Source of the DNA: Flavobacterium sp. ov086
GTDB taxonomy: Bacteria; Bacteroidota; Bacteroidia; Flavobacteriales; Flavobacteriaceae
DNA length: 64,000 nt
Direction of reading: 5' to 3'
NCBI RefSeq assembly: GCF_900187965.1
Contig: NZ_FZNL01000003.1
Location: 186,001 to 250,000 of the forward strand
A program made the translations under genes and the position numbers. The notes beneath the pieces were generated by a model. That model searched no databases, was not told the origin of the DNA, and was given only the letters and a program-made list of their open reading frames with translations. Shown in pieces: positions 1-64,000 of the stretch (positions within the stretch are counted from its first letter, which is position 1; each line of letters begins with the position of its first letter).

Positions 1-2
1 TA

Positions 3-299
3 ACAAATAGTATTGTTTCGGGCTTTACTCCTTTTGTAATATTAGAGTCAAATATTGGAGACGGATCAGCGAATTTATCTAAAATTACATTCAAAAATCT
101 AATCGTTAACAATTGCAACGGAGGAATTACAAGCGAATCAAGCGGCGGAAATCCTGCAATTCAAAAATATTACAGCGACCCATCATTACTAATAGATTAT
201 ACTTCGATTAAGAATAGTGAATTGTTTACAACGCCTAATATCAAAGGGAATCCAGATTTTAGAATGAACCAAAACAACACGCTTGCAATTGGGAATTAA
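3..299 (+). CDS. C-terminal part of an unidentified protein, cut by the window edge
   Basis: An open frame runs in from the left edge and stops with TAA at 297-299, giving the last 98 residues of a protein whose start lies outside the window. The visible part is rich in Asn, Ser, Ile and Gly, with short alternating hydrophobic stretches (for example ITFKNLIVNN) followed by NCNGG-type turns. This pattern resembles the rungs of secreted parallel beta-helix proteins, but that is only an impression from composition. I do not recognise the family. It is on the same strand as the trp operon but is separated from it by the promoter region. Confidence 0.55.
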   Translation, partial: TNSIVSGFTPFVILESNIGDGSANLSKITFKNLIVNNCNGGITSESSGGNPAIQKYYSDPSLLIDYTSIKNSELFTTPNIKGNPDFRMNQNNTLAIGN

Positions 300-397
300 A
301 GTTTTAAAAGTCTTTTGTTTATTTGAAATTTAACAAATTTCAGGATTTAGAAAAGTTTTTTTTGAAATTTTATGTATTCTAATTCAAATTACATTTA

Positions 398-405
398 TAT
401 CTTTG
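398..405 (+). promoter_or_regulatory. Probable -7 box of the trp operon promoter
   Basis: TATCTTTG matches the Bacteroidota -7 consensus TAnnTTTG and lies 38 bases before the leader peptide ATG. No convincing TTG -33 element is seen at the usual 17-23 base spacing, so the call rests on the -7 box and its position. A second, weaker TAACTTTTG-like match closer to the leader is less likely. Confidence 0.5.
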
Positions 406-443
406 TCACATCAAAAGAAAAATAAAAAATAACTTTTGCATTT

Positions 444-500
444 ATGAAAACATTAATGAACAATACTTGGTGGTGGAAGAATTTACGTCAAACGTCGTGA
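444..500 (+). CDS. trpL: trp operon leader peptide with three consecutive Trp codons
   Basis: An 18-residue ORF reads MKTLMNNTWWWKNLRQTS and ends in TGA at 498-500. The three Trp codons occupy 468-476. It lies just upstream of an intrinsic terminator and of trpE, so its predicted role is to sense charged tRNA-Trp: a ribosome stalled at the Trp codons leaves bases from about 494 on unpaired. The stop codon itself is part of the predicted antiterminator strand. The peptide probably has no function beyond being translated. Such leaders are established for trp operons in Proteobacteria; assigning that role here is inference from position, codons and the paired RNA structures. Confidence 0.85.
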   Translation: MKTLMNNTWWWKNLRQTS

Positions 501-570
501 ACAAAGCTTCCTATGGTATTGTAAAACTATAAATATAAAAGGCTTGTCATCACGACAAGCCTTTTTTTTT
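494..570 (+). promoter_or_regulatory. trp attenuator: competing antiterminator and terminator
   Basis: The terminator hairpin pairs 537-548 with 554-565 (core GGCTTGTC/GACAAGCC, loop ATCAC) and runs into a T tract at 562-570. The alternative structure pairs 494-500 (GTCGTGA) with 550-556 (TCACGAC) perfectly and continues with 501-504 (ACAA) against 544-547 (TTGT) and 506-507 (GC) against 542-543. Both structures use bases 542-547 and 554-556, so they exclude each other. The upstream strand includes the leader stop codon. A ribosome at the stop would cover it and allow termination; a ribosome stalled on the Trp codons would free it and allow readthrough into trpE. Confidence 0.82.
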
Positions 571-619
571 GGTCCAAATTCAAACGAAAAATATATTAAA
601 AATTAAAACACAACATACT

Positions 620-2020
620 TTGAAACCTTTTATACTCAACACACACTACAAACAAATTCTGGCAGACACGATCACACCGGTAAGTATTTATTTTAAAATA
701 AGAGACAAATTTCCAAATAGTTTATTACTGGAAAGTAGTGATTATCACGGAAATGACAACAGTTTCTCGTACATCTGCTGCAACCCGATTGCAACGATTA
801 AAATCGAAAATGAAATCATCTCAAAAACTTTTCCTGACGGAACAACAGAACAAATTGCTATTGATGCTTTGACAAATATTCCAGAAGTAATTCAGGAATT
901 TTCAAGTCAGTTTAAATCAGAAAAAAATGATTTTAAATTCATCAATAATGGTTTATTCGGATACATTTCTTACGATGCCGTTCGTTACTTCGAGAAAGTT
1001 TCTATTGCTAAAAAAGACAGCGCAACTTTAATTCCGGATGTATTTTATGCGGTTTACCAAAATATCATCGCAATCAATCACTTCAAAAACGAAGCTTACA
1101 TTTTTTGCCATAGTGTTGACGGAAGAAACAATATCTCAGAAATTGAACAATTATTACAATCCAGAAATATTGCATCATACAAATTCACCAAAGAAGGCGA
1201 AGGTTTCTCTAACTTAACTGATGAGGAATTTAAACATAATGTGGCTTTAGCCAAAAAACACTGCTACCGCGGAGATGTATTTCAATTGGTATTGTCACGT
1301 CGTTTTACACAAGGTTTCAAAGGTGACGAATTCAATGTTTATCGTGCTTTAAGAAGCATTAATCCATCTCCTTATTTGTTCTTTTTTGATTATGGAGATT
1401 TCAAAATATTTGGGTCTTCGCCCGAAGCACAAATTATTGTAAAAAATAGAAAAGCCGAGATTCATCCAATCGCAGGAACTTTTAAAAGAACCGGAAATGA
1501 CGAACGCGATGCTATTCTAGCCAAAGAACTTTCGGAAGATAAAAAAGAAAACAGCGAACACGTAATGTTAGTCGACTTGGCCAGAAATGATTTAAGTAGA
1601 AACGGACATGATGTAAACGTAGAAAAATACAGAGAAGTTCAGTTTTTTTCGCACGTAATTCACTTGGTTTCTAAAGTAACAGGACATTTACATGAAAAAG
1701 CTACAACCATGCAAGTCGTTGCAGATACTTTTCCGGCAGGAACTTTAAGTGGAGCGCCTAAACACAGAGCGATGCAATTGATTGAAGATTACGAAAAAAC
1801 AAATCGTAATTTCTACGGCGGAGCAATTGGTTTCATGGATTTTGAAGGAAACTTTAATCACGCCATTATGATCCGAACTTTCCTGAGCAAAAACCACCAA
1901 TTACATTGTCAAGCCGGAGCCGGAATTGTTGCAAGTTCAGATGAAGAAAGCGAAATGCAGGAAGTTTATAATAAATTAAGAGCTTTGAATACAGCGCTGG
2001 AAATGGCGGAAAAAATATAA
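620..2020 (+). CDS. trpE: Anthranilate synthase component I
   Basis: TrpE converts chorismate and ammonia (from the TrpG glutaminase) to anthranilate, the first step of tryptophan synthesis. The 466-residue protein has the chorismate-binding fold, with a HPIAGTFKRTG motif near residue 282, the FPAGTLSGAPK segment at 371-381, and a C-terminal region ending in AGAGIVASSDEESEMQEVYNK. There is no in-frame ATG near the start. I chose TTG at 620 because it gives a family-like N-terminus (MKPFILNTHYKQ); an earlier TTG at 569 lies inside the attenuator T tract and is unlikely. It is the first structural gene after the leader and attenuator. Confidence 0.95.
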   Translation: MKPFILNTHYKQILADTITPVSIYFKIRDKFPNSLLLESSDYHGNDNSFSYICCNPIATIKIENEIISKTFPDGTTEQIAIDALTNIPEVIQEFSSQFKSEKNDFKFINNGLFGYISYDAVRYFEKVSIAKKDSATLIPDVFYAVYQNIIAINHFKNEAYIFCHSVDGRNNISEIEQLLQSRNIASYKFTKEGEGFSNLTDEEFKHNVALAKKHCYRGDVFQLVLSRRFTQGFKGDEFNVYRALRSINPSPYLFFFDYGDFKIFGSSPEAQIIVKNRKAEIHPIAGTFKRTGNDERDAILAKELSEDKKENSEHVMLVDLARNDLSRNGHDVNVEKYREVQFFSHVIHLVSKVTGHLHEKATTMQVVADTFPAGTLSGAPKHRAMQLIEDYEKTNRNFYGGAIGFMDFEGNFNHAIMIRTFLSKNHQLHCQAGAGIVASSDEESEMQEVYNKLRALNTALEMAEKI

Positions 2021-2029
2021 GTTTTTTTT

Positions 2030-2086
2030 GTTTCAGGTTTCAAGTTTCAAGTTGTTGGAACGTGAAACCTGAAACGTGAAACAAAA
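2030..2086. repeat. GTTTCA-type intergenic palindrome, trpE to lipoprotein junction
   Basis: GTTTCAGGTTTCA at 2030-2042 is exactly repeated in inverted orientation at 2063-2075, with further GTTTCAAG/CGTGAAAC words between and after. The transcript could form a long hairpin between the cistrons. Related copies lie in three further junctions of the same operon. Confidence 0.8.
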
Positions 2087-2117
2087 CATTTAACCATAAA
2101 ACAAAAACTAAAAAACC

Positions 2118-2564
2118 ATGAAAAACATTATCACTTTTTTGATCGCTATTATGCTTTTTACTTCTTGTGAAACTAAGAAAGAATCAAACGTACTTCCTAT
2201 CGCAGGAACCTGGCGTTTGATATCAGCAGAAACGACAGAAAAAGATTCAACGTTCTCGACTTTCAATCCAAAAACAAAAATGATAAAGATTATCAATGAT
2301 ACTCATTTTGCTTTTTTCAATCATGATTTAAACAATGGAAAAGACAGCACAGCGGCAGTATTCTTTGGCGGAGGCGGAAAATATACTTTGAAGGATAGTA
2401 TTTATACCGAGAATTTAGAATTCTTTAATAACCGTCAATGGGAAAATGGAAAATTTGAGTTTGTAGTCAAAATTAAAAATGACACTTTAACTCAAAAAGG
2501 AATCGAAAAAGTAGAAAAATTAGGAATCGACCGCATTATTACAGAAAAATACGTTCGAGAATAA
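2118..2564 (+). CDS. Small lipoprotein, lipocalin-like, embedded in the trp operon
   Basis: The 148-residue product begins with a short hydrophobic signal and a lipobox (LFTSC, Cys at about residue 17), so it should be a lipid-anchored periplasmic or outer-membrane protein. The mature part starts with IAGTWRLISAE and continues as alternating beta strands (HFAFFNHDL, GGGGKYTLKD, FEFVVKIKND), a pattern seen in the lipocalin-like domain families of Bacteroidota. No ligand or enzymatic residues are evident. It lies between trpE and trpG on the same strand, flanked on both sides by GTTTCA palindromes. It is not a tryptophan enzyme, and a link to the pathway is not visible. Confidence 0.7.
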   Translation: MKNIITFLIAIMLFTSCETKKESNVLPIAGTWRLISAETTEKDSTFSTFNPKTKMIKIINDTHFAFFNHDLNNGKDSTAAVFFGGGGKYTLKDSIYTENLEFFNNRQWENGKFEFVVKIKNDTLTQKGIEKVEKLGIDRIITEKYVRE

Positions 2565-2570
2565 AAAATA

Positions 2571-2647
2571 GTTTCAGGTTTAAAGTTTCAAGTTTCACGT
2601 TCCAATCTAACTTGAAACTTGAAACAAAGAAAACTTGAAACAAAACA
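2571..2647. repeat. GTTTCA-type intergenic palindrome, lipoprotein to trpG junction
   Basis: Words GTTTCAGG, GTTTCAAG and GTTTCACG on the left are mirrored by CTTGAAACTTGAAAC and CTTGAAAC on the right. It runs up to the trpG start, and an in-frame extension of trpG into this repeat is probably not translated. Confidence 0.75.
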
Positions 2648-2655
2648 AAAAAGAC

Positions 2656-3222
2656 ATGAAAAAGATATTAGTTATAGACAATTACGATAGTTTCACTTAT
2701 AATTTAGTGCACTATTTAGAAGATTTAAATTGTGAAGTTACGGTTTACAGAAATGACGAATTTGATATTGATGAAATCGCTTCTTTCGACAAAATATTAC
2801 TTTCGCCAGGTCCTGGAATTCCGGATGAAGCGGGTTTATTAAAAGCGGTTATTCAGAAATATGCTCCAACGAAAAGTATTCTTGGCGTTTGTTTGGGACA
2901 ACAAGCGATTGGAGAAGTTTTTGGCGGAACACTTTCTAACCTTGACAAAGTGTATCACGGAGTTGCAACAAATGTAAAAACTGTAGTTTCAGACGAAATT
3001 TTATTCGAAGGTTTAGGAGACGAATTCGAAGTTGGAAGATACCATTCATGGGTTGTTGATGCTAATTTACCAGATGTTCTTGAAGCAACTTCAATCGACG
3101 AAAACGGACAAATTATGTCTTTAAGACACAAAACTTTTGATGTAAGAGGCGTTCAGTTTCATCCTGAAAGTGTTTTGACTCCAAAAGGAAAATTGATTTT
3201 AGAGAATTGGATAAAAAGCTAA
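2656..3222 (+). CDS. trpG: Anthranilate synthase component II (glutamine amidotransferase)
   Basis: TrpG releases ammonia from glutamine and passes it to TrpE. The 188-residue protein has the class I amidotransferase triad: Cys79 in GVCLGQQ, and His169 and Glu171 in FHPES. The N-terminus MKKILVIDNYDSFTYN is typical of the family, so I used ATG 2656. An upstream in-frame start at 2635 would add residues encoded by the intergenic repeat. Length matches stand-alone TrpG. Because its partner trpE is one gene upstream, the two subunits should be made from the same transcript. A dual role with PabB in folate synthesis is possible, as known for some relatives. Confidence 0.95.
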   Translation: MKKILVIDNYDSFTYNLVHYLEDLNCEVTVYRNDEFDIDEIASFDKILLSPGPGIPDEAGLLKAVIQKYAPTKSILGVCLGQQAIGEVFGGTLSNLDKVYHGVATNVKTVVSDEILFEGLGDEFEVGRYHSWVVDANLPDVLEATSIDENGQIMSLRHKTFDVRGVQFHPESVLTPKGKLILENWIKS

Positions 3223-3230
3223 TTTTTTTT

Positions 3231-3304
3231 GTTTCAAGTTTAAGGTTTCAAGTTGTTGGAACGTGAAACTTGAAACCTGAAACTTGAAACCTGAAACCTT
3301 AAAC
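3231..3304. repeat. GTTTCA-type intergenic palindrome, trpG to GNAT junction
   Basis: GTTTCAAGTTTAAGGTTTCAAG on the left half is mirrored by CTTGAAACCTGAAAC words on the right half around a GTTGGAACGTG centre. The centre is shared with the copy after trpE, so the copies belong to one family. Confidence 0.78.
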
Positions 3305-3321
3305 TTAGAATCTTAAAAAAA

Positions 3322-3729
3322 ATGGAAATAACAATTTTAGAAACCAAAGAAATCAATATCGACGACATTTTAGTTTTATACAAAGCAAATGAATGGAGTT
3401 CTGCCAATAAACCAAATGAGTTATACAACGCCCTTTTAAATTCCGAAACTTTAATTACGGCTTGGGAAGGAGAAAAATTAGTTGGACTTGGAAACGCAAT
3501 TTCTGATGGATTTTTAACGGTTTATTATCCGCATTTATTGGTTTTACCGGAATATCAGGGAAAAGGAATTGGAAAACTGATTATGGACAAAATGCAAGAG
3601 AAATACAGTCACTTTCACATGCAAATGTTAACCGCTGACGGAAGATCTGTTGATTTTTATAAAAAGAACGGATTTGAACGCGCAGGAAAAACAGAACCCA
3701 TGTGGATTTACCAAGGAAATGAACATTAA
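3322..3729 (+). CDS. GNAT family N-acetyltransferase
   Basis: The 135-residue protein matches a single GNAT domain. The acetyl-CoA pyrophosphate-binding motif A is visible as LVLPEYQGKGIGKLIM at about residues 73-88, and the C-terminus has the common FYKKNGFERAG element. GNAT enzymes transfer an acetyl group from acetyl-CoA to an amine; the substrate cannot be read from the sequence. It sits between trpG and trpD on the same strand, preceded by a GTTTCA palindrome, so it should be co-transcribed with the trp genes. Whether it acts on a tryptophan-related metabolite or is a passenger is unknown. Confidence 0.82.
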   Translation: MEITILETKEINIDDILVLYKANEWSSANKPNELYNALLNSETLITAWEGEKLVGLGNAISDGFLTVYYPHLLVLPEYQGKGIGKLIMDKMQEKYSHFHMQMLTADGRSVDFYKKNGFERAGKTEPMWIYQGNEH

Positions 3730-3771
3730 AGCAGTTTCCAGTTTCGGTTTTCAAAAAACTTAGCAACTCAG

Positions 3772-3787
3772 TCCCGAAGCTTCGGGA
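3772..3787. repeat. TCCCGA-N4-TCGGGA palindrome
   Basis: A 16-base palindrome (TCCCGAAGCTTCGGGA) between the GNAT gene and trpD. Four further copies with variable centre occur at 14922, 31444, 33953 and 60361 in this window. Confidence 0.7.
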
Positions 3788-3812
3788 TAGCAACTTAGAA
3801 CCTTAAAAAAAA

Positions 3813-4805
3813 ATGAAAAATATACTAAATAAATTAATCAATCACGAAGTGCTTTCAAAAGAGGAAGCTAAAGATGTATTGATTAATATCTCAAGCGGAA
3901 GTTATAACCCAAGTCAGATCTCAGCATTTTTGACCGTATTTATGATGCGAAGCATAACGATTGATGAGCTTTCGGGATTTCGTGAAGCTTTATTAGAATT
4001 ATGTGTTCGCGTAGACTTATCTGCCTACAATACCATAGATTTATGCGGAACTGGCGGTGACGGAAAAGACACTTTCAACATTTCAACTCTCGCCTCTTTT
4101 GTTGCTGCCGGCGCAGGAATAAAAGTAGCCAAACACGGAAATTATGGGGTTTCGTCGATTTCAGGATCAAGTAACGTAATGGAAAAAATGGGAATAAAAT
4201 TCAGCAATGATCCTTCATTTTTAGAGAAATGTATCGATCAGGCCGGAATCTGTGTGTTACACGCTCCCCTATTTCACCCGGCAATGAAAAACGTTGGACC
4301 AATCAGAAAAGAACTGGCAGTAAAAACCTTCTTTAATATGTTAGGACCAATGGTGAATCCATCGTTCCCAAAAAATCAATTGGTTGGAGTTTTCAATCTG
4401 GAATTAGCCAGAATGTATGCTTATTTATACCAAAATACCGATGTGAATTTTACCATTCTACATTCGCTTGACGGTTATGATGAAATTTCATTAACTGGCC
4501 CAACGAAAATTATTACAAGCGATATGGAAGGGATGATAAAACCGGAAGATTTCAAGGTTCGTCTTTTATCACAAAGAGAAATTGAAGGAGGAAGAACAAT
4601 TGAAGAATCGGCAGATATGTTTGTCAATATCATTTCCGGAAAAGGAAGTGAGGCACAAAATAATGTTGTTTGTGCAAATGCAGCGATGGCGATTTCAACA
4701 GTAACAAAATGCTCTCCACAAGAAGGTTTTAAACAAGCGAAAGAAAGTTTGTTCTCCGGAAAAGGATTGAAAGCTCTTAAGAAATTACAAGAATTAAGTA
4801 GGTAA
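3813..4805 (+). CDS. trpD: Anthranilate phosphoribosyltransferase
   Basis: TrpD joins anthranilate to phosphoribosyl pyrophosphate, the second step of tryptophan synthesis. The 330-residue protein carries the PRPP-binding GTGGDGKDTFNIST motif at 79-92, the KHGNYGVSSISGSSNVMEKMG segment near 108-128, and a helical N-terminal domain ending in the SGFREAL region, all as in the family. Length is normal. It lies 83 bases after the GNAT gene, with a TCCCGA palindrome in the gap, and is followed by another GTTTCA palindrome before trpC. Confidence 0.96.
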   Translation: MKNILNKLINHEVLSKEEAKDVLINISSGSYNPSQISAFLTVFMMRSITIDELSGFREALLELCVRVDLSAYNTIDLCGTGGDGKDTFNISTLASFVAAGAGIKVAKHGNYGVSSISGSSNVMEKMGIKFSNDPSFLEKCIDQAGICVLHAPLFHPAMKNVGPIRKELAVKTFFNMLGPMVNPSFPKNQLVGVFNLELARMYAYLYQNTDVNFTILHSLDGYDEISLTGPTKIITSDMEGMIKPEDFKVRLLSQREIEGGRTIEESADMFVNIISGKGSEAQNNVVCANAAMAISTVTKCSPQEGFKQAKESLFSGKGLKALKKLQELSR

Positions 4806-4811
4806 AAAATA

Positions 4812-4882
4812 GTTTCAAGTTTTCTTTGTTTCATGTTTCAAGTTGTTGAACGTGAAACAAATAAAACTTGAAACATGAAACA
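4812..4882. repeat. GTTTCA-type intergenic palindrome, trpD to trpC junction
   Basis: GTTTCAAG, GTTTCATG and GTTTCAAG on the left face CGTGAAAC, CTTGAAAC and CATGAAAC on the right. The last word supplies an in-frame ATG (4875) that an ORF finder would take as the trpC start. Confidence 0.75.
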
Positions 4883-4889
4883 AAATAAT

Positions 4890-5675
4890 ATGAATATTTT
4901 AGATAAAATAATATTTGACAAACAGCGAGAAGTTGTTCTTAAAAAATCGATCATTCCGATTTCACAATTGGAAAACTCAGTATTTTTTGGAAGAGAAACG
5001 ATTTCTTTAAGTCAAAAATTAAAGACAAGTGCAACAGGAATTATTGCAGAACACAAACGACGTTCTCCTTCAAAATCAATAATCAATCAAAGTTTTACGG
5101 TTGAAGAAGTGGTAAAAGGATATGAAAATGCAGGTGCTTGCGGAATTTCAGTTTTAACAGATGGAAAGTATTTCGGAGGTTCTCTTGATGATTTACTTTT
5201 AGCAAGAGCAAGTGTCAATATTCCGCTTTTGCGAAAAGAATTTATTGTTGATGAATATCAGATTCTGGAAGCAAAAGCTTTTGGAGCCGATTTAATTCTA
5301 CTAATTGCAGCAGTTTTAACACGCGAAGAAATTAAATCGTTATCAGAATTTGCTAAAAAACTAGGTCTCGAAGTCCTTTTAGAAGTTCACAATCAGGAAG
5401 AACTGGAAAAATCGATTATGCCAAGTTTAGACATGATTGGTGTAAACAACAGAAACTTAAAAACTTTTGAAGTAAGTCTGGATTTCAGCAAGCAATTAGC
5501 TTCTCAAATCCCAAATGATTTTATAAAAGTTTCTGAAAGCGGAATCTCGTCAATCGAAGCCATTTCAGAACTAAGACCTTACGGTTACAATGGGTTTTTA
5601 ATTGGAGAAAACTTCATGAAAACTGATAACGCCGGTGAAGCTGCAACAGAATTCATTCAACAATTGAATATGTAA
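4890..5675 (+). CDS. trpC: Indole-3-glycerol phosphate synthase
   Basis: TrpC closes the indole ring: it converts carboxyphenylaminodeoxyribulose phosphate to indole-3-glycerol phosphate. The 261-residue (beta/alpha)8 protein has the catalytic-lysine motif IIAEHKRRSPSK near residue 52, LLRKEFIVDEYQI, and the phosphate-binding VSESGISS and GFLIGENFM segments near the C-terminus. I chose ATG 4890 (MNILDKIIFDKQ), which fits the family; the in-frame ATG at 4875 falls in the repeat. TrpC and TrpF are separate proteins here, not fused as in enteric bacteria. Confidence 0.96.
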   Translation: MNILDKIIFDKQREVVLKKSIIPISQLENSVFFGRETISLSQKLKTSATGIIAEHKRRSPSKSIINQSFTVEEVVKGYENAGACGISVLTDGKYFGGSLDDLLLARASVNIPLLRKEFIVDEYQILEAKAFGADLILLIAAVLTREEIKSLSEFAKKLGLEVLLEVHNQEELEKSIMPSLDMIGVNNRNLKTFEVSLDFSKQLASQIPNDFIKVSESGISSIEAISELRPYGYNGFLIGENFMKTDNAGEAATEFIQQLNM

Positions 5676-5683
5676 AAAAGTTC

Positions 5684-5741
5684 GCCACGAATTTCACTAA
5701 CTAGCACGAATTAATTAGTGACAATTCGTGAAATTCGTGGC
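5684..5741. repeat. CCACGAAT-type palindrome between trpC and trpF
   Basis: GCCACGAATTTCAC at 5684-5697 is perfectly inverted at 5728-5741, enclosing a second small palindrome (TAATTAGTG region). Similar elements are at 15871-15950, 43159-43219 and 63562-63646. The following bases up to the trpF start contain further CTTAGTGTCTTAGCGCC words. Confidence 0.85.
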
Positions 5742-5795
5742 AAAAAAGAAAAAACTTAGTGTCTTAGCGCCTTCGTGGCAAAAACATCAAAAAAA

Positions 5796-6458
5796 ATGAA
5801 ACTTAAAATCTGCGGTATGAAATATCCCGACAATATACTCGAAGTAGGCGCGCTCCTACCCGATTATATGGGATTTATTTTCTGGGAAAAATCCGCTCGC
5901 TATTTTGACGGAACGATTCCGGAACTGATTCACACCATTAAAAAAACAGGCGTTTTTGTAAATGAAACTGTTGATAATATCCTGTCAAAAGCAGAGAAAT
6001 ATCATTTACAAGCAGTTCAGTTACATGGAAAAGAATCTGTTGAATTTTGTCAGGAATTAAAATCTAAAATTGACGCCAAAGTTGGTGTTACAATCGAAAT
6101 CATCAAAGTATTCTCTGTCGATGAAGATTTTGATTTCGAAATTTTAAAACCTTTTGAAAACGTATGCGATTATTTTCTATTCGATACAAAAGGAAAACTA
6201 CCAGGAGGAAACGGAACCACTTTTGACTGGAAAATATTAGAAAATTACAAATCTGAGAAACCGCTGTTTTTAAGTGGTGGCATTGGAATTGAAGAAATAC
6301 CCGCAATAAAAAATCTTAAAATTCCGATTTATGCAATTGATGTAAACAGTAAATTTGAGACAGAACCGGGATTAAAAAATAAAAGTTTATTAAGAAAGTT
6401 TCAGAAAAATTTAAAACCTGCGACTATAAACCCTAAACAACTACACAATGAATTATAA
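5796..6458 (+). CDS. trpF: Phosphoribosylanthranilate isomerase
   Basis: TrpF performs the Amadori rearrangement of phosphoribosylanthranilate, the third step of the pathway. The 220-residue protein starts MKLKICGMKYPDN, with the catalytic Cys in KICGM. It has the VQLHG segment near residue 80, the Asp in LFDTKG near 130, and the phosphate-binding LSGGIG near 157. An in-frame GTG at 5775 lies in the intergenic repeat and is rejected in favour of ATG 5796. Its 3' end overlaps trpB by 11 bases, suggesting coupled translation. Confidence 0.95.
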   Translation: MKLKICGMKYPDNILEVGALLPDYMGFIFWEKSARYFDGTIPELIHTIKKTGVFVNETVDNILSKAEKYHLQAVQLHGKESVEFCQELKSKIDAKVGVTIEIIKVFSVDEDFDFEILKPFENVCDYFLFDTKGKLPGGNGTTFDWKILENYKSEKPLFLSGGIGIEEIPAIKNLKIPIYAIDVNSKFETEPGLKNKSLLRKFQKNLKPATINPKQLHNEL

Positions 6459-7629
6459 TGTCAACGAAAAGGGATATTACGGAGAATTTGGAGGAGCTTA
6501 CATTCCAGAAATGTTGTATCCAAATGTAGAAGAATTACGCCAAAACTATTTAAAAATAACAAGCGAACCAGATTTTAAAGCTGAGTTTGACCAATTGCTA
6601 AAAGATTACGTTGGACGCCCAAGTCCACTATATTTTGCAAAACGCTTATCTGAAAAATACAATACCAAAGTATATTTAAAAAGAGAAGACTTAAATCATA
6701 CCGGAGCACATAAAGTCAACAATACAATTGGACAGATATTAGTTGCCAAACGTTTGGGTAAAAAACGAATTATTGCCGAAACCGGAGCTGGTCAACACGG
6801 TGTGGCAACCGCAACAGTTTGTGCACTTATGGGATTGGAATGTATCGTTTATATGGGTGAAATTGACATTGCAAGACAAGCGCCAAACGTTGCCCGTATG
6901 AAAATGTTAGGCGCTGAGGTTCGTCCTGCACTTTCAGGTTCAAGAACGTTGAAAGATGCTACAAACGAAGCCATTAGAGATTGGATTAACAATCCTGTAG
7001 ATACTCATTATATTATAGGTTCTGCAATTGGACCACATCCTTATCCAGATATGGTGACACGTTTTCAGAGTGTAATTTCAGAAGAAATAAAATGGCAGTT
7101 AAAAGAAAAAGAAGGACGCGAAAATCCTGATTATGTAGTTGCTTGTATTGGTGGCGGAAGTAATGCTGCCGGAACTTATTACCACTTTTTGCACGAGCCG
7201 GAAGTTGGCATTATCGCCGTTGAAGCTGCCGGAAAAGGCGTAGATAGCGGTCATAGTGCGGCAACTAGTAAACTAGGAAAAGTGGGCGTTATTCACGGTT
7301 GCAAAACTCTTTTAATGCAAACTCCTGACGGGCAAATTACAGAACCGTATTCGATTTCGGCAGGTTTAGATTACCCGGGAGTTGGTCCAATGCACGCACA
7401 TTTAGCACAAACAGGTCGTGGCGAGTTCTTCTCCGTAACGGATGATGACGCTATGAACGCTGGTTTGCAATTGACTAAATTAGAAGGAATTATTCCGGCA
7501 ATTGAAAGTGCGCATGCTTTTGCCGTTTTAGATCAAAAGGAATTTAAACCTACAGATATTGTAGTTATCAGCCTTTCAGGACGCGGCGACAAAGATTTAG
7601 ACAATTATATCGAATATTTTAAATTGTAA
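6448..7629 (+). CDS. trpB: Tryptophan synthase beta chain
   Basis: TrpB uses pyridoxal phosphate to condense indole with serine to form tryptophan. The 393-residue protein has the PLP lysine in HTGAHKVNN (Lys89), the GGGSNAAG phosphate-binding loop near residue 233, and the conserved FGGAYIPE N-terminus. The start overlaps the end of trpF. It is of the common TrpB1 type by length and motifs. Its partner trpA is not adjacent but lies about 1.5 kb downstream, after two unrelated genes. Confidence 0.97.
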   Translation: MNYNVNEKGYYGEFGGAYIPEMLYPNVEELRQNYLKITSEPDFKAEFDQLLKDYVGRPSPLYFAKRLSEKYNTKVYLKREDLNHTGAHKVNNTIGQILVAKRLGKKRIIAETGAGQHGVATATVCALMGLECIVYMGEIDIARQAPNVARMKMLGAEVRPALSGSRTLKDATNEAIRDWINNPVDTHYIIGSAIGPHPYPDMVTRFQSVISEEIKWQLKEKEGRENPDYVVACIGGGSNAAGTYYHFLHEPEVGIIAVEAAGKGVDSGHSAATSKLGKVGVIHGCKTLLMQTPDGQITEPYSISAGLDYPGVGPMHAHLAQTGRGEFFSVTDDDAMNAGLQLTKLEGIIPAIESAHAFAVLDQKEFKPTDIVVISLSGRGDKDLDNYIEYFKL

Positions 7630-7639
7630 AAATATAATT

Positions 7640-7752
7640 GGGGCGTTATCCGCCGCCGTGGTCGGGCTGTCCGCTATATTCCCGATAACAAAAACTACGG
7701 CTAAAAAGCCTTGTTTTTCTAAATCGGGAGATACCGCTCTTATCCCTAACGC
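7640..7752. repeat. GC-rich nested palindromic element after trpB
   Basis: The 113-base block is markedly richer in G and C than its surroundings. Its ends are inverted (GCGTTA at 7643-7648 and TAACGC at 7747-7752). Inside, TCCCGAT faces ATCGGGA, and the innermost part has AACAAAAA...GGCTAAAAAGCC...TTGTTTTT. The layered symmetry suggests a structured RNA or a repeated extragenic element. From memory, similar blocks with GGGCGTTACC...CCCTAACGC ends are scattered in Flavobacterium genomes. Confidence 0.7.
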
Positions 7753-7781
7753 AAAAAACAACTAACGAGAAAATAGTAATT

Positions 7782-8099
7782 ATGGAAAAGTTATTCTCTT
7801 ACGGAACATTAAGATCGAAACAAATTCAGATGCAGATTTTTAACAAAGTTCTAACCGGAACTCCAGATCAGCTTTTGGGTTACAAACTAAAAAGTCTACA
7901 AATAGAAGAAGAATTTGGAATGGCAGACTATGTTGTAGCTGTGCCCAGCGCAGATTCTTCAGATCCTATACATGGTGTTGCTTTTAATATTTCAGCTTCG
8001 GATTTAGCTAAAGTAGATATATTCGAATCTAATGCTTATAGAAGAGTTCAGGTCAAGTTGAAATCCGGAACAGTTGCCTGGGTTTATATAGAAAGTTAA
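7782..8099 (+). CDS. Gamma-glutamylcyclotransferase-like (AIG2/GGCT) protein
   Basis: The 105-residue protein opens with MEKLFSYGTLRS, the YGTL motif that forms the substrate pocket of the gamma-glutamylcyclotransferase fold. The acidic residue expected in the catalytic position is likely the Glu in DIFESNAYRRV near residue 88. Family members cleave or cyclise gamma-glutamyl amines or peptides; the exact substrate is not predictable. It stands between trpB and the nitrilase-like gene, 12 bases before the latter, so the two form a tight pair inside the trp operon. Confidence 0.8.
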   Translation: MEKLFSYGTLRSKQIQMQIFNKVLTGTPDQLLGYKLKSLQIEEEFGMADYVVAVPSADSSDPIHGVAFNISASDLAKVDIFESNAYRRVQVKLKSGTVAWVYIES

Positions 8100-8111
8100 T
8101 AAGTAAGCAAA

Positions 8112-8849
8112 ATGATTCTAGCAGCAGCACAAACAAAACCAACTCGTGGAGATATTGATTCTAACTTATTAGATCATTATCGCCTTATCGATTTGGCGGT
8201 ACAAAACGGAGCACAATTAATCGCTTTTCCTGAAATGTCTATTACAGGTTATGAACGTGAATATGCCCAAAAACTAGCTTTCAAAAAAGACGATTCAAGG
8301 TTAGATCATTTAAAAAAATTAGCTTCCGAAAATAATATCATTATTATTGCCGGAGCTCCAATTCAAATAGAATCTCAATTGTTTATTGGGGAATTTATAA
8401 TTTCTCCTGATAATTCGGTTGTCATCTATACAAAGCAATTTTTGCATGAAGGCGAAGATGAGTTTTTTCAATCTTCATTCAATCATAATCCGATGGTTAC
8501 AATTGAAGAGCAAAAGATTTCGTTTGCCATTTGTGCTGATATTGATAATCCACTTCATCCGGAAAATGCCTGCAAAAGAGCAACTGATATTTATATCGCA
8601 AGTATATTCTTTACACCAAACGGAATTCCCAGTGCGTATAGAGACTTACAAAGTTATGCTCAAAAACATCAAATGAATGTTTTGATGTCAAATTTTAGCG
8701 GAGAATCCTGGGGATCACCTTCGGCAGGGCAAAGTGCTTTTTGGAATAACAAAGGAGAACTTGTAGCTCAAATGAACGACTCAGATTCGGGATTACTTAT
8801 ATTAGAAAACAAAAATGATAATTGGACAAGTCAGATTTTAAAAATTTAA
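8112..8849 (+). CDS. Carbon-nitrogen hydrolase (nitrilase superfamily)
   Basis: The 245-residue protein has the Glu-Lys-Cys catalytic set of the superfamily: Glu in AFPEMSITGYE near residue 41, Lys in YTKQFLHEGED near 108, and Cys in FAICADIDNP near 139. Members hydrolyse amides or nitriles or condense amines. The superfamily branch cannot be decided by eye. It lies between trpB and trpA on the same strand, and a paralogue with the same layout is found at 26012-26740. A link to tryptophan-derived amides or nitriles is possible but unsupported. Confidence 0.85.
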   Translation: MILAAAQTKPTRGDIDSNLLDHYRLIDLAVQNGAQLIAFPEMSITGYEREYAQKLAFKKDDSRLDHLKKLASENNIIIIAGAPIQIESQLFIGEFIISPDNSVVIYTKQFLHEGEDEFFQSSFNHNPMVTIEEQKISFAICADIDNPLHPENACKRATDIYIASIFFTPNGIPSAYRDLQSYAQKHQMNVLMSNFSGESWGSPSAGQSAFWNNKGELVAQMNDSDSGLLILENKNDNWTSQILKI

Positions 8850-8901
8850 AAAATAATGCCACAGATTAAAAAGATTTTCACTGATTATTGCTGCAAATTT
8901 A

Positions 8902-8988
8902 TTTCACGCAGATTTAAATTGATTTAAGCAGATTCGAGCAGAATTATATTAATTAAAATCTGCCTTAATCTGCAGAATCTGCGTGAAA
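8902..8988. repeat. Inverted repeat with TTTCACGCAGATT ends
   Basis: TTTCACGCAGATT at 8902-8914 is perfectly inverted at 8976-8988. The inner part contains further AGCAGATT/AATCTGC words. It occupies most of the gap between the nitrilase-like gene and trpA, together with related CACAGATT words to its left. Confidence 0.8.
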
Positions 8989-9055
8989 CAAAAAATCCGA
9001 GAGAATCTTTTATCCAAATATAAATTGGAAGTGGTTAAAGAATAATAACATACTT

Positions 9056-9076
9056 AATAGGTTTTAAGAACCTATT
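9056..9076 (+). promoter_or_regulatory. Hairpin in the trpA leader
   Basis: AATAGGTT (9056-9063) and AACCTATT (9069-9076) form an 8-base-pair stem with a 5-base loop, ending 19 bases before the trpA ATG. There is no T tract, so it is not a usual terminator. It could be a processing or translation element, or a small repeat. Confidence 0.4.
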
Positions 9077-9095
9077 AGGATAAAAAATAAAAACA

Positions 9096-9857
9096 ATGAA
9101 CAGAATAACTCAAAAATTACAAGAAGATAAAAAGATACTTTCTATTTATTTTTCTGCTGGATATCCAAACCTGAACGATACGGTTCAAATTATTCAGGAT
9201 TTAGAAAAAAACGGTGTTGATTTAATCGAAATTGGTTTGCCTTTTAGTGATCCTTTAGCCGATGGACCAACGATTCAGGCAAGTTCTACACAAGCTCTTC
9301 ATAACGGAATGACAACTCAGATTCTTTTTGATCAGTTGAAGAACATCCGCGAAAGCGTAAAAATTCCGTTGATTATTATGGGATATTTTAATCCGATGTT
9401 GCAATATGGAGTTGAAAAATTTTGCGCTAAATGTGCCGAAATTGGTATCGACGGATTAATTATTCCGGATCTTCCAGTTGATGTTTATGCGGATGAATAC
9501 AAAGCTATTTTCGAAAAATACGGTTTAATCAACGTATTCTTAATTACGCCACAAACGTCAGACGAACGTATTCGTTTTATTGACAGTGTTTCAAACGGAT
9601 TTATTTATATGGTAAGTTCTGCAAGTGTTACAGGATCTCAGGCTGGTTTTGGAAATACACAGGAAAGTTACTTCGAAAGAATTGGAAGTATGAATTTGAA
9701 AAATCCACAAATAGTAGGTTTCGGAATTTCGAACAAAGAAACTTTTAATCAGGCTACGAAATTTGCAAAAGGAGCTATTATTGGAAGTGCTTTTATTAAA
9801 CATTTAAGTGAGAGTGGAAGCGGGAAAATTGAGGAATTTGTTGGAGAGATCCGATAA
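9096..9857 (+). CDS. trpA: Tryptophan synthase alpha chain
   Basis: TrpA cleaves indole-3-glycerol phosphate to indole and glyceraldehyde phosphate, passing indole to TrpB. The 253-residue (beta/alpha)8 protein carries the catalytic Glu45 and Asp56 in IEIGLPFSDPLADGP, and the phosphate-binding segments VSSASVTGSQ and GFGIS later in the chain. Length is normal. It is the last trp gene, about 250 bases from the gene before it, with a palindromic repeat and a small hairpin in the gap. It could therefore be read from the trp promoter or from its own. Confidence 0.96.
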   Translation: MNRITQKLQEDKKILSIYFSAGYPNLNDTVQIIQDLEKNGVDLIEIGLPFSDPLADGPTIQASSTQALHNGMTTQILFDQLKNIRESVKIPLIIMGYFNPMLQYGVEKFCAKCAEIGIDGLIIPDLPVDVYADEYKAIFEKYGLINVFLITPQTSDERIRFIDSVSNGFIYMVSSASVTGSQAGFGNTQESYFERIGSMNLKNPQIVGFGISNKETFNQATKFAKGAIIGSAFIKHLSESGSGKIEEFVGEIR

Positions 9858-9890
9858 GTTTTTATTTTTATTTAAAGAATATATCACATA

Positions 9891-9996
9891 GTTTGTCATT
9901 TCAACGAAGGAGAAATCTCCACGAGAGACTCGACAAAGATTAGATATTCTTTGCGGAGTTACTTGCGGAGATTTCTCCTTCGTCGAAATGACAAAA
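9891..9996. repeat. 106-base imperfect palindrome after trpA
   Basis: The left arm (TTTGTCATTTCAACGAAGG, then AGAAATCTCC) is mirrored by the right arm (GGAGATTTCTCC, then TTCGTCGAAATGACAAA). The centre is formed by GAGACTCGACAAAGATTAGATATTC-type sequence. It would fold into one long hairpin. I recall near-identical elements between genes of other Flavobacterium genomes. Confidence 0.85.
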
Positions 9997-10011
9997 ACAT
10001 TGAAAGACACT

Positions 10012-10053
10012 AAGCTGAATTAATATCTCACGATGTTAATTCAGCTTTTTTTT
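10012..10053 (+). terminator. Intrinsic terminator after trpA
   Basis: AAGCTGAATTAA (10012-10023) pairs with TTAATTCAGCTT (10036-10047), a 12-base-pair stem followed by a T run to 10053. It closes the trp operon after the 106-base palindrome. Confidence 0.85.
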
Positions 10054-10122
10054 ATTAGATTATTATCAAAATTTAACAAAAAACAGCTACATGGTTTTCT
10101 GTTAATATTGCGTTAAAATAAA

Positions 10123-10161
10123 ATTAAACAACTGTTTAATTTAAACACTTGTTTAATTTTG
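10123..10161 (+). promoter_or_regulatory. Tandem TetR operators and -7 box of the efflux operon
   Basis: Two palindromes of the same design lie side by side: TTAAACA-AC-TGTTTAA (10124-10139) and TTAAACA-CT-TGTTTAA (10141-10156). The second overlaps TAATTTTG (10154-10161), a match to the -7 consensus TAnnTTTG. The arrangement is that of a repressor covering its own promoter, and the next gene encodes a TetR-type regulator. Binding by that regulator is inferred. Confidence 0.75.
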
Positions 10162-10182
10162 TATCCGATTAGAAACAATACC

Positions 10183-10812
10183 ATGTCATACATCGAATTA
10201 AACGATAAAAAAATTCAAATTCTGGAGGTTGCCGAAAGGCTCTTTTCGGATAAAGGATTTGAAGGTACATCGATACGGGATATCTCAAAAGAGGCAAAAA
10301 TTAACATTGCCATGATTTCGTACTATTTTGGTTCTAAAGAGCGTCTTCTTGAAGCTTTAATTCTTTATAAAACTTCTGATTTAAAACTGAAACTCGAAAA
10401 TTTATTAAACGAAGATCTTGAACCTCTTGATAAAGTCAATAAATTAATCGAAATTTACATCAATCGAATTAGTTGTAATAAAGGCATTTTCAGAGTTTTA
10501 CATTTCGAACTTAATTCAAAAAAAAGAGAAAAGAGCTTTATTGCCTTTACAGAACTAAAAAAAGGAAATCTAAAATCTGTTGAGAGTATTATTACTCAAG
10601 GTCAGGAAAAAGGTGTCTTTAGAAAAGATGTAATCATTCCGCTTATTACTCCCACTATTATTGGAACTTTTTTTCACTTTCATATGAATAAATCTTTTTA
10701 TGAAGAATTACTAAATTTAAAAACAGAAGCCATGTACAATGAGTACATTAAAACCAGTCTTACAAAGCACATTCAACAAACTATAAAAGCTCTACTTGTT
10801 TATGAAAATTAA
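10183..10812 (+). CDS. TetR family regulator of the efflux operon
   Basis: The 209-residue protein has an N-terminal TetR helix-turn-helix: KIQILEVAERLFSDKGFEGTSI followed by RDISKEAKINIAMISYYFGSKERLL, up to about residue 60. The remaining helical part should be the ligand-binding and dimerisation domain. ATG 10183 gives the usual short lead-in before the HTH; an earlier in-frame TTG overlaps the promoter. Its stop overlaps the TolC-like gene by 11 bases. Together with the two operators just upstream, this suggests it represses its own operon and is released by a substrate of the pump. Confidence 0.9.
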   Translation: MSYIELNDKKIQILEVAERLFSDKGFEGTSIRDISKEAKINIAMISYYFGSKERLLEALILYKTSDLKLKLENLLNEDLEPLDKVNKLIEIYINRISCNKGIFRVLHFELNSKKREKSFIAFTELKKGNLKSVESIITQGQEKGVFRKDVIIPLITPTIIGTFFHFHMNKSFYEELLNLKTEAMYNEYIKTSLTKHIQQTIKALLVYEN

Positions 10813-12121
10813 TCAATTAATGCTCTTTGGGATTTTCTTTATCGGAATTTCATCAATAGAAGCACAAGAAAAAACAAGTTTAACCTTAGATGAAGCCGTT
10901 AAAATGGCTTGGGAAAAGAGTAACGACGTTACGCTTGCCAATACTAAGGTAAACACAAAGAAATACGAACTGCAAACGGTAAAAAATAATCAATATCCGG
11001 ATATTAAAGTTTCTGGCCAATATCAGCGCCTTACAAAAGCATCGATTGATATGCCTAATCAGGGTGAAAGCAAATCTTTAGCATCTCCTGATAGAGCAAT
11101 GTTTGGAATGGCAAATTTAAGCTTACCCCTTTTTGCAGGATTTAAAATTCAAAATAGCATCGACGCATATGATAACTTATATGAAGCTGAAACTGCTTAT
11201 GCTGCCAAAACAAAAGAAGATGTTGCTTTAAGAGTTATTACGTATTATACAGCTCTTTACAAAGCTCAAAAAACTTTGGATGTTTTAAATGAAAATCAAA
11301 AAAGCGCCAAACAGCGTGTCACTGATTTTACAGAATTAGAGAAAAACGGAATCATCCCAAGAAATGATTTATTAAAGTCACAATTGTTAGTTTCGAAAAC
11401 ACAATTATCTATTGACGAAGCTACTAACAACCTTAATAATATCAACTTTTATCTAACTACTTTACTAAAGCTGGATCCAAGTACAAAACTTCAGGTTAAT
11501 GAAGATGATTTCTTTAATTTAAAAACGAGTAATGCACCAACATCTGATCTGTTAGCACTTGAAAACAGAAAAGATTTAGAGGCTATTCGTCTTCAACAAA
11601 AAGCTTCTGCAGCAAATATTAAAGTTGCAAAAGCAGCATACTATCCAACTTTAGCATTACTTGGTGGTTATACTGCTTTAGATCTTAAAGACATTATAAC
11701 TGTAAAATATGCAATGAACTTTGGTCTGGGTTTAACTTATGATATATCTGGAATTTACAAAAATAGTGCTCACGTAAGAGAAGCAGAAAGCAGAGCTTTG
11801 GAAGTTCAAAATACGGAAGCTGTAATGACAGATCGTATTAAAGTTGAAGTTCAAAAATCTATTGAAGATTATGACTTGGCTATTAACCAAAGTGTGGTTT
11901 ATGACGAAGCGCTTCAACAGGCATCTGAAAATTACAGACTTGTAAAAGATAAGTTCGACAATGGTTTAGCCGATACCAATGATTTGGTTGAAGCCGATGT
12001 TGAGCAATTAAGTGCCAAAATTAATACAGCTGTATCTAAGGCAACTATTATTCAAAAATATTACGAATTACTATCCGTATCAGGACAATTATCACAATCA
12101 TTCAATCTTTCTAAAATATAA
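10802..12121 (+). CDS. TolC family outer-membrane efflux protein
   Basis: The 439-residue protein starts with a signal peptide (MKINQLMLFGIFFIGISSIEAQ) and contains two outer-membrane efflux (OEP) repeats rich in long amphipathic helices. The first starts at SLTLDEAVKMAWEKSNDV, and the second has the YYPTLALLGGYTAL strand near residue 280. Such proteins trimerise into a channel through the outer membrane and periplasm. It is the first structural gene after the TetR regulator and supplies the exit duct for the downstream EmrA/EmrB-like pair. Confidence 0.92.
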   Translation: MKINQLMLFGIFFIGISSIEAQEKTSLTLDEAVKMAWEKSNDVTLANTKVNTKKYELQTVKNNQYPDIKVSGQYQRLTKASIDMPNQGESKSLASPDRAMFGMANLSLPLFAGFKIQNSIDAYDNLYEAETAYAAKTKEDVALRVITYYTALYKAQKTLDVLNENQKSAKQRVTDFTELEKNGIIPRNDLLKSQLLVSKTQLSIDEATNNLNNINFYLTTLLKLDPSTKLQVNEDDFFNLKTSNAPTSDLLALENRKDLEAIRLQQKASAANIKVAKAAYYPTLALLGGYTALDLKDIITVKYAMNFGLGLTYDISGIYKNSAHVREAESRALEVQNTEAVMTDRIKVEVQKSIEDYDLAINQSVVYDEALQQASENYRLVKDKFDNGLADTNDLVEADVEQLSAKINTAVSKATIIQKYYELLSVSGQLSQSFNLSKI

Positions 12122-12133
12122 TCGATAGCTCTC

Positions 12134-13213
12134 ATGGAAAAGAAAAAAACAAATACTAAATTCATCATTATACTAACCGTTTTGGTTTTAGTGGGCGGAA
12201 CTTACGGAATAACAAAGTACATGCACTCTTTAGCTCACGAAGAAACGGATGATGCTCAAATCGAGAAAAAAATGAATCCAATTATTCCGAGAGTATCTGG
12301 ATATATTAGTAAAGTGTATGTAAAAGATAATGACTTTGTAAAAAAAGGGGATACTTTATTTACTATCGATAAAAGAGATTATCAATTAAAAATTGACGAA
12401 GCTAATGCTGCTTTATTAGGTGCTGAAGGACAATACGAAGCTGCAAAAGCGGATATTGGAAGTGCAAATGCAAGTATCTCAGTTTCTGATGCTCAAATGA
12501 AATCTGCAACTGGTTCTATCGAAAGTGCAAAAATTAGATTGAGACAAATTACAAACGATTATAACCGTTACAACAATTTGTACAAAACTCATACCATTAC
12601 AAAACAACAATATGAGCAAGCTTTATCAGCAAAAGATGAAGCCGAAAATCAAGTGCGTGTTTTAGAGCAACAACAAAGAGCTAGTTCTTACCAAAAAACG
12701 GTAATTGAATCTAAATCTAAAGCTTCTGACAAACAAACTGAAGTTGCTGCTGCAAACATCAAAAAAGCAAAAACAATGCTAGATGTTGCATATTTAAATC
12801 TTAGTTATACTGTTGTAACTGCCGCAATTGATGGTCAGGTTTCTAAAGTTGATATTCAGCCTGGACAATTGGTTCAACCAGGACAATCTTTATTTTATAT
12901 CATCAATAATAATGAGGCTTGGGTTGTTGCAAACTTTAAAGAAACACAATTAAACAAAATGATTGTGGGACAAAAAGTAAGTTTAAAAGTTGATGCATAT
13001 CCAAACTACGAATTCAAAGGAATCGTAACATCATTTTCTCCTGCAACAGGTTCTCGTTTTTCATTATTACCTCCTGACAATGCAACAGGAAACTTCGTAA
13101 AAACAATTCAAAGATTACCGGTAAAAATTAGTTTAGATGAATCTAACGATCCAGAAAAAGTAAAATTACTTAGACCAGGGATGAATGTTGATGTAGATGT
13201 ACATTTAAAATAA
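12134..13213 (+). CDS. HlyD/EmrA family periplasmic adaptor subunit
   Basis: The 359-residue protein has one N-terminal membrane segment (FIIILTVLVLVGGTYGI), then a split biotinyl-lipoyl domain (PRVSGYISKVYVKDNDFVKKGDTLF early and VVTAAIDGQVSKVDIQPGQLV late). A helical hairpin of about 100 residues lies between the two halves, and a beta-barrel region ends in LRPGMNVDVDVHLK. This is the order expected of an EmrA-like membrane fusion protein linking an inner-membrane pump to TolC. It is 12 bases after the TolC-like gene and 3 bases before the MFS gene. Confidence 0.93.
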   Translation: MEKKKTNTKFIIILTVLVLVGGTYGITKYMHSLAHEETDDAQIEKKMNPIIPRVSGYISKVYVKDNDFVKKGDTLFTIDKRDYQLKIDEANAALLGAEGQYEAAKADIGSANASISVSDAQMKSATGSIESAKIRLRQITNDYNRYNNLYKTHTITKQQYEQALSAKDEAENQVRVLEQQQRASSYQKTVIESKSKASDKQTEVAAANIKKAKTMLDVAYLNLSYTVVTAAIDGQVSKVDIQPGQLVQPGQSLFYIINNNEAWVVANFKETQLNKMIVGQKVSLKVDAYPNYEFKGIVTSFSPATGSRFSLLPPDNATGNFVKTIQRLPVKISLDESNDPEKVKLLRPGMNVDVDVHLK

Positions 13214-13216
13214 AAT

Positions 13217-14806
13217 ATGGCAACAGCAGTACAAGCAGACGACGATTTAGTAGAATACGGTTATAGACGTGTCATAATTACGATAACGGCGGTACTTTGT
13301 GCCTTGCTGGAAATTGTAGATACCACGATTGTAAACGTAGCTCTAACAGACATGCGAGGTAGCCTTGGTGCTACTTTAACTGATGTGGCTTGGGTAATTA
13401 CAGCATATGCGATTGCGAATGTTATTGTAATTCCGATGACGAGTTGGCTTTCGCAGCAATTTGGAAGACGTAATTATTTTGTGGCTTCTATCATAATATT
13501 TACGGTCTGCTCCTTTTTGTGTGGTAATGCAACTAATATATGGGAACTGGTAGCGTTTAGGTTTGTACAAGGTATGGGTGGTGGAGCACTGCTTGTAACC
13601 GCACAAACTATTATCACCGAAAGTTATCCAGTGGCAAAACGTGGTATGGCGCAAGCGATCTACGGAATGGGTGTAATTGTTGGTCCAACTTTAGGTCCGC
13701 CTTTGGGAGGATATTTAGTAGATAATTATTCTTGGCCTTATATATTTTATATCAATATTCCGTTGGGAATTATTGCAACAATTTTGGCACTTACTTTCGT
13801 AAGAAGTCCGAAATATGGAGAGAAATTAAAAGCAAATCAGGTTGACTGGTGGGGAATTATATTATTGGCCTCATTTATTGGTTCGCTGCAATTTGTTCTG
13901 GAACACGGACAACAAGACGATTGGTTTAATGATTCATTAATTGTAACTTTAAGTGTTGTTACCATTCTTGGATTGATTTTATTTGTATGGAGAGAGCTTA
14001 CTTATAAACATCCAATTGTAAATTTAAGTGTTCTGAAAGATGGAAATCTAAGAATTGGAACCGTAATGTGTTTTATTCTTGGTTTTGGATTGTACGGATC
14101 AACCTTAATTATCCCAATCTATACACAATCTATTTTAGGTTGGACAGCAACAGATGCCGGGTTATTATTGATTCCGGGTTCGATCACCACGGCGATTATG
14201 ATGCCTTTTGTGGGTAATATGATTCAAAAAGGTGTGCCTCAAGGTTATATGGTAGGGGTTGGATTTTTAGTTTTCTTCTTCTTTACCTTCATGATGCAAA
14301 CTCGTATGACACCTGATACCGGTGTAGAACACATGTATTGGCCTTTAATTTTAAGAGGAATTGGTTTAGGATTACTATTTGTACCTATTACAACACTTTC
14401 GCTTTCTACTTTAAAAGGAAAACATATTGGTGAAGGAGCTGCTTTTACAGGAATGATGAGACAATTAGGTGGTTCATTTGGTATTGCGATTATTACTACT
14501 TTTATCACACGATTAAGTCAGGAACACAGAGTAGACTTATTGACCAATTTAGATCCTGCAAAATATGATGTTCAACAACGTATTGCCGGAATGCAAAGGG
14601 CTTTTATGTCTAAAGGATATAGCGCCGATGTTGCACTGAAAAAAGCTTATCAAGGTCTGGAATATTCAGTAATGAAACAAAGTACAGTACTGGCCTATAT
14701 GGATATTTTTATGTACTTAGGAATTATGTTCCTATGTTGTATACCAATTATTCTTTTAATCAAAAAAGGAAAGAACAAGATTAATCCTGCTGATGCAATG
14801 CATTAA
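13217..14806 (+). CDS. MFS efflux transporter, DHA2 (EmrB/QacA) family
   Basis: The 529-residue protein has about 14 hydrophobic segments, as expected for the DHA2 family of drug:proton antiporters. Family marks include LLEIVDTTIVNVAL in the first helix, the SQQFGRRNYF loop (motif A) after helix 2, and the proline/glycine-rich antiporter motif C, VGPTLGPPLGGYLV. With the preceding adaptor and TolC-like protein it should form a complete tripartite pump. The exported compounds are not known. Confidence 0.94.
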   Translation: MATAVQADDDLVEYGYRRVIITITAVLCALLEIVDTTIVNVALTDMRGSLGATLTDVAWVITAYAIANVIVIPMTSWLSQQFGRRNYFVASIIIFTVCSFLCGNATNIWELVAFRFVQGMGGGALLVTAQTIITESYPVAKRGMAQAIYGMGVIVGPTLGPPLGGYLVDNYSWPYIFYINIPLGIIATILALTFVRSPKYGEKLKANQVDWWGIILLASFIGSLQFVLEHGQQDDWFNDSLIVTLSVVTILGLILFVWRELTYKHPIVNLSVLKDGNLRIGTVMCFILGFGLYGSTLIIPIYTQSILGWTATDAGLLLIPGSITTAIMMPFVGNMIQKGVPQGYMVGVGFLVFFFFTFMMQTRMTPDTGVEHMYWPLILRGIGLGLLFVPITTLSLSTLKGKHIGEGAAFTGMMRQLGGSFGIAIITTFITRLSQEHRVDLLTNLDPAKYDVQQRIAGMQRAFMSKGYSADVALKKAYQGLEYSVMKQSTVLAYMDIFMYLGIMFLCCIPIILLIKKGKNKINPADAMH

Positions 14807-14835
14807 TAATAATTGATTTATAATTTTATAATACG

Positions 14836-14870
14836 AAAAAGCGGAGCTATTTATTTAGCTCCGCTTTTTT
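14836..14870 (+). terminator. Intrinsic terminator of the efflux operon
   Basis: AAAAAGCGGAGCTA (14836-14849) pairs with TAGCTCCGCTTTTT (14856-14869), loop TTTATT. The A and T runs on the two sides could make it work in both directions, also serving yaaA from the other side. Confidence 0.9.
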
Positions 14871-14921
14871 ATTTTGATCTTTGAAACTAAATTTTAATTT
14901 GAAATGATTTGAAGGGATTGA

Positions 14922-14937
14922 TCCCGAGGCTTCGGGA
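14922..14937. repeat. TCCCGA-N4-TCGGGA palindrome
   Basis: TCCCGAGGCTTCGGGA in the gap between the efflux operon terminator and the end of yaaA. Another copy of the short palindrome family listed at 3772. Confidence 0.65.
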
Positions 14938-15018
14938 CCCCCTACAATATAAATCGAGTCTACTACTCTTTCAAAACCTCTGAACGAACCTTTGTCGCTT
15001 TGAACCTTTGGATCTCAA

Positions 15019-15777
15019 TTACCTTGTAAACACCAAATGATTTCCTTTAGAAAGATTTGCATCAAATTGATATCCTTCATAATTGAAACCTTTTAAGTCA
15101 TCAATAGTTTCGGCATTTGTATCAATAATATAACGAACCATCATTCCTCTTGCTTTTTTGGCAAAGAAACTAATCATCTTTAATTTTCCGTCTTTGTAAT
15201 CTTTAAAGTCCGGTGTAATCACAGGAACTTTTAAAGCCTTTACATCTACAGCCGAAAAGTATTCGTTACTCGCCAAATTCACAAACAACTCCCCTTTTGC
15301 CAATTCTTTATTTAAAGCTTTAGTAACAGTTGGCTTCCAGAATTCGTGTAGATTTTTATATTCTCCAACAGGTAATTTTGTTCCCATTTCTAAACGATAT
15401 GCCTGCATTAAATCCAGCGGTTTCAAGACACCGTAAAGTCCTGATAAAATTCTGAGTTTACTTTGCAAAACTTCTAATTTTTCTACAGGAATTGTGTAAG
15501 CATCCAAACCTGTGTAAACATCTCCGTCAAAAGTATAGATTGCCGGACGTGAATTTTCTGGTGAAAAAGGAGTTTTCCATTCCTGATTTCTTTTCCAGTT
15601 TAGATCAGATAATTTATCTGAAATTGACATTAATTCAGATAATTCAGCAGGTTTTTTAGGTTTTAGAACTTTATGAACCAGACGTGCTTCTTTTAAAAAA
15701 GCTGGTTCTGTATATTGAGTTGTTGGTAATTCTTTTTCGAAATTTAATGACTTCGCCGGTGATATAACAATTTTCAT
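15019..15777 (-). CDS. yaaA: Peroxide stress protein YaaA family
   Basis: The 252-residue protein begins MKIVISPAKSLNFE, the hallmark start of the YaaA (DUF328) family, and contains the conserved LSGLYGVLKPLDLMQAYRLEMG and NLASNEYFSAV segments. In E. coli YaaA lowers the pool of free iron under peroxide stress and binds DNA; the mechanism in this lineage is not known. It is a single-gene unit read leftward, with a TATTTTTG -7 box (minus strand, 15798-15805) just upstream of its ATG. Confidence 0.9.
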   Translation of the reverse strand: MKIVISPAKSLNFEKELPTTQYTEPAFLKEARLVHKVLKPKKPAELSELMSISDKLSDLNWKRNQEWKTPFSPENSRPAIYTFDGDVYTGLDAYTIPVEKLEVLQSKLRILSGLYGVLKPLDLMQAYRLEMGTKLPVGEYKNLHEFWKPTVTKALNKELAKGELFVNLASNEYFSAVDVKALKVPVITPDFKDYKDGKLKMISFFAKKARGMMVRYIIDTNAETIDDLKGFNYEGYQFDANLSKGNHLVFTR

Positions 15778-16105
15778 TTGTGCGTTTTTGTATGCTTCAA
15801 AAATACAAATTGAAATTCTAAAAATAAGCGATCAGGATTGATTTGTTTTATAGTATCATAAATATTTTTTGCCACGAATTACACAAATTAACACAAATCA
15901 TTCGTAGCAAAATTTTAAAAAAATTAGCGCAAATTCGTGAAATTCGTGGCAACTCTTTTTTATTTCATAAAATTCTCTACTTCAAACTGTGAATTTGTTT
16001 AAAAAAGTCAACAATAGATTATAATGGGCGTGATCTATGTTGTAAATTTGCAGACGTTTCATTTTCTTCCAGAAAAGAAATGTAATATTTAAAATTACTG
16101 AATTC
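15778..16105. other. Gene-free stretch between divergent yaaA and cca
   Basis: About 330 bases without a plausible gene. It holds the yaaA -7 box (minus, 15798-15805), a CCACGAAT-type inverted repeat (15871-15950), and a TAAATTTG -7 box (plus, 16043-16050) that probably serves the CCA-adding enzyme gene. Confidence 0.6.
15871..15950. repeat. CCACGAAT-type palindrome
   Basis: GCCACGAATT on the left is inverted as AATTCGTGGC on the right, with additional ACACAAATTAACACAAAT and ATTCGTAGC words inside. Same family as the elements at 5684, 43159 and 63562. Confidence 0.8.
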
Positions 16106-17536
16106 GTGGCTATACAAACAAACTATAAAGCAGCTTTACAAAATAAAATCTTCGAAATTATTTCGCAGGCATCTCGGGAACTAAACGTTGACAGTTACGT
16201 AATTGGCGGTTTTGTTCGCGATTTACTTTTAAACCGAGGTTCTAAAAAAGACATCGATGTTGTTGCAGTTGGCAGTGGTATCGAATTGGCGCTTAAAGTT
16301 TCTGAGTTACTTCCTAAAAAACCTAAAGTACAGGTTTTTAAAACATACGGAACAGCAATGTTGCGTTTTGAAGATACTGATATTGAATTTGTTGGTGCCC
16401 GTAAAGAATCTTATAATTTTGAAAGCAGAAATCCAATTGTAGAAAACGGAACATTGGAAGATGACCAAAACCGTCGTGATTTCACGATTAATGCTTTGGC
16501 ATTATCATTAAACGAAAAAACATTTGGAGATCTTTCTGATCCTTTTGGCGGATTGAATGATCTTGAAAATAAAACCATAAAAACGCCTTTAGATCCAAGC
16601 ATTACTTATTCTGATGATCCTTTGCGAATGCTTCGTGCAATTCGTTTTGCAAATCAGTTAGGTTTTGAGATCGAGAAAAACTCTCTTGATGCAATTACCG
16701 AAAATGCTGAGAGAATCAAAATCATTTCAGGAGAACGAATTGTGGATGAATTAAACAAAATTCTTTCGACAGATAAACCTTCAATCGGGTTTTTACTTTT
16801 GTACCAAACCGGTCTTTTAGAGATCATTCTTCCTGAATTAACAGCCTTGAATCAGGTAGAAGAAATTGAAGGTCATACACATAAAAACAACTTTTATCAC
16901 ACTTTAGAAGTTGTCGATAATATTTGTCCAAATACAGATGATGTTTGGTTACGCTGGTCAGCTTTGTTACATGATATTGGGAAAGCTCCAACGAAACGTT
17001 TCAATAAAAAACAAGGATGGACGTTTCACGGCCACGAGTTTTTAGGTGGAAAAATGGCAAAAAAAATATTTGAACGTTTGCACATGCCATTGAATCACAA
17101 GATGAAATTTGTGCAAAAAATGGTCATTATGAGTTCACGTCCAATTGTTTTGGCACAGGATATTGTAACTGACAGTGCAGTTCGTCGTTTGGTTTTTGAT
17201 GCGGGTGAAGATGTTGAAGATTTAATGACTTTATGCGAAGCAGATATTACTACCAAAAACCCATCGAAGTTCAAAAAATATCATAAAAACTTTGAAATCG
17301 TCCGCAAGAAGATTGTTGAAGTAGAAGAACGAGATCACGTTCGTAATTTTCAACCGCCAATTTCTGGAGAGGAAATTATGGAAATATTCGGTTTGAAACC
17401 TTCACGAGAAATTGGAGTTTTGAAAGAAGCTGTAAAAGAAGCAATTTTAGAAGGTGATATTCCAAATGAATATCAGGCAGCTTATGATTTTATAATTAAA
17501 AGAGCAGAAAAAATGGGTTTAAAAAGAGGTGCATAG
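16106..17536 (+). CDS. cca: CCA-adding tRNA nucleotidyltransferase with HD domain
   Basis: The enzyme adds or repairs the 3' CCA end of tRNAs. The 476-residue protein has the class II nucleotidyltransferase head: GGFVRDLLL near residue 34, the catalytic DID in SKKDIDVVAVGSG near 49-51, then RRDFTINALA and the DPLRMLRAIRFA segment. A C-terminal HD domain shows HTHKNNFYHTLEVVD and LLHDIGK. No ATG is available near the start; GTG 16106 gives a sensible N-terminus but lies in an AATTCGTGGC word, the same word that ends the local repeats. Confidence 0.93.
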   Translation: MAIQTNYKAALQNKIFEIISQASRELNVDSYVIGGFVRDLLLNRGSKKDIDVVAVGSGIELALKVSELLPKKPKVQVFKTYGTAMLRFEDTDIEFVGARKESYNFESRNPIVENGTLEDDQNRRDFTINALALSLNEKTFGDLSDPFGGLNDLENKTIKTPLDPSITYSDDPLRMLRAIRFANQLGFEIEKNSLDAITENAERIKIISGERIVDELNKILSTDKPSIGFLLLYQTGLLEIILPELTALNQVEEIEGHTHKNNFYHTLEVVDNICPNTDDVWLRWSALLHDIGKAPTKRFNKKQGWTFHGHEFLGGKMAKKIFERLHMPLNHKMKFVQKMVIMSSRPIVLAQDIVTDSAVRRLVFDAGEDVEDLMTLCEADITTKNPSKFKKYHKNFEIVRKKIVEVEERDHVRNFQPPISGEEIMEIFGLKPSREIGVLKEAVKEAILEGDIPNEYQAAYDFIIKRAEKMGLKRGA

Positions 17537-17645
17537 TAACAAAGGCACAAAGCAACAAAGGTTTATTAAATTTAAAATATTAATGTTTCAAATCAAGTGT
17601 TCCGTCCCTTTGAACCTCTGCAACTTTGAAACTTTGCAACTTTAA
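17537..17645. repeat. AACAAAGG/CCTTTGAACC-type repeat between cca and ctaA
   Basis: Left words (CAAAGGCACAAAGCAACAAAGG) are mirrored by right words (CCCTTTGAACCTCTGC, then AACTTTGAAACTTTGC). The short units vary but keep an AAAGG/CCTTT inverted theme. Similar tracts occur at 23630-23700, 29230-29300, 32199-32245 and 32679-32712. Confidence 0.6.
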
Positions 17646-17652
17646 AAAAAGA

Positions 17653-18678
17653 ATGAAAAAACATTTCCCTACAATCGCGAAAACTGCATTAGTTTTAGTT
17701 TATTTAGTAATTGTTGCCGGCGCATTAGTGCGTATGACAGGATCAGGAATGGGGTGTCCGGATTGGCCAAAATGTTTTGGATATTATATTCCGCCAACAG
17801 ATATAAAGGAATTAACCTGGGAACCAAACCGTGCTTTTGAAAAAGGACAGGTAATCATTAAAGATGAAACTCTTTTGGTCGCCAAAGACAATTTTACGAC
17901 TCAAACAGCTTTTGATGCTTCACATTGGGAGAAATATACCAAGCACGATTATGCGATTTTTAATCCGTTACATACCTGGATTGAATACATCAACAGATTG
18001 TGTGGTGCATTGGCAGGAATGGCTTGTTTTGCAATGGCTATAGCTTCTTTTAGATTTTGGAAACAAAGCAAAAAGATTACTTTACTTTCGTGGTTAGTGG
18101 TTTTTATGATGGGCTTTCAGGCTTGGTTAGGAGCAAAAGTAGTTTATTCGGTATTGAACCCGATAAAAATTACGGTTCACATGGTTATGGCTTTGGTAAT
18201 TGTTGCTGTGATTTTATACATTATTCAATTAGCAAGACCAAAATTAGCTGCAGTCACCTATAATTCAACTTTTAGAAATGTACTTTTATTTTCGCTATTG
18301 CTAACCTTAATTCAAGTAGCGATAGGAACACAAGTACGTCAGTTTGTTGACGAACAGGTGAAAAATGGATTAACAGCAAGTATCCTGTGGTTACAAAATC
18401 CTTCGATTACTTTTTATATTCACCGTTCATTCTCTGTTTTAGTTTTGCTGGTGAATTTGTATCTATACGTTAGAAACACCAAATTTGGATTAGGATTCTC
18501 AAAGATAAACTGGGTAGTTTTTATTATCGGAATCGAAATTCTAACCGGAATGGCAATGGCATATCTTGATTTCCCAATTGGAAGTCAGGCAATACATTTA
18601 GTTCTGGCTTCGATATTATTCGGAATCCAATTTTACATGATATTAGAAGCTAAGAAACCTAGCCCAGCCAACTCTTAA
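17653..18678 (+). CDS. ctaA: Heme A synthase (COX15/CtaA)
   Basis: CtaA/COX15 oxidises heme O to heme A for cytochrome oxidases. The 341-residue membrane protein has about eight hydrophobic segments. It carries the conserved RMTGSGMGCPDWPKCFG stretch, a Cys pair, near residues 30-46, and heme-ligand histidines in HTWIEYINRL, ITVHM, FYIHRSFS and AIHLVLA. I used ATG 17653 (MKKHFPTIAKTA); an earlier TTG lies in the repeat. The 3' end overlaps the convergent LytTR regulator gene by 20 bases. Confidence 0.93.
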   Translation: MKKHFPTIAKTALVLVYLVIVAGALVRMTGSGMGCPDWPKCFGYYIPPTDIKELTWEPNRAFEKGQVIIKDETLLVAKDNFTTQTAFDASHWEKYTKHDYAIFNPLHTWIEYINRLCGALAGMACFAMAIASFRFWKQSKKITLLSWLVVFMMGFQAWLGAKVVYSVLNPIKITVHMVMALVIVAVILYIIQLARPKLAAVTYNSTFRNVLLFSLLLTLIQVAIGTQVRQFVDEQVKNGLTASILWLQNPSITFYIHRSFSVLVLLVNLYLYVRNTKFGLGFSKINWVVFIIGIEILTGMAMAYLDFPIGSQAIHLVLASILFGIQFYMILEAKKPSPANS

Positions 18679-19426
18679 AATCCTGTACTTTTTCACGGCT
18701 TACAATTACCTCATCTTCCTTATAAGTTGGTAAAATAACTTTTAGGCGGGAATTGGTATATACCTGAATTTCTTTTATGGCCTGAAGAGGCACAATAAAT
18801 TTTCTGCTTACGCGGAAGAAATCCTTCATGTCTAATTCCTGTTCGAGAACTTCAAGAGTCGAATCGATCAGATAATTCCGATTGTCGAAAGTATGAATGT
18901 AAGTTCCTTTGTTTTCACTAAAAAAACATTCAATTTCGTCTGTTGTGATTACTTTTAAGTGCTGTCCGATTTTAACCGTGAATCGCTTTTTATAATTCTT
19001 TTCGAAAGGATTAGACAACATTCGGCGTATTTGCTCAAAATCAAGCTGAAGATTTTGATTTCCTGCATCTGCTTTAGGAATTCGGGTTTTAAATTTAGTA
19101 ACAGCAACTTCCAGATCATCTTCATCAATGGGTTTTAAAAGATAATCGATGCTATTTAATTTGAACGCTTTTAAAGCATATTCATCATAAGCAGTCGTAA
19201 AAATAATGGCACTTTGAATGTTTATTTTTTCAAAAATTTCGAAAGACAAACCGTCTGATAACTGAATATCCAAAAAGATTAAATCGGGATGTTCATTATT
19301 GGTAAACCAATGCACTGATTCTTCTACAGAATGCAACATGGTTTGTACGGCAATATCTAACTTTTCAAGTTTTCGCTGCAACAATCTCGCAGCCGGTTTT
19401 TCGTCTTCTATGATTAATGTGGTCAT
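18659..19426 (-). CDS. LytTR family response regulator
   Basis: The 255-residue protein joins an N-terminal receiver domain to a C-terminal LytTR DNA-binding domain. The receiver starts TLIIEDEKPAARLL, has the phosphorylatable Asp in LIFLDIQLSDG near residue 55 and the Lys in LLKPIDEDD. The LytTR part shows FTVKIGQHLKVI and FFRVSRKFIVPLQAIKEI. Its kinase is encoded upstream in the same orientation, separated by four 2TM genes, so it should be the output of that system. Its 3' end overlaps ctaA. Confidence 0.93.
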   Translation of the reverse strand: MTTLIIEDEKPAARLLQRKLEKLDIAVQTMLHSVEESVHWFTNNEHPDLIFLDIQLSDGLSFEIFEKINIQSAIIFTTAYDEYALKAFKLNSIDYLLKPIDEDDLEVAVTKFKTRIPKADAGNQNLQLDFEQIRRMLSNPFEKNYKKRFTVKIGQHLKVITTDEIECFFSENKGTYIHTFDNRNYLIDSTLEVLEQELDMKDFFRVSRKFIVPLQAIKEIQVYTNSRLKVILPTYKEDEVIVSREKVQDFKSWLG

Positions 19427-19464
19427 TTACTAAAATGCAAAATTTGAAAAAATAAAATTTAAAG

Positions 19465-19560
19465 TTACTCCCATTTATTCTTATTCTGAGCTTCTTTCTC
19501 CATAATTTTTTGGATCTTTTTTTGCTCCCAATCGTCACCAAAAAAGAGATCACGTCCAAA
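19465..19560. repeat. 96-base direct repeat, copy 1
   Basis: These 96 bases are identical to 19862-19957. They encode the last 31 residues and stop codon of two neighbouring 2TM proteins. Identity stops sharply outside, which points to recent duplication or gene conversion. Confidence 0.9.
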
Positions 19561-19839
19561 TACTCTGTATGCACCAATTAAAACAAATATTCCCCAAATT
19601 ATTGTTATAGAGTAAGTACGCAGATCAAAAATCCCATAAGTTGCACCATTATATCCTATTCCAAAATAATCATTATTCAAAAGTGAAATAATAAGAATAG
19701 TATTGACAATAAAATATATTGTCAGACGCCAGTAAAAACGTTTAATTTCTCTTACTTTTCTATATGCAAAATTGAATTGTTCATCATTACTAAATTCTTT
19801 CGTATAATGTTCGTATAAGTGTCTTCTAAATTCTCTCAT
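19465..19839 (-). CDS. 2TM domain protein
   Basis: The 124-residue protein has the 2TM layout: a charged N-terminus with FNFAYRKVREIKRFYWRL, two membrane segments (TIYFIVNTILIISLL and SITIIWGIFVLIGA), and a charged cytoplasmic tail ending in DWEQKKIQKIMEKEAQNKNKWE. I chose ATG at 19839 (MREFRRHLYEHY), because the longer reading runs into the neighbouring gene's end. Function is unknown. Its C-terminal 31 residues are encoded by a sequence identical to that of the next gene. Confidence 0.8.
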   Translation of the reverse strand: MREFRRHLYEHYTKEFSNDEQFNFAYRKVREIKRFYWRLTIYFIVNTILIISLLNNDYFGIGYNGATYGIFDLRTYSITIIWGIFVLIGAYRVFGRDLFFGDDWEQKKIQKIMEKEAQNKNKWE

Positions 19840-19861
19840 TTTATTTCGAATTATTATATTA

Positions 19862-19957
19862 TTACTCCCATTTATTCTTATTCTGAGCTTCTTTCTCCAT
19901 AATTTTTTGGATCTTTTTTTGCTCCCAATCGTCACCAAAAAAGAGATCACGTCCAAA
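19862..19957. repeat. 96-base direct repeat, copy 2
   Basis: Identical to 19465-19560; see that entry. The 397-base offset equals one gene unit. Confidence 0.9.
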
Positions 19958-20230
19958 AACACTAAAAGCATGAATGGCTAAAGCAATACCCCAATAAAAT
20001 GCTGTTGAATAAATTTCCCAATTATTGAAACCTCTCACTTCAAAATGATCTCCTATATAAGGTCTATTCAAACTTGAAATAATGATAATGGCATTCACTA
20101 TAATATAAACTTTCAAATGCGAATAAAATCCCTTTATTCTTTTCACTTTTCTGTAGGCTATATTATAGTTTTCATCTGTACTAAATTCATGTGCATATTC
20201 TTCAAACATGCGTCTTCTAAATCGTCCCAT
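19862..20230 (-). CDS. 2TM domain protein, closest paralogue of its neighbour
   Basis: The 122-residue protein shares the 2TM design: YNIAYRKVKRIKGFYSHL before the first membrane segment (VYIIVNAIIIISSL), a second one near STAFYWGIALAIHA, and the same tail as the 19465 gene. Both N-termini have an FRR...EEY/YEHY pattern, so the two genes arose by tandem duplication. It is one of four stand-alone 2TM genes between the histidine kinase and its regulator. Confidence 0.8.
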   Translation of the reverse strand: MGRFRRRMFEEYAHEFSTDENYNIAYRKVKRIKGFYSHLKVYIIVNAIIIISSLNRPYIGDHFEVRGFNNWEIYSTAFYWGIALAIHAFSVFGRDLFFGDDWEQKKIQKIMEKEAQNKNKWE

Positions 20231-20249
20231 TTTATTTTTATTTAAAAAA

Positions 20250-20555
20250 TTATTGCCATTTATTTTGATTCTCTTTCTCTTTATCCATCAATTCTTTAAT
20301 TTTCCTCTCTTCCCAGTCTTTTCCTAAAACCGGAAATATTTCAAAAACCTTTAATCCGTGAAAAACAACACCAACTCCCCACCATAATAGTGGCCAAAAA
20401 AACCATAAATATTCCGGTGATGTCCACAAATTAATAATAATCAATATAATATTCACAATGATAAAAGAAGTAAGATTTCCGTAAAAACCTTTAATACTTT
20501 CTACTTTCTTTTTTGCGATGTAATATTTATCCTCTTCAGTAAATTTAATATCCAT
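20250..20555 (-). CDS. 2TM domain protein
   Basis: The 101-residue protein shows YYIAKKKVESIKGFYGNL, then two membrane segments (SFIIVNIILIIINLW and LWFFWPLLWWGVGVVFHGL), then the tail DWEERKIKELMDKEKENQNKW. ATG 20555 leaves two bases to the preceding gene; an in-frame ATG at 20567 would overlap it. Function is unknown. Confidence 0.78.
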   Translation of the reverse strand: MDIKFTEEDKYYIAKKKVESIKGFYGNLTSFIIVNIILIIINLWTSPEYLWFFWPLLWWGVGVVFHGLKVFEIFPVLGKDWEERKIKELMDKEKENQNKWQ

Positions 20556-20557
20556 GA

Positions 20558-20887
20558 TTACTCCCATTTTTGTTTTTTATTCTTTTTCTCTAAGATGCTT
20601 TTCAGCTTACGTTCTTCCCATTCTTCTCCAAAAATCTTAAAAGAAGCAAATATATCAACTGCAGATACCAGAAATGCTGTACTCCAGATTACCATTACAA
20701 AACTATTTAAATATCGGGTTGGAAACGCATTCAACGGCAAACCAAAATAGTGTTTTAAAGTAAACAAGATCAACGCAACGCTATACACAATAGCATGAAT
20801 ATAGAAGGATCTGAGTTTAACTACTTTTCTGCTTGCAATTTGTCGCAGTTCAAATTTTTCCGGGTCATTATCAAAATCTCTTTCCAT
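20558..20887 (-). CDS. 2TM domain protein
   Basis: The 109-residue protein has the same three-part design: IASRKVVKLRSFYIHA, membrane segments VYSVALILFTLKHYFG and VMIWSTAFLVSAVDIF, and the tail EWEERKLKSILEKKNKKQKWE. It starts two bases after the stop of the histidine kinase-2TM gene. It is more distant from the other three stand-alone copies. Confidence 0.8.
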   Translation of the reverse strand: MERDFDNDPEKFELRQIASRKVVKLRSFYIHAIVYSVALILFTLKHYFGLPLNAFPTRYLNSFVMVIWSTAFLVSAVDIFASFKIFGEEWEERKLKSILEKKNKKQKWE

Positions 20888-20889
20888 AA

Positions 20890-22248
20890 TTATTTCCAGT
20901 TTTGTTTGTTGTTTTCTCTTTCTAAGATCTCTCTAATTTTTCGTTCTTCCCAGTTTGAGCTGTATCCAAAAACTTTAAAAGCATGCATTACAACTCCAAA
21001 TCCCCAACCTAAAGCCGAAAACCAAAACCATTGAAATCCGGGAGAAAAGGTCAAATTCACAAAGATTAAGCATGGAATCACACAACAATACGAAATGACA
21101 TTTGCGTAAAACCCTTTTAATTCTTCTACTCTTTTTTTAGCTCTGAAATAAGCTTTATTCTCGTCTGTATATTCCGTATTTTTTTCCATAACCGTAATTT
21201 GTTTGGTCAAGATTGGAATCTTAACTGTAAAAGTTTTTTCGTTTTGTTCGACCAGTACTTTTCTGTTGGTTACGATTCCGTATCGGTTCACGATATTTTG
21301 CAATCCAACTCCTTGTCTGTCTTGTAAAACTTCTTTTTTCTGAAAGTCATTCTGAATTGCCAAATAATCTCCATCAACAAAAATTCGAATATGTAATGGT
21401 TTTTGCTCGCTTACAACGTTGTGTTTTACTGTATTTTCAAGCAAAAGCTGTAAAGATAACGGAACTACTTTTGCGTCCGGGTTTATATTTGTTGTTGGCA
21501 ATTCGTAAAACAAACTGTTCTCAAAACGCATTTTCAACAAATTCATATACGTTTTTGCGAATGACAATTCATCTTCAACAGAAACCAATTCTTTATCTTT
21601 TTGCTCTAAAACGTAGCGATAAATTTTAGATAAAGAAGTGGTAAATCGTTGCGCATTATCCGGATTTTCTTCGATCAAAGAGCTTAAAACATTCAAACTA
21701 TTAAAAAGAAAATGCGGGTCAATTTGATTTTTTAAACTTTCGAATTTAGCATTTGCCGTTCCTGCAATAATCTTTTGCTGTGTTATTTCAAACTTTGATG
21801 CTTGTTTCCACTTTACCATAAAACTTCTGGCCTGCATAAAAGTTGAAACTCCTAAAGATAAAATGATATAAAACAGATGCACCCAAATCATTCTTTCGCT
21901 AAAGAATTTTTCTAAAGGCATATTTTGCAAAATGACAAAAACATAATAATTAATTCCTAAAACAATGGGAACTGTGTACAAAACAGTAACCATAATTCCG
22001 TAGTAAACTCTCAGGTTTGTCTGTTCCAGCCAATCCCATTTTCTATCCAAAAGCACATTAATATACCCATTTCCAAAACCTACTCCGAAAGAGTAAAGAC
22101 AGCTAATAAAAAAAGTAATAAGAACGTTTCGAATAGTCAAATCACTTCCTAAAAAAGCAGAGAATATTACTGTAAAGATCATAGAAATCTTAAACGAGAC
22201 AATTGTTCCGCTTTTTAAATCTGCGTATGTATTTCTATGATCTTTCAT
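20890..22248 (-). CDS. LytS-like sensor histidine kinase with fused C-terminal 2TM domain
   Basis: The 452-residue protein has four or five N-terminal membrane segments (to about residue 150), a His_kinase dimerisation motif NQIDPHFLFNSLNVLSSL with the phosphoacceptor His, and an ATP-binding part with LLLENTVKHNV and GVGLQNIVNRYG. From Met354 (codon 21187-21189) on it is a complete 2TM domain: AYFRAKKRVEELKGFYAN, two membrane segments, and a WEERKIREILE tail. So kinase and 2TM protein are one chain, apparently by loss of a stop codon. It heads an operon of four more 2TM genes and the LytTR regulator. Confidence 0.9.
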   Translation of the reverse strand: MKDHRNTYADLKSGTIVSFKISMIFTVIFSAFLGSDLTIRNVLITFFISCLYSFGVGFGNGYINVLLDRKWDWLEQTNLRVYYGIMVTVLYTVPIVLGINYYVFVILQNMPLEKFFSERMIWVHLFYIILSLGVSTFMQARSFMVKWKQASKFEITQQKIIAGTANAKFESLKNQIDPHFLFNSLNVLSSLIEENPDNAQRFTTSLSKIYRYVLEQKDKELVSVEDELSFAKTYMNLLKMRFENSLFYELPTTNINPDAKVVPLSLQLLLENTVKHNVVSEQKPLHIRIFVDGDYLAIQNDFQKKEVLQDRQGVGLQNIVNRYGIVTNRKVLVEQNEKTFTVKIPILTKQITVMEKNTEYTDENKAYFRAKKRVEELKGFYANVISYCCVIPCLIFVNLTFSPGFQWFWFSALGWGFGVVMHAFKVFGYSSNWEERKIREILERENNKQNWK

Positions 22249-22268
22249 TTATAAATTAGCTTAAATAA

Positions 22269-22892
22269 TTATTTTTTACAATTTTTTTGAGATTCTAAAG
22301 CTCTTTCTAATCCCCATTTTGGAGAAAAAGGCGTTTCTGGTTTAAAAGTAGCAAAAAGTTCAATAGCTTTATCAACTTGTGCACAAAGCGGTTTTGTGTC
22401 AACACCTGTCCATTTTGCACCTCCTAATTGATAATCTGCTTCCCCAAAAACGATTCTTGGATTGTTTGGATCTATCGCCTTTCCTTTTGCGTAAGCTTCC
22501 ATCACTTTTGCCGAATATTTCATACTGTTTGTCATTGGATCTGCAACCACCCAAGCCGTATAAATTAAAGCCTGCATTGCATATAATTCAGCATTGTTCT
22601 GATCTTTAATAAATTCAACATCTAATGCATCTTGTGCTTTTGTCAACAACAAATCAATTTGCGTTTTATCTTGTGTCTTAAAAGCTGCTGTTGTATTTAC
22701 TAATGCTACATAATAATTAGGTAAATAACTTGTTTTCTCTGCCGAAGCGATTCTCTCAAACATTGCAGAAGCTTCTGTGTTTTTTCCTTCTTTCCAAAGC
22801 CCAAAAGCTTTACCCATTCCTTGTTCAAATTGTGTTTGTGCAGAGCTTATTACTACTACCAATAATGCAAGCAAAGTGATGATTTTTTTCAT
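22269..22892 (-). CDS. Secreted helical-repeat protein of unknown function
   Basis: The 207-residue product begins with a signal peptide (MKKIITLLALLVVVISSAQ). The mature part is alpha-helical with TPR-like periodicity (AFGLWKEGKNTEASAMFERIA, YLPNYYVALVN, NAELYAMQALIYTAW, AYAKGKAIDPNNPRI). It most likely acts in the periplasm as a protein-binding scaffold, but no specific role is visible. It lies 20 bases upstream of the kinase operon on the same strand and downstream of the DUF2141 gene, and might be co-transcribed with either. Confidence 0.7.
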   Translation of the reverse strand: MKKIITLLALLVVVISSAQTQFEQGMGKAFGLWKEGKNTEASAMFERIASAEKTSYLPNYYVALVNTTAAFKTQDKTQIDLLLTKAQDALDVEFIKDQNNAELYAMQALIYTAWVVADPMTNSMKYSAKVMEAYAKGKAIDPNNPRIVFGEADYQLGGAKWTGVDTKPLCAQVDKAIELFATFKPETPFSPKWGLERALESQKNCKK

Positions 22893-22936
22893 TTTATAAG
22901 TTATTTAAATGGTTATTTTAATTTGTTAGTTACTAT

Positions 22937-23353
22937 TTATAATATAATTTCAATTTTTGAATCTTTATCAACAACGAATTTAGCATCTTTATAGGCAGGA
23001 GGTCCCATAAATCCTTTAGCATTGTTTGAAGCAGCATAAGCTTCAGAAGGTACTCCCATCGCATTTCTATCCAATTTTCCGTTATTATTTTCATCGTGAT
23101 ACGTTGAAATTGCATATTCTCCCGCCGGAAGATTGTCAAACGTTACAACTACTTTGTTGTTTTTAATTTCAGAAGAAAGGCTTCTATAAGTCGTTTTAAG
23201 AAATGTACCGTCTGAGTTGTACAAACCTACTTTAACAATTCCTGTGTCGCTTTTTAAACCTGAAACGGCAACAGTTAATTTTACATTTTGTACAGATTGA
23301 GCAGACATCAAGCTGCAGATAAATAATGTGATTATTGTAATAATTTTGGTCAT
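22937..23353 (-). CDS. DUF2141 family secreted protein
   Basis: The 138-residue protein has a signal peptide (ending near MSAQS) and one DUF2141 domain: LTVAVSGLKSDTGIVKVGLYNS, then FDNLPAGEYAISTYHDENNNGKLDRNAMGVPSEAYAAS. The DENNNGKLD stretch resembles a calcium-binding loop. The family is common in Bacteroidota, with no known biochemical function. It is followed by the helical secreted protein and preceded by a long leader with an inverted repeat. Confidence 0.85.
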   Translation of the reverse strand: MTKIITIITLFICSLMSAQSVQNVKLTVAVSGLKSDTGIVKVGLYNSDGTFLKTTYRSLSSEIKNNKVVVTFDNLPAGEYAISTYHDENNNGKLDRNAMGVPSEAYAASNNAKGFMGPPAYKDAKFVVDKDSKIEIIL

Positions 23354-23699
23354 GATTTCTTTTTTTTAAGTTTCTAAGTTACTAAGGTTCTGAATGTCTA
23401 AGTTTGTTTTTGATTGATGATTAAAACTCTGTTTGTTTTTTTGAAGTTTCTAAGTTTTTGAGTAATTAACGCTCTAAGTTTTTTTTCTTAGTAGCTTAAC
23501 AACTTATTGTCTTCTAATTTTATACTTCAAAAGTATATCGGATTTTACTGTTTTAAAATTAAATGATACTGAGTTGTTGAATTTGATGACTGAATTGTTT
23601 TTTTTGAGGTGCAAAGGCTCAGAGTGACAAAGGTTCAAAGGTTTTTCTTAAAAGAATCAATAATCATATTTCAAAACCTCTGTCCCTTTGAACCTTCTT
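23354..23699. other. Gene-free leader and repeat region upstream of the DUF2141 gene
   Basis: No gene is seen here. It holds direct words AAGTTTCTAAGTT in several variants, the inverted repeat TATACTT-CAA-AAGTATA at 23521-23537, which overlaps a minus-strand -7-like box TACTTTTG (23528-23535), and an AAAGG/CCTTT-type repeat (23615-23700) at the end of the TonB receptor gene. Confidence 0.5.
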
Positions 23700-25865
23700 C
23701 TACAAGTTCTTCAATTGATTCTCATTTTTATTCTGGCTAATCGTCCAGAAGAAACCTACGAAGAAAAATCGATCTGCGGTTGGTGTCACGGCTTGTCTGT
23801 TATAAACTCCGCTTGCATCCGGTAGTTTTGCATAATCGTATCCAAAAACATTCTGTGTTCCTAACACATTCGAAACCGAGAAATAAAGGATTTTTTGTGT
23901 TGTCAATAAATACGCCCAGTTAAAACTCAAACTATTGTATGACTTTGTTTTTCCGTTCATGAATTGTGTTTGGTTTGGATCATTATATGGACGTCCTGAA
24001 CTATAACTATTAGTAAAACCTATTTGCGATTTCCAATCATTGATGAAATATTTGGTTACAATTGACAAACTATGATTGGCAATAAAATTAGGAGTTGCCA
24101 TCGTTGGGAAATTCTTATATTGTCTTTCTGAATCGATATAAGAATAAGAAATCCAATATTCTAAGTTTTTATACAAATTGCTGTCTCTCCAGAATAAATC
24201 AAGACCTTTTGCATATCCTGAACCGTTATTATTGAATACCGAATTGTAAGCAATATCTTTTGTGTTGTATTGAACCAAATTGCTGTAATCTTTATAATAA
24301 GCTTCTGCTCTAAAAGTTTGTCCAGGTTTGGTAAACTGATAATTTAAAATGTAATGCTGTGCTTTTTCACTTTCAAACTGGTGGTATTTAGAATATTTGA
24401 TATAATCCACAACCGGAGTTTGAGAAAAATCTCCGTAAGCAAATGAAAACTGACTTGTTTTAGAAACTTTGTAAGCAATAGAAGCCCTTGGCGCAAGATT
24501 GGTTTCGTCTAATAAACTGTTGTTCGAAAGTCTCAAACCTACTTTCATTGCCAGTTTTTTAGAAAATAATATATCTCCTTCTGTATAAAAAGCGGCAATA
24601 TTAGAATCGTAACCGTTTGCAACTTTAATAGCAATATTATCATCGAAATTTTCATTGTATTTTGTAATAAAATAATCTGCTCCAAAAGATAATTTAAAAT
24701 AATTCGAGATGTTTTTTCTTAACTTCAATTTCAATTGCGCTGCATTTTCATTAGAATCAACATCATTGATATCGTACTTGATTTTGTTTTTACTATATCC
24801 GTAACTAATTCCTGATGTAAGCTGCCATCCCGTTCCGAAATCTCCTTTGTAAGAAGCATTCAAATAAAAATTATTGTTGTTTAAGTCCGTTCTAATTGGA
24901 TCAACAAAATTCACATTTTTCTGATTCAGGTCGAATTTCTCCGAATCAAAAGCGGCGTATAATTTAAAAATTCCTCTTTCAAAATGATATCTATAAACAG
25001 CTTCTCCGCCCAAAGATTGATACGGATTATTCCAATCTACATTTTGAGGAATGACAGCCTGATAGGGCGCTAAATTTATATAATTGGTATTGATACTGAA
25101 GGAGCTTTTTTTCCATTTTTGAGTATTTCCAACTCCTAAACCAACAGTCATTAAAGCAATATCAGTTTTATTCTGATCTGGTTCATCTTGTGTATTCAAA
25201 AGTAAAACACTTGATAAAGCTTCTCCGTATTCAGCAGAATAACCTCCTGTTGAAAATGCAATTCCGCTAAACAAAAAAGGCGAAAATCTACTTCTGGTTG
25301 GTAAATTATTAGTCGATGCCCCATAAGGTTGTGCTACACGAAGTCCGTCTACAAAAGTTTGAGTTTCGCTGGCTTCTCCTCCACGCACAAACAAACGTCC
25401 ATCTTCTCCCACAGTTTGTGTTCCTGGTAAAGTTTGCAATGCAGCAATAATATTTCCTGCAGAACCTGCTGTTGTTACAATATCTAATGGTTTTAAAACC
25501 GAAACTCTTGCTTTGTCTCCTGATTCTAATGTTCCTGCAGTAATTACAACAGCATCAAGAGCGTTAACATTTTCTCTTAATTTAACAGTTTGATTTTTAT
25601 AATTGGCAACATCAATTTCTGTTTTGAATGTTTCATAAAGTAAAAAACTAACGACTATAGTTTGATTTCCTGTTGTAGTAGTTTCAAAAGAAAATTCTCC
25701 GGTTTCAGAACTTGTTGCTCCGTCATAAGTCCCGTCTAGGTAGATATTTGCTCCCGGAACCGGTTTTCCTTTTTGATCTACTACTTTTCCAGAAATGGTA
25801 TTCTGAGCAAAAAAGATCGTTGTTAAAAATAAAAAGCTAATTGTAAAAAGTAATTTGGTTGTCAT
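23700..25865 (-). CDS. TonB-dependent receptor with N-terminal CarboxypepD_reg-like domain
   Basis: The 721-residue protein has a signal peptide (ending ITIFFAQN region), a carboxypeptidase-regulatory-like domain (ISGKVVDQKGKPVPGANIYLDGTYDG, residues about 24-105), a plug domain (GNIIAALQTLPGTQTVGEDGRLFVRGGEASETQTFVDGL), and a 22-strand type barrel to a C-terminal region ending FFFVGFFWTIS. Such receptors import siderophores, cobalamin or other ligands using TonB energy; the ligand is not predictable. The last residues (QNKNENQLKNL) extend beyond the usual terminal aromatic residue. A TATATTTG -7 box (25886-25893, minus) precedes it. Confidence 0.92.
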   Translation of the reverse strand: MTTKLLFTISFLFLTTIFFAQNTISGKVVDQKGKPVPGANIYLDGTYDGATSSETGEFSFETTTTGNQTIVVSFLLYETFKTEIDVANYKNQTVKLRENVNALDAVVITAGTLESGDKARVSVLKPLDIVTTAGSAGNIIAALQTLPGTQTVGEDGRLFVRGGEASETQTFVDGLRVAQPYGASTNNLPTRSRFSPFLFSGIAFSTGGYSAEYGEALSSVLLLNTQDEPDQNKTDIALMTVGLGVGNTQKWKKSSFSINTNYINLAPYQAVIPQNVDWNNPYQSLGGEAVYRYHFERGIFKLYAAFDSEKFDLNQKNVNFVDPIRTDLNNNNFYLNASYKGDFGTGWQLTSGISYGYSKNKIKYDINDVDSNENAAQLKLKLRKNISNYFKLSFGADYFITKYNENFDDNIAIKVANGYDSNIAAFYTEGDILFSKKLAMKVGLRLSNNSLLDETNLAPRASIAYKVSKTSQFSFAYGDFSQTPVVDYIKYSKYHQFESEKAQHYILNYQFTKPGQTFRAEAYYKDYSNLVQYNTKDIAYNSVFNNNGSGYAKGLDLFWRDSNLYKNLEYWISYSYIDSERQYKNFPTMATPNFIANHSLSIVTKYFINDWKSQIGFTNSYSSGRPYNDPNQTQFMNGKTKSYNSLSFNWAYLLTTQKILYFSVSNVLGTQNVFGYDYAKLPDASGVYNRQAVTPTADRFFFVGFFWTISQNKNENQLKNL

Positions 25866-26011
25866 GGTATTTGATTTTGATGAGGCAAATATATTTTAAC
25901 AGTTTTAGTTAAAAAATATTAAATAACCCAATTGTAGAATTTCGGGGATGAGTTGTAAAATACTTATTTGTATCTTAGCTTTTGGTTCGTCATATTAATA
26001 AAAGACCGTAA

Positions 26012-26740
26012 ATGAACATAGCAGTCGCACAAATAAAACCTGCAAAGGGAGATATTTCAGCTAACATCGAGAAGCATCTAAAATTTATAGAACTTGCCTC
26101 TTCACTAAATGCAAATTCTGTTTTTTTTCCTGAACTTTCCTTAACAGGCTATGAACCTGAATTAGCCAAAGATCTGGCAACCAATAAAGATGATGATCGA
26201 CTTGATGCTTTTCAGAAAATCAGCAATCTGAAAAAGATAACGATTGGAGTTGGGATTCCAACAAAAACAGAAAGCGGAATACAAATTAGTATGGTTGTTT
26301 TTCAACCAAATCACCAAAGAATTTCCTATTCAAAACAACAACTTCATGAAGACGAATTTCCTTATTTTGAAAATGGCACTGAACAAATCATAATCGAAAT
26401 TGAAAACCAAAAAATCATTCCGGCAATTTGTTACGAAAGCCTACAAATAGAACATGCCGAAAAAGCAACTAAACTTGGAGGAGAAATTTATGTTGCCAGT
26501 GTAGCTAAATCAAAAAACGGAGTAGAAAAAGCCTTTATACACTATCCGAAAGTGGCTAAAACATATTCTATGCCTGTTTTAATGTCAAATTGTATTGGAG
26601 AATGTGATAATTTTGTAAGTGTTGGTTTTAGTTCTGTTTGGACAAAAGAGGGGAAACTAGCGGAACAACTCGACAACAAAAACGAAGGCATACTCGTTTT
26701 TAATACCACAACTGAAGAAGTAATAAAACAGATTATCTAG
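26012..26740 (+). CDS. Carbon-nitrogen hydrolase (nitrilase superfamily)
   Basis: The 242-residue protein carries Glu in FFPELSLTGYE (near residue 41), Lys in YSKQQLHEDE (near 108) and Cys in IPAICYESLQ (near 137), the superfamily's catalytic set. It is a paralogue of the protein at 8112-8849, sharing the same spacing and the LMSN segment near the C-terminus. The substrate is unknown. It heads a run of six short same-strand genes. Confidence 0.85.
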   Translation: MNIAVAQIKPAKGDISANIEKHLKFIELASSLNANSVFFPELSLTGYEPELAKDLATNKDDDRLDAFQKISNLKKITIGVGIPTKTESGIQISMVVFQPNHQRISYSKQQLHEDEFPYFENGTEQIIIEIENQKIIPAICYESLQIEHAEKATKLGGEIYVASVAKSKNGVEKAFIHYPKVAKTYSMPVLMSNCIGECDNFVSVGFSSVWTKEGKLAEQLDNKNEGILVFNTTTEEVIKQII

Positions 26741-26814
26741 AATAAATTCACTTTATACAACTGAAAATCAGTTTAAAAATATATTTAAAAAACCACAATT
26801 AATTCCTATTAGCT

Positions 26815-27273
26815 ATGTCAGAGAGTAAAAGAGTTTCAAATTTATATCAATCCATTTATAATGGAAATCCGTGGCTTGAGGTTACCTTGGCAGATACCTT
26901 AAAAGATGTTACTGCAGCTCAGGCTTATAAAAAAATAAATCCAAATTTAAACACGATTTGGGAAATTGTCAATCACCTGATACAATGGAGAAGAAATATA
27001 TTAAGGCGTGTTCAGGGAGAAATAATCACAACTCCTGATCATAATTATTTTGTACCAATTTTAGATTCATCTGAACCAGCGTGGGAACAATCGCTGCAAA
27101 GTCTGGCAAAATCTCAAGAATTATGGAGCACCTGTTTGAGTGATTTTAATGATGCTGATTTTGAAAAAATAGACCAAAATAACAATCACAATTTTTATGA
27201 AGATATTCACGGAATCATTCAACATGACATTTATCATTTAGGACAAATTGTGATTTTGAAGAAGTTGCTTTAA
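26815..27273 (+). CDS. DinB-like superfamily protein
   Basis: The 152-residue protein fits the DinB/YfiT four-helix fold, with metal-ligand type histidines in WEIVNHLIQWRR near residue 53 and in HDIYHLGQIVILKK near the C-terminus. Family members include thiol-dependent S-transferases such as bacillithiol transferases, but many have no known substrate. It stands 75 bases after the nitrilase-like gene. Confidence 0.8.
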   Translation: MSESKRVSNLYQSIYNGNPWLEVTLADTLKDVTAAQAYKKINPNLNTIWEIVNHLIQWRRNILRRVQGEIITTPDHNYFVPILDSSEPAWEQSLQSLAKSQELWSTCLSDFNDADFEKIDQNNNHNFYEDIHGIIQHDIYHLGQIVILKKLL

Positions 27274-27304
27274 AAATTTGTAATAGCTAACTCAAAAAAT
27301 AATA

Positions 27305-27757
27305 ATGGTAAATGATGAATTAGATTATAGACTATTAAAGATCAAAAATGGAAAACCTTTTTTTTCCATTATAAATCTTGAAGTTAGTCTAAATGATAGT
27401 AAAAACGAAATCATCGAAGAATATATTGGTGAAGGCTGGATAAAGCAAGGAAATCTTGAAAGTGTTCCTTCAAACGGTTACGAAAGCTGGAAAAAAGCAG
27501 TAGTAAACGCATTAGAATTTGTTTTTTCAAAAACTAACCAAAAATGGACTGTTAAAATAAAAAAAGCAGAAGGAAGAATTGGTACAGATACCAACCCGAC
27601 TATAGTAGGTTTTGCAACTATTCTAGCCTTTTGTAAACAAACTAATTTAGAATTAGATTCTGAATTAAATAGTCAAATTGAACAGTTTGCATTCAATAGC
27701 TGGGAAAATAAAAATGACGAAAAAATTCCAAATTTTATGAATTTAGATTATGAATAA
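27305..27757 (+). CDS. Hypothetical cytosolic protein
   Basis: A 150-residue protein that I do not recognise. It has no signal peptide or membrane segment. The N-terminal half is beta-rich (FFSIINLEVSLND), and the C-terminal half is helical (GFATILAFCKQTNLEL, ELNSQIEQFAFNSW), with a WTVKIKKAEGRIGTDTNPTIVG segment between that looks like the conserved core. It is 32 bases after the DinB-like gene and 37 before the YciI-like gene. Confidence 0.6.
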   Translation: MVNDELDYRLLKIKNGKPFFSIINLEVSLNDSKNEIIEEYIGEGWIKQGNLESVPSNGYESWKKAVVNALEFVFSKTNQKWTVKIKKAEGRIGTDTNPTIVGFATILAFCKQTNLELDSELNSQIEQFAFNSWENKNDEKIPNFMNLDYE

Positions 27758-27793
27758 AATCAATTCGATGAATTGTACAAATAAAATATTCTT

Positions 27794-28252
27794 ATGAAAA
27801 AATCAATACTATTACTCGGATTTTTGTTTATAAGTGTCTTCGGATTTTCTCAGGAAACTGAAGTCAAATACGATGAAAGTCTGGCAAAATCATTACATGC
27901 CGATGAATACGGAATGAAAAAATATATTTTCTGTCTTTTGAAATCGGGAACAAACACAACGGCATCAAAAGAAGAATCCAAAAAATTGTTTGAAGGTCAT
28001 ATGGCAAATATTGGAAAATTAGCCAAAGAAGGTAAACTAGTTGTGGCGGGACCTTTTATGAAAAACGATCGAAACTATAGAGGAATTTATATTTTTAATG
28101 TTGAAACTATTGAAGAAGCGCAAGCTCTCGTTGCCACAGATCCTGCAATACAGGCAAAATTACTCGAAGCCGAATTAACACCTTGGTATTCCTCTGCAGC
28201 TTTACAAGAAATAACAAAGATTCATAAGCAAATTGCTAAGACTAAAATATAA
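27794..28252 (+). CDS. Exported YciI-like protein
   Basis: The 152-residue protein has a signal peptide (ending VFGFSQE) followed by a YCII-related domain: KYIFCLLKSG, then EGHMANIGKLAKEGKLVVAGPFMKNDRNYRGIYIFNVETIEEAQALVATDPAIQ. In the family a His-Asp pair is thought to be functional, and the GHM histidine is present here. Export is unusual for YciI homologues, which are mostly cytosolic, but exported versions are common in Bacteroidota. No reaction can be assigned. Confidence 0.82.
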   Translation: MKKSILLLGFLFISVFGFSQETEVKYDESLAKSLHADEYGMKKYIFCLLKSGTNTTASKEESKKLFEGHMANIGKLAKEGKLVVAGPFMKNDRNYRGIYIFNVETIEEAQALVATDPAIQAKLLEAELTPWYSSAALQEITKIHKQIAKTKI

Positions 28253-28264
28253 GTATCTATTATA

Positions 28265-28828
28265 ATGACAGAAAAAGAGAAAATGATCTCGGGAGAATAT
28301 TACGCAGCAGGAGATCCCGTTTTGGTAAAAGAACGCCGAAAAGCTAAAAATTTATTACATCGTTTAAACGTAACTGAATATCGCTTAACAAAAAAAGCAA
28401 AAGAAATTCTAGCCGAATTAATTCCGAATACGGGAAAGAGTTTTTACATAGAACCTCCATTTCATTGTGATTATGGATATAATATTTCTTGCGGAGACAA
28501 CGTTTATTTTAATGTAAACTGTGTTGTTTTGGACTGTGCTCCGGTAAATATTGGATCAAATGTGTTTTTTGCACCTAATGTTCAAATTTATACTGCAACA
28601 CATCCGCTTGACGCTGAATTGAGAAAAACACTGGAAAATGCATTACCAATTTCTATTGGAGATGACTGCTGGATTGGCGGAAACTCTGTAATTTGCCCTG
28701 GAGTAACCATCGGAAAAGGCTGTGTTATTGGCGCCGGCTCTGTAGTTACAAAAGATATTCCGGATAACTCTCTGGCTGTTGGAAATCCTGCGAAAGTAAT
28801 TAAAAAATTAAATCAAGAACCCCAATAA
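28265..28828 (+). CDS. Maltose O-acetyltransferase-like hexapeptide acetyltransferase
   Basis: The 187-residue protein has the Mac N-terminal domain (EKMISGEYYAAGDPVLVKER) and a left-handed beta-helix of hexapeptide repeats (CDYGYNISCGDNVYFNVNCVV, NIGSNVFFAPNVQIYTATHPL, then ISIGDDCWIGGNSVICPGVTIGKGCVIGAGSVVTKDIP). The His in TATHPLD is the usual catalytic base. It should acetylate a sugar or similar hydroxyl acceptor from acetyl-CoA. Its context gives no substrate clue. Confidence 0.9.
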   Translation: MTEKEKMISGEYYAAGDPVLVKERRKAKNLLHRLNVTEYRLTKKAKEILAELIPNTGKSFYIEPPFHCDYGYNISCGDNVYFNVNCVVLDCAPVNIGSNVFFAPNVQIYTATHPLDAELRKTLENALPISIGDDCWIGGNSVICPGVTIGKGCVIGAGSVVTKDIPDNSLAVGNPAKVIKKLNQEPQ

Positions 28829-28837
28829 AAACAAACA

Positions 28838-29227
28838 ATGCTTACCTTAAATAAAGTTCATCATATTGCTATTTTATGTTCTGATTATCAAAAATCTAAA
28901 ACGTTCTATACCGAAGTTTTGGGTTTGACAATAATTAGAGAAATCTATCGCGAAGAACGTCAATCGTACAAACTTGATTTGGCTTTGAATGGTATTTATG
29001 TTGTCGAATTATTCTCCTTCCCAAATCCACCTAAAAGACCGTCAAGGCCTGAAGCGGTAGGCTTACGACATCTGGCATTTGAAGTCATTAATTTAGAAGA
29101 AACAATTGCTTTTTTAAATACAAAACATATCGAATCTGAACCTATCAGAATTGATGAAACTACTGAAAAACGATTTACTTTTATTGCCGATCCTGACGAA
29201 TTGCCAATAGAGTTTTATGAGCGATAA
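28838..29227 (+). CDS. VOC family (glyoxalase/YaeR-like) protein
   Basis: The 129-residue protein is one vicinal-oxygen-chelate domain with two beta-alpha-beta-beta-beta halves: VHHIAILCSDYQKSKTFYTEVLGL and LRHLAFEVINLEETIAFL. Metal-ligand residues are likely His in VHHIA, Glu in YVVELFSF, His in LRHLAF and Glu in PIEFYE. It is nearest by eye to the YaeR/gloA2 group. It is the last gene of the short cluster and is followed by AAAGG/CCTTT-type repeat words. Confidence 0.87.
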   Translation: MLTLNKVHHIAILCSDYQKSKTFYTEVLGLTIIREIYREERQSYKLDLALNGIYVVELFSFPNPPKRPSRPEAVGLRHLAFEVINLEETIAFLNTKHIESEPIRIDETTEKRFTFIADPDELPIEFYER

Positions 29228-29390
29228 GTTTTTTAAGGTTCAAAGGAACAGAGATTCAAAGGGACAAAGGAAAAAACTTTGTGCCTTAGCGCCTTTGCAG
29301 CGTTTCTTTTTAGCTGAAAGAATTTTCTTGTTTTTATCAGTTTTAACACATTATATTGCGTATTTTCTATAAAAAACCGAATTTGATTCT

Positions 29391-29398
29391 TAATTTTG
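29391..29398 (+). promoter_or_regulatory. -7 box upstream of the ClC gene
   Basis: TAATTTTG matches TAnnTTTG and lies 32 bases before the chosen ATG. It argues for ATG 29431 over an upstream in-frame TTG at 29356, which would lie before the promoter. Confidence 0.5.
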
Positions 29399-29430
29399 TA
29401 ATCCGCATAAAAAAAGTGCGATCACATCTG

Positions 29431-30711
29431 ATGAACAAAACGGCGCAAATCAAAAAAAATCATCAATTTATTGTCCTTCAAAAATTAGTTGTAGTTTCTA
29501 TCTTAATTGGCTTTCTTTCGGCCTTTCTAGGAATTTCACTAAAAAAAATCACTGAATATTACGAAGAAATATTCTTCCATGAAGTTACGGTACATCCGCT
29601 ATTATATATCCTTTTTCCGGTTTTTGGATTGTCTGTAATTTATTTTTTAAGACACTATCTTTTTAAGAAAAAAGAGAATAAAGGAATCAAAGAAGTTTTT
29701 GAGAGTACTAAATCAACTTCAAAAAATTTACCTTCTTATAAAATTCCATCGCATTTTATAAACGGATTAATAACAGTTGCCTTTGGAGGTTCTACCGGAA
29801 TTGAAGTATCAACAGTTGTTGCCACGGCTACAATTGGATCTGTTGCGCAACAAAAAGAAAATGTATTTCGAAAATACAAAACCGAATTAATTTGTGCGGG
29901 TGTTGCTGCCGGAGTTACTGCTTTATTCAGCAGCCCAATTGCCGGAATTCTGTTTGCACTTGAAGTGATTTCAAGAAAAGTAACCCGAGCTTTTATTATC
30001 TCAAATGTAATTGCGGTTTCAGTTGCTTTTGGATTACTTTCTATATTAAAAGAAGAACCTTTATTTGCTGTTTCGATTACAACCTGGCATTTAAAAGCGA
30101 TTCCGTATTTTATTCTTTTAGGAATTTTAGCCGGAATCAATTCAGTTTATCTAACACGTTGTGTATTGTTTTTTAAATCTCAGTTTGGAAAGATCGATAC
30201 TCATTATTATAAAATTCTAATTGGTTCAGTGGTTTTAAGTGTTTCTTTATTTGTTTTTCCGCAATTATATGGAGAAGGTTATCACGCTATAAAAGGGATT
30301 TTTAGTAATTCTAGTGAGATTCCGTTGACGTTAACTTTAGCCTTAACTTTTATTGGAATATTGATTTTAAAACCAATTGTAACATCAATCACGCTTGCTT
30401 CCGGTGGCGATGGAGGTGTTTTTGCACCAAGTCTTTTTATTGGTGCTTTTCTAGGCTTATTACTGGCTACGGTCCTAAACAGTTTCTTTCATGTAAATGT
30501 AATTCCGGTTAATTTTATGATTATCGGAATGGCTGCTGTTTTGAGTGCCAGTATTCACGCACCATTTACTGCCATCTTTTTGGTTTGTGGTCTAACAAAC
30601 GATTACACTTTGTTTTTACCAATTTTAGTAGTTTGTTTAATTTCTAAATACACAGCAAAAATGATTTATCCATATACCGTTTACTCTTATTCTCCAAGTT
30701 TATTAAAGTAA
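29431..30711 (+). CDS. ClC family chloride channel-like protein
   Basis: The 426-residue membrane protein has the ClC helix pattern, including FSSPIAGILFALEVI and the anion-site motif GGDGGVFAPSLFIGAFLG near residue 323. Compared with the canonical motifs, GSGIP is replaced by NKGIK, and the GREGP motif that carries the gating glutamate reads GGSTGI. The second internal proton glutamate is also not where it is in ClC-ec1 (FALEVI instead of FIIEEM). This suggests a channel-like, not proton-coupled, anion pathway. The HPP gene follows about 100 bases downstream. Confidence 0.88.
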   Translation: MNKTAQIKKNHQFIVLQKLVVVSILIGFLSAFLGISLKKITEYYEEIFFHEVTVHPLLYILFPVFGLSVIYFLRHYLFKKKENKGIKEVFESTKSTSKNLPSYKIPSHFINGLITVAFGGSTGIEVSTVVATATIGSVAQQKENVFRKYKTELICAGVAAGVTALFSSPIAGILFALEVISRKVTRAFIISNVIAVSVAFGLLSILKEEPLFAVSITTWHLKAIPYFILLGILAGINSVYLTRCVLFFKSQFGKIDTHYYKILIGSVVLSVSLFVFPQLYGEGYHAIKGIFSNSSEIPLTLTLALTFIGILILKPIVTSITLASGGDGGVFAPSLFIGAFLGLLLATVLNSFFHVNVIPVNFMIIGMAAVLSASIHAPFTAIFLVCGLTNDYTLFLPILVVCLISKYTAKMIYPYTVYSYSPSLLK

Positions 30712-30808
30712 TTTAGCCCTTGATTTTGCAGATAGTTAATCCATTAAAATCTCTAAATCTTTGGCAAAAACAAAATGAATCTCAAGATTTATTAAAATAT
30801 AATACCAC

Positions 30809-31408
30809 ATGCCCAATCAAAAATTACAAAGAAGTTATCGTAAAACACGCTACATTCTTTATAAAGAAACTTTAATTGATTCTAAAGAACATTTTTGGTC
30901 ATTTATTGGTTCATTTGTCGGAATAGGAATCTTGTCTTACCTTGAGTCTATTCGTTTTTCTGGCAGTGATATCGTTTTTTTAATTGGTTCTTTTGGAGCT
31001 TCAAGCGTTCTGGTTTACGGAATTATTCAAAGTCCATTTTCTCAACCCCGAAATTTAATTGGCGGTCATGTAATCTCTGCAATTATTGGCGTTACTGTAC
31101 AAAAATTAGTTCCTGATATTGTTTGGCTGTCTGCTCCCCTGGCCGTTTCGCTTTCGATTATTTTTATGCAAATTACCAAAACGCTTCATCCTCCGGGAGG
31201 TGCTACGGCGCTTATTGCGGTTACTGGTTCGGCACAAATAAAAGATTTGGGTTATATGTATGTGCTTTCTCCTGTTTTAGATGGTGTTCTGATTCTATTT
31301 GTGACGGCATTAATTTTCAACAACATGACTTCAAGCAGAACATATCCGAGTCATAGTACTTATCACAAACATTATCATAAAATAAGAAAGAGATTCTCTA
31401 GAAAATAG
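30809..31408 (+). CDS. HPP family membrane protein
   Basis: The 199-residue protein has four or five membrane segments and the family signature as TLHPPGGATALIAV near residues 128-141, preceded by SFGASSVLVYG and SQPRNLIGGH. HPP proteins in plants and cyanobacteria have been linked to nitrite transport; for this lineage the substrate is not established. It ends in a basic, His-rich cytosolic tail. Its place next to a ClC-type gene suggests an anion-related unit. Confidence 0.88.
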   Translation: MPNQKLQRSYRKTRYILYKETLIDSKEHFWSFIGSFVGIGILSYLESIRFSGSDIVFLIGSFGASSVLVYGIIQSPFSQPRNLIGGHVISAIIGVTVQKLVPDIVWLSAPLAVSLSIIFMQITKTLHPPGGATALIAVTGSAQIKDLGYMYVLSPVLDGVLILFVTALIFNNMTSSRTYPSHSTYHKHYHKIRKRFSRK

Positions 31409-31443
31409 CTTTTTTCTACGAACTACGGGTGTCACCTTAAGCA

Positions 31444-31530
31444 TCCCGAGACTTCGGGAGAAGACTTGATAATTGGGACGGGCTTCGACTTCGCTCAGCC
31501 TGACAACGACTTCACTAAGCTCGACAACTT
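31444..31530. repeat. Composite repeat: TCCCGA palindrome and GGCTTCGACTTCGCTCAG block
   Basis: TCCCGAGACTTCGGGA (31444-31459) is followed by GGGACGGGCTTCGACTTCGC and TCAGCCTGACAACGACTTC, then CTAAGCTCGAC. The second block is a sequence I know as a dispersed repeat in Bacteroidota genomes. It is richer in G and C than the flanks and has no coding potential that I can see. Confidence 0.65.
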
Positions 31531-31649
31531 AGACTAAAGTGTATTAGTAAGATTAATCGCTTTTTAAAATCTTTTCAACAAATCTTAAATCACAATTCGT
31601 AAATCATTAATTATATTTTACCTTTGACCTTTCAATAAAAACAAAGATT

Positions 31650-32189
31650 ATGGTTTATAAATTTAGAGTAATTCTAGACGCCGAAGAAGATATTTTTAGA
31701 GACATTGCAATTCTTGAGGACGATACGCTTGAGGATTTACACAATGCTATCTTCAACGCTTTTGGTTTTGACGGAATGGAAGTAGCTTCGTTTTATACCT
31801 GCGATGAAACTTGGAATCAGGAAGATGAAATTGCACTTTTTGATACTGGCGATGTTCCTGGAGAACAAAGAACCATGAGCGATTATAAATTATCTGATCT
31901 CTTAGATGAACAGAATACTAAGATTATCTACGTATACGATTTCATCAATATGTGGACTTTCTTAGTTGAGTTGGCTGCTATTGAAGATCAAATTGCTGGT
32001 GTTCCTTATCCTGAAACTTTATTCTCACACGGAGAAATGCCTGATGAAGCTATCGAAAAAAACTTTGAAGCAGATATGCACGACGATATCTATGGAGAAT
32101 TTGAAGATGATCTTGACGAAGACGATCTTGATATGTTCGAAGGCGACGACAGCTTTGAAGATTATGGATTTGAGGAAAACTGGAATTAG
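31650..32189 (+). CDS. pRiA4b ORF-3-like protein
   Basis: The 179-residue protein starts with the plasmid pRiA4b ORF-3-like domain: VYKFRVILDAEEDIFRDIAILEDDTLEDLHNAIFNAFGFDG, then ASFYTCDETWNQEDEI, and YVYDFINMWTFLVELAAI. The C-terminus is a strongly acidic tail (EFEDDLDEDDLDMFEGDDSF). The domain occurs next to some mobile elements but is also a chromosomal gene across Bacteroidota, as appears to be the case here. Its function is unknown. Confidence 0.85.
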   Translation: MVYKFRVILDAEEDIFRDIAILEDDTLEDLHNAIFNAFGFDGMEVASFYTCDETWNQEDEIALFDTGDVPGEQRTMSDYKLSDLLDEQNTKIIYVYDFINMWTFLVELAAIEDQIAGVPYPETLFSHGEMPDEAIEKNFEADMHDDIYGEFEDDLDEDDLDMFEGDDSFEDYGFEENWN

Positions 32190-32198
32190 TTTTTTTTT

Positions 32199-32245
32199 AG
32201 GTTCAGAGGTTCAGAGTTTCAAAGGTTCATAGGTTCATAGGTTTT
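32199..32245. repeat. AGGTTCAGAG-type repeat, left flank of the four-helix-bundle gene
   Basis: Units AGGTTCAGAG, GTTCAGAG, AAAGGTTCATAGG and TTCATAGG follow each other. The outermost AGGTTCAGAG (32199-32208) is perfectly inverted as CTCTGAACCT at 32703-32712, on the other side of the gene. Confidence 0.7.
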
Positions 32246-32285
32246 TCTTTTTTTAATCTTTGATTTAAAAAAGAAGGAATATTCT

Positions 32286-32293
32286 TATTTTTG
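32286..32293 (+). promoter_or_regulatory. -7 box of the four-helix-bundle gene
   Basis: TATTTTTG fits TAnnTTTG and lies 24 bases before the ATG. A small inverted repeat (GTATTTA...TAAATAC) follows directly and would form a weak hairpin in the leader. So this gene probably has its own promoter. Confidence 0.5.
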
Positions 32294-32317
32294 TATTTAA
32301 TTTTTTAAATACAATTT

Positions 32318-32677
32318 ATGAATACTTTTCGAGACCTTTTAATCTGGCAAAAATCAATGACCTTAGTAACTGAAATTTACCAGTTAACAAATTCATTTCC
32401 AAAAGAAGAAATTTATGGACTATCTTCACAAATCAGAAGGAGTTCAATATCAATACCCAGTAATATAGCAGAAGGCTACGGAAGAGAAGGAAATAATGAT
32501 TATTTACGATTTTTAAATATTTCAATTTCCTCCTTATTCGAAATGCAAACCCAACTTGAAATCTCATTCAATTTAAAATATTTAAACGAGAATCAATTTA
32601 ACAAAATAAATGGAGAAAGCAGAGAAATAGAACGAATGTTAAGTTCTTTTATCAGAAAAATAAAAGATAGAAAATAA
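32318..32677 (+). CDS. Four-helix-bundle (23S rRNA IVP-like) protein
   Basis: The 119-residue protein fits the four-helix-bundle family: FRDLLIWQKSMTLVTEIYQLT, then IYGLSSQIRRSSISIPSNIAEGYGR near residues 32-56, then LNISISSLFEMQTQLEI. The family was named from ORFs in 23S rRNA intervening sequences, but most copies, like this one, are not in rRNA genes. Related proteins act as accessory subunits of diversity-generating retroelements; no reverse transcriptase is seen here. The gene is bounded by inverted short repeats. Confidence 0.88.
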   Translation: MNTFRDLLIWQKSMTLVTEIYQLTNSFPKEEIYGLSSQIRRSSISIPSNIAEGYGREGNNDYLRFLNISISSLFEMQTQLEISFNLKYLNENQFNKINGESREIERMLSSFIRKIKDRK

Positions 32678-32678
32678 C

Positions 32679-32712
32679 CTTTGTCCCTTTGAACCTTTGC
32701 CTCTCTGAACCT
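32679..32712. repeat. AACCTTTG/CTCTGAACCT repeat, right flank of the four-helix-bundle gene
   Basis: Units CCTTTGTCCC, TTTGAACC, TTTGCC and CTCTGAACCT are the inverted counterpart of the left flank at 32199-32245. It ends 8 bases before the nucleoid-associated protein gene. Confidence 0.65.
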
Positions 32713-32720
32713 AGACAAAT

Positions 32721-33779
32721 ATGATCAACTTATTCAACACCCACATCGAGACGCTTGCGATACACCGCGTAGGAAACAAGAGCAGAAACGAAGCTATTTT
32801 TTTATCAGAACAACCTTTTAATTTAAATGATGAGATTGTGCCTTTGATAAAAGAGTACTTTTTTAAGCCTTTTAGAGAGAAAGAAGAAAACTATTATCAG
32901 TTTGCGCACGAAGTCGATTTGGATTATAACGACATGTTTAAATATGCGACAGAGATCTTTGATAATCCGAATAATCTACAGGAGATTTCAAAAAGAATCA
33001 CGACACATTTATTTGAGCAGTCAAACCATCCGCACATTAAAAACGGAGAAGTTTATGTAACGTATTTAACAAACTTAAGCATTGACAATAATGTTGTTGA
33101 CGCTATCGGGATTTTTAAAAGTGAGTTACAAGCTGACTTTTTACAATTTGAAGAAAAAAACAGCAATCTTGAAATGATCTTGCAACAAGGTATTAACCTG
33201 AGCAAACTTGACAAAGGTTGTTTGATTTTTAACTATAAAAAAGAAGAAGGATACAAAATTCTAACCGTAGACAGTAACCGTTATGATGCGCGTTATTGGC
33301 TAGAGCACTTTTTATCTGTAGATGCTTTTGAAGATGAAAACTTCATCACTAAAAAATACTTGAAATTCTGTCAGAACTTTGCAAAAGATGTTGTTTTGCC
33401 AGCAGAAGACAAAAAAGAAGAAGTAATGTTCATGAACCGTTCTGTGAATTATTTCGCCAAAAACGATCAGTTCGAAGAACAGAATTTCTTAAATGAAGTA
33501 TTAGACAATCCAGACTTAATTCCTGAATTCAAAAACTACAAAGTTGATAAAGGAGAAAAATACAGCATCGAAGATGTAACCTCATTCCCTATTGCAAACT
33601 CAGCAGTTTCTGACGCTAGAAAATCGATCAAAAACGTAATTAACCTGGACACTCACATTCAGATTAAAATGGATTTTATCAATCCAGAAAGTGCAGAAAA
33701 ATTTGTTGAGAAAGGCTGGGATGAAGAAAAACAAATGTATTACTACTTAGTTTATTTCAATAAAGAAGAGAAAAGCTAA
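32721..33779 (+). CDS. Nucleoid-associated protein (NdpA family)
   Basis: The 352-residue protein fits the 37-kDa nucleoid-associated protein family (NdpA/YejK): INLFNTHIETLAIHRVGNKSRNE at the N-terminus, EVDLDYNDMFKYATEIF, and a GCLIFNYKKEEGYKILTVDSN stretch in the middle. Family members are found with the nucleoid, but their molecular action is poorly defined. It is a stand-alone gene followed by a strong terminator. Confidence 0.88.
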   Translation: MINLFNTHIETLAIHRVGNKSRNEAIFLSEQPFNLNDEIVPLIKEYFFKPFREKEENYYQFAHEVDLDYNDMFKYATEIFDNPNNLQEISKRITTHLFEQSNHPHIKNGEVYVTYLTNLSIDNNVVDAIGIFKSELQADFLQFEEKNSNLEMILQQGINLSKLDKGCLIFNYKKEEGYKILTVDSNRYDARYWLEHFLSVDAFEDENFITKKYLKFCQNFAKDVVLPAEDKKEEVMFMNRSVNYFAKNDQFEEQNFLNEVLDNPDLIPEFKNYKVDKGEKYSIEDVTSFPIANSAVSDARKSIKNVINLDTHIQIKMDFINPESAEKFVEKGWDEEKQMYYYLVYFNKEEKS

Positions 33780-33811
33780 TAGTCATTCATTTTCTATTAC
33801 TTACTTAAAAC

Positions 33812-33847
33812 AAAAAAGGGCAATTACTACTGTAGTTGCCCTTTTTT
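33812..33847 (+). terminator. Intrinsic terminator after the nucleoid-associated protein gene
   Basis: GGGCAATTAC (33818-33827) pairs with GTAGTTGCCC (33832-33841; one wobble), loop TACT, flanked by six A and six T bases. It could work in both directions. Confidence 0.88.
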
Positions 33848-33897
33848 AATTTACAATAAGTTGTATTGATTTTAAAACCTGCAGAAAAAATAAAAAA

Positions 33898-34019
33898 TTT
33901 ATCGCAGAGAGCACCAAGTTTTTTTCCTTTTAGCCTTTACAAAAAAAGCACATCCCGAGGCTTCGGGATGTGCTTTTCGAAGGTATTCTTAGATTAAAAT
34001 CTTAGCGTTCTCTGCGGTA
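33898..34019. repeat. Nested palindrome with TTTATCGCAGAGAGC ends and TCCCGA core
   Basis: The outer words TTATCGCAGAGAGC and GCGTTCTCTGCGGTAA are mirror images with few differences. Inside lies a perfect 15-base-pair hairpin: AAAAGCACATCCCGA (33944-33958) and TCGGGATGTGCTTTT (33963-33977) with loop GGCT. The inner hairpin looks like a bidirectional terminator between the convergent NdpA and TetR genes. Confidence 0.75.
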
Positions 34020-34055
34020 AAAATAAACCAACCGTAATTACCTTTTTTTAATTTT

Positions 34056-34150
34056 TCTATTCTCTATTCTCTATTCTCTATTCTCTATTCTCTATTCTCT
34101 ATTCTCTATTCTCTATTCTCTATTCTCTATTCTCTATTCTCTATTCTCTA
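34056..34150. repeat. Heptanucleotide tandem repeat (TCTATTC)n
   Basis: About 13.5 uninterrupted copies of the 7-base unit TCTATTC (GAATAGA on the other strand). The array ends 3 bases before the stop codon of the TetR gene at 34153 (minus), so it lies in that transcript's 3' region, between two convergent genes. Such perfect arrays usually vary in copy number by strand slippage. Confidence 0.95.
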
Positions 34151-34152
34151 AA

Positions 34153-34734
34153 TTACAATATAGAAAACATCGCTTTTAGAATATCGTCGTAAACTTGTTT
34201 GTCTCTTTCGCCGGTACGCGCCAGAACCCTGATTCCGGAGTAATTATTAAAAATAAATCTTGCGAGAACTCTTGCGTCAGTTGTTTTGGAAATATGTCCT
34301 AAATCCTGACCTTTCTGAACTGCTTTTGTAAAAACCTCTTCCATTATCTGACTGTTGTTTTTTACAATTTTGGCAATTTCTTCATCATGCATCGCCAGTT
34401 CAACAGAAGAATTTACCATAAAACATCCTTTTGTAATTCGGTCTTCAAGACTTTCTATAACGGCTTGCTTAAAAATATCACGCAAGCTTTCTTTAATATT
34501 CTCCGATTTATCAAAAAGCTCCACGATTTGATCTTGTGCATTTTTCTGATAGCGTTGCAGCGACTGAGCAAACAGTTTTTGTTTATCGCCAAAAGTATCG
34601 TACAAACTAGAACGGCTTAGTCCTAAATGCGTCACTAAATCCTGGGCCGATGTTCCGTTGTAACCTTTGTGCCAAAAAATCTCGATCGCTTTGTCTAAAG
34701 CCTGATCTTCATTAAATTCTTTCGTTCTAGCCAT
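34153..34734 (-). CDS. TetR family regulator
   Basis: The 193-residue protein has an N-terminal TetR HTH: ALDKAIEIFWHKGYNGTSAQDLVTHLGLSRSSLYDTFGDKQKLF (residues about 10-53). This resembles the AcuR/YcdC-like subgroup by the SSLYDTFGDK pattern. ATG at 34734 (MARTKEFNEDQ) is preferred over the GTG at 34741-34743. It follows the SDR gene on the same strand but has its own promoter and a GGAAC-N4-GTTCC operator. The same motif lies before the SDR gene, so it probably represses both. Confidence 0.9.
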   Translation of the reverse strand: MARTKEFNEDQALDKAIEIFWHKGYNGTSAQDLVTHLGLSRSSLYDTFGDKQKLFAQSLQRYQKNAQDQIVELFDKSENIKESLRDIFKQAVIESLEDRITKGCFMVNSSVELAMHDEEIAKIVKNNSQIMEEVFTKAVQKGQDLGHISKTTDARVLARFIFNNYSGIRVLARTGERDKQVYDDILKAMFSIL

Positions 34735-34758
34735 AACTTTCACTATTAAATTACCTCA

Positions 34759-34789
34759 CAAAGATACAAAAATACGGAACAATCGTTCC
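34759..34789 (-). promoter_or_regulatory. Promoter and operator of the TetR gene
   Basis: On the minus strand, TATCTTTG (34759-34766) is a -7 box. GGAAC-AATC-GTTCC (34776-34789) is a near-palindrome in the spacer just upstream. The arrangement copies that of the SDR promoter at 35603-35637. Confidence 0.65.
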
Positions 34790-34806
34790 TGAATTATTCA
34801 AAAAAA

Positions 34807-35559
34807 TTATACTACTGCATTTACAGTAAGTCCACCGTCAACAACAATTTCTGATCCTGTAATGAATGAAGCATCGTCTGAGGCAAGGAAACCAACTGTT
34901 TTAGCAATTTCTGAAGCCTGAGCAAAACGCTTCAATAAAATTTTCTCTCCTAAAAGTGCTCCAAACCCTTCAACTTCTTCTTTTTCTAAACCTAATTTAC
35001 CATAAATAGGAGTTTCAACAGGACCAGGAGAAACAGCATTTACTCTAATTTTTCTTGCAGCTAATTCGACAGCAAATACTTTATTTAAAGATAAAACAGC
35101 CGCTTTACTTGAGGCATAAACACTTGAATTTGGCATTCCTAAATGAGCATTTACAGAAGTATTAAAAATAATAGAACCTCCATCATTTAAAATTGGCAAT
35201 AATTTTTGAACGGTAAAAAAAGCTCCTTTTACATTCACATTCATAATACTGTCATAATGTTCTTCTGAAGCTGAATCGATTGGAGCAAAAGATGCAATTC
35301 CGGCATTTAAAAACACGATATCAATTTTTCCGAATTTTGCTCTCACCTGATCAACCAAATTATCAATTGATTTTAGATCAGATTGGTCAGCAACAATTCC
35401 GGTTACATTCAATTCTGTTTCGGCTTTTGCTAATGCTTCTTTGTTTCTTCCTGTTACAATTACTTTTGCACCTTTTGCAGTTAATTCAGCCGCAGCTGCA
35501 TACCCAATACCGCTATTTCCACCAGTTACAATAGCTACTTTGTTTTCTAAATTTTTCAT
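34807..35559 (-). CDS. SDR family oxidoreductase
   Basis: The 250-residue protein is a classical short-chain dehydrogenase: the cofactor motif TGGNSGIGYA at residues 13-22, NAGIASF near 88, the catalytic Ser in FNTSVNAHLG, and the YASSKAA Tyr-x-x-x-Lys near 153-157. The C-terminus VDGGLTVNAVV is common in the family. It should oxidise or reduce an alcohol/ketone with NAD(P). The adjacent TetR gene and shared operators suggest it is induced by a compound that it acts upon. Confidence 0.93.
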   Translation of the reverse strand: MKNLENKVAIVTGGNSGIGYAAAAELTAKGAKVIVTGRNKEALAKAETELNVTGIVADQSDLKSIDNLVDQVRAKFGKIDIVFLNAGIASFAPIDSASEEHYDSIMNVNVKGAFFTVQKLLPILNDGGSIIFNTSVNAHLGMPNSSVYASSKAAVLSLNKVFAVELAARKIRVNAVSPGPVETPIYGKLGLEKEEVEGFGALLGEKILLKRFAQASEIAKTVGFLASDDASFITGSEIVVDGGLTVNAVV

Positions 35560-35602
35560 TTTTATTTGTTTTTAAGTTATTGATTATTCAATTATTATGG
35601 TA

Positions 35603-35637
35603 CAAAGATATAATAACAGAACGATCGTTCCGTTATT
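35603..35637 (-). promoter_or_regulatory. Promoter and palindromic operator of the SDR gene
   Basis: TATCTTTG on the minus strand (35603-35610) is a -7 box. Directly upstream, 35612-35637 is a 26-base palindrome with outer arms AATAAC/GTTATT and the perfect core GAACGATCGTTC; only one position pair does not match. It would be bound by a TetR dimer, most likely the neighbour's product. Confidence 0.75.
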
Positions 35638-35786
35638 ATTGATGTTAAAATTTAGTTAAAACAATCAAACTCCCTAAAAACGCTAAATTTTAGCGATTAA
35701 AATCTATTGAACTATAAACGAAAGAAATAATAAATAAGCAAACTTTCTTAATATTTGCTTAATTTTGTATTCTAAAAAAAACTAAG

Positions 35787-38156
35787 ATGGATATTCATTT
35801 ATACAACGAAAGTCCTTTCAAAACTATCATATCGTTTCATAAGCTAATTGAATCTTTTGAAGAAATTGCTTTATCAGATGTTGATTACAGAGCAAACTAC
35901 GCCAAAGCCATACTAAAAGAAATAGAGCCATTACCTGAATTAAGAACTGGTATTAAGGATTATTCGACTATTAAGAATAATGAGCCTTTAATCAAAAATC
36001 TATTAGCCGATTTGTTTCCTACTGCTTTAACGCACAATGAAATAAAAGCGATTACAATACCTTTTCAGAATTTATCTTTTAATTATACAGAGCGTTTCAA
36101 AAAGATTCTTAGCAATGCCGGATCTGAGTTTGATATGGAGATTCGTGATTTTGATGATCACCAGTTCTATATCAATAACTGTTGTCTTATTCTGGGTGTG
36201 TATTACAAACAGAAAATAGATTTTAATAAACCTTTTTTCTACGATATTCCGGATGAAAATGGTGTAGAAAAACATTATCGTATCTTGTATAATGCCGATT
36301 TTATGGAAATTATTCCAACAGAAAATTCGGTACAATTAACTCCGGAAGACATTGATTTATTAATTGACAATTACGGCGATATTGAACTTTGGAAATCAAA
36401 ATTTCCTAAAGGGAGCTGGATTTTAAAAGGTTTCGGAATTGTTTCTTTGTTTGATGCTACTACAGAAAGTGCCATTTCAAACTTAAAAAGTAATTTACTC
36501 AAGCCTGATTCTAATGCCGGTCCGACTAATGAAATTATATCCGGTATTTTTAAATCAATTTTTAAAATTCCAGATTTAAGAGTAGGATTTATTGTTTACA
36601 ATGCTGAAGAAGAAAAATTTGTCCGACCAGTAAAATTTGATACTCAACTCGAGAGTTTTCTGCTTTCAAAAGATCAGGAAATTGATTGTAAAAATGCTTT
36701 TTTTGGATGTACATTCGAAAAATTATTAGATAATGAAGAGCCTTTGGTGATTTCTAATGTAAAAAAATTCATTGCCGAATCATCAAATGTAAAATTTGGA
36801 GAGCATTTATTAAAACAAGGAATTCAAAGTTGTGTTTTTGCTCCTGTTATAAAAGATGGTCACTTATTGGGTGTTGTAGAATTAGTTTCTCCAAATCCTA
36901 AAGATTTAAATAGTGTAAATGCTACTAAACTCGAATTGGTTCTACCCTATTTAACAGATACAATCGATCGCTACAATACTGATATGCAACATCAGATTGA
37001 AGCTATTATTCAACGTGAATACACTACTATTCACCCAAGTGTGTATTGGAAATTTAGAAAAGAATCACAAAATTATTTTCTAAATACAAACCATACAAAA
37101 GATTACATTTTCAAAGAAATTTCCTTTAAGAATGTATATCCGTTATATGGACAAATTGATATTAAAGGTTCGTCTGAACACAGAAACGAAACGGTTAAAA
37201 GAGATCTTAAAAATCAATTGACTGCCATTTTAGAAATTTTTGAATCTCAGGACCCTAATACTAATTTAGTGTTGTTGGAACAAAGAAAGTTTGAGTTGGA
37301 ATCGTTCCGAGAAGAATTAGATTCTCCCTTAAAAGCAGATACTGAACAGCATATTCAACGTTATATAGAAGAAGAAATTCATCCGCTTTTGAAAAACACG
37401 AAAGAAACTGAAAAAAGCCAAAAACTGGAACGTGAGTATTTTGAAAGTCTGGACGAAAAAACAGGATTATTTTATAAGGAAAGAAAGAAGTTTGATAATG
37501 CTATGTCTATTATCAATAAAAAACTAGCTTCGGTTCTGGACAAAAAACAAGTCGAAGCACAACAAATATATCCGCATTATTACGAACGTTTCAAAACAGA
37601 TGGTGTTGAACACAATTTGTACATCGGGGCTTCTATTGCGCCTACAAAACCTTTTGACATTATGTACTTGCACAATTTACGTTTGTGGCAATTACAGACT
37701 TTATGCGAAATGGAATTAGAACATCATCAATTGAAAGAATCACTTCCGTATGAATTGGATGTGACTTCGCTGATTTTAGTTTTTAGTGCGCCGCTTTCGA
37801 TTCGTTTTAGAATGGATGAAAAACGTTTTGATGTTGACGGAACTTACAATGCCAGATATGAAGTGGTAAAAAAACGTATCGACAAATCAAACATCAAAGG
37901 CACTAAAGATCGCATTACGGAGAAAGAGAAAATTACAATTGTTTATTCTCAAAACAGTGAAGAAGCCGAATATTTAAAATATATTAAGTATTTACAGCAC
38001 AAGAAAATTCTTGAACCTTCTATTGAGCAATTCGAGGTCGAAGATCTTCAGGGAGTTTCCGGTTTAAGAGCTATTCGAGTAAAAGTTATAAATAATACCA
38101 CTAATTCTACTGCAAAAAAAATTACTTACCAAGATTTACTAGATGAGCTCAACTAA
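35787..38156 (+). CDS. Large GAF-domain protein of unknown role
   Basis: The 789-residue soluble protein has a GAF-like domain at about residues 245-400 (SGIFKSIFKIPDLRVGFIVYNAEEE, then QGIQSCVFAPVIKDGHLLGVVELVSPN, then LELVLPYLTDTIDRYN). The region 480-600 is charged and probably coiled coil. The rest (LYIGASIAPTKPFD, IRFRMDEKRFDVDGTYNARYEVVKKRIDKS) matches nothing I know. No kinase or cyclase output motif is seen. A TAATTTTG -7 box (35760-35767) lies just upstream. It is convergent with the HD-PycTM gene. GAF domains often bind cyclic nucleotides or small ligands. Confidence 0.75.
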   Translation: MDIHLYNESPFKTIISFHKLIESFEEIALSDVDYRANYAKAILKEIEPLPELRTGIKDYSTIKNNEPLIKNLLADLFPTALTHNEIKAITIPFQNLSFNYTERFKKILSNAGSEFDMEIRDFDDHQFYINNCCLILGVYYKQKIDFNKPFFYDIPDENGVEKHYRILYNADFMEIIPTENSVQLTPEDIDLLIDNYGDIELWKSKFPKGSWILKGFGIVSLFDATTESAISNLKSNLLKPDSNAGPTNEIISGIFKSIFKIPDLRVGFIVYNAEEEKFVRPVKFDTQLESFLLSKDQEIDCKNAFFGCTFEKLLDNEEPLVISNVKKFIAESSNVKFGEHLLKQGIQSCVFAPVIKDGHLLGVVELVSPNPKDLNSVNATKLELVLPYLTDTIDRYNTDMQHQIEAIIQREYTTIHPSVYWKFRKESQNYFLNTNHTKDYIFKEISFKNVYPLYGQIDIKGSSEHRNETVKRDLKNQLTAILEIFESQDPNTNLVLLEQRKFELESFREELDSPLKADTEQHIQRYIEEEIHPLLKNTKETEKSQKLEREYFESLDEKTGLFYKERKKFDNAMSIINKKLASVLDKKQVEAQQIYPHYYERFKTDGVEHNLYIGASIAPTKPFDIMYLHNLRLWQLQTLCEMELEHHQLKESLPYELDVTSLILVFSAPLSIRFRMDEKRFDVDGTYNARYEVVKKRIDKSNIKGTKDRITEKEKITIVYSQNSEEAEYLKYIKYLQHKKILEPSIEQFEVEDLQGVSGLRAIRVKVINNTTNSTAKKITYQDLLDELN

Positions 38157-38175
38157 ATAGTTGAGCTTATTTTTT

Positions 38176-39354
38176 TTAAATTGATTTGAAAGCTATTACA
38201 AAGGCTATTACAGTAATAATTAACCCCATCATAAAAAGATTGTACGCAATTCGTAACAAAGTATATTTACGCTGTAAAACCAATCCCAGGTAATACAAAT
38301 CCTTAATCATTGTCGAGTACAAATAATCCCGATCCTTCATCATTTCGTTCATTGCCCAATCGTACTCTGCCAATGGCATTTTGTAGAAATTTCCGAAAAA
38401 CAATAAATTTATCTTTTTTGCTTCAATATCTTCTCGGGTAAAAACTCCTGTTGTTACTTTTGGTCTTGTAGAAAGTATGGCAAATATTATTGTAGTAACA
38501 CTAGAAATCAACATTATAAAAGTCGGAATCACTAAATGTGCATTCTTCGGACTGTCTAATTTTGGGATAATCGATGAAAGTGCAATCGAAATAATAATCG
38601 CATTTACAGACAATAAAATATTTGCTTTACTATCAGCAATTCCGCTTAAGCGGGTATGATTTCCTAAAGTAACACGAAATAAAGTATCTACACCACGATC
38701 CGGTTTTTCGATTTTATCTTTCTTTCTGTTTTCGTCTTCTATTTTGTCAGCTTCTTTCTTTTCTTGTTTTTCAATTTTCTTCTGAACCATAAGCAGGTTT
38801 TTCTCTTTTAATGGCTGCCATTTTCGCTGTGCATAATCCGTATAAAAGCGATGTTTGTTCATTAAGAAATTCAGGTTTTCCTTTGCCCATTCCTCATTTG
38901 AAAAATTCAAATTCCAGGTATTTTTTAATTCAATACGCAATAATTCACAAGTAGTTACATATTCAGCTCCCATTAGGTGAGCAAAATCTGCATCTTTAAT
39001 TATTTTTTCTAAATGTGTTTTGGGGATATATTCCTTAACCGTTGCCAGAATCAAACTAGAAACTGTAGCAATAAATTCATCAGATTGCTCTTTTTCTTTC
39101 AAAAAGGCCGTAGCAATTTTAACACTTTCCTGCTCATGATTTTGATAACCTTCTATATAACCAGTATCGTGAAACCAGGCGGCAACTAAAAGAAGTTCTT
39201 TGTCATCTCCCTTAACTTCTTCTTTTTTACACAGCTCTTTTACCGCATTGACCACCGTTAAAGTATGGTTAAAATTATGATAAGAATATAAATTAGAAAG
39301 TTTATCTTTGAGTAAATTACTAACGAAGTCTTCGGATTGTTCTATTAGATTCAT
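38176..39354 (-). CDS. HD domain fused to a Pycsar-effector-type membrane domain (PycTM)
   Basis: Residues 1-140 form an HD phosphohydrolase domain with metal ligands His30, His62-Asp63 (AAWFHDTGY), His73-Glu74 and Asp121/123 (IIKDADFAH). A highly charged, probably coiled-coil linker (about 190-220) leads to a membrane domain starting RVTLGNHTRLSGIADSKANILLSVNAIII, with membrane segments near 243-263, 274-296 and 370-390. The SKANILLSVNA pattern is that of the PycTM (DUF5706) domain, known as a membrane effector of Pycsar anti-phage systems. No pyrimidine cyclase is adjacent. Its ATG is 26 bases from the divergent phosphoesterase gene. Confidence 0.85.
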   Translation of the reverse strand: MNLIEQSEDFVSNLLKDKLSNLYSYHNFNHTLTVVNAVKELCKKEEVKGDDKELLLVAAWFHDTGYIEGYQNHEQESVKIATAFLKEKEQSDEFIATVSSLILATVKEYIPKTHLEKIIKDADFAHLMGAEYVTTCELLRIELKNTWNLNFSNEEWAKENLNFLMNKHRFYTDYAQRKWQPLKEKNLLMVQKKIEKQEKKEADKIEDENRKKDKIEKPDRGVDTLFRVTLGNHTRLSGIADSKANILLSVNAIIISIALSSIIPKLDSPKNAHLVIPTFIMLISSVTTIIFAILSTRPKVTTGVFTREDIEAKKINLLFFGNFYKMPLAEYDWAMNEMMKDRDYLYSTMIKDLYYLGLVLQRKYTLLRIAYNLFMMGLIITVIAFVIAFKSI

Positions 39355-39380
39355 AAAAAATATTTTTACACCACTAAATT

Positions 39381-42300
39381 ATGAAATTGTTTTTGGATAA
39401 TCATTTTATTACTAAGATTAAAACTTGTTCTTTAGCAATAGTTGTATTGTTACTTGTTTATTCGTGCGCCACGCATAAAGCGCAATATGGAAAAAATGTT
39501 AGTGCCAACCAAACGGAAAACGCAACTGATAGTATAAAAATTGCTCACACCTTTTACTTAGTTGGAGATGCCGGAAATGCTGACGAAGAACAAGCCCAGC
39601 AAACACTGGAACTATTACATCAGAAGCTAAAAAAATCAGGAAAAAAAGCTACTTTATTATTTCTTGGAGATAATATTTACCCTAAAGGTTTTCCTGCAAA
39701 TGACAATGCTTCGGATAAAGCTTTGGCCGAAACGAAACTTACGAATCAATTAAAACTAACGGAAGGTTTTAAAGGAAAAACAATTTTTATTCCCGGAAAT
39801 CATGATTGGTACAACGGAATCAAAGGTCTGGAACGTCAGGCAGATTTTGTAACTAAATATCTTAACGATAAAAAAGCATTCTTACCCCGAAAAGCTTGCC
39901 CTATTGAAGATATCAAAATTGACAGTACCACTACTCTAGTTACTATTGACAGTGAATGGTTTCTTGAAGACTGGGATAATCATCCTACTATTAACGACAA
40001 TTGCGACATTAAAACCAGAGAAGATTTTTTTACTGAATTAGAAAGTGTCTTAAATAAAAACCAGGAAAAAACGGTCGTTCTGGCTATCCACCATCCTTTG
40101 ATGAGCAACGGTTCTCACGGTGGACAGTATTCTTTAGAAAAACAATTATTCCCGTTAGAACAGAAAATTCCGTTACCGGTAATTGGTTCTATTATTAACT
40201 TACTCCGAAAAACTTCCGGAGCCAGCCCCCAAGACATTCAAAACAAACAATATACAATCTATGCTAAGAGAATTAAAACACTCATACAAGGCCAAAAAAA
40301 CATAATTGTAGTTTCAGGACACGATCATAACTTACAATTCGTAAACAAAGAAAATATAAAACAAATAATTAGTGGTGCAGGCTCAAAATCTGAAGCTGCA
40401 AGAGCAATAAACTCAACTGAATTCTCTTATGGAGGAAATGGTTATGCAACGCTTACTTTGTTTAAAAGTGGCGATGCAAAAGTGACTTTCTTTGGGAATG
40501 AAAACAACCACGAGAAACAACTTTTTGAAAAAGAAATTATAAAAGCCAAAGAATTTAACTGGGGTGCTTACAGCAATAATAATTTCCCGCCAACGGTAAC
40601 AACTTCTATTTATTCTAAGAAAATGACTCAAAAGAGTTTTATACATAAATTCTTGTTCGGGAATCATTACAGAAAATATTATAGCTTACCAATTGAAGCC
40701 AAAACAGCAACTTTGGATACTTTAATGGGCGGTTTAAAACCTATTCGCGAAGGCGGAGGACATCAGTCTATTTCGTTACGAATGGCTGATCCTAAAGGAA
40801 GAGAATATGTAATGCGTGCGATGAAAAAAAGCGCCACAGCATTTTTACAATCTGTTGCGTTTAAAGATCAGTATATTGTAAACGATTTTGATGACACTTA
40901 TGCTGAGAATTTTTTACTAGATTTCTATACTACATCTCATCCATACACGCCTTTTGCAATTGGCAGCATGGCCGATAAATTAGGGATTTTGCACACCAAT
41001 CCTGTTTTATATTACATTCCGAAACAAAATACTTTAAGAGAATTCAATTCGAATTTTGGGGATGAATTGTATATGGTCGAAGAAAGACCTTCTGATAATT
41101 TCTTAGATGCTAAAAACTTTGGAAATCCAACTAATATTATTAGTACGGATGATATGATGATGAACCTTCATAAAGACGAAAAATATAGCGTTGATGAAAA
41201 AGAATATATAAAAGCACGTTTATTTGATATGCTTATTGGCGATTGGGACAGACATAGCGATCAATGGCGTTGGGCTGAACACAAAATAGGCGATAAAGTA
41301 GTTTACAAACCGATTCCGCGTGACCGTGATCAGGCTTTTGCCAAATATGACGGAACTTTACTTTCACTTTTAATTAATATTCCTGCACTTCGTCATCAGC
41401 GAACTTTTAAAAGTAAATTAGATAATGTAAAATGGATCAACAGAGAACCTTATCCGATGGATTTGGCTTTCTTGAAAACTGCCGAAGAAAAAGATTGGAT
41501 CGCTCAGGCAAAATTTATACAGGATAATTTATCAGACAAAGACATTGATGAGGCTTTTAAAAATTTACCTAAAGAAGTTCAGGATGAAACAATTGAAGAT
41601 ATCAAACAAAAATTAAGAAGCAGAAAAAAAGAACTGCAGCAATATGCTTCTACTTATTTTGATGTTCTAAGTCATACCGTTATGATTGCCGGAACCGATA
41701 AAAAAGACAAATTCGTCATCAATCATAATGCGAAGAAAAGCCTTGAAATTCAGGTTTTCAGAATTAAAAAAGAAGGCGACGAATTAGTGTATACCAAAAC
41801 AGTTACTGATGCAAAAACCTCGAATTTATGGATTTACGGTTTAGACGATTCAGATGTTTTCGAGGTTATTGGCGATCAAAAGTCGAGCATTAAAATTCGT
41901 TTAATTGGCGGTCAAAACAATGATACTTATAACATCAAAAACGGAAAAAGGGTTATCGTGTATGACTTTAAATCGAAAAACAACACTTATAATCTTGATT
42001 CTAAAACCTGTACTCAGCTTACTGATGATTATGATGTTAACTTGTACAATTATGAAAAACCAAAATATAATGTCGTTTCGGGACTTCCAAATATTGGTTA
42101 TAATCCTGATGATGGCGTAAAATTAGGTTTCAACTTAAATTATACGGTCAACAATTTCAAACAGAATCCGTACACACAAAGACACGTTTTAAACGGTTTT
42201 TATTATTTTGCAACCGGAGGTTTAGAATTTAATTATGTTGCCCATTTTCCAGGATTATTGGGTAAATGGGTTATTGATGTTGAATCACAATATACCACTC

Positions 42301-43115
42301 CAAGTTTTACTACGAATTATTTTGGTTATGGTAATGAAACTAAAAATAACGATGAAGCTTTTGGAATGGATTATAATCGTGTTCGTATTCAGAAATTTAA
42401 TGTTTCTGGTGCCATTAGACATGTTGGGCGTTACGGAAGCGAATTTAGTATTCAGCCAATGTTGCAACAACTAAGAGTCGAAGAAACAGATAATAGATTT
42501 ATAGACACTCCAAATATCGTAAATCCGGTGGTCTTTGACAGTCAGCTTTATGGTGGTATGAAAGTGAAATATCATTTTAAAAATGCCGATTTTGCTGCAA
42601 AACCTACTCTTGGAGTTGCTTTTATGATCTCGGCGACCTGGATAGCAAATTTAGATGATACAAAACAAAATTTCCCAACACTGGAAAGTCTTTTAGGTTT
42701 TACACATAAAATTGATCACAACGGAAAATTAGTATTGGCAACTCTTTTAAAAGGAAAAGCTGTTCTAAATAATAATTATGAATTCTATCAAGGTGCGACT
42801 TTAGGTGGCGATACAGATTTGCGCGGTTATAGAAACCAACGCTTTTTAGGAAGTTCTTATTTCTCTCAAAGCTCTGATTTACGTCTTACTATTGGTAAAA
42901 TTCAACGCACTGTAGCTCCAATGACTTACGGAATTTTAGGTGGCTTTGACTACGGAAGAATATGGCTTGACGGCGAAAGTTCCAAAAAATGGCATCAGGA
43001 TTATGGTGGCGGACTTTGGATAAATGCCATTAATGTGATAACGGCAAGAATCTCTTATTTTAAATCTCCTGATGAAGTGGGAAGAGTTATTTTTGGAGCA
43101 GCATATAGCTTTTAG
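39381..43115 (+). CDS. Outer-membrane lipoprotein: metallophosphoesterase, kinase-like middle part, beta-barrel
   Basis: The 1244-residue protein has a lipobox (LLVYSC near residue 29). A calcineurin-like phosphoesterase domain follows at about 50-340 (GDAG, LFLGDNIY, PGNHDW, AIHHPL, SGHDHNL). A middle region at about 440-720 contains IGDWDRHSDQW (Asp621-His625) and PRDRDQAF (Asp648-Asp650), which recall the catalytic and metal loops of atypical kinases. The last 330 residues are a surface-antigen-like barrel (LNGFYYFATGGLEFNY, GGDTDLRGYRNQRFLG). It is likely anchored in the outer membrane with its enzymatic parts in the periplasm. Similar long proteins are annotated in Bacteroidota as metallophosphoesterases. 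Confidence 0.82.
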   Translation: MKLFLDNHFITKIKTCSLAIVVLLLVYSCATHKAQYGKNVSANQTENATDSIKIAHTFYLVGDAGNADEEQAQQTLELLHQKLKKSGKKATLLFLGDNIYPKGFPANDNASDKALAETKLTNQLKLTEGFKGKTIFIPGNHDWYNGIKGLERQADFVTKYLNDKKAFLPRKACPIEDIKIDSTTTLVTIDSEWFLEDWDNHPTINDNCDIKTREDFFTELESVLNKNQEKTVVLAIHHPLMSNGSHGGQYSLEKQLFPLEQKIPLPVIGSIINLLRKTSGASPQDIQNKQYTIYAKRIKTLIQGQKNIIVVSGHDHNLQFVNKENIKQIISGAGSKSEAARAINSTEFSYGGNGYATLTLFKSGDAKVTFFGNENNHEKQLFEKEIIKAKEFNWGAYSNNNFPPTVTTSIYSKKMTQKSFIHKFLFGNHYRKYYSLPIEAKTATLDTLMGGLKPIREGGGHQSISLRMADPKGREYVMRAMKKSATAFLQSVAFKDQYIVNDFDDTYAENFLLDFYTTSHPYTPFAIGSMADKLGILHTNPVLYYIPKQNTLREFNSNFGDELYMVEERPSDNFLDAKNFGNPTNIISTDDMMMNLHKDEKYSVDEKEYIKARLFDMLIGDWDRHSDQWRWAEHKIGDKVVYKPIPRDRDQAFAKYDGTLLSLLINIPALRHQRTFKSKLDNVKWINREPYPMDLAFLKTAEEKDWIAQAKFIQDNLSDKDIDEAFKNLPKEVQDETIEDIKQKLRSRKKELQQYASTYFDVLSHTVMIAGTDKKDKFVINHNAKKSLEIQVFRIKKEGDELVYTKTVTDAKTSNLWIYGLDDSDVFEVIGDQKSSIKIRLIGGQNNDTYNIKNGKRVIVYDFKSKNNTYNLDSKTCTQLTDDYDVNLYNYEKPKYNVVSGLPNIGYNPDDGVKLGFNLNYTVNNFKQNPYTQRHVLNGFYYFATGGLEFNYVAHFPGLLGKWVIDVESQYTTPSFTTNYFGYGNETKNNDEAFGMDYNRVRIQKFNVSGAIRHVGRYGSEFSIQPMLQQLRVEETDNRFIDTPNIVNPVVFDSQLYGGMKVKYHFKNADFAAKPTLGVAFMISATWIANLDDTKQNFPTLESLLGFTHKIDHNGKLVLATLLKGKAVLNNNYEFYQGATLGGDTDLRGYRNQRFLGSSYFSQSSDLRLTIGKIQRTVAPMTYGILGGFDYGRIWLDGESSKKWHQDYGGGLWINAINVITARISYFKSPDEVGRVIFGAAYSF

Positions 43116-43158
43116 TTAGGTACAAAGGTTCAGAACAGCAAAGGTTCAAAGGTTTTTT

Positions 43159-43219
43159 GCCACGAATTTCACAAATTTTCACTAATTAATTATTCGTGGA
43201 AATTCGTGAAATTCGTGGT
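43159..43219. repeat. CCACGAAT-type palindrome after the phosphoesterase gene
   Basis: GCCACGAATTTCAC is mirrored by GTGAAATTCGTGG. AAAGG-type and CTTAG-type words flank it on both sides, making up the whole gap to the convergent lipoprotein gene. Confidence 0.8.
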
Positions 43220-43283
43220 TAACTTTTTTAACTAAGCGGCGTCTTAGTACCTTAGAAACTTAGCACCTTACTAGCTTAAATAA

Positions 43284-44144
43284 TTATTTCAACTTAAACT
43301 CGTACATCTTACCTCCTATTTTGTTTGTTTTTTCGTCGGCGATAAGTAATGTATTATTGTCTTTGAAAACTATTGCTTCTTTTTGCGAAAAGTTACCTAG
43401 TTTTATTTCGGTTTGGGTGCCTTTATGAAATAAATCGTCTTTGTAATCTTTAAACAAAACAATTTTATCATGACTTAACAATACTACTTTTTTTCCGTCA
43501 GGACTTATTGTTGCACTTGTTAAAACACAATGATTGTAGTTATTGCAGGTTTTGAACTCTCCTATTTTGGTTGCTTTTTGTGTTCCTGGTGCATTTAGAA
43601 TTTTATAGATAAAAGCAGTTCCGTCAAAATTCTTGCTTCGGTTTTTAGTAAAAAGATAAAAGTAATTTCCGTGTTCGAAGAAACCTTCAACATCAAAAAA
43701 CATTTCTTTTTTCTTTGGAGGAAATTCGGTTTGTTCTGGATACGAAAATGAAACTTTATATTCGGCTACAGCCAAATCTTTATTCAACTGGTTTTTGTTG
43801 ACTTTATAAATACATAAATCTTTGCGCTCATTGTCGTTATTTCCGAAGTCACCGATGTAAATATTGCCGCTTTTGTCTTTTGTAATATCTTCCCAATCTA
43901 CATTTGTGGCGTTTGTAATCGTTATGGTTTTATCTAATTTCCCATCTGAGTTTATGGCGTAGATTTTATTCGCATTTCCGCTATCTTCTAAAGTATAAAT
44001 CAGATTAGTTTCTGGGAAATACGTAATTCCCGAAACTTCTTTCAACTTTTTAGGAAGCGAATAAAGTGTCTTAAAATCACTATTTGATTCTTGCTGACAA
44101 GCTAGTAAAGCAATAGAAATTCCAAGTAAAAAAAACTTTTTCAT
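43284..44144 (-). CDS. Beta-propeller-like lipoprotein (SdiA-regulated-like)
   Basis: The 286-residue protein has a lipobox (ALLACQQ, Cys at 16) and repeats of propeller-blade type: KLKEVSGITYFPETNLIYTLEDSGNANKIYAIN, WEDITKDKSGNIYIGDFGNND, and NTLLIADEKTNKIGGKMYEFKL. This is the pattern of SdiA-regulated or esterase-like/strictosidine-synthase-like propellers, many of which are exported in Bacteroidota. No catalytic residues are evident. It is convergent with the phosphoesterase gene. Confidence 0.7.
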   Translation of the reverse strand: MKKFFLLGISIALLACQQESNSDFKTLYSLPKKLKEVSGITYFPETNLIYTLEDSGNANKIYAINSDGKLDKTITITNATNVDWEDITKDKSGNIYIGDFGNNDNERKDLCIYKVNKNQLNKDLAVAEYKVSFSYPEQTEFPPKKKEMFFDVEGFFEHGNYFYLFTKNRSKNFDGTAFIYKILNAPGTQKATKIGEFKTCNNYNHCVLTSATISPDGKKVVLLSHDKIVLFKDYKDDLFHKGTQTEIKLGNFSQKEAIVFKDNNTLLIADEKTNKIGGKMYEFKLK

Positions 44145-44189
44145 AAGATTACATTTTTATTATTTTGCCACTGATTAAATGGCTAAAAA

Positions 44190-45242
44190 TTAGATTAAGT
44201 TAGTGTTCTTAAAGTTACGTGTAATAAACTCAAATGCTGCAAACATAATGTGCCCCATTGATTTTGCGTTTTTGAATTTCATATCATTGGTATAACGATA
44301 CAATTCCATTTTTAGTTGATTCAAATGTTCTTCTGTCGAAATAGTATCGTGACACATAATACTCAATAATTTCTTGATTCTGTTTTCGGCAGAGTGAATA
44401 CGTTTTGCCAGAATCGCTCTTTCTTCGTCTTTGTACTGAATGATCGAACGTTCTTCGAGTTTCTCTTTAATCAATTTTATCATCGGATAATTTTCCTTAA
44501 AAAACTGCGGACGATAAACTTTAAAATTGCCTTCGTAACATTGTTGATCAAAATCGATTGGGCGAATTTTATAAACCACCTGATCAAAATCGTGAATTGG
44601 CACTATCACATAATTATACGCACGCATATCTCCTAAAAGTCTAATCATACAACGCTCGTTGAACTTGACAAACTCTTTTGCGATTTGCGATTTTTCCATT
44701 TCGGTACAATTATCCAATAATGTATCCATAAAAACATCCCCCGGAATTCCGATAATATGTTCTTCTATAAGCGTGTCTTTATAGACCAAAAAGTTGATTT
44801 TGTCGGGCGAAAGAATATCTTCTAATTCTAAACCATAAATTCTGGAAGCATCTGCTTTTTTAATATAAAAGTGAACGTAGTTATCATTGAGAATATTTCG
44901 GACTTTAATTCTGAAAGGTTTCGAATTTCCGAAAGTGCAATAATCAATTGCATCAATATTCAGAAACTGAATAATTTCGCTATTTCCATCAGAATGCAAA
45001 AGTGAATATATTTTTTTCAGATTCAAATCGATTTCATTTCTTTCAAATTCGCTGTAATAAACCCTAATCCATAAAGTATCTGTTTCATTTTTATCATATA
45101 CATTTATAGAGCCCGAAAAACGCAATAGATCATCATAGAACACAGATACTTTCGAAATACGTTCGTATCGCTCTAAATAACTTAAAAGGGATTGCGTTAA
45201 AGGATAAGAAGGTTTTTTTAAGACCATTAAAGGTTCACTCAT
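44190..45242 (-). CDS. Unknown cytosolic protein with faint kinase-like motifs
   Basis: The 350-residue protein has no signal or membrane segment. A central part reads RLLGDMRAYNYVIV (Gly204, Asp205, Arg207, Asn210), followed at 226-233 by IRPIDFDQ. The spacing and residues resemble the catalytic loop (GD-x-R-x-x-N) and metal motif (D-F-D) of aminoglycoside/HipA-type kinase folds, but the N-terminal ATP-binding half is not obvious. The C-terminal 100 residues are helical and basic. I do not recognise the family. It is the first of two minus-strand genes, followed by the propeller-like lipoprotein. Confidence 0.6.
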   Translation of the reverse strand: MSEPLMVLKKPSYPLTQSLLSYLERYERISKVSVFYDDLLRFSGSINVYDKNETDTLWIRVYYSEFERNEIDLNLKKIYSLLHSDGNSEIIQFLNIDAIDYCTFGNSKPFRIKVRNILNDNYVHFYIKKADASRIYGLELEDILSPDKINFLVYKDTLIEEHIIGIPGDVFMDTLLDNCTEMEKSQIAKEFVKFNERCMIRLLGDMRAYNYVIVPIHDFDQVVYKIRPIDFDQQCYEGNFKVYRPQFFKENYPMIKLIKEKLEERSIIQYKDEERAILAKRIHSAENRIKKLLSIMCHDTISTEEHLNQLKMELYRYTNDMKFKNAKSMGHIMFAAFEFITRNFKNTNLI

Positions 45243-45349
45243 TTTGAATATCTTTAATACAAATTTACATTAATTCATTTTAAAGTTAGAATTTAGCGTA
45301 ACAATAAACAAGTTGAGTCGTCATACTTAAAACTAAAACCGAAATAAAT

Positions 45350-46261
45350 TTGGAAACCATACTTACCATTGAGAATCTTAGTAAAAGATACGGGCGCATT
45401 CAAGCCTTAAAAGATGTGTCTTTTAAAATACAAAAAGGCCGTGTTTACGGTATTTTAGGACCAAACGGAAGTGGAAAATCTACCACTTTAGGAATTGTAT
45501 TGAATGTTGTAAACAGAACTTCGGGCAATTACAGCTGGTTTGATGGGAAGATTCAAACTCATGAAGCCTTAAAAAAAGTAGGTGCGATTATCGAAAGACC
45601 TAACTTTTACCCGTACATGACTGCCGAGGAAAACTTAAAATTGGTTTGTAAAATAAAAAGCATCAATTATTCTAAGATCACCGAAAAACTGGATCTTGTT
45701 GGTTTAACGGAAAGAAAAGACAGCAAATTCAGCACTTTTTCGTTAGGAATGAAACAACGTCTGGCCATTGCTTCGGCGCTTTTAAATGATCCTGAAATTT
45801 TGATTTTGGATGAACCAACGAATGGTTTAGATCCGCAGGGAATTCATCAGATTAGAGATATTATTAAAAAAATTGCCTCGCAAGGAACTACAATTTTATT
45901 GGCTTCACATTTATTAGACGAAGTCGAAAAAGTATGTTCGCATGTTATTGTTTTAAGAAAAGGCGAAATCCTATATTCAGGTTCGGTTGACGGTATGTCT
46001 GCCAATGAAGGTTTCTTTGAACTTCAGGCTAATGATAATTTAGCATTAAAATTGATTTTACAAAATCATGAAGCTGTTGACAGAATCACGGAAGAAGACG
46101 GAAAAATATTGGTTTATTTAAAATCAGATTTATCAGCTTCAGAACTGAATTTGTTTTTATTTTCTAAAAATATCGCTTTAAGTCATTTAGTAAAACGCAA
46201 AAACAGTCTTGAAGCACAATTTTTAGAATTAACCAAAAACGCTACTATCAAATCCAACTAA
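45350..46261 (+). CDS. ABC transporter ATP-binding protein
   Basis: The 303-residue protein has Walker A GPNGSGKST (about residue 37), signature FSLGMKQR (near 135), Walker B ILILDEPTNGLDPQG (near 155) and the switch His in LLASHLLDEVEKV. A C-terminal extension of about 80 residues follows, as in the DrrA/NatA-like class. The best start is TTG 45350 (reads METILTIENLSKRYG); no ATG is available. It is 3 bases before the permease gene and should energise it. Confidence 0.92.
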   Translation: METILTIENLSKRYGRIQALKDVSFKIQKGRVYGILGPNGSGKSTTLGIVLNVVNRTSGNYSWFDGKIQTHEALKKVGAIIERPNFYPYMTAEENLKLVCKIKSINYSKITEKLDLVGLTERKDSKFSTFSLGMKQRLAIASALLNDPEILILDEPTNGLDPQGIHQIRDIIKKIASQGTTILLASHLLDEVEKVCSHVIVLRKGEILYSGSVDGMSANEGFFELQANDNLALKLILQNHEAVDRITEEDGKILVYLKSDLSASELNLFLFSKNIALSHLVKRKNSLEAQFLELTKNATIKSN

Positions 46262-46264
46262 GCC

Positions 46265-47101
46265 ATGAACAGACTTATATCTATAGAATTACAAAAAATC
46301 TGGAAAAACAAAGCCAGTAAAGTACTTACGTTAACCTATTTCATTTTACTTTCGTTTATTGCATTAATTGCATCGATAAAATTTGACATTGGCCCTTTTA
46401 AATTTCATTTGGCTGAAATGGGGATTTTCAACTTTCCATATATCTGGCATTTTAATACTTATATCGCAGCATGGTTAAAATTTTTCCTCGCCATTGTTAT
46501 CGTTTCCATGATGGCAAACGAATATAGTTATGGTACTTTAAAACAAAATTTAATTGACGGTTTAAGTAAAAAAGAATTCATTTTATCAAAGTTTCTTACT
46601 GTAGTTCTTTTTGCATTATGCTCAACAGTTTTTGTATTTGTGATGAGTTTATTATTAGGTTTTAGCTTTTCATCTTATACAGAACTAGATGTTGTTTTTA
46701 TGCATTTAGATTATTTATTAGCCTTTTTTGTAAAACTAATTGGTTTCTTTTCTTTCTGTTTATTTCTGGGAATTTTAGTAAAACGTTCTGCTTTTGCTTT
46801 AGGTTTTCTTTTGGTTTGGAGTATAATTGAAGGAATTCTAAAAGGCCTTTTAACCTTTAAAATTTTCCCAGACAGCAATACAGGTGATTATATCATGCAA
46901 TTTCTTCCATTAGAAGCTATGTCTAATTTGATCATTGAACCATTTTCAAGACTTTCTGTAGTAAGAAGTATAGGAACTCAGATAGGTGTTAATAACATTA
47001 AAGATTATGGTGTTCACTACCTTTCAATTCTCATAGTTTTAGTCTGGACCTTTTTATTTACATACTTTTCTTATAAACTATTAAAAAATCGAGATTTATA
47101 G
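46265..47101 (+). CDS. ABC transporter permease (ABC-2 type)
   Basis: The 278-residue protein has about six membrane segments and the ABC-2 pattern: IELQKIWKNKASKVLTLTYF at the start, then MMANEYSYGTLKQNLIDGLSKKEFILSKF in the first cytosolic loop. This class exports lipids, antibiotics or sodium, or supports gliding machinery (GldF-like). The substrate cannot be told. The next gene, for a T9SS substrate, begins 13 bases after its stop. Confidence 0.88.
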   Translation: MNRLISIELQKIWKNKASKVLTLTYFILLSFIALIASIKFDIGPFKFHLAEMGIFNFPYIWHFNTYIAAWLKFFLAIVIVSMMANEYSYGTLKQNLIDGLSKKEFILSKFLTVVLFALCSTVFVFVMSLLLGFSFSSYTELDVVFMHLDYLLAFFVKLIGFFSFCLFLGILVKRSAFALGFLLVWSIIEGILKGLLTFKIFPDSNTGDYIMQFLPLEAMSNLIIEPFSRLSVVRSIGTQIGVNNIKDYGVHYLSILIVLVWTFLFTYFSYKLLKNRDL

Positions 47102-47109
47102 TATATTTG
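47102..47109 (+). promoter_or_regulatory. Possible -7 box directly before the T9SS-secreted protein
   Basis: TATATTTG matches TAnnTTTG and ends 5 bases before the ATG at 47115. If it is used, transcription would start at or next to the start codon, giving a leaderless mRNA. No TTG -33 element is clear. Confidence 0.35.
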
Positions 47110-47114
47110 TGACT

Positions 47115-49451
47115 ATGGATCATTTTAAATGTCTTTTAGCTGCACTCTTTCTATGTTGCTTATCTTTTAAGGTAAATGCACAATATATAAGTATAGATGA
47201 TCAAAAAACACCGCAAGAATTAATTGAAAATATATTAGTCAATAGTTCTTGCGTTTCTATCACAAACTCATCAGGAAAAGGAGATACTTTTACTCCCGGA
47301 AAAAACAGCTTTGCCTATTTTAATGCAGCTGGCACTAGTTTTCCATTTGCAGATGGAGTTGTTTTAACGACCTCTACAAGCGGAAATGCTGTTGGACCTT
47401 ATATAACTAGTCCGGGAGGAGGAAGTACAGACTGGAAAGGTGATGCAGATTTAAATCAGGTTCTGGGAATTAGTTCTATAAATGCGACATCTTTAGAATT
47501 CGATTTTGTTCCCTTGACTGATTTTCTAAGTTTCAATTATATTTTTGCTTCTAATGAGTATCAATATTTTTTTCCTTGTCAATATTCTGATGGATTTGCT
47601 TTTTTAATTAAAGAGGCCGGAACTAGTGACCCTTATAAAAATCTCGCAGTTTTACCCAATACGACGACACCAGTTTCCTCAACAAATGTTCGTCCAAAAA
47701 TTGAACCCGGAACAGCAATCAACGGAGATAAATATGATGGCTGTCCTGCTGAAAACCAAAACTACTTTAATGGTTTAAATTCGGTATCAAGCCCAATAAA
47801 CTACGCAGGTCAAACCATTGTTATGAATGCACAGACACAAGTTGTCGCAGGAAAAAAATACCATATAAAACTTGTTATTGCCGATGATAATAACCAATAT
47901 TATGATTCGGCTGTTTTTTTGCAAGCTGGTAGTTTTACGTCTAAAATTGATTTTGGACCAGATCAGACCACTTTAAACAATGATCCTGTGTGCTATGGAC
48001 AAACCAAAGTCTTAGACACAAAATTAGCAAGCACTTATAATTACAAATGGTACAAAGATGGTGTATTAATTAGCGGCGCCAATGGTCCGACATATACTCC
48101 AACGGTATCGGGAACTTATAAAGTTGAATGTATCCTGACTCCTTCAATTTGTATGCTAACAGGACAAATTCAACTTGACTTCGCCGCAGAAATTCTATCA
48201 ACTGATACTCCTTTAGTTCAATGCGATGATAATACAGACGGAATTGGCATTTTTGACCTAACAAAAGTTGATAATATTGTAAAAAACAATGTTGCCGACA
48301 TTACAAATAATGGTTATTACGAATTATTAGCAGATGCTCAAAATAAGACACACCCTATTTTAAATCCTGAAAAATATACTAACAAAGCTCCTAACCAAAT
48401 TGTTTTTGCCAGACTTGAAAACAAATATGGCTGCTACAATATTGCTCAGGTTACATTACAAATTTCGGCTGCAACAATGCCTAATCAAAGCCCAATTGCA
48501 ATCTGTGATGCAGATGATAAACAAGATGGTTTTTATGAATTCAATCTTGATACAGAAGTTACTCCACAAGTCCTCACAGGCTTACCAAGTGGTTTAGTTC
48601 CTGAATATTACTTATCTGAAAATGATGCTTTAGCACAAATAAATAAATTACCAAATATCTTTAAAAATACCACTGCCAATAATCAAACCATTTATGCCCG
48701 TATCATTAACGGAGCAGATTGTTATGATATTACTGCTGTACCACTTGTTGTAAATACTTTTGATCCGCCTAATTTTCAAGATGAATCTGATATCCTATGC
48801 AAAGGAGATTTCACAACATTGACTGTTGCAACGGGTTTCAGCAGCTATTCTTGGAATACTGATCCTACAAATACCACTAATTCATTAGTCGTTTATGATG
48901 CCGGCGATTATTCTGTAATTGTGACAGATGCAAATGGTTGTGACAAAACTAAAAAATTCAAGATAATTTCATCTGAACCCGCAAAAATAACGGATGTTGT
49001 TACTAAAGATTTTTCAGGAACTGACAATTCTGCTTTAATAAAATTTACCGGGGTTGGAAATTATGAATTCTCTTTAGATGGCATCGCTTATCAGGACAAT
49101 CCTTTATTTATGGGAGTAAAACCAGGAATATATAACGCCACGGCAAGAGACAAAAACGGATGTGGTATTTCTAACGCATTCCTTTTTTATGTCTTAGATT
49201 ACCCAAGATTTTTTACTCCAAACGGAGACGGATATAATGATTTATGGTTTATAAAAGATTTCGATCAGCTTCCTGCCTACAAAGTATCTATTTTTGACCG
49301 CTACGGGAAATTATTAAAACAAATGGACCAAACCAGCTTAGGATGGAACGGAACTTATAACGGACAGCAACTTCCATCAGATGATTATTGGTTTACTTTA
49401 ATTCTCGTAAACGGAACAGGCATTAAAGGACACTTTAGCCTAAAAAGATAA
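47115..49451 (+). CDS. T9SS type B secreted protein with choice-of-anchor L domain
   Basis: The 778-residue protein has a signal peptide (ending KVNAQ). A choice-of-anchor L domain spans about 20-270 (ENILVNSSCVSITNSSGKG, FPFADGVVLTTSTSGNAVGP, LSFNYIFASNEYQYF). Ig-like or SprB-like repeats follow in the middle (YKWYKDGVLISGANGPTYTPTVSGTYKVEC; YSWNTDPTNTTNSLVVYDAGDYSVIVTDANGC). The CHU_C-type C-terminal domain (FFTPNGDGYNDLWFIKDFDQ to HFSLKR) directs type IX secretion. It is probably a surface adhesin. I used ATG 47115 rather than GTG 47109, which falls in the -7-like box. Confidence 0.92.
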   Translation: MDHFKCLLAALFLCCLSFKVNAQYISIDDQKTPQELIENILVNSSCVSITNSSGKGDTFTPGKNSFAYFNAAGTSFPFADGVVLTTSTSGNAVGPYITSPGGGSTDWKGDADLNQVLGISSINATSLEFDFVPLTDFLSFNYIFASNEYQYFFPCQYSDGFAFLIKEAGTSDPYKNLAVLPNTTTPVSSTNVRPKIEPGTAINGDKYDGCPAENQNYFNGLNSVSSPINYAGQTIVMNAQTQVVAGKKYHIKLVIADDNNQYYDSAVFLQAGSFTSKIDFGPDQTTLNNDPVCYGQTKVLDTKLASTYNYKWYKDGVLISGANGPTYTPTVSGTYKVECILTPSICMLTGQIQLDFAAEILSTDTPLVQCDDNTDGIGIFDLTKVDNIVKNNVADITNNGYYELLADAQNKTHPILNPEKYTNKAPNQIVFARLENKYGCYNIAQVTLQISAATMPNQSPIAICDADDKQDGFYEFNLDTEVTPQVLTGLPSGLVPEYYLSENDALAQINKLPNIFKNTTANNQTIYARIINGADCYDITAVPLVVNTFDPPNFQDESDILCKGDFTTLTVATGFSSYSWNTDPTNTTNSLVVYDAGDYSVIVTDANGCDKTKKFKIISSEPAKITDVVTKDFSGTDNSALIKFTGVGNYEFSLDGIAYQDNPLFMGVKPGIYNATARDKNGCGISNAFLFYVLDYPRFFTPNGDGYNDLWFIKDFDQLPAYKVSIFDRYGKLLKQMDQTSLGWNGTYNGQQLPSDDYWFTLILVNGTGIKGHFSLKR

Positions 49452-49500
49452 TCTCTCTGAAATCCCGAACCAGAGATTAGAAAATCAAATAATTAAAAAC

Positions 49501-49544
49501 AAAAAAATCCCAAATTCCAATAAATTGGATTTGGGATTTTTTTT
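49501..49544. terminator. Bidirectional terminator between T9SS protein gene and typA
   Basis: ATCCCAAAT (49507-49515) pairs with ATTTGGGAT (49529-49537), extended by CCAA/TTGG after a one-base bulge, with seven A bases on the left and eight T bases on the right. It serves both convergent genes. Confidence 0.85.
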
Positions 49545-49561
49545 ATATAAAAATTGTAGAA

Positions 49562-51358
49562 TTAGATTTTAAATCTTTTTCTATCAGTTTCTGTCAAATA
49601 GATTTTTCTCAAACGAATAGATTTTGGTGTAACCTCTACATATTCATCTTTTTGAATGTACTCTAAAGCTTCTTCAAGAGAGAAAATGATTGGAGGAATA
49701 ATTCTCGCTTTTTCATCATTTCCAGAAGAACGAACGTTAGACTGTTTTTTCTCTTTAGTTACGTTTACACACATATCATCACCACGAGAGTTTTCTCCAA
49801 TTACCTGACCTTCGTAGATCTCAGCATTTGGTTCAACAAAAAACTTACCACGATCTTGTAATTTATCGATAGAATAAGGAATAGCTTTTCCTTTTTCCAT
49901 AGAAATCAATGAACCTTTGTTACGTCCGGCAATTTCTCCTTTGTAAGGCTCATATCCAATAAAACGGTGAGCCATAATAGCTTCACCAGCTGTTGCAGTA
50001 AGTAATTGGTTACGTAATCCAATAATTCCACGTGATGGAATATTAAATTTTACAATCATACGTTCCCCTTTAGTTTCCATAGAAAGCATTTCACCTTTAC
50101 GTAAAGTAACAAACTCTACAGCTCTACCGGAAAGATTTTCTGGTAAATCGATTGTCAATTCTTCAATTGGCTCACATTTTTTACCATCAATTTCTTTGAT
50201 GATAACTTGTGGCTGACCAATTTGCAACTCATACCCTTCTCTTCTCATTGTTTCAATAAGAACAGATAAGTGAAGTACTCCACGACCAAAAACCATGAAT
50301 TTATCAGCAGAATCAGTTTCACCTAACTTCATCGCTAAGTTTTTCTCTAATTCTTTTGTCAATCTTTCTCTAATATGGCGAGAAGTTACAAATTTACCCT
50401 CTTTACCAAAGAAAGGAGAGTCGTTGATAGTAAACAACATACTCATTGTAGGTTCGTCGATATCAATTGTTTTTAAACCTTCAGGATTTTCAAAATCAGC
50501 AATAGTATCACCAATTTCAAAACCTTCAACTCCAATAATTGCACAAATATCTCCAGCAATAACTTGTTGTACTTTTTTACGACCAAGTCCTTCAAAAGTA
50601 TGAAGTTCTTTGATACGAGATTTAGATATAGTACCATCTCTTTTTACTAATGAGATTGGCATACCTTCGTTAAGAACACCTCTTTCTAAACGACCAATAG
50701 CAATACGACCAGTAAATGCTGAGAAATCTAAAGAAGTAATCAACATTTGTGGTGTTCCTTCAGAAACTTTAGGAGCAGGTACATTTTCTACAACCATATC
50801 CAATAATGCTTCAACATTATCAGTTACGTTTTCCCAATGATCAGACATCCAGTTATTTTTAGCAGAACCATAAACTGTTGGAAAGTCCAACTGCCATTCT
50901 TCAGCACCTAATTCAAACATTAAGTCAAAAACTTTTTCGTGAACTTCTTCAGGAGTACAGTTTTCTTTATCAACTTTATTGATAACTACACATGGCTTAA
51001 GACCTAAGTCAATAGCTTTTTGTAATACAAAACGAGTTTGTGGCATTGGCCCCTCAAAAGCATCGACTAGCAAACATACACCATCGGCCATGTTCAATAC
51101 ACGTTCTACTTCACCTCCAAAATCCGCGTGGCCAGGAGTGTCAATAATATTGATTTTTGTTCCTTTATATTGAACTGATACGTTTTTAGAAGTAATAGTA
51201 ATACCTCTCTCACGCTCTAAATCGTTATTATCAAGAATTAAATCACCTGTATTTTCGTTGTCACGAAATAATTGACAGTGATACATAATTTTATCAACCA
51301 AAGTGGTTTTACCGTGATCGACGTGGGCAATAATTGCAATGTTTCTAATAGATTCCAT
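49562..51358 (-). CDS. typA: Ribosome-associated GTPase TypA/BipA
   Basis: TypA/BipA is an EF-G-like GTPase that acts on ribosome assembly and stress adaptation. The 598-residue protein has the GTPase motifs [14 protein letters not shown] (G1), RERGITI (G2), [15 protein letters not shown] (G3) and INKVDKENC (G4). The C-terminal domain shows [26 protein letters not shown] and the [14 protein letters not shown] loop. Length is normal. A TACCTTTG -7 box (51378-51385, minus) lies 20 bases before the ATG. Confidence 0.97.
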
Positions 51359-51377
51359 CTGTGATTTTTAATGGGTG

Positions 51378-51385
51378 CAAAGGTA
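51378..51385 (-). promoter_or_regulatory. -7 box of typA
   Basis: TACCTTTG on the minus strand, matching TAnnTTTG, ends 20 bases before the typA start. A TTG at -33 is not clear. Confidence 0.5.
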
Positions 51386-51490
51386 CACTTTATTTTGATA
51401 TAAAAAACGTTTCTTAGATAGTTTGCGTATATACAAGTAATTAGTTCATCAAAAACAGCATTTATTTAAGCGTAATTTGAACTTTTGTTA

Positions 51491-51522
51491 TTGTTTAATT
51501 ATACTTAATTTAACTATATTTG
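51491..51522 (+). promoter_or_regulatory. Promoter of the PAS histidine kinase, probably leaderless
   Basis: TTG (51491-51493) and TATATTTG (51515-51522) are 21 bases apart, within the Bacteroidota -33/-7 spacing. The ATG follows 4 bases after the -7 box, so the transcript should begin at or very near the start codon. Confidence 0.55.
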
Positions 51523-51526
51523 AGTA

Positions 51527-53236
51527 ATGAAAAGTAAAACTCTCCAAATTACTCTAGTCTATATTATCATATCGTTATTTATGGCAATTGTCTGTCATAA
51601 AATACTTACTACTTACTTTTCAAGGACCGATTATTATTTAGTTTTTTTCTTTAAAGATGTTTTTTTCATTATAACTACAGCACTATTTTTCAATTACATA
51701 CTATCGCAAAACGAGAAAAAAAATATCGCAGTTTTCAAGAAATTGAAAGAAACAAATGAAGAAATCAAAGAATCAAATGAAAAATATGACATTGTAGCAA
51801 AAGCAACAAGTGACACAATTTGGGATTGGAAAATTCAGGAAGACAGCATAAACTGGAACAAAGGAATTGAAGGGATTTTTGGTTACAATCCATCCGAAGT
51901 TGGAAAGACCTCTAAATGGTGGTTTGATAAAATTCACCCGGAAGACAGCATCCGAATGTCTATTAAATTATACTCTTTTATAGAGCAAAAAACAGAGAAG
52001 TGGCAAGATCAATATCGTTTTAGATGTGCAGACGGAAGTTATAAATATGTTTTGGACCGTGGTTTTCTATTAAAAGACGAAAACGGAAGAGCCATCAGAA
52101 TGATTGGGGCTATCCAGGATATTACAAAACAAAAAGAAGAAGAACAACGATTAAAACTTTTAGAAACAGTAATTACACAATCTAAAGATTCTATATTAAT
52201 CACAGAAGCTAATTCAGTAAATCGCAGAATTCCAAAAATTGTCTACGTCAATCCGGCATTTTCACAAATGTCAGGATATTTATCAAATGAAATAATTGGA
52301 AAGTCTCCAAATATTTTCAAAGGCCCGAAATCAGACTCTGACGAACTTAAAAAACTATTAAGAGCAATAAAAAACGAAGAAGAATGCCTGATAGAAACCA
52401 TTACATATACTAAAACTAAAGAAGAATATTGGGTTAGATTTTCTATGATTCCCATTTTCAATAACGAAGGCATTATTTCACACTGGATCTCCATACAAAG
52501 AGACATTACAGACGAAAAGAAACTAGAAACAGAAAAAGAACATTTAATTAGAGAATTGACTCAAAACAATAAAGACTTAAAACAATTCTCCTATATTACA
52601 TCACACAACTTAAGAGCCCCATTATCTAATTTGATTGGACTTTTGAATCTTATTGAAGATATTCCTATAGAAAATGAAGAACTTGAAGAAATCTTAGCCG
52701 GATTTACTAAATCTACACATTTATTAAATGAAACCATAAATGATCTCGTAAAAGTAATCATCATTAAAGACAATCCTTCTATGCAAAAAGAAGAAGTTTC
52801 TTTGAAAGAAGTTTTCGAAAACGTATTTAGTCAATTGTCATTTCAAATCGAATTACACAAACCAATCATCAAACTTAAATTTGACCGGGTTCCATTATTA
52901 AATACAAACAAAGCTTATATTGAAAGCATTTTACTAAATTTACTCACTAATTCAATAAAATATAAATCGGAGAATCGAAAATTAAAAATTTCTATTACAG
53001 CTGAACAAATAGATCACAAAGCAATATTAACTTTTAAGGATAACGGAATTGGAATTGATTTAGAAAGAAATCGCGATAAAGTTTTTGGACTATATCAAAG
53101 ATTTCACAATTACCCAGACAGCAAAGGACTTGGTTTGTATCTTGTAAAGTCACAGGTTGAAACCATGGGAGGAACAATCAGTATTGACAGTGAAGTCAAC
53201 AAAGGCACCACCTTTACAATAACATTTAAAAATTAA
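51527..53236 (+). CDS. Membrane PAS-domain sensor histidine kinase
   Basis: The 569-residue protein has two N-terminal membrane segments (LVYIIISLFMAIVCHKIL and FFIITTALFFNYIL) and two PAS/PAC units: DTIWDWKIQEDSINWNKGIEGIFGYNPSEV and KIVYVNPAFSQMSGYLSNEIIGKSPNIFKG, each ending in a QDIT/RDIT motif. The H-box SHNLRAPLSNLIGLLNLIE follows near residue 360. The ATP-binding domain has NLLTNSIKYKSE and GLGLYLVKSQVETMGG. The response regulator begins 4 bases after its stop, so they form a two-component pair. The second PAS with NPAFSQMSGY resembles light- or redox-sensing PAS proteins, but no flavin-binding Cys is seen. Confidence 0.93.
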   Translation: MKSKTLQITLVYIIISLFMAIVCHKILTTYFSRTDYYLVFFFKDVFFIITTALFFNYILSQNEKKNIAVFKKLKETNEEIKESNEKYDIVAKATSDTIWDWKIQEDSINWNKGIEGIFGYNPSEVGKTSKWWFDKIHPEDSIRMSIKLYSFIEQKTEKWQDQYRFRCADGSYKYVLDRGFLLKDENGRAIRMIGAIQDITKQKEEEQRLKLLETVITQSKDSILITEANSVNRRIPKIVYVNPAFSQMSGYLSNEIIGKSPNIFKGPKSDSDELKKLLRAIKNEEECLIETITYTKTKEEYWVRFSMIPIFNNEGIISHWISIQRDITDEKKLETEKEHLIRELTQNNKDLKQFSYITSHNLRAPLSNLIGLLNLIEDIPIENEELEEILAGFTKSTHLLNETINDLVKVIIIKDNPSMQKEEVSLKEVFENVFSQLSFQIELHKPIIKLKFDRVPLLNTNKAYIESILLNLLTNSIKYKSENRKLKISITAEQIDHKAILTFKDNGIGIDLERNRDKVFGLYQRFHNYPDSKGLGLYLVKSQVETMGGTISIDSEVNKGTTFTITFKN

Positions 53237-53240
53237 AATC

Positions 53241-53657
53241 ATGCTGGAGCAAATTCTGTGCATTGACGATGACCCTATCACGTTGATGTTATGCAAAAAA
53301 GTAATTGCAAAATCCGAATTTTCAAATGAAATTATTACTGCTCAAAATGGAGAAGAAGCACTTCATCACTTCAACACCTTAAAATACACCAACAACAAAA
53401 ACAAAGTCAACAAAAAACCTGAACTGATTTTTCTAGACTTAAACATGCCAGTTATGGGTGGTTGGGAGTTTCTTGATCATTTTACCTCTTCAGATTATTC
53501 CGAATTTAACAAAACCGCCAACGTTATTGTTTTATCCTCTACAATTGATCCGGACGATTTAACTAAGGCAAAAAAATACCCAATAATAATTGATTTCCTT
53601 TCAAAGCCAATTACACAGCCAATGCTGGAATACCTAAAGAAGAAAATTGACATATAA
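53241..53657 (+). CDS. Single-domain response regulator
   Basis: The 138-residue protein is a receiver domain only: acidic pocket LCIDDDPITLMLCKK (Asp8-Asp9 region), phosphoacceptor Asp in LIFLDLNMPVMGGWEFLD near residue 65, switch Ser in IVLSSTIDPDD, and the Lys in LSKPITQ. Without an output domain it should pass on the signal by protein contact or phosphotransfer. It follows the PAS kinase by four bases and is likely its partner. Confidence 0.93.
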   Translation: MLEQILCIDDDPITLMLCKKVIAKSEFSNEIITAQNGEEALHHFNTLKYTNNKNKVNKKPELIFLDLNMPVMGGWEFLDHFTSSDYSEFNKTANVIVLSSTIDPDDLTKAKKYPIIIDFLSKPITQPMLEYLKKKIDI

Positions 53658-54282
53658 TATAATAACACCTTTTTAATTACAGGCTAATTTAGACGCTTCC
53701 CTCTGGTCCGAACTACCTGTTAAATATTTTATTCCAGATCTTTTCAATACAAACCTGACCCCACTTCTACTACAAAAGAATACTATTATTTAATCCCCAA
53801 CAAAAACTTACAGCAGATTCACTCCATAACGAGACACAACTAAATTTCCTATTCAAAAAATTCTTGATTCTAAATTCCACAAAGAATCTTTTTGCCTTAA
53901 TCTTATATTTATTTACCTCATTAAGCCCACAATGCATTTAGCTTTTTAAGTAAATTTGATACATTATCAATACTCAAGAATAAATTACCCCAATCTTAGC
54001 GCACCAACAAAGATAAACTTCAAAATACCTAAAACAGGAAAAGCTTCTGCAAAAAAACTTCTAATCTTAAGGTAGTTTTTTATCAAAAAGCTTATACTTT
54101 TTTTTTTAAAAAAACATATACACGGGACAACTTTCATTAAAAATCAGTACAGCATAAAAAATAAAATAAATAAAAAATGAATCCCCTACAATTGTAAACT
54201 TCAAACAAATACAAAGAAAACTTTCAAGTCAACTTCTAATACCCTAACCCTGAAACATGTATTCAATAAATAAATTATAAAC
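53658..54282. other. 625-base gene-free, G-poor stretch
   Basis: No credible gene, RNA gene or repeat of the local families is seen. The plus strand is unusually poor in G and rich in A, T and C, unlike both neighbours. It could be decayed coding DNA, an uncharacterised RNA, or a scar of insertion accompanying the foreign-looking FkbM gene that follows. Confidence 0.5.
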
Positions 54283-55071
54283 ATGGAAAACAATCCAATA
54301 AAAGCCCACTTCTATACCAAACCCGAAGAAATTTTTATTACAGCAAGACTAACAAGTATTGTAGATATTGGCGCAAACCCAATTGATGGCGACCCTCCTT
54401 ATAAATCCATGCTACAGCAAGATCTTTGCCATGTTTATGGATTTGAACCACAACCACATGCTTTAGCCCAACTATTAAACCTAAAAAGCGCAAACGAAAC
54501 TTATCTTTCTGATGCAGTAGGAGACGGAAACCAACACACGTTGAACATCACCAATGCAAGCGGTATGGTCAGCTTATTAAAGCCCAATCAGCGACAGCTC
54601 GATTTATTTAAAGACTTCTCAGAATGGGGAAAAGTAATAACACAGGAACCTATCCAAACAAAACGACTTGATGATCTTGTAGCAATTAAGCATATAGATT
54701 TACTTAAAATCGACATTCAAGGTGCAGAATTAATGGTATTTCAACATGGTCGGGAAAAACTAAAGGAAGCCGTGTTTATACAAACCGAAGTTTCCTTCGT
54801 CAACCTATACGAAGATCAGGCTTCATTTGGCGATATCGATTTAGAAATGCGATTACAAGGTTTCATCCCTCACACCTTTACAGCTATTAAAAACTGGCCC
54901 ATTAAAGCTTCGTGGAACGAATATGGGGATCAACAATTTAACCAACTACTAGAAGCCGATATCGTTTACATCAAAGATATCGCCTATCCTGAAAAACTTA
55001 CCGACAACCAATTAATGCACATGGCTATGATCGCACATCATGTTTATAAATCAGTCGATCTTGCAGGATAG
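54283..55071 (+). CDS. FkbM family methyltransferase, probably truncated by an in-frame stop
   Basis: The 262-residue reading has the SAM-binding start VDIGANPIDGDPPY near residue 28, FEPQPHALAQLL near 62, and the FkbM core LLKIDIQGAELMVFQHG near 145. FkbM enzymes methylate hydroxyls, often on glycans or secondary metabolites. After TAG at 55069-55071 the same frame stays open for 20 more codons (reading AIKELEKRSVIEKG and on) to a second TAG at 55132-55134. The extension has normal protein character, so the gene may once have been 20 residues longer. No glycan genes are nearby, and the flanking DNA is unusual, consistent with lateral gain. Confidence 0.8.
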   Translation: MENNPIKAHFYTKPEEIFITARLTSIVDIGANPIDGDPPYKSMLQQDLCHVYGFEPQPHALAQLLNLKSANETYLSDAVGDGNQHTLNITNASGMVSLLKPNQRQLDLFKDFSEWGKVITQEPIQTKRLDDLVAIKHIDLLKIDIQGAELMVFQHGREKLKEAVFIQTEVSFVNLYEDQASFGDIDLEMRLQGFIPHTFTAIKNWPIKASWNEYGDQQFNQLLEADIVYIKDIAYPEKLTDNQLMHMAMIAHHVYKSVDLAG

Positions 55072-55134
55072 GCTATTAAAGAACTAGAAAAACGCTCTGT
55101 AATCGAAAAAGGCACATATCAATATATCAACTAG
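55072..55134 (+). pseudogene. In-frame continuation of the FkbM gene beyond its TAG
   Basis: Twenty codons in the same frame follow the first stop (GCT ATT AAA GAA ... ATC AAC) and end with TAG at 55132-55134. The residues AIKELEKRSVIEKGTYQYIN look like a helical tail continuing VYKSVDLAG. The simplest reading is a nonsense mutation near the 3' end of an originally longer gene. Confidence 0.55.
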
Positions 55135-55207
55135 CAGAACCATAGGATCTCCAGCAGACAAATTCAACAAAGTTTTTTTTATCCGGAATTAAACCTTTAA
55201 GATCAAA

Positions 55208-55238
55208 ACAAAAAAAAAGTCCTCAAAAGAGGACTTTT
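55208..55238 (-). terminator. Intrinsic terminator of rpsT
   Basis: On the minus strand the stem AAAAGTCCTC/GAGGACTTTT (55229-55238 with 55215-55224, loop TTTT) is followed by a T run (A run at 55208-55218 on the plus strand). It lies 24 bases after the rpsT stop. Confidence 0.88.
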
Positions 55239-55262
55239 ATATTTTTAGGAAATTGTAGTTAA

Positions 55263-55514
55263 TTACAATTTAGCAACATGCTTAGTTAATTTAGACTTCA
55301 AGTTAGAAGCTTTATTATCATGAATGATGTTCTTTTTAGCTAATTTATCAATCATAGAAATAACAGTTGATAATTTTGAAGAAGCATCAGCTTTATCAGT
55401 AGCTAATCTTAATGCTTTAATAGCGTTACGAGTAGTTTTATGTTGATATCTGTTAAGAACTCTTCTTTTTTCGTTACTTCTGATTCTTTTTAATGCTGAC
55501 TTATGATTTGCCAT
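55263..55514 (-). CDS. rpsT: 30S ribosomal protein S20
   Basis: S20 binds 16S rRNA early in small-subunit assembly. The 83-residue basic protein reads MANHKSALKRIRSNEKRRVLNRY at the start and ends KNIIHDNKASNLKSKLTKHVAKL, the family pattern. It is a short gene with its own terminator, downstream of the tRNA-Glu cluster on the same strand. Confidence 0.96.
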   Translation of the reverse strand: MANHKSALKRIRSNEKRRVLNRYQHKTTRNAIKALRLATDKADASSKLSTVISMIDKLAKKNIIHDNKASNLKSKLTKHVAKL

Positions 55515-55669
55515 TTTTTCTTAATTTTAGATGTAATAATTATTATATGTACTAGTTAAAAAAGAAAAACCTCCCACAATTGCAAAACAATCACTTTGGT
55601 TTTAACTAATAAAACAAAAATCGAGACACCAATTTTTATTTTATAAAACTTATTCACAACTAATTTTAG

Positions 55670-55741
55670 TAGTCTGTAAGGGAATCGAACCCCTGTTACC
55701 AGGACGAAAGCCTGGAGTCCTAACCCCTAGACGAACAGACC
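55670..55741 (-). tRNA. tRNA-Glu (TTC), divergent copy
   Basis: The minus strand folds into a cloverleaf: acceptor GGTCTGT/ACAGACT, D-arm after TTCGTCTA, anticodon stem CCAGG/CCTGG with loop CTTTCGT (anticodon TTC), and T-arm AGGGG-TTCGATT-CCCTT. The CCA end is not encoded. The body differs at many positions from the two identical tRNA-Glu copies that precede it, while sharing the anticodon. The first base pair is read as G-T. Confidence 0.9.
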
Positions 55742-55784
55742 ATATCCCTCTAAGTTTTCTTCAATTTATATGAAATTGAAATTG

Positions 55785-55856
55785 TAGCCCGTAGCGGAAT
55801 CGAACCGCTCTTACATGGATGAAAACCATGCGTCCTAACCGATAGACGAACGGGCC
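55785..55856 (-). tRNA. tRNA-Glu (TTC)
   Basis: Cloverleaf on the minus strand: acceptor GGCCCGT/ACGGGCT, anticodon stem CATGG/CCATG with loop TTTTCAT (anticodon TTC), T-arm AGCGG-TTCGATT-CCGCT. Identical to the copy at 55900-55971. The CCA end is added after transcription. Confidence 0.95.
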
Positions 55857-55899
55857 ATTTTACATTAAGTTAAATAACTTGAATCGCAGAAAAAAAGAG

Positions 55900-55971
55900 T
55901 AGCCCGTAGCGGAATCGAACCGCTCTTACATGGATGAAAACCATGCGTCCTAACCGATAGACGAACGGGCC
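55900..55971 (-). tRNA. tRNA-Glu (TTC)
   Basis: Identical in sequence to the copy at 55785-55856 and first in the transcript. A canonical promoter lies directly upstream on the minus strand (55991-56020). Confidence 0.95.
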
Positions 55972-55990
55972 TGCTTCTCTAATGCGGATG

Positions 55991-56020
55991 CAAAAATACA
56001 ACTATTTTTAAGATGTACAA
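55991..56020 (-). promoter_or_regulatory. Promoter of the tRNA-Glu cluster
   Basis: On the minus strand TTG (56018-56020) and TATTTTTG (55991-55998) are exactly 19 bases apart, the optimal Bacteroidota -33/-7 arrangement. The first tRNA starts 19 bases after the -7 box. Confidence 0.8.
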
Positions 56021-56048
56021 TACCTGATGCAAAAAAAAATAAAAAATT

Positions 56049-57527
56049 TTAATATGCCTTCGCAAAAAGCACTCTTTTTGAAGACGGATTACCAGTAAAT
56101 ACACAGGTTCCAGCCTCTTCAACTGCATCCAAAGGAATGCAACGAATCGTAGCTTTTGTCAAATCTTTTATCTTTTCTTCGGTAGCAGCAGTTCCATCCC
56201 AATGTGCAGATACAAACCCTCCTTTACCGTCTAAAATTTCTTTAAATTCCTCAAAGCTATTCACTTCCGTAATATGAGTATTACGATAGTCTAATGCTTT
56301 ATTAAATAAATCTGCCTGAATCTGCTCTAATAAGTCATTAATATAATTTACTATTCCTTCAGCAGAAACAACTTCTTTTGTCAATGTATCGCGTCTGGCA
56401 ACTTCAAAAGTTCCGTTTTCTAAATCTTTTGGACCAACAGCAATTCTAACAGGAACTCCTTTCAATTCCCATTCAGCAAACTTGAATCCTGGTTTTTGAG
56501 TTGTTCTGTCATCATATTTAACCGAAATTTTCAGTTTTCTAAGTTTTACTGTCAAATCATTAACCGCAGCCGTAATCTCTGCCAATTGTTCCTCTGTTTT
56601 GTAAATAGGTACAATTACAACTTGTATTGGCGCCAAATTAGGAGGCAACACTAATCCCTGATCATCTGAGTGCGTCATAACCAATGCACCCATCAAACGA
56701 GTAGAAACTCCCCAAGAAGTCCCCCAAACATGCTCTTGCTTTCCTTCGGCATTTGCAAATTTCACATCAAATGCTTTTGCAAAGTTTTGTCCTAAAAAGT
56801 GAGACGTTCCCGCTTGCAATGCTTTTCCGTCCTGCATTAAAGCTTCAATACAATAAGTTTCGTCAGCACCGGCAAAACGTTCTGTCTCTGTCTTAATCCC
56901 TTTTACAACCGGAATTGCCATAAAGTCCTGAACGAAATCAGCATAAACATTCATCATTTTTTCAGACTCCTCAATTGCTTCAGCTTTTGTAGCGTGAGCT
57001 GTATGCCCTTCCTGCCATAAAAACTCAGCAGTTCTCAAAAACAAACGCGTACGCATTTCCCAACGCACCACATTTGCCCATTGATTAATTAATAAAGGTA
57101 AATCTCTATACGATTGCACCCACCCTTTATAGGTAGACCAAATAATTGCTTCACTTGTTGGTCGAACAATAAGCTCTTCCTCCAACTTAGCGTTTGGGTC
57201 AACCATAAGCTTTCCGGGTCTATCCGGATCATTTTTTAATCTATAATGCGTTACAATAGCACATTCTTTTGCAAATCCTTCTGCATTTTTCTCTTCCGCC
57301 TCAAACATGCTTTTCGGCACGAATAAAGGAAAGTATGCATTTTGATGTCCTGTTTCTTTAAACATTCTATCTAACTCCGCCTGCATTTTTTCCCAAATAG
57401 CATATCCGTAAGGTTTAATAACCATACATCCTCTAACTCCTGAGTTTTCGGCTAGATCTGCTTTTACAACCAGTTCATTATACCATTTCGAATAATCTTC
57501 TGATCTTGTAGTGAGGTTCTTACTCAT
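56049..57527 (-). CDS. proS: Prolyl-tRNA synthetase
   Basis: ProS charges tRNA-Pro with proline. The 492-residue class II synthetase is of the shorter, eukaryote/archaeon-like type without the editing insertion. Motif 2 region: [27 protein letters not shown], the proline-pocket [14 protein letters not shown], and the class II motif 3 region [24 protein letters not shown]. An anticodon-binding domain ([17 protein letters not shown]) and C-terminal zinc-like extension follow, with the terminal Tyr of the family (LFAKAY). It stands alone upstream of the tRNA-Glu genes on the same strand. Confidence 0.96.
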
Positions 57528-57590
57528 ATTGAATAGTTTGGCACAAATTTTGTTTTATTAATTTTAACTAAATAGTTTGACAAAACTAAC

Positions 57591-57598
57591 TATTTTTG
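57591..57598 (+). promoter_or_regulatory. -7 box of the Gly/Tyr/Asn-rich lipoprotein gene
   Basis: TATTTTTG matches TAnnTTTG and ends 30 bases before the ATG. A TTTG at 57576-57579 is too close to be a standard -33 element. Confidence 0.5.
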
Positions 57599-57628
57599 TA
57601 ATGTGCAACAATAAAAAACACGACAGAT

Positions 57629-58630
57629 ATGAAAACTTCTATTACTCTTCGTCAAAACTCAAGTCATTTTTACTTAATTGGATTATTGAGTTTTCTACTA
57701 GCATCGTGTGGTTCTTACCAAAATACATCATACGCTGACAACGACGGTGTATATGGTAGCTCACAAAGAACGTATGCTCAAAATAACACTGCCAATACAA
57801 ATAATCAATATAAAGATTACTTTAAATCATTGCAAGACGATAACCAGCCAACTGAAATTTTTACAGACGTTGACAGTTATGGTAATTATGCAGATACCGA
57901 CAGCACACAAACTACCGCTACAGCTTACCCGGCTTGGGGAAGCAGCAACTCTGAAGTATCCGTTAACGTTTATTCTGATCCAACCTGGTCATTAGGATTT
58001 GGTTTTGGATTTGGATATCCTTATTACGGATGGGGCTATGGAGGTTACGGAGGTTACTGGGGCTACCCTGGATATGCTTGGGGATACCCAGGATACTGGG
58101 GAGGCGGATGGGGCTACCCAGGTTACTACAGACCTTATTATGGATATAATAACTACTCTTATAATTACGGAAGAAGAGGATCTGCTGCTTATTATGGCGG
58201 AAGAAATTATGGCTACAACAGAAATTATACTAATAGAGGAAGCTATAACACAAACAGAAGCTACACTACTAATAGAAACTATACAACGAACAGAAATTAT
58301 ACAACAAACAGATCAAACAGCTTTACTGATTACAGAAGAAGCTCATCCGTAAACGGAAGAACATACAATTCATCCAGTCCTACTTTTACAAACAACAGAA
58401 GAGGTTCAAGCGCTCAGTATAATGGCGGTGATTACAGCAACAGAAGATCAAGTAGCACAACTAACTCAAACAGAAGCTACAATTACAATAATGGTAACAG
58501 CAGCCCATCCAGAAGCTACTCTCCTAGCCCATCACGCTCTATGAATAGCGGCGGCGGAAGTATGAGATCATCTGGCGGCGGTGGCGGTGGCGGAAGATCG
58601 TACGGTGGTGGTGGTGGCGGAAGAAGATAA
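57629..58630 (+). CDS. Gly/Tyr/Asn/Arg-rich low-complexity lipoprotein
   Basis: The 333-residue protein has a lipobox (FLLASC, Cys near residue 27). A polar linker (to about 110) leads to an aromatic segment (SLGFGFGFGYPYYGWGYGGYGGYWGYPGYAWGY shortened here; residues about 120-180). Asn/Arg/Tyr repeats of the unit YTTNRN (about 190-235) follow, and a Ser/Gly-rich end. The composition is of the intrinsically disordered, prion-like kind. No fold or enzyme can be named. It is 51 bases before an OmpP1/FadL-type gene on the same strand, and may be a surface or periplasmic partner of it. Confidence 0.75.
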   Translation: MKTSITLRQNSSHFYLIGLLSFLLASCGSYQNTSYADNDGVYGSSQRTYAQNNTANTNNQYKDYFKSLQDDNQPTEIFTDVDSYGNYADTDSTQTTATAYPAWGSSNSEVSVNVYSDPTWSLGFGFGFGYPYYGWGYGGYGGYWGYPGYAWGYPGYWGGGWGYPGYYRPYYGYNNYSYNYGRRGSAAYYGGRNYGYNRNYTNRGSYNTNRSYTTNRNYTTNRNYTTNRSNSFTDYRRSSSVNGRTYNSSSPTFTNNRRGSSAQYNGGDYSNRRSSSTTNSNRSYNYNNGNSSPSRSYSPSPSRSMNSGGGSMRSSGGGGGGGRSYGGGGGGRR

Positions 58631-58681
58631 TTTCTTCTACCACGTTTCACAAATCGAAAAATCAAACTTAATCTACCTAAA

Positions 58682-60241
58682 ATGAAAAAAATATTCTTCC
58701 TACTTATTACAGGACTAACTGTTAGCGTCTCACATTCTCAAGAAGTATCTGATGCTATTCGTTATGCACAAGACAACATAACCGGAACAGCACGTTTTAG
58801 AGCCATGAGTGGTGCATTTGGAGCTGTTGGAGGAGACTTATCTGCTATAACTGTCAATCCTGCAGGATCTGCCATATTCAACAATAATCAGGTTGGAGTA
58901 ACTTTTAGCAATCAAAACACTAAGAATAACTCTAACTATTTTGAAACACAAACCAGCGACAAAGACAATTCATTTATATTAAACCAAGCCGGAGGTGTTT
59001 TTGTTTTCCACGATCATAACCCAAACAACAATTGGAAAAAAATTACAATTGGAGCAACTTACGAAAACACAAAAAACTTTGATAATAATGTTTTTTCAGC
59101 AGGAACAAACCCAAATTCTGTAGATTCCTATTTTCTAGAATTTGCAAACTACGGTAACGGAGGAGCGCCGGTGCCGCTTCAAATAATCAACAATAACAAC
59201 AACGGTTATACCACCACTTATAGAAATTTAGGATCCGACTTTCCTAATGGACAGTACCCAAATCTTTCAGGATATAGTGCTCAACAAGCATATCTAGGTT
59301 ATCAAGGAAAAATTATTGGTTACGACAACACTACCAATTCTTATACAACAAGAGTTCCTGCCGGAAGAAATTACTATCAGGATAATATAATATCTGAAAG
59401 CGGATACAACAGTAAAGTAAGTTTTAATATTGCTACTTCATATAAAGACAGAATTTATTTTGGAGCCAATTTAAACGTTCATGTTCTTGATTACAGACGA
59501 TCTACAAGTTTTTACGAATCCAATATTAATCCATTGGTAGCAACAGAAACTATATCTAACGCAACTTTCAACAACAATTTATACACTTACGGAAACGGTT
59601 TTTCTTTTCAACTTGGTGCTATTGCTAAAGTTACCGAATCATTTCGTCTTGGTTTAGCTTACGAATCAAATACCTGGTATGATCTTTACGACGAAACTTC
59701 ACAAAGCTTATACACAGTAAGACAAGCTAATAACGGACCTGAAATACCTCAAAATGTAGCTCCAGATGTCGTAAACGTTTACGAACCTTATACCTTACAA
59801 ACTCCTGGAAAAACAACTTTTAGTGCAGCTTATATATTTGAAAAATCAGGTTTAATTAGTGTTGATTATTCTATTAAAGACTACGGAAACACTAAATACA
59901 AACCGACTGGAGATTTTAGAGGAGTCAACAATCAAATTAGCAATGAATTAACTACCAATGGAGAATTAAGAGTTGGTGCCGAATACAAAATAAAACAATT
60001 GAGCCTTCGTGGTGGTTATCGTTTTGAAGGAAGTCCATACAAAGACGGAACTACAATTGGAGATTTAAACAGCTACTCTGGAGGTTTAGGATATAATTTT
60101 GGAGCAACAAAAATAGACTTAGCTTATTCTTACTTGGAAAGAAAATCAAATCAGAGATTTTTTGACACAGGATTTACCGGTGCCCCAAACATTACATCGA
60201 AACTAAACAATGTTTCTTTGACCTTATTATTTGAATTGTAA
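58682..60241 (+). CDS. OmpP1/FadL/TodX-like outer-membrane transport protein
   Basis: The 519-residue protein has a signal peptide (ending VSHSQE) and the family's N-terminal stretch TARFRAMSGAFGAVGGDLSAITVNPAGSAIF. A long beta-barrel follows, with the last strand ending VSLTLLFEL. FadL-type proteins let hydrophobic compounds cross the outer membrane. The substrate is not predictable. A hairpin terminator follows at 60270. Confidence 0.88.
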   Translation: MKKIFFLLITGLTVSVSHSQEVSDAIRYAQDNITGTARFRAMSGAFGAVGGDLSAITVNPAGSAIFNNNQVGVTFSNQNTKNNSNYFETQTSDKDNSFILNQAGGVFVFHDHNPNNNWKKITIGATYENTKNFDNNVFSAGTNPNSVDSYFLEFANYGNGGAPVPLQIINNNNNGYTTTYRNLGSDFPNGQYPNLSGYSAQQAYLGYQGKIIGYDNTTNSYTTRVPAGRNYYQDNIISESGYNSKVSFNIATSYKDRIYFGANLNVHVLDYRRSTSFYESNINPLVATETISNATFNNNLYTYGNGFSFQLGAIAKVTESFRLGLAYESNTWYDLYDETSQSLYTVRQANNGPEIPQNVAPDVVNVYEPYTLQTPGKTTFSAAYIFEKSGLISVDYSIKDYGNTKYKPTGDFRGVNNQISNELTTNGELRVGAEYKIKQLSLRGGYRFEGSPYKDGTTIGDLNSYSGGLGYNFGATKIDLAYSYLERKSNQRFFDTGFTGAPNITSKLNNVSLTLLFEL

Positions 60242-60269
60242 TTAAGAATAAATAGATGAATTGAAATTT

Positions 60270-60300
60270 CCGTCAGGTGTTACTTGACGGATTTTTTTTT
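60270..60300 (+). terminator. Intrinsic terminator after the OmpP1-like gene
   Basis: CCGTCAGGT (60270-60278) pairs with ACTTGACGG (60282-60290; one wobble), loop GTT, followed by A and nine T bases. Confidence 0.88.
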
Positions 60301-60390
60301 AGCCCCGATGGGAGTGATATCCTTTTTCTTACCTCTTTAGCAAGGAAAAGATATAAGCGATCCCGAAGTTTCGGGAGATTAGCTTCATAA
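60301..60390. repeat. AGCCCCGATGGGAG-type repeat with TCCCGA palindrome
   Basis: The block begins AGCCCCGATGGGAGTGATAT and has the pair CCTTTTTCTTACC...GGAAAAGATAT, then TCCCGAAGTTTCGGGA (60361-60376). It resembles a dispersed Bacteroidota repeat known to me with the start AGCCCYGATGGAAGCGGCATCC. It has no coding potential. Confidence 0.65.
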
Positions 60391-60438
60391 AAAACATCTA
60401 AAAGAAAGGGAAACAAGCGGTGTTTGAATAAAAAAGTG

Positions 60439-60446
60439 TAATTTTG
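60439..60446 (+). promoter_or_regulatory. -7 box of rimO
   Basis: TAATTTTG matches TAnnTTTG and lies 19 bases before the ATG. No TTG is found at standard spacing. Confidence 0.5.
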
Positions 60447-60465
60447 CACTCCAATTTATAAAAGT

Positions 60466-61779
60466 ATGAGAACCAAGTCTTTAAAAAAGAACAAAATTAA
60501 CGTAATCACTCTTGGGTGTTCGAAAAATGTGTATGACAGTGAAGTGCTTATGGGTCAGCTTCGTGCAAACGGAAAAGAAGTTGAACATGAAGCTCCAGCA
60601 GAAAGAGAAGGAAACATTATCGTAATCAACACTTGTGGTTTTATTGACAATGCTAAAGCGGAATCAGTAAACATGATTTTGGAATATGCTGATAAAAAAG
60701 ACAAAGGATTAGTGGATAAGGTTTTTGTGACTGGATGTTTATCTGAACGCTACAGACCAGACTTAGAAAAAGAAATTCCGAATGTAGATCAATATTTTGG
60801 TACAACTGAGTTACCTCAATTATTGAAAGCATTAGGTGCCGACTATAAACATGAATTATTAGGAGAACGTTTGACTACGACTCCAAAAAATTATGCTTAC
60901 TTAAAAATTGCCGAAGGTTGCGACAGACCTTGCAGTTTTTGTGCTATTCCGCTTATGCGTGGAAAACACGTTTCGCAATCTATTGAAAAATTGGTTAAAG
61001 AAGCTGAAGGTTTAGCAAAAAATGGCGTTAAAGAATTGATCTTAATCGCTCAGGATTTAACATATTACGGACTTGATATTTACAAAAAGAGAAATCTTGC
61101 TGAGCTTCTTGAAGCTTTGGTAAAAGTTGAAGGTATTGAGTGGATTCGTCTGCATTATGCCTTCCCTACAGGTTTCCCAATGGATGTTTTGGAAGTAATG
61201 AAACGTGAACCTAAGATTTGTAATTATATAGATATTCCGTTGCAGCATATTTCAGATTCAATTTTGAAATCTATGCGCCGTGGTACTACTCAGGCCAAAA
61301 CAACTCAGTTATTGAAAGATTTTCGCGCTGCAGTTCCGGGAATGGCAATCAGAACTACTTTGATCGTTGGTTACCCTGGTGAAACTCAGGAAGATTTTGA
61401 GATTTTGAAAGATTTTGTTCAGGAAATGAAATTTGACAGAATGGGTTGTTTTGCTTATTCTCATGAAGAAAACACTCATGCTTACTTATTGGAAGATGAT
61501 ATTCCTGATGATGTTAAACAAGCGAGAGCTAACGAAATAATGGAATTACAATCTCAAATTTCATGGGATTTAAATCAGGAGAAAGTAGGTCAGGTTTTTA
61601 AATGTATCATTGACAGAAAAGAAGGTGCTCATTTTGTGGGTAGAACGGAGTTTGATAGCCCTGATGTTGACAACGAGGTTTTGATTGATGCGTCTAAACA
61701 TTACGTAAAAACTGGTGAATTTGTTAATATAAGAATAATAGAGGCGACAGAATTTGATTTATACGGAGAACCTGCTTAA
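60466..61779 (+). CDS. rimO: Ribosomal protein S12 methylthiotransferase
   Basis: RimO is a radical-SAM enzyme that methylthiolates an aspartate of ribosomal protein S12. The 437-residue protein has the N-terminal UPF0004 domain with cluster-binding cysteines in LGCSKN, NTCGFID and VTGCLSERY. The radical-SAM motif is CDRPCSFCAIP near residue 149 (C-x3-C-x2-C). A C-terminal TRAM domain ends in RIIEATEFDLYGE. RimO rather than MiaB is indicated by NTCGFIDNAKAES and PLMRGKHVS. Confidence 0.95.
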   Translation: MRTKSLKKNKINVITLGCSKNVYDSEVLMGQLRANGKEVEHEAPAEREGNIIVINTCGFIDNAKAESVNMILEYADKKDKGLVDKVFVTGCLSERYRPDLEKEIPNVDQYFGTTELPQLLKALGADYKHELLGERLTTTPKNYAYLKIAEGCDRPCSFCAIPLMRGKHVSQSIEKLVKEAEGLAKNGVKELILIAQDLTYYGLDIYKKRNLAELLEALVKVEGIEWIRLHYAFPTGFPMDVLEVMKREPKICNYIDIPLQHISDSILKSMRRGTTQAKTTQLLKDFRAAVPGMAIRTTLIVGYPGETQEDFEILKDFVQEMKFDRMGCFAYSHEENTHAYLLEDDIPDDVKQARANEIMELQSQISWDLNQEKVGQVFKCIIDRKEGAHFVGRTEFDSPDVDNEVLIDASKHYVKTGEFVNIRIIEATEFDLYGEPA

Positions 61780-61821
61780 ATTTACGCTAAAGAATTATCA
61801 ATTTTAGATAAAAATATTTAT

Positions 61822-62388
61822 ATGAAACCTACTCAATCTTTTTTTCTTTTGGTTTTTACTATAATCTGTTTCAATTCTGCTTCAGCACAATACGGAAATG
61901 GTTATAATAATGGTTACGGTGGTGGTGGTTATGGCAATAATGGCTATGGAAGAGGTGGCGGAATGGGAATGGACCGAAGCATGATGGCTGGTCAGCAACA
62001 AAATACGCCTAGTAAACCTAAAGAAATTCCTGCAGAAGAAACAGCCGGTAAAATTGTTGAACAAATGAAACCGGAAGTTAATCTTGATGAACTTCAAGCA
62101 ATTGCAATTACAAACGTTTTGGCAGATAGCTTGAGAGAACAAGGAATTCTTTTGAAAAATGAAAGTAGCAGTCAGGATCAAAAAATTGAGCAAATTAAAG
62201 CTTTAAGAGAAAGCACTACTAAAAAAATAACAGCTTTTTTAAATCCCGATCAAATAGAAAAGTACACCACTTTTATGAGCAGCTTTAAAGAAGTTAAAAA
62301 GTCAAAATCAAAAAAGAAAAAGGACAATAAAGATTCAGAAACACAAGAAATAAAAGAAGATTCAGGAGCGGCAAAAATTCAAGAATAA
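61822..62388 (+). CDS. Secreted Gly-rich protein with CpxP-like helical region
   Basis: The 188-residue protein has a signal peptide (ending SASAQ) and a Gly/Asn/Tyr-rich stretch (YGNGYNNGYGGGGYGNNGYG; residues about 24-50). A helical region (EETAGKIVEQMKPEVNLDELQAIAITNVLADSLREQ, LNPDQIEKYTTFMSSFKEVK) follows, and a Lys/Asp/Glu-rich tail. The pattern of helices ending in LNPDQIEKY is similar to small Spy/CpxP-like periplasmic proteins. No function can be assigned. It is 42 bases after rimO and 34 before the amidase gene. Confidence 0.72.
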   Translation: MKPTQSFFLLVFTIICFNSASAQYGNGYNNGYGGGGYGNNGYGRGGGMGMDRSMMAGQQQNTPSKPKEIPAEETAGKIVEQMKPEVNLDELQAIAITNVLADSLREQGILLKNESSSQDQKIEQIKALRESTTKKITAFLNPDQIEKYTTFMSSFKEVKKSKSKKKKDNKDSETQEIKEDSGAAKIQE

Positions 62389-62422
62389 TTGTTCGAACCT
62401 CATCTTAAAAATCTAAGTAACC

Positions 62423-63328
62423 ATGTCAAAAAAACATTTTTGTTATCTGATTTTAGCAATTACTATTACTTCTTGCTCTACAAATCCTTATAAAAACACT
62501 GAAAAAGCTTACGATCAACAGCTTAAAACTTTAGAAAACCAAATTACAAGTAAAGACCCACAGGCAATTCCTCCTATTCCTCCTGTTGTCATAGACACTT
62601 CTTATGCATCACAATTAGGGATTGTAAAAGATACTTTATCAAAAACAGGATCTACTTATTTGCAAAATGGCGTAAATACAGAATGGGTTGGTACGGTAAA
62701 TTTTAATTTAAGAAAACCTAGCTTTATTATTTTGCACCATACGGCGCAAGATTCTATTCAGCAAACCATTAAAACTTTTACCTTAACGAGAACACAAGTA
62801 AGTGCTCATTATATTATTTCCGAAAACGGAAAGGTGGTCCAGATGCTGAATGATTATTTAAGAGCATGGCATGCCGGAGCTTCAACTTGGGGTAAAAATA
62901 CTGATTTGAATTCTTCTTCTATTGGAATTGAGATTGATAATAATGGTTTCAAACCTTTTACAGAAGCACAAATTAGCAGTTTGGTAGCTCTTTTGACCAA
63001 ATTGAAAAAAGAATACAATATTCCAACTCAAAATATTTTAGGACATTCTGATATTGCTCCTGGCAGAAAACAAGACCCAAGTGCTTTATTTCCCTGGAAA
63101 ACACTTGCCGAAAAAGGTTTTGGTATCTGGCCGGACGAGGTTCTTGAAGAGGCTCCGTTTGACTTTAAAATTGAACAGGCTTTGAGAATTATTGGCTACA
63201 ATACTAAGAATCTCTCAGCTGCAATTATGGCTTTTAAATTACATTATATTCAAACTGATGTAACATCTACTTTAGACCGAAAAACTATTGACACGATTTA
63301 CTCGATCTATAAGAAACAAATTCAGTAA
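62423..63328 (+). CDS. AmpD-like N-acetylmuramoyl-L-alanine amidase lipoprotein
   Basis: The 301-residue protein has a lipobox (ITITSCS, Cys near 18) and an Amidase_2 domain. Zinc-ligand and catalytic positions appear in FIILHHTAQDS near 110, SAHYIISENGKVVQMLND, RAWHAGASTWG, IGIEIDNNG, and LGHSDIAPGRKQDPSALFPW near 218. A C-terminal helical region of about 65 residues (EQALRIIGYNTKN, AIMAFKLHY) looks like a peptidoglycan-binding PGB_1-type domain. It should cleave the amide bond between MurNAc and the stem peptide in the periplasm. Confidence 0.93.
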   Translation: MSKKHFCYLILAITITSCSTNPYKNTEKAYDQQLKTLENQITSKDPQAIPPIPPVVIDTSYASQLGIVKDTLSKTGSTYLQNGVNTEWVGTVNFNLRKPSFIILHHTAQDSIQQTIKTFTLTRTQVSAHYIISENGKVVQMLNDYLRAWHAGASTWGKNTDLNSSSIGIEIDNNGFKPFTEAQISSLVALLTKLKKEYNIPTQNILGHSDIAPGRKQDPSALFPWKTLAEKGFGIWPDEVLEEAPFDFKIEQALRIIGYNTKNLSAAIMAFKLHYIQTDVTSTLDRKTIDTIYSIYKKQIQ

Positions 63329-63349
63329 AATATTTCACACAAGATATAA

Positions 63350-63389
63350 CAAACGCATTTCCGGAAAACCAGAAATGCGTTTTTCTTTT
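63350..63389 (+). terminator. Intrinsic terminator after the amidase gene
   Basis: AAACGCATTT (63351-63360) pairs with AAATGCGTTT (63373-63382), with a small inner CCGG/CCAG loop, followed by TTCTTTT. Confidence 0.8.
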
Positions 63390-63699
63390 ACACAATATTC
63401 TTGCTTATGTTTCTGTATAAACAATTGTCTATAAGTATAAAAGGTTGGAGATTTGCGTTTATCCCTACAAAAGAAACAAATACTTTTAACCACATAGAAA
63501 AAGATGCACACCTGTGCATCTCTACAGTTATGCAGACAGAATCTGGATTTTATAAAAGGTTACCACGAATCACACTAATTTACACTAATACTGCTGTATA
63601 GCGCAAAGCGAGAAAAAATTAGCGAAAATCCGTGTAATTCGTAGCAAAAAAAATCTTTTAAATCAATATAATCTGTGGCAAAAAAACAATCCTTTCAAA
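63390..63699. other. Gene-free stretch with repeats
   Basis: No believable gene is present; a 66-codon reading at 63401-63601 includes repeat sequence. It contains a CCACGAAT-type repeat (63562-63646), direct words of the GATGCACACCTGTGCATC palindrome type (63504-63521), and AATCTGTGGCAAAAAA words. Confidence 0.55.
63562..63646. repeat. CCACGAAT-type repeat, degenerate copy
   Basis: ACCACGAATCACACTAATTTACAC is mirrored loosely by TTAGCGAAAATCC and GTGTAATTCGTAGC. The centre contains CTGTATAGCGCAAAGCGAG. Least symmetric of the four copies in the window. Confidence 0.6.
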
Positions 63700-63738
63700 T
63701 AAAAAAGCTGCCAAAACATTAGTATGTTTCGACAGCTC
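63700..63738 (-). terminator. Intrinsic terminator of the barrel gene at the right edge
   Basis: On the minus strand AGCTGTCGAAACAT (63724-63737) pairs with ATGTTTTGGCAGCT (63706-63719; with wobbles), loop ACTA, followed by TTTTTTATTT. It lies about 30 bases after the stop. Confidence 0.85.
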
Positions 63739-63769
63739 CAAAAAAAAAAAAAAATATCAATCTTTATCT

Positions 63770-64000
63770 CTAGAAAGAGTATGTTGTAGCAATTAACCCA
63801 AAGAATGATCCTCCTGTTGGAAGAGCGTCTTTGTCCAGAAAAACATCTTCTGATGCTGCGTCGTATCTGAACTCAGGAATTATTGTTAGTTTTCCAACTT
63901 TGTAATTTAACGAAATTGTGTTTGCAAAAACGTTTGTTCCGGCAACTGCTCCTAAACTTGCCGCAGCATCTTTGGCATCAAAATATTCCATTCTGTATGC
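63770..64000 (-). CDS. Outer-membrane beta-barrel protein, C-terminal part (window edge)
   Basis: The open frame enters from the right edge and gives the last 76 residues. It reads as amphipathic strands (RMEYFDAKDAAASLG, TISLNYKVGKLTIIPEFRYDAAS, FFGLIATTYSF), and the chain ends in Phe, the usual outer-membrane barrel signal. The pattern YKVGKLTIIPEFRYD fits the OmpL-like (bbp2-type) porin family common in Flavobacterium. The in-frame Met at 63989-63991 is internal, not the true start. Confidence 0.75.
   Translation of the reverse strand, partial: AYRMEYFDAKDAAASLGAVAGTNVFANTISLNYKVGKLTIIPEFRYDAASEDVFLDKDALPTGGSFFGLIATTYSF

Follow-up and report, generated by a model that had tools for sequence, protein, structure and literature searches.

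The stretch of DNA analysed here (the window, 64,000 nucleotides) comes from a Flavobacterium, and the own genus, family, class and phylum mentioned below are Flavobacterium, Flavobacteriaceae, Bacteroidia and Bacteroidota. Near its start, ahead of a trp operon, lie a short reading frame with tandem Trp codons and an intrinsic terminator. The question raised by this locus is whether these parts make up a transcription attenuator governed by a translating ribosome and, if they do, whether it is a switch of two alternative hairpins in which the leader stop codon takes part, as the first-pass annotation had it, or an arrangement like that of the E. coli trp leader, with its three exclusive structures.

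Anatomy of the leader and of the operon

The elements identified are the following, given with their coordinates in the window, strand and basis.

398-405, +: TAnnTTTG promoter-like element (TATCTTTG); the leader ATG follows after 38 nt.
424-548, +: match to Rfam RF01692 (Bacteroid-trp), 72 bits against a gathering threshold of 49, model positions 1-131.
444-500, +: leader peptide reading frame of 18 codons, MKTLMNNTWWWKNLRQTS and then the stop; read directly.
460-522, +: protecting hairpin (1:2 type), proposed pairs 460-467/515-522, 475-479/507-511 and 482-487/496-501; from the minimum-energy fold, the Rfam consensus hairpin and controls.
468-470, 471-473 and 474-476, +: three tandem TGG Trp codons, the proposed sensing site; read directly, WW or WWW in relatives.
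494-507, +: antiterminator strand GTCGTGA...AAGC, starting 17 nt past the last Trp codon; compensation in diverged leaders.
498-500, +: leader stop codon TGA; read directly, its place relative to the antiterminator strand differing between relatives.
537-570, +: intrinsic terminator, 12 pairs at 537-565, a 5-nt loop and a T tract at 562-570.
542-556, +: antiterminator partner, made of the terminator 5' arm, the loop and the start of the 3' arm; read directly and modelled.
620-2020, +: trpE, first gene of the operon, with a probable TTG start; TIGR00564 at 2.1e-132 on the reading frame 569-2020, below the curated cut-off of that family.
2635-9857, +: trpG, trpD, trpC, trpF, trpB and trpA with inserted genes; family matches.
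2118-2564, 3322-3729, 7782-8099 and 8112-8849: four non-trp genes inserted within the trp operon.

The anatomy described in the first-pass annotation (18-codon leader, three TGG codons, stop, terminator and the alternative pairing 494-507/542-556) can be read in the sequence as it was given. The exact complements are 494-500 (GTCGTGA) with 550-556 (TCACGAC) and 504-507 (AAGC) with 542-545 (GCTT), so that both arms of the terminator would be broken by this pairing. A terminator and a competing antiterminator, as in a trp-type attenuator, are therefore both present in the window. The fold of 444-575 is better than those of 200 out of 200 dinucleotide shuffles (z -4.29). Taken alone, the 7-base complementarity is weak in one sequence (p = 0.0385, 2000 shuffles), and it gains conviction only through relatives.

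The promoter-like element follows a consensus named in PMC6414381. Of the 149 own-family leaders described below, 143 have it in the 60 nt ahead of their ATG, against 172 of 4096 background 60-mers. Its distance to the ATG is 10-23 nt in 100 of these leaders, 4-8 nt in 39 and more than 23 nt in four, the present one included, the element being absent in six; the 38 nt of the window are thus unusual. The 39 leaders with the short distance include L037, L054, L080 and L121, and with the element so near, transcription in these loci might begin right at the ATG or beside it, the leader peptide then being made from a leaderless RNA, a reading that leans on the usual distance between element and start site.

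The start of trpE was inferred from an alignment: among 149 rows examined the pattern occurs in 27, and 22 of those have TTG at this place. One of the inserted genes has no Pfam or NCBIfam family match, and another encodes a GNAT acetyltransferase; the remaining two, for a GGACT-like protein and a carbon-nitrogen hydrolase, lie between trpB and trpA; genes inserted at this place in some Flavobacterium are mentioned in PMC2395257. A 16-pair hairpin with a T tract at 10012-10047, after trpA and before a TetR-family gene at 10159, is likely the end of the operon. Elsewhere in the window three regularly spaced tRNA genes stand in a row at 55670-55971 (-). At gathering, the three tRNA matches and RF01692 are all that the window holds, with no match to a T-box leader, and the phage collection searched gave no match. 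A his leader of the same design was sought in this genome with ATG starts only: of eight CAY5 places, two of them overlapping, none offers an ATG in the stretch from the preceding stop to the His run.

A catalogued RNA family and the part of it that is held in place

The element is not new as a kind: it belongs to a catalogued family, RF01692, with a score above gathering over the full model and a single match in the genome. It has three consecutive Trp codons (468-476) where two or more define the family, as we take it, and it lies upstream of trpE to trpA. At E <= 0.001, and with stricter filters that make each count a lower bound, RF01692 was identified in at least 40 of the 61 genomes from the genus, 178 of the 249 from the family, 15 of the 295 from the class and 42 of the 395 from the phylum; the class and phylum sets contain own-genus and own-family genomes, from which most of their matches come. 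RF01692 was listed in 2010 as a cis-regulatory candidate of Bacteroidetes (Weinberg 2010, Table 1, PMC2864571). In 2019 a Bacteroid-Trp RNA was named in Flavobacterium psychrophilum, upstream of the trp operon, and likened to the E. coli trp leader (PMC6414381); a TetR-family gene past trpA is shared with the locus described here, and the passage that names the RNA gives neither its anatomy nor a test. The Rfam model shares with the present leader the W-rich reading frame and the place upstream of trp genes. It differs in that its consensus structure is a single long hairpin, which includes the Trp-codon region, finishes before the terminator and corresponds to the protecting hairpin alone; the match ends at 548, without the antiterminator pairing or the full terminator.

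The own-family comparison starts from 168 loci picked by RF01692, 163 of which gave a W-rich reading frame and a terminator by script; the five where these were not found by script are L055, L127, L137, L146 and L157. The 163 leaders reduce to 156 distinct ones, 149 from the own family and 7 from outside. The motif TCGTGA (495-500 in the window) was identified in 144 of the 149. It starts 17-19 nt past the last Trp codon in all 144 and at exactly 18 nt in 126, and TCACGA is present in the terminator of 139. A search that did not use the motif placed the start of the best terminator-complementary run 14-19 nt past the last Trp codon in 146 of the 149 rows. The stop codon is the TGA of TCGTGA in 102 of the 144 leaders, lies upstream of the motif in 25 and downstream in 17. 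On this comparison, the RNA strand and its spacing from the Trp codons are held in place, whereas the stop codon moves. The core pairs show hardly any variation in an alignment of 41 of 43 selected sequences (L065 and L066 were excluded for long reading frames). Since the family core TCGTGA/TCACGA is almost invariant, little covariation is on offer there, and diverged members of the class were used instead of a pair-by-pair count.

Diverged relatives and the protecting hairpin

The survey outside the own family comprises 46 class genomes with a full trpE (match of at least 370 bits). A W-rich leader stands before trpE or its operon in 39 of them: 32 with WW and a terminator found by script, 2 with WW and a terminator missed by the finder, and 5 with WxW in place of WW (L206, L209, L224, L227 and L242), found in the same position before trpE. 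No W-rich leader was found in the other 7 of the 46, two of which are at contig ends. RF01692 at gathering identifies only 3 of the 34 outside-family WW-type loci (L226, L235 and L244) and misses 31; in those three, trpE follows the leader at a distance of about 1.3 kb, with room for another gene first. By script, a WW leader with terminator was missing from 17 of 69 loci, among them second genome copies (L239 and L240), a second trpE (L260), contig ends (L223 and L249), loci with terminators missed by the finder (L207 and L214) and the five WxW leaders.

The distinct leaders are 41, including three from the own genus and two others from the own family. The best complementary run lies at 11-21 nt in 37 of them, and 22 of the 41 rows reach p < 0.05 singly. 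With the three own-genus rows removed, clustering gave 26 clusters, two of them (L203 and L246) from own-family genera other than Flavobacterium. In 23 of the 26 clusters the start of the terminator-complementary strand falls 11-21 nt past the last Trp codon, against 5.4 +/- 2.2 (maximum 12) in 200 shuffled sets, a range chosen after the 41-leader result had been seen and applied equally to the shuffles. Exceptions are L201, L217 and L252, without a strand in the expected place. The mean best complementarity score is 17.58, against 13.76 +/- 0.51 in shuffles; with their own terminator the clusters score 17.44, against 12.98 +/- 0.55 with permuted ones (maximum 15.10 in 5000 permutations), and 13 of the 26 give their best score with the own terminator. 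Two leaders with hand-located terminators, tested apart, have the strand at 13 nt (L207, p = 0.032) and at 16 nt (L214, p = 0.006). The pairing is thus kept by compensation in diverged relatives. For this reason one of the two results that the first-pass annotation had named as refuting the attenuator, no covariation in relatives, was not obtained, and its claim of a terminator with a competing antiterminator stands, both on the complementarity in the window and on this compensation.

The stop codon behaves differently. It overlaps the strand in 6 of the 26 clusters, lies upstream in 6, up to 12 nt downstream in 5 and further downstream in 6, the last 3 having no clear strand. The proposal that the stop codon is itself part of the switch therefore agrees with the present sequence and with the 102 own-family leaders noted above, and fails as a general rule, the stop within the strand being one layout among several. 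The contrast drawn with E. coli is likewise true in part. Tandem Trp codons, a strand after them and a terminator before trpE are shared with the E. coli trp leader, and the same script places the trpL strand 14 nt past the Trp codons (from a 5-base run, its significance not computed) against 17 nt here, so that this distance is alike. The stop codon is what differs: in trpL it starts 9 nt past the Trp codons, upstream of the strand, and here it lies inside it.

The protecting hairpin was evaluated in two parts. The outer stem has a mean of -7.19 kcal/mol in the own family (n = 51), against -5.17 in shuffled rows (lowest of 60 set means -5.83) and -6.45 in swapped ones (lowest of 2000, -6.99); 12 of 51 rows are singly below the 5% level of the shuffles. 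In the diverged clusters (n = 26) it is weakly above control, with -6.37 against -5.64 kcal/mol in shuffles (lowest -6.20) and -5.41 in swaps, whose lowest mean of -6.76 the own mean does not pass; 1 of 26 rows is singly below the 5% level of the shuffles. The inner part, formed between the antiterminator strand and the codons that directly follow the Trp codons, gave -6.65 in the same clusters against -4.87 in shuffles (lowest -5.82) and -4.15 in swaps (lowest -5.41), with 8 of 26 rows singly below the 5% level of the shuffles. Inner-part pairing is clearer than the outer stem in diverged clusters. A third, protecting hairpin that involves the Trp-codon region is thus supported, and the leader has the 1:2 hairpin of a trp-type attenuator, one that would release the strand on stalling, its outer stem being weak in the diverged clusters.

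Proposed mechanism, alternative readings and meaning

The reading preferred here, with a probability of about 0.92, is that this member of RF01692 is a ribosome-mediated transcription attenuator for the trp operon, built as in E. coli with three mutually exclusive structures. Attenuation as such is well supported by sequence and comparison, that is, by the elements present, family membership, compensated complementarity, near-constant spacing and the support for the protecting hairpin; stalling, its timing and its dependence on Trp are what we infer. With low Trp-tRNA, the ribosome would stall at 468-476 and cover the codons just behind, opening the protecting hairpin 460-522. The freed strand 494-507 would pair with 542-556 as RNA polymerase makes it, the terminator would come too late, and transcription would proceed into trpE and onward. 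With ample Trp-tRNA, the ribosome would reach 498-500 and cover 494-507, and the terminator 537-570 would form. Without translation, the protecting hairpin would retain the strand and the terminator would form as well.

A folding model with an assumed ribosome footprint of A-16 to A+13 was consistent with this scheme. When the ribosome occupies the first, second or third Trp codon and the transcript ends at 556, pairs 494-500/550-556 have a probability of 0.98-0.99; when it stands at the stop, their probability is 0, and that of the terminator has risen to 0.96 by 565. The geometry proposed in the first-pass annotation, where a stall at 468-476 exposes the strand and a ribosome at 498-500 covers it, agrees with this result. 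Without ribosome, 504-507 are kept out of reach by the protecting hairpin up to 550, and the antiterminator is favoured at 556 (0.92, at equilibrium), for which reason the protecting hairpin would have to persist kinetically. By 565 the equilibrium favours the terminator in all states modelled, stalled ones too, in a model that leaves out the RNA hidden in the polymerase; the switch must therefore be kinetic, and a kinetic decision is accepted for the E. coli trp attenuator.

Three other readings were weighed against the preferred one. The two-hairpin switch requires the stop to sit in the antiterminator strand and does without a protecting hairpin, a reading that fits the layout of this sequence and of the 102 own-family leaders with the stop in TCGTGA. 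It is improbable, given that the stop lies outside the motif in the other 42 own-family leaders while the Trp-to-strand spacing keeps 17-19 nt, that it overlaps the strand in just 6 of 26 diverged clusters, and that the third hairpin, dispensable in the claim that only two alternative hairpins are needed, is precisely what the Rfam model describes and beats controls. Stalling by the nascent peptide in the manner of TnaC, with free tryptophan sensed in place of slow decoding of Trp codons, is still less probable. The leader peptide is short and Trp-rich, and NTWWW followed by NLRQ is recurrent in many own-genus leaders, but outside the family the peptides listed share little past WW or WxW, and the codons that follow the Trp codons pair better with the antiterminator strand than controls do, which indicates an RNA role for those codons. 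The least credible reading is a plain terminator next to a chance reading frame, with no regulation at all. An upstream gene does end at 299 and the promoter-like element is at an unusual distance; against this, an off-target WW reading frame with terminator occurred 2 times in 252108 strand-bases of trpE loci, and 32 of 46 outside-family genomes have the combination ahead of trpE or of its operon.

The E. coli-like attenuator is thus a kind of element already known, and what this comparison adds to it is the antiterminator pairing, a Trp-to-strand spacing that is nearly constant while the stop drifts, and an occurrence beyond the reach of Rfam. The literature matches listed contain no statement on these three points, though details may stand in the supplement of PMC2864571. 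It is reasonably probable that most sampled class members with a full trpE carry one attenuator design, largely missed by Rfam, where sequence and stop drift and the Trp-to-strand distance of 11-21 nt is held. Where the stop lies more than 12 nt past the strand (6 of 26 clusters), it would then be a ribosome in passage across the strand, rather than one parked at the stop, that reads the state of ample tryptophan.

A catalogued RNA family with a one-hairpin model thus proves to carry a complete, testable switch with a defined pairing to mutate, and leaders of this design also turn up well beyond the range of the Rfam model. To our knowledge, coupled transcription and translation is little studied in this phylum, and this leader is a ready case for it.
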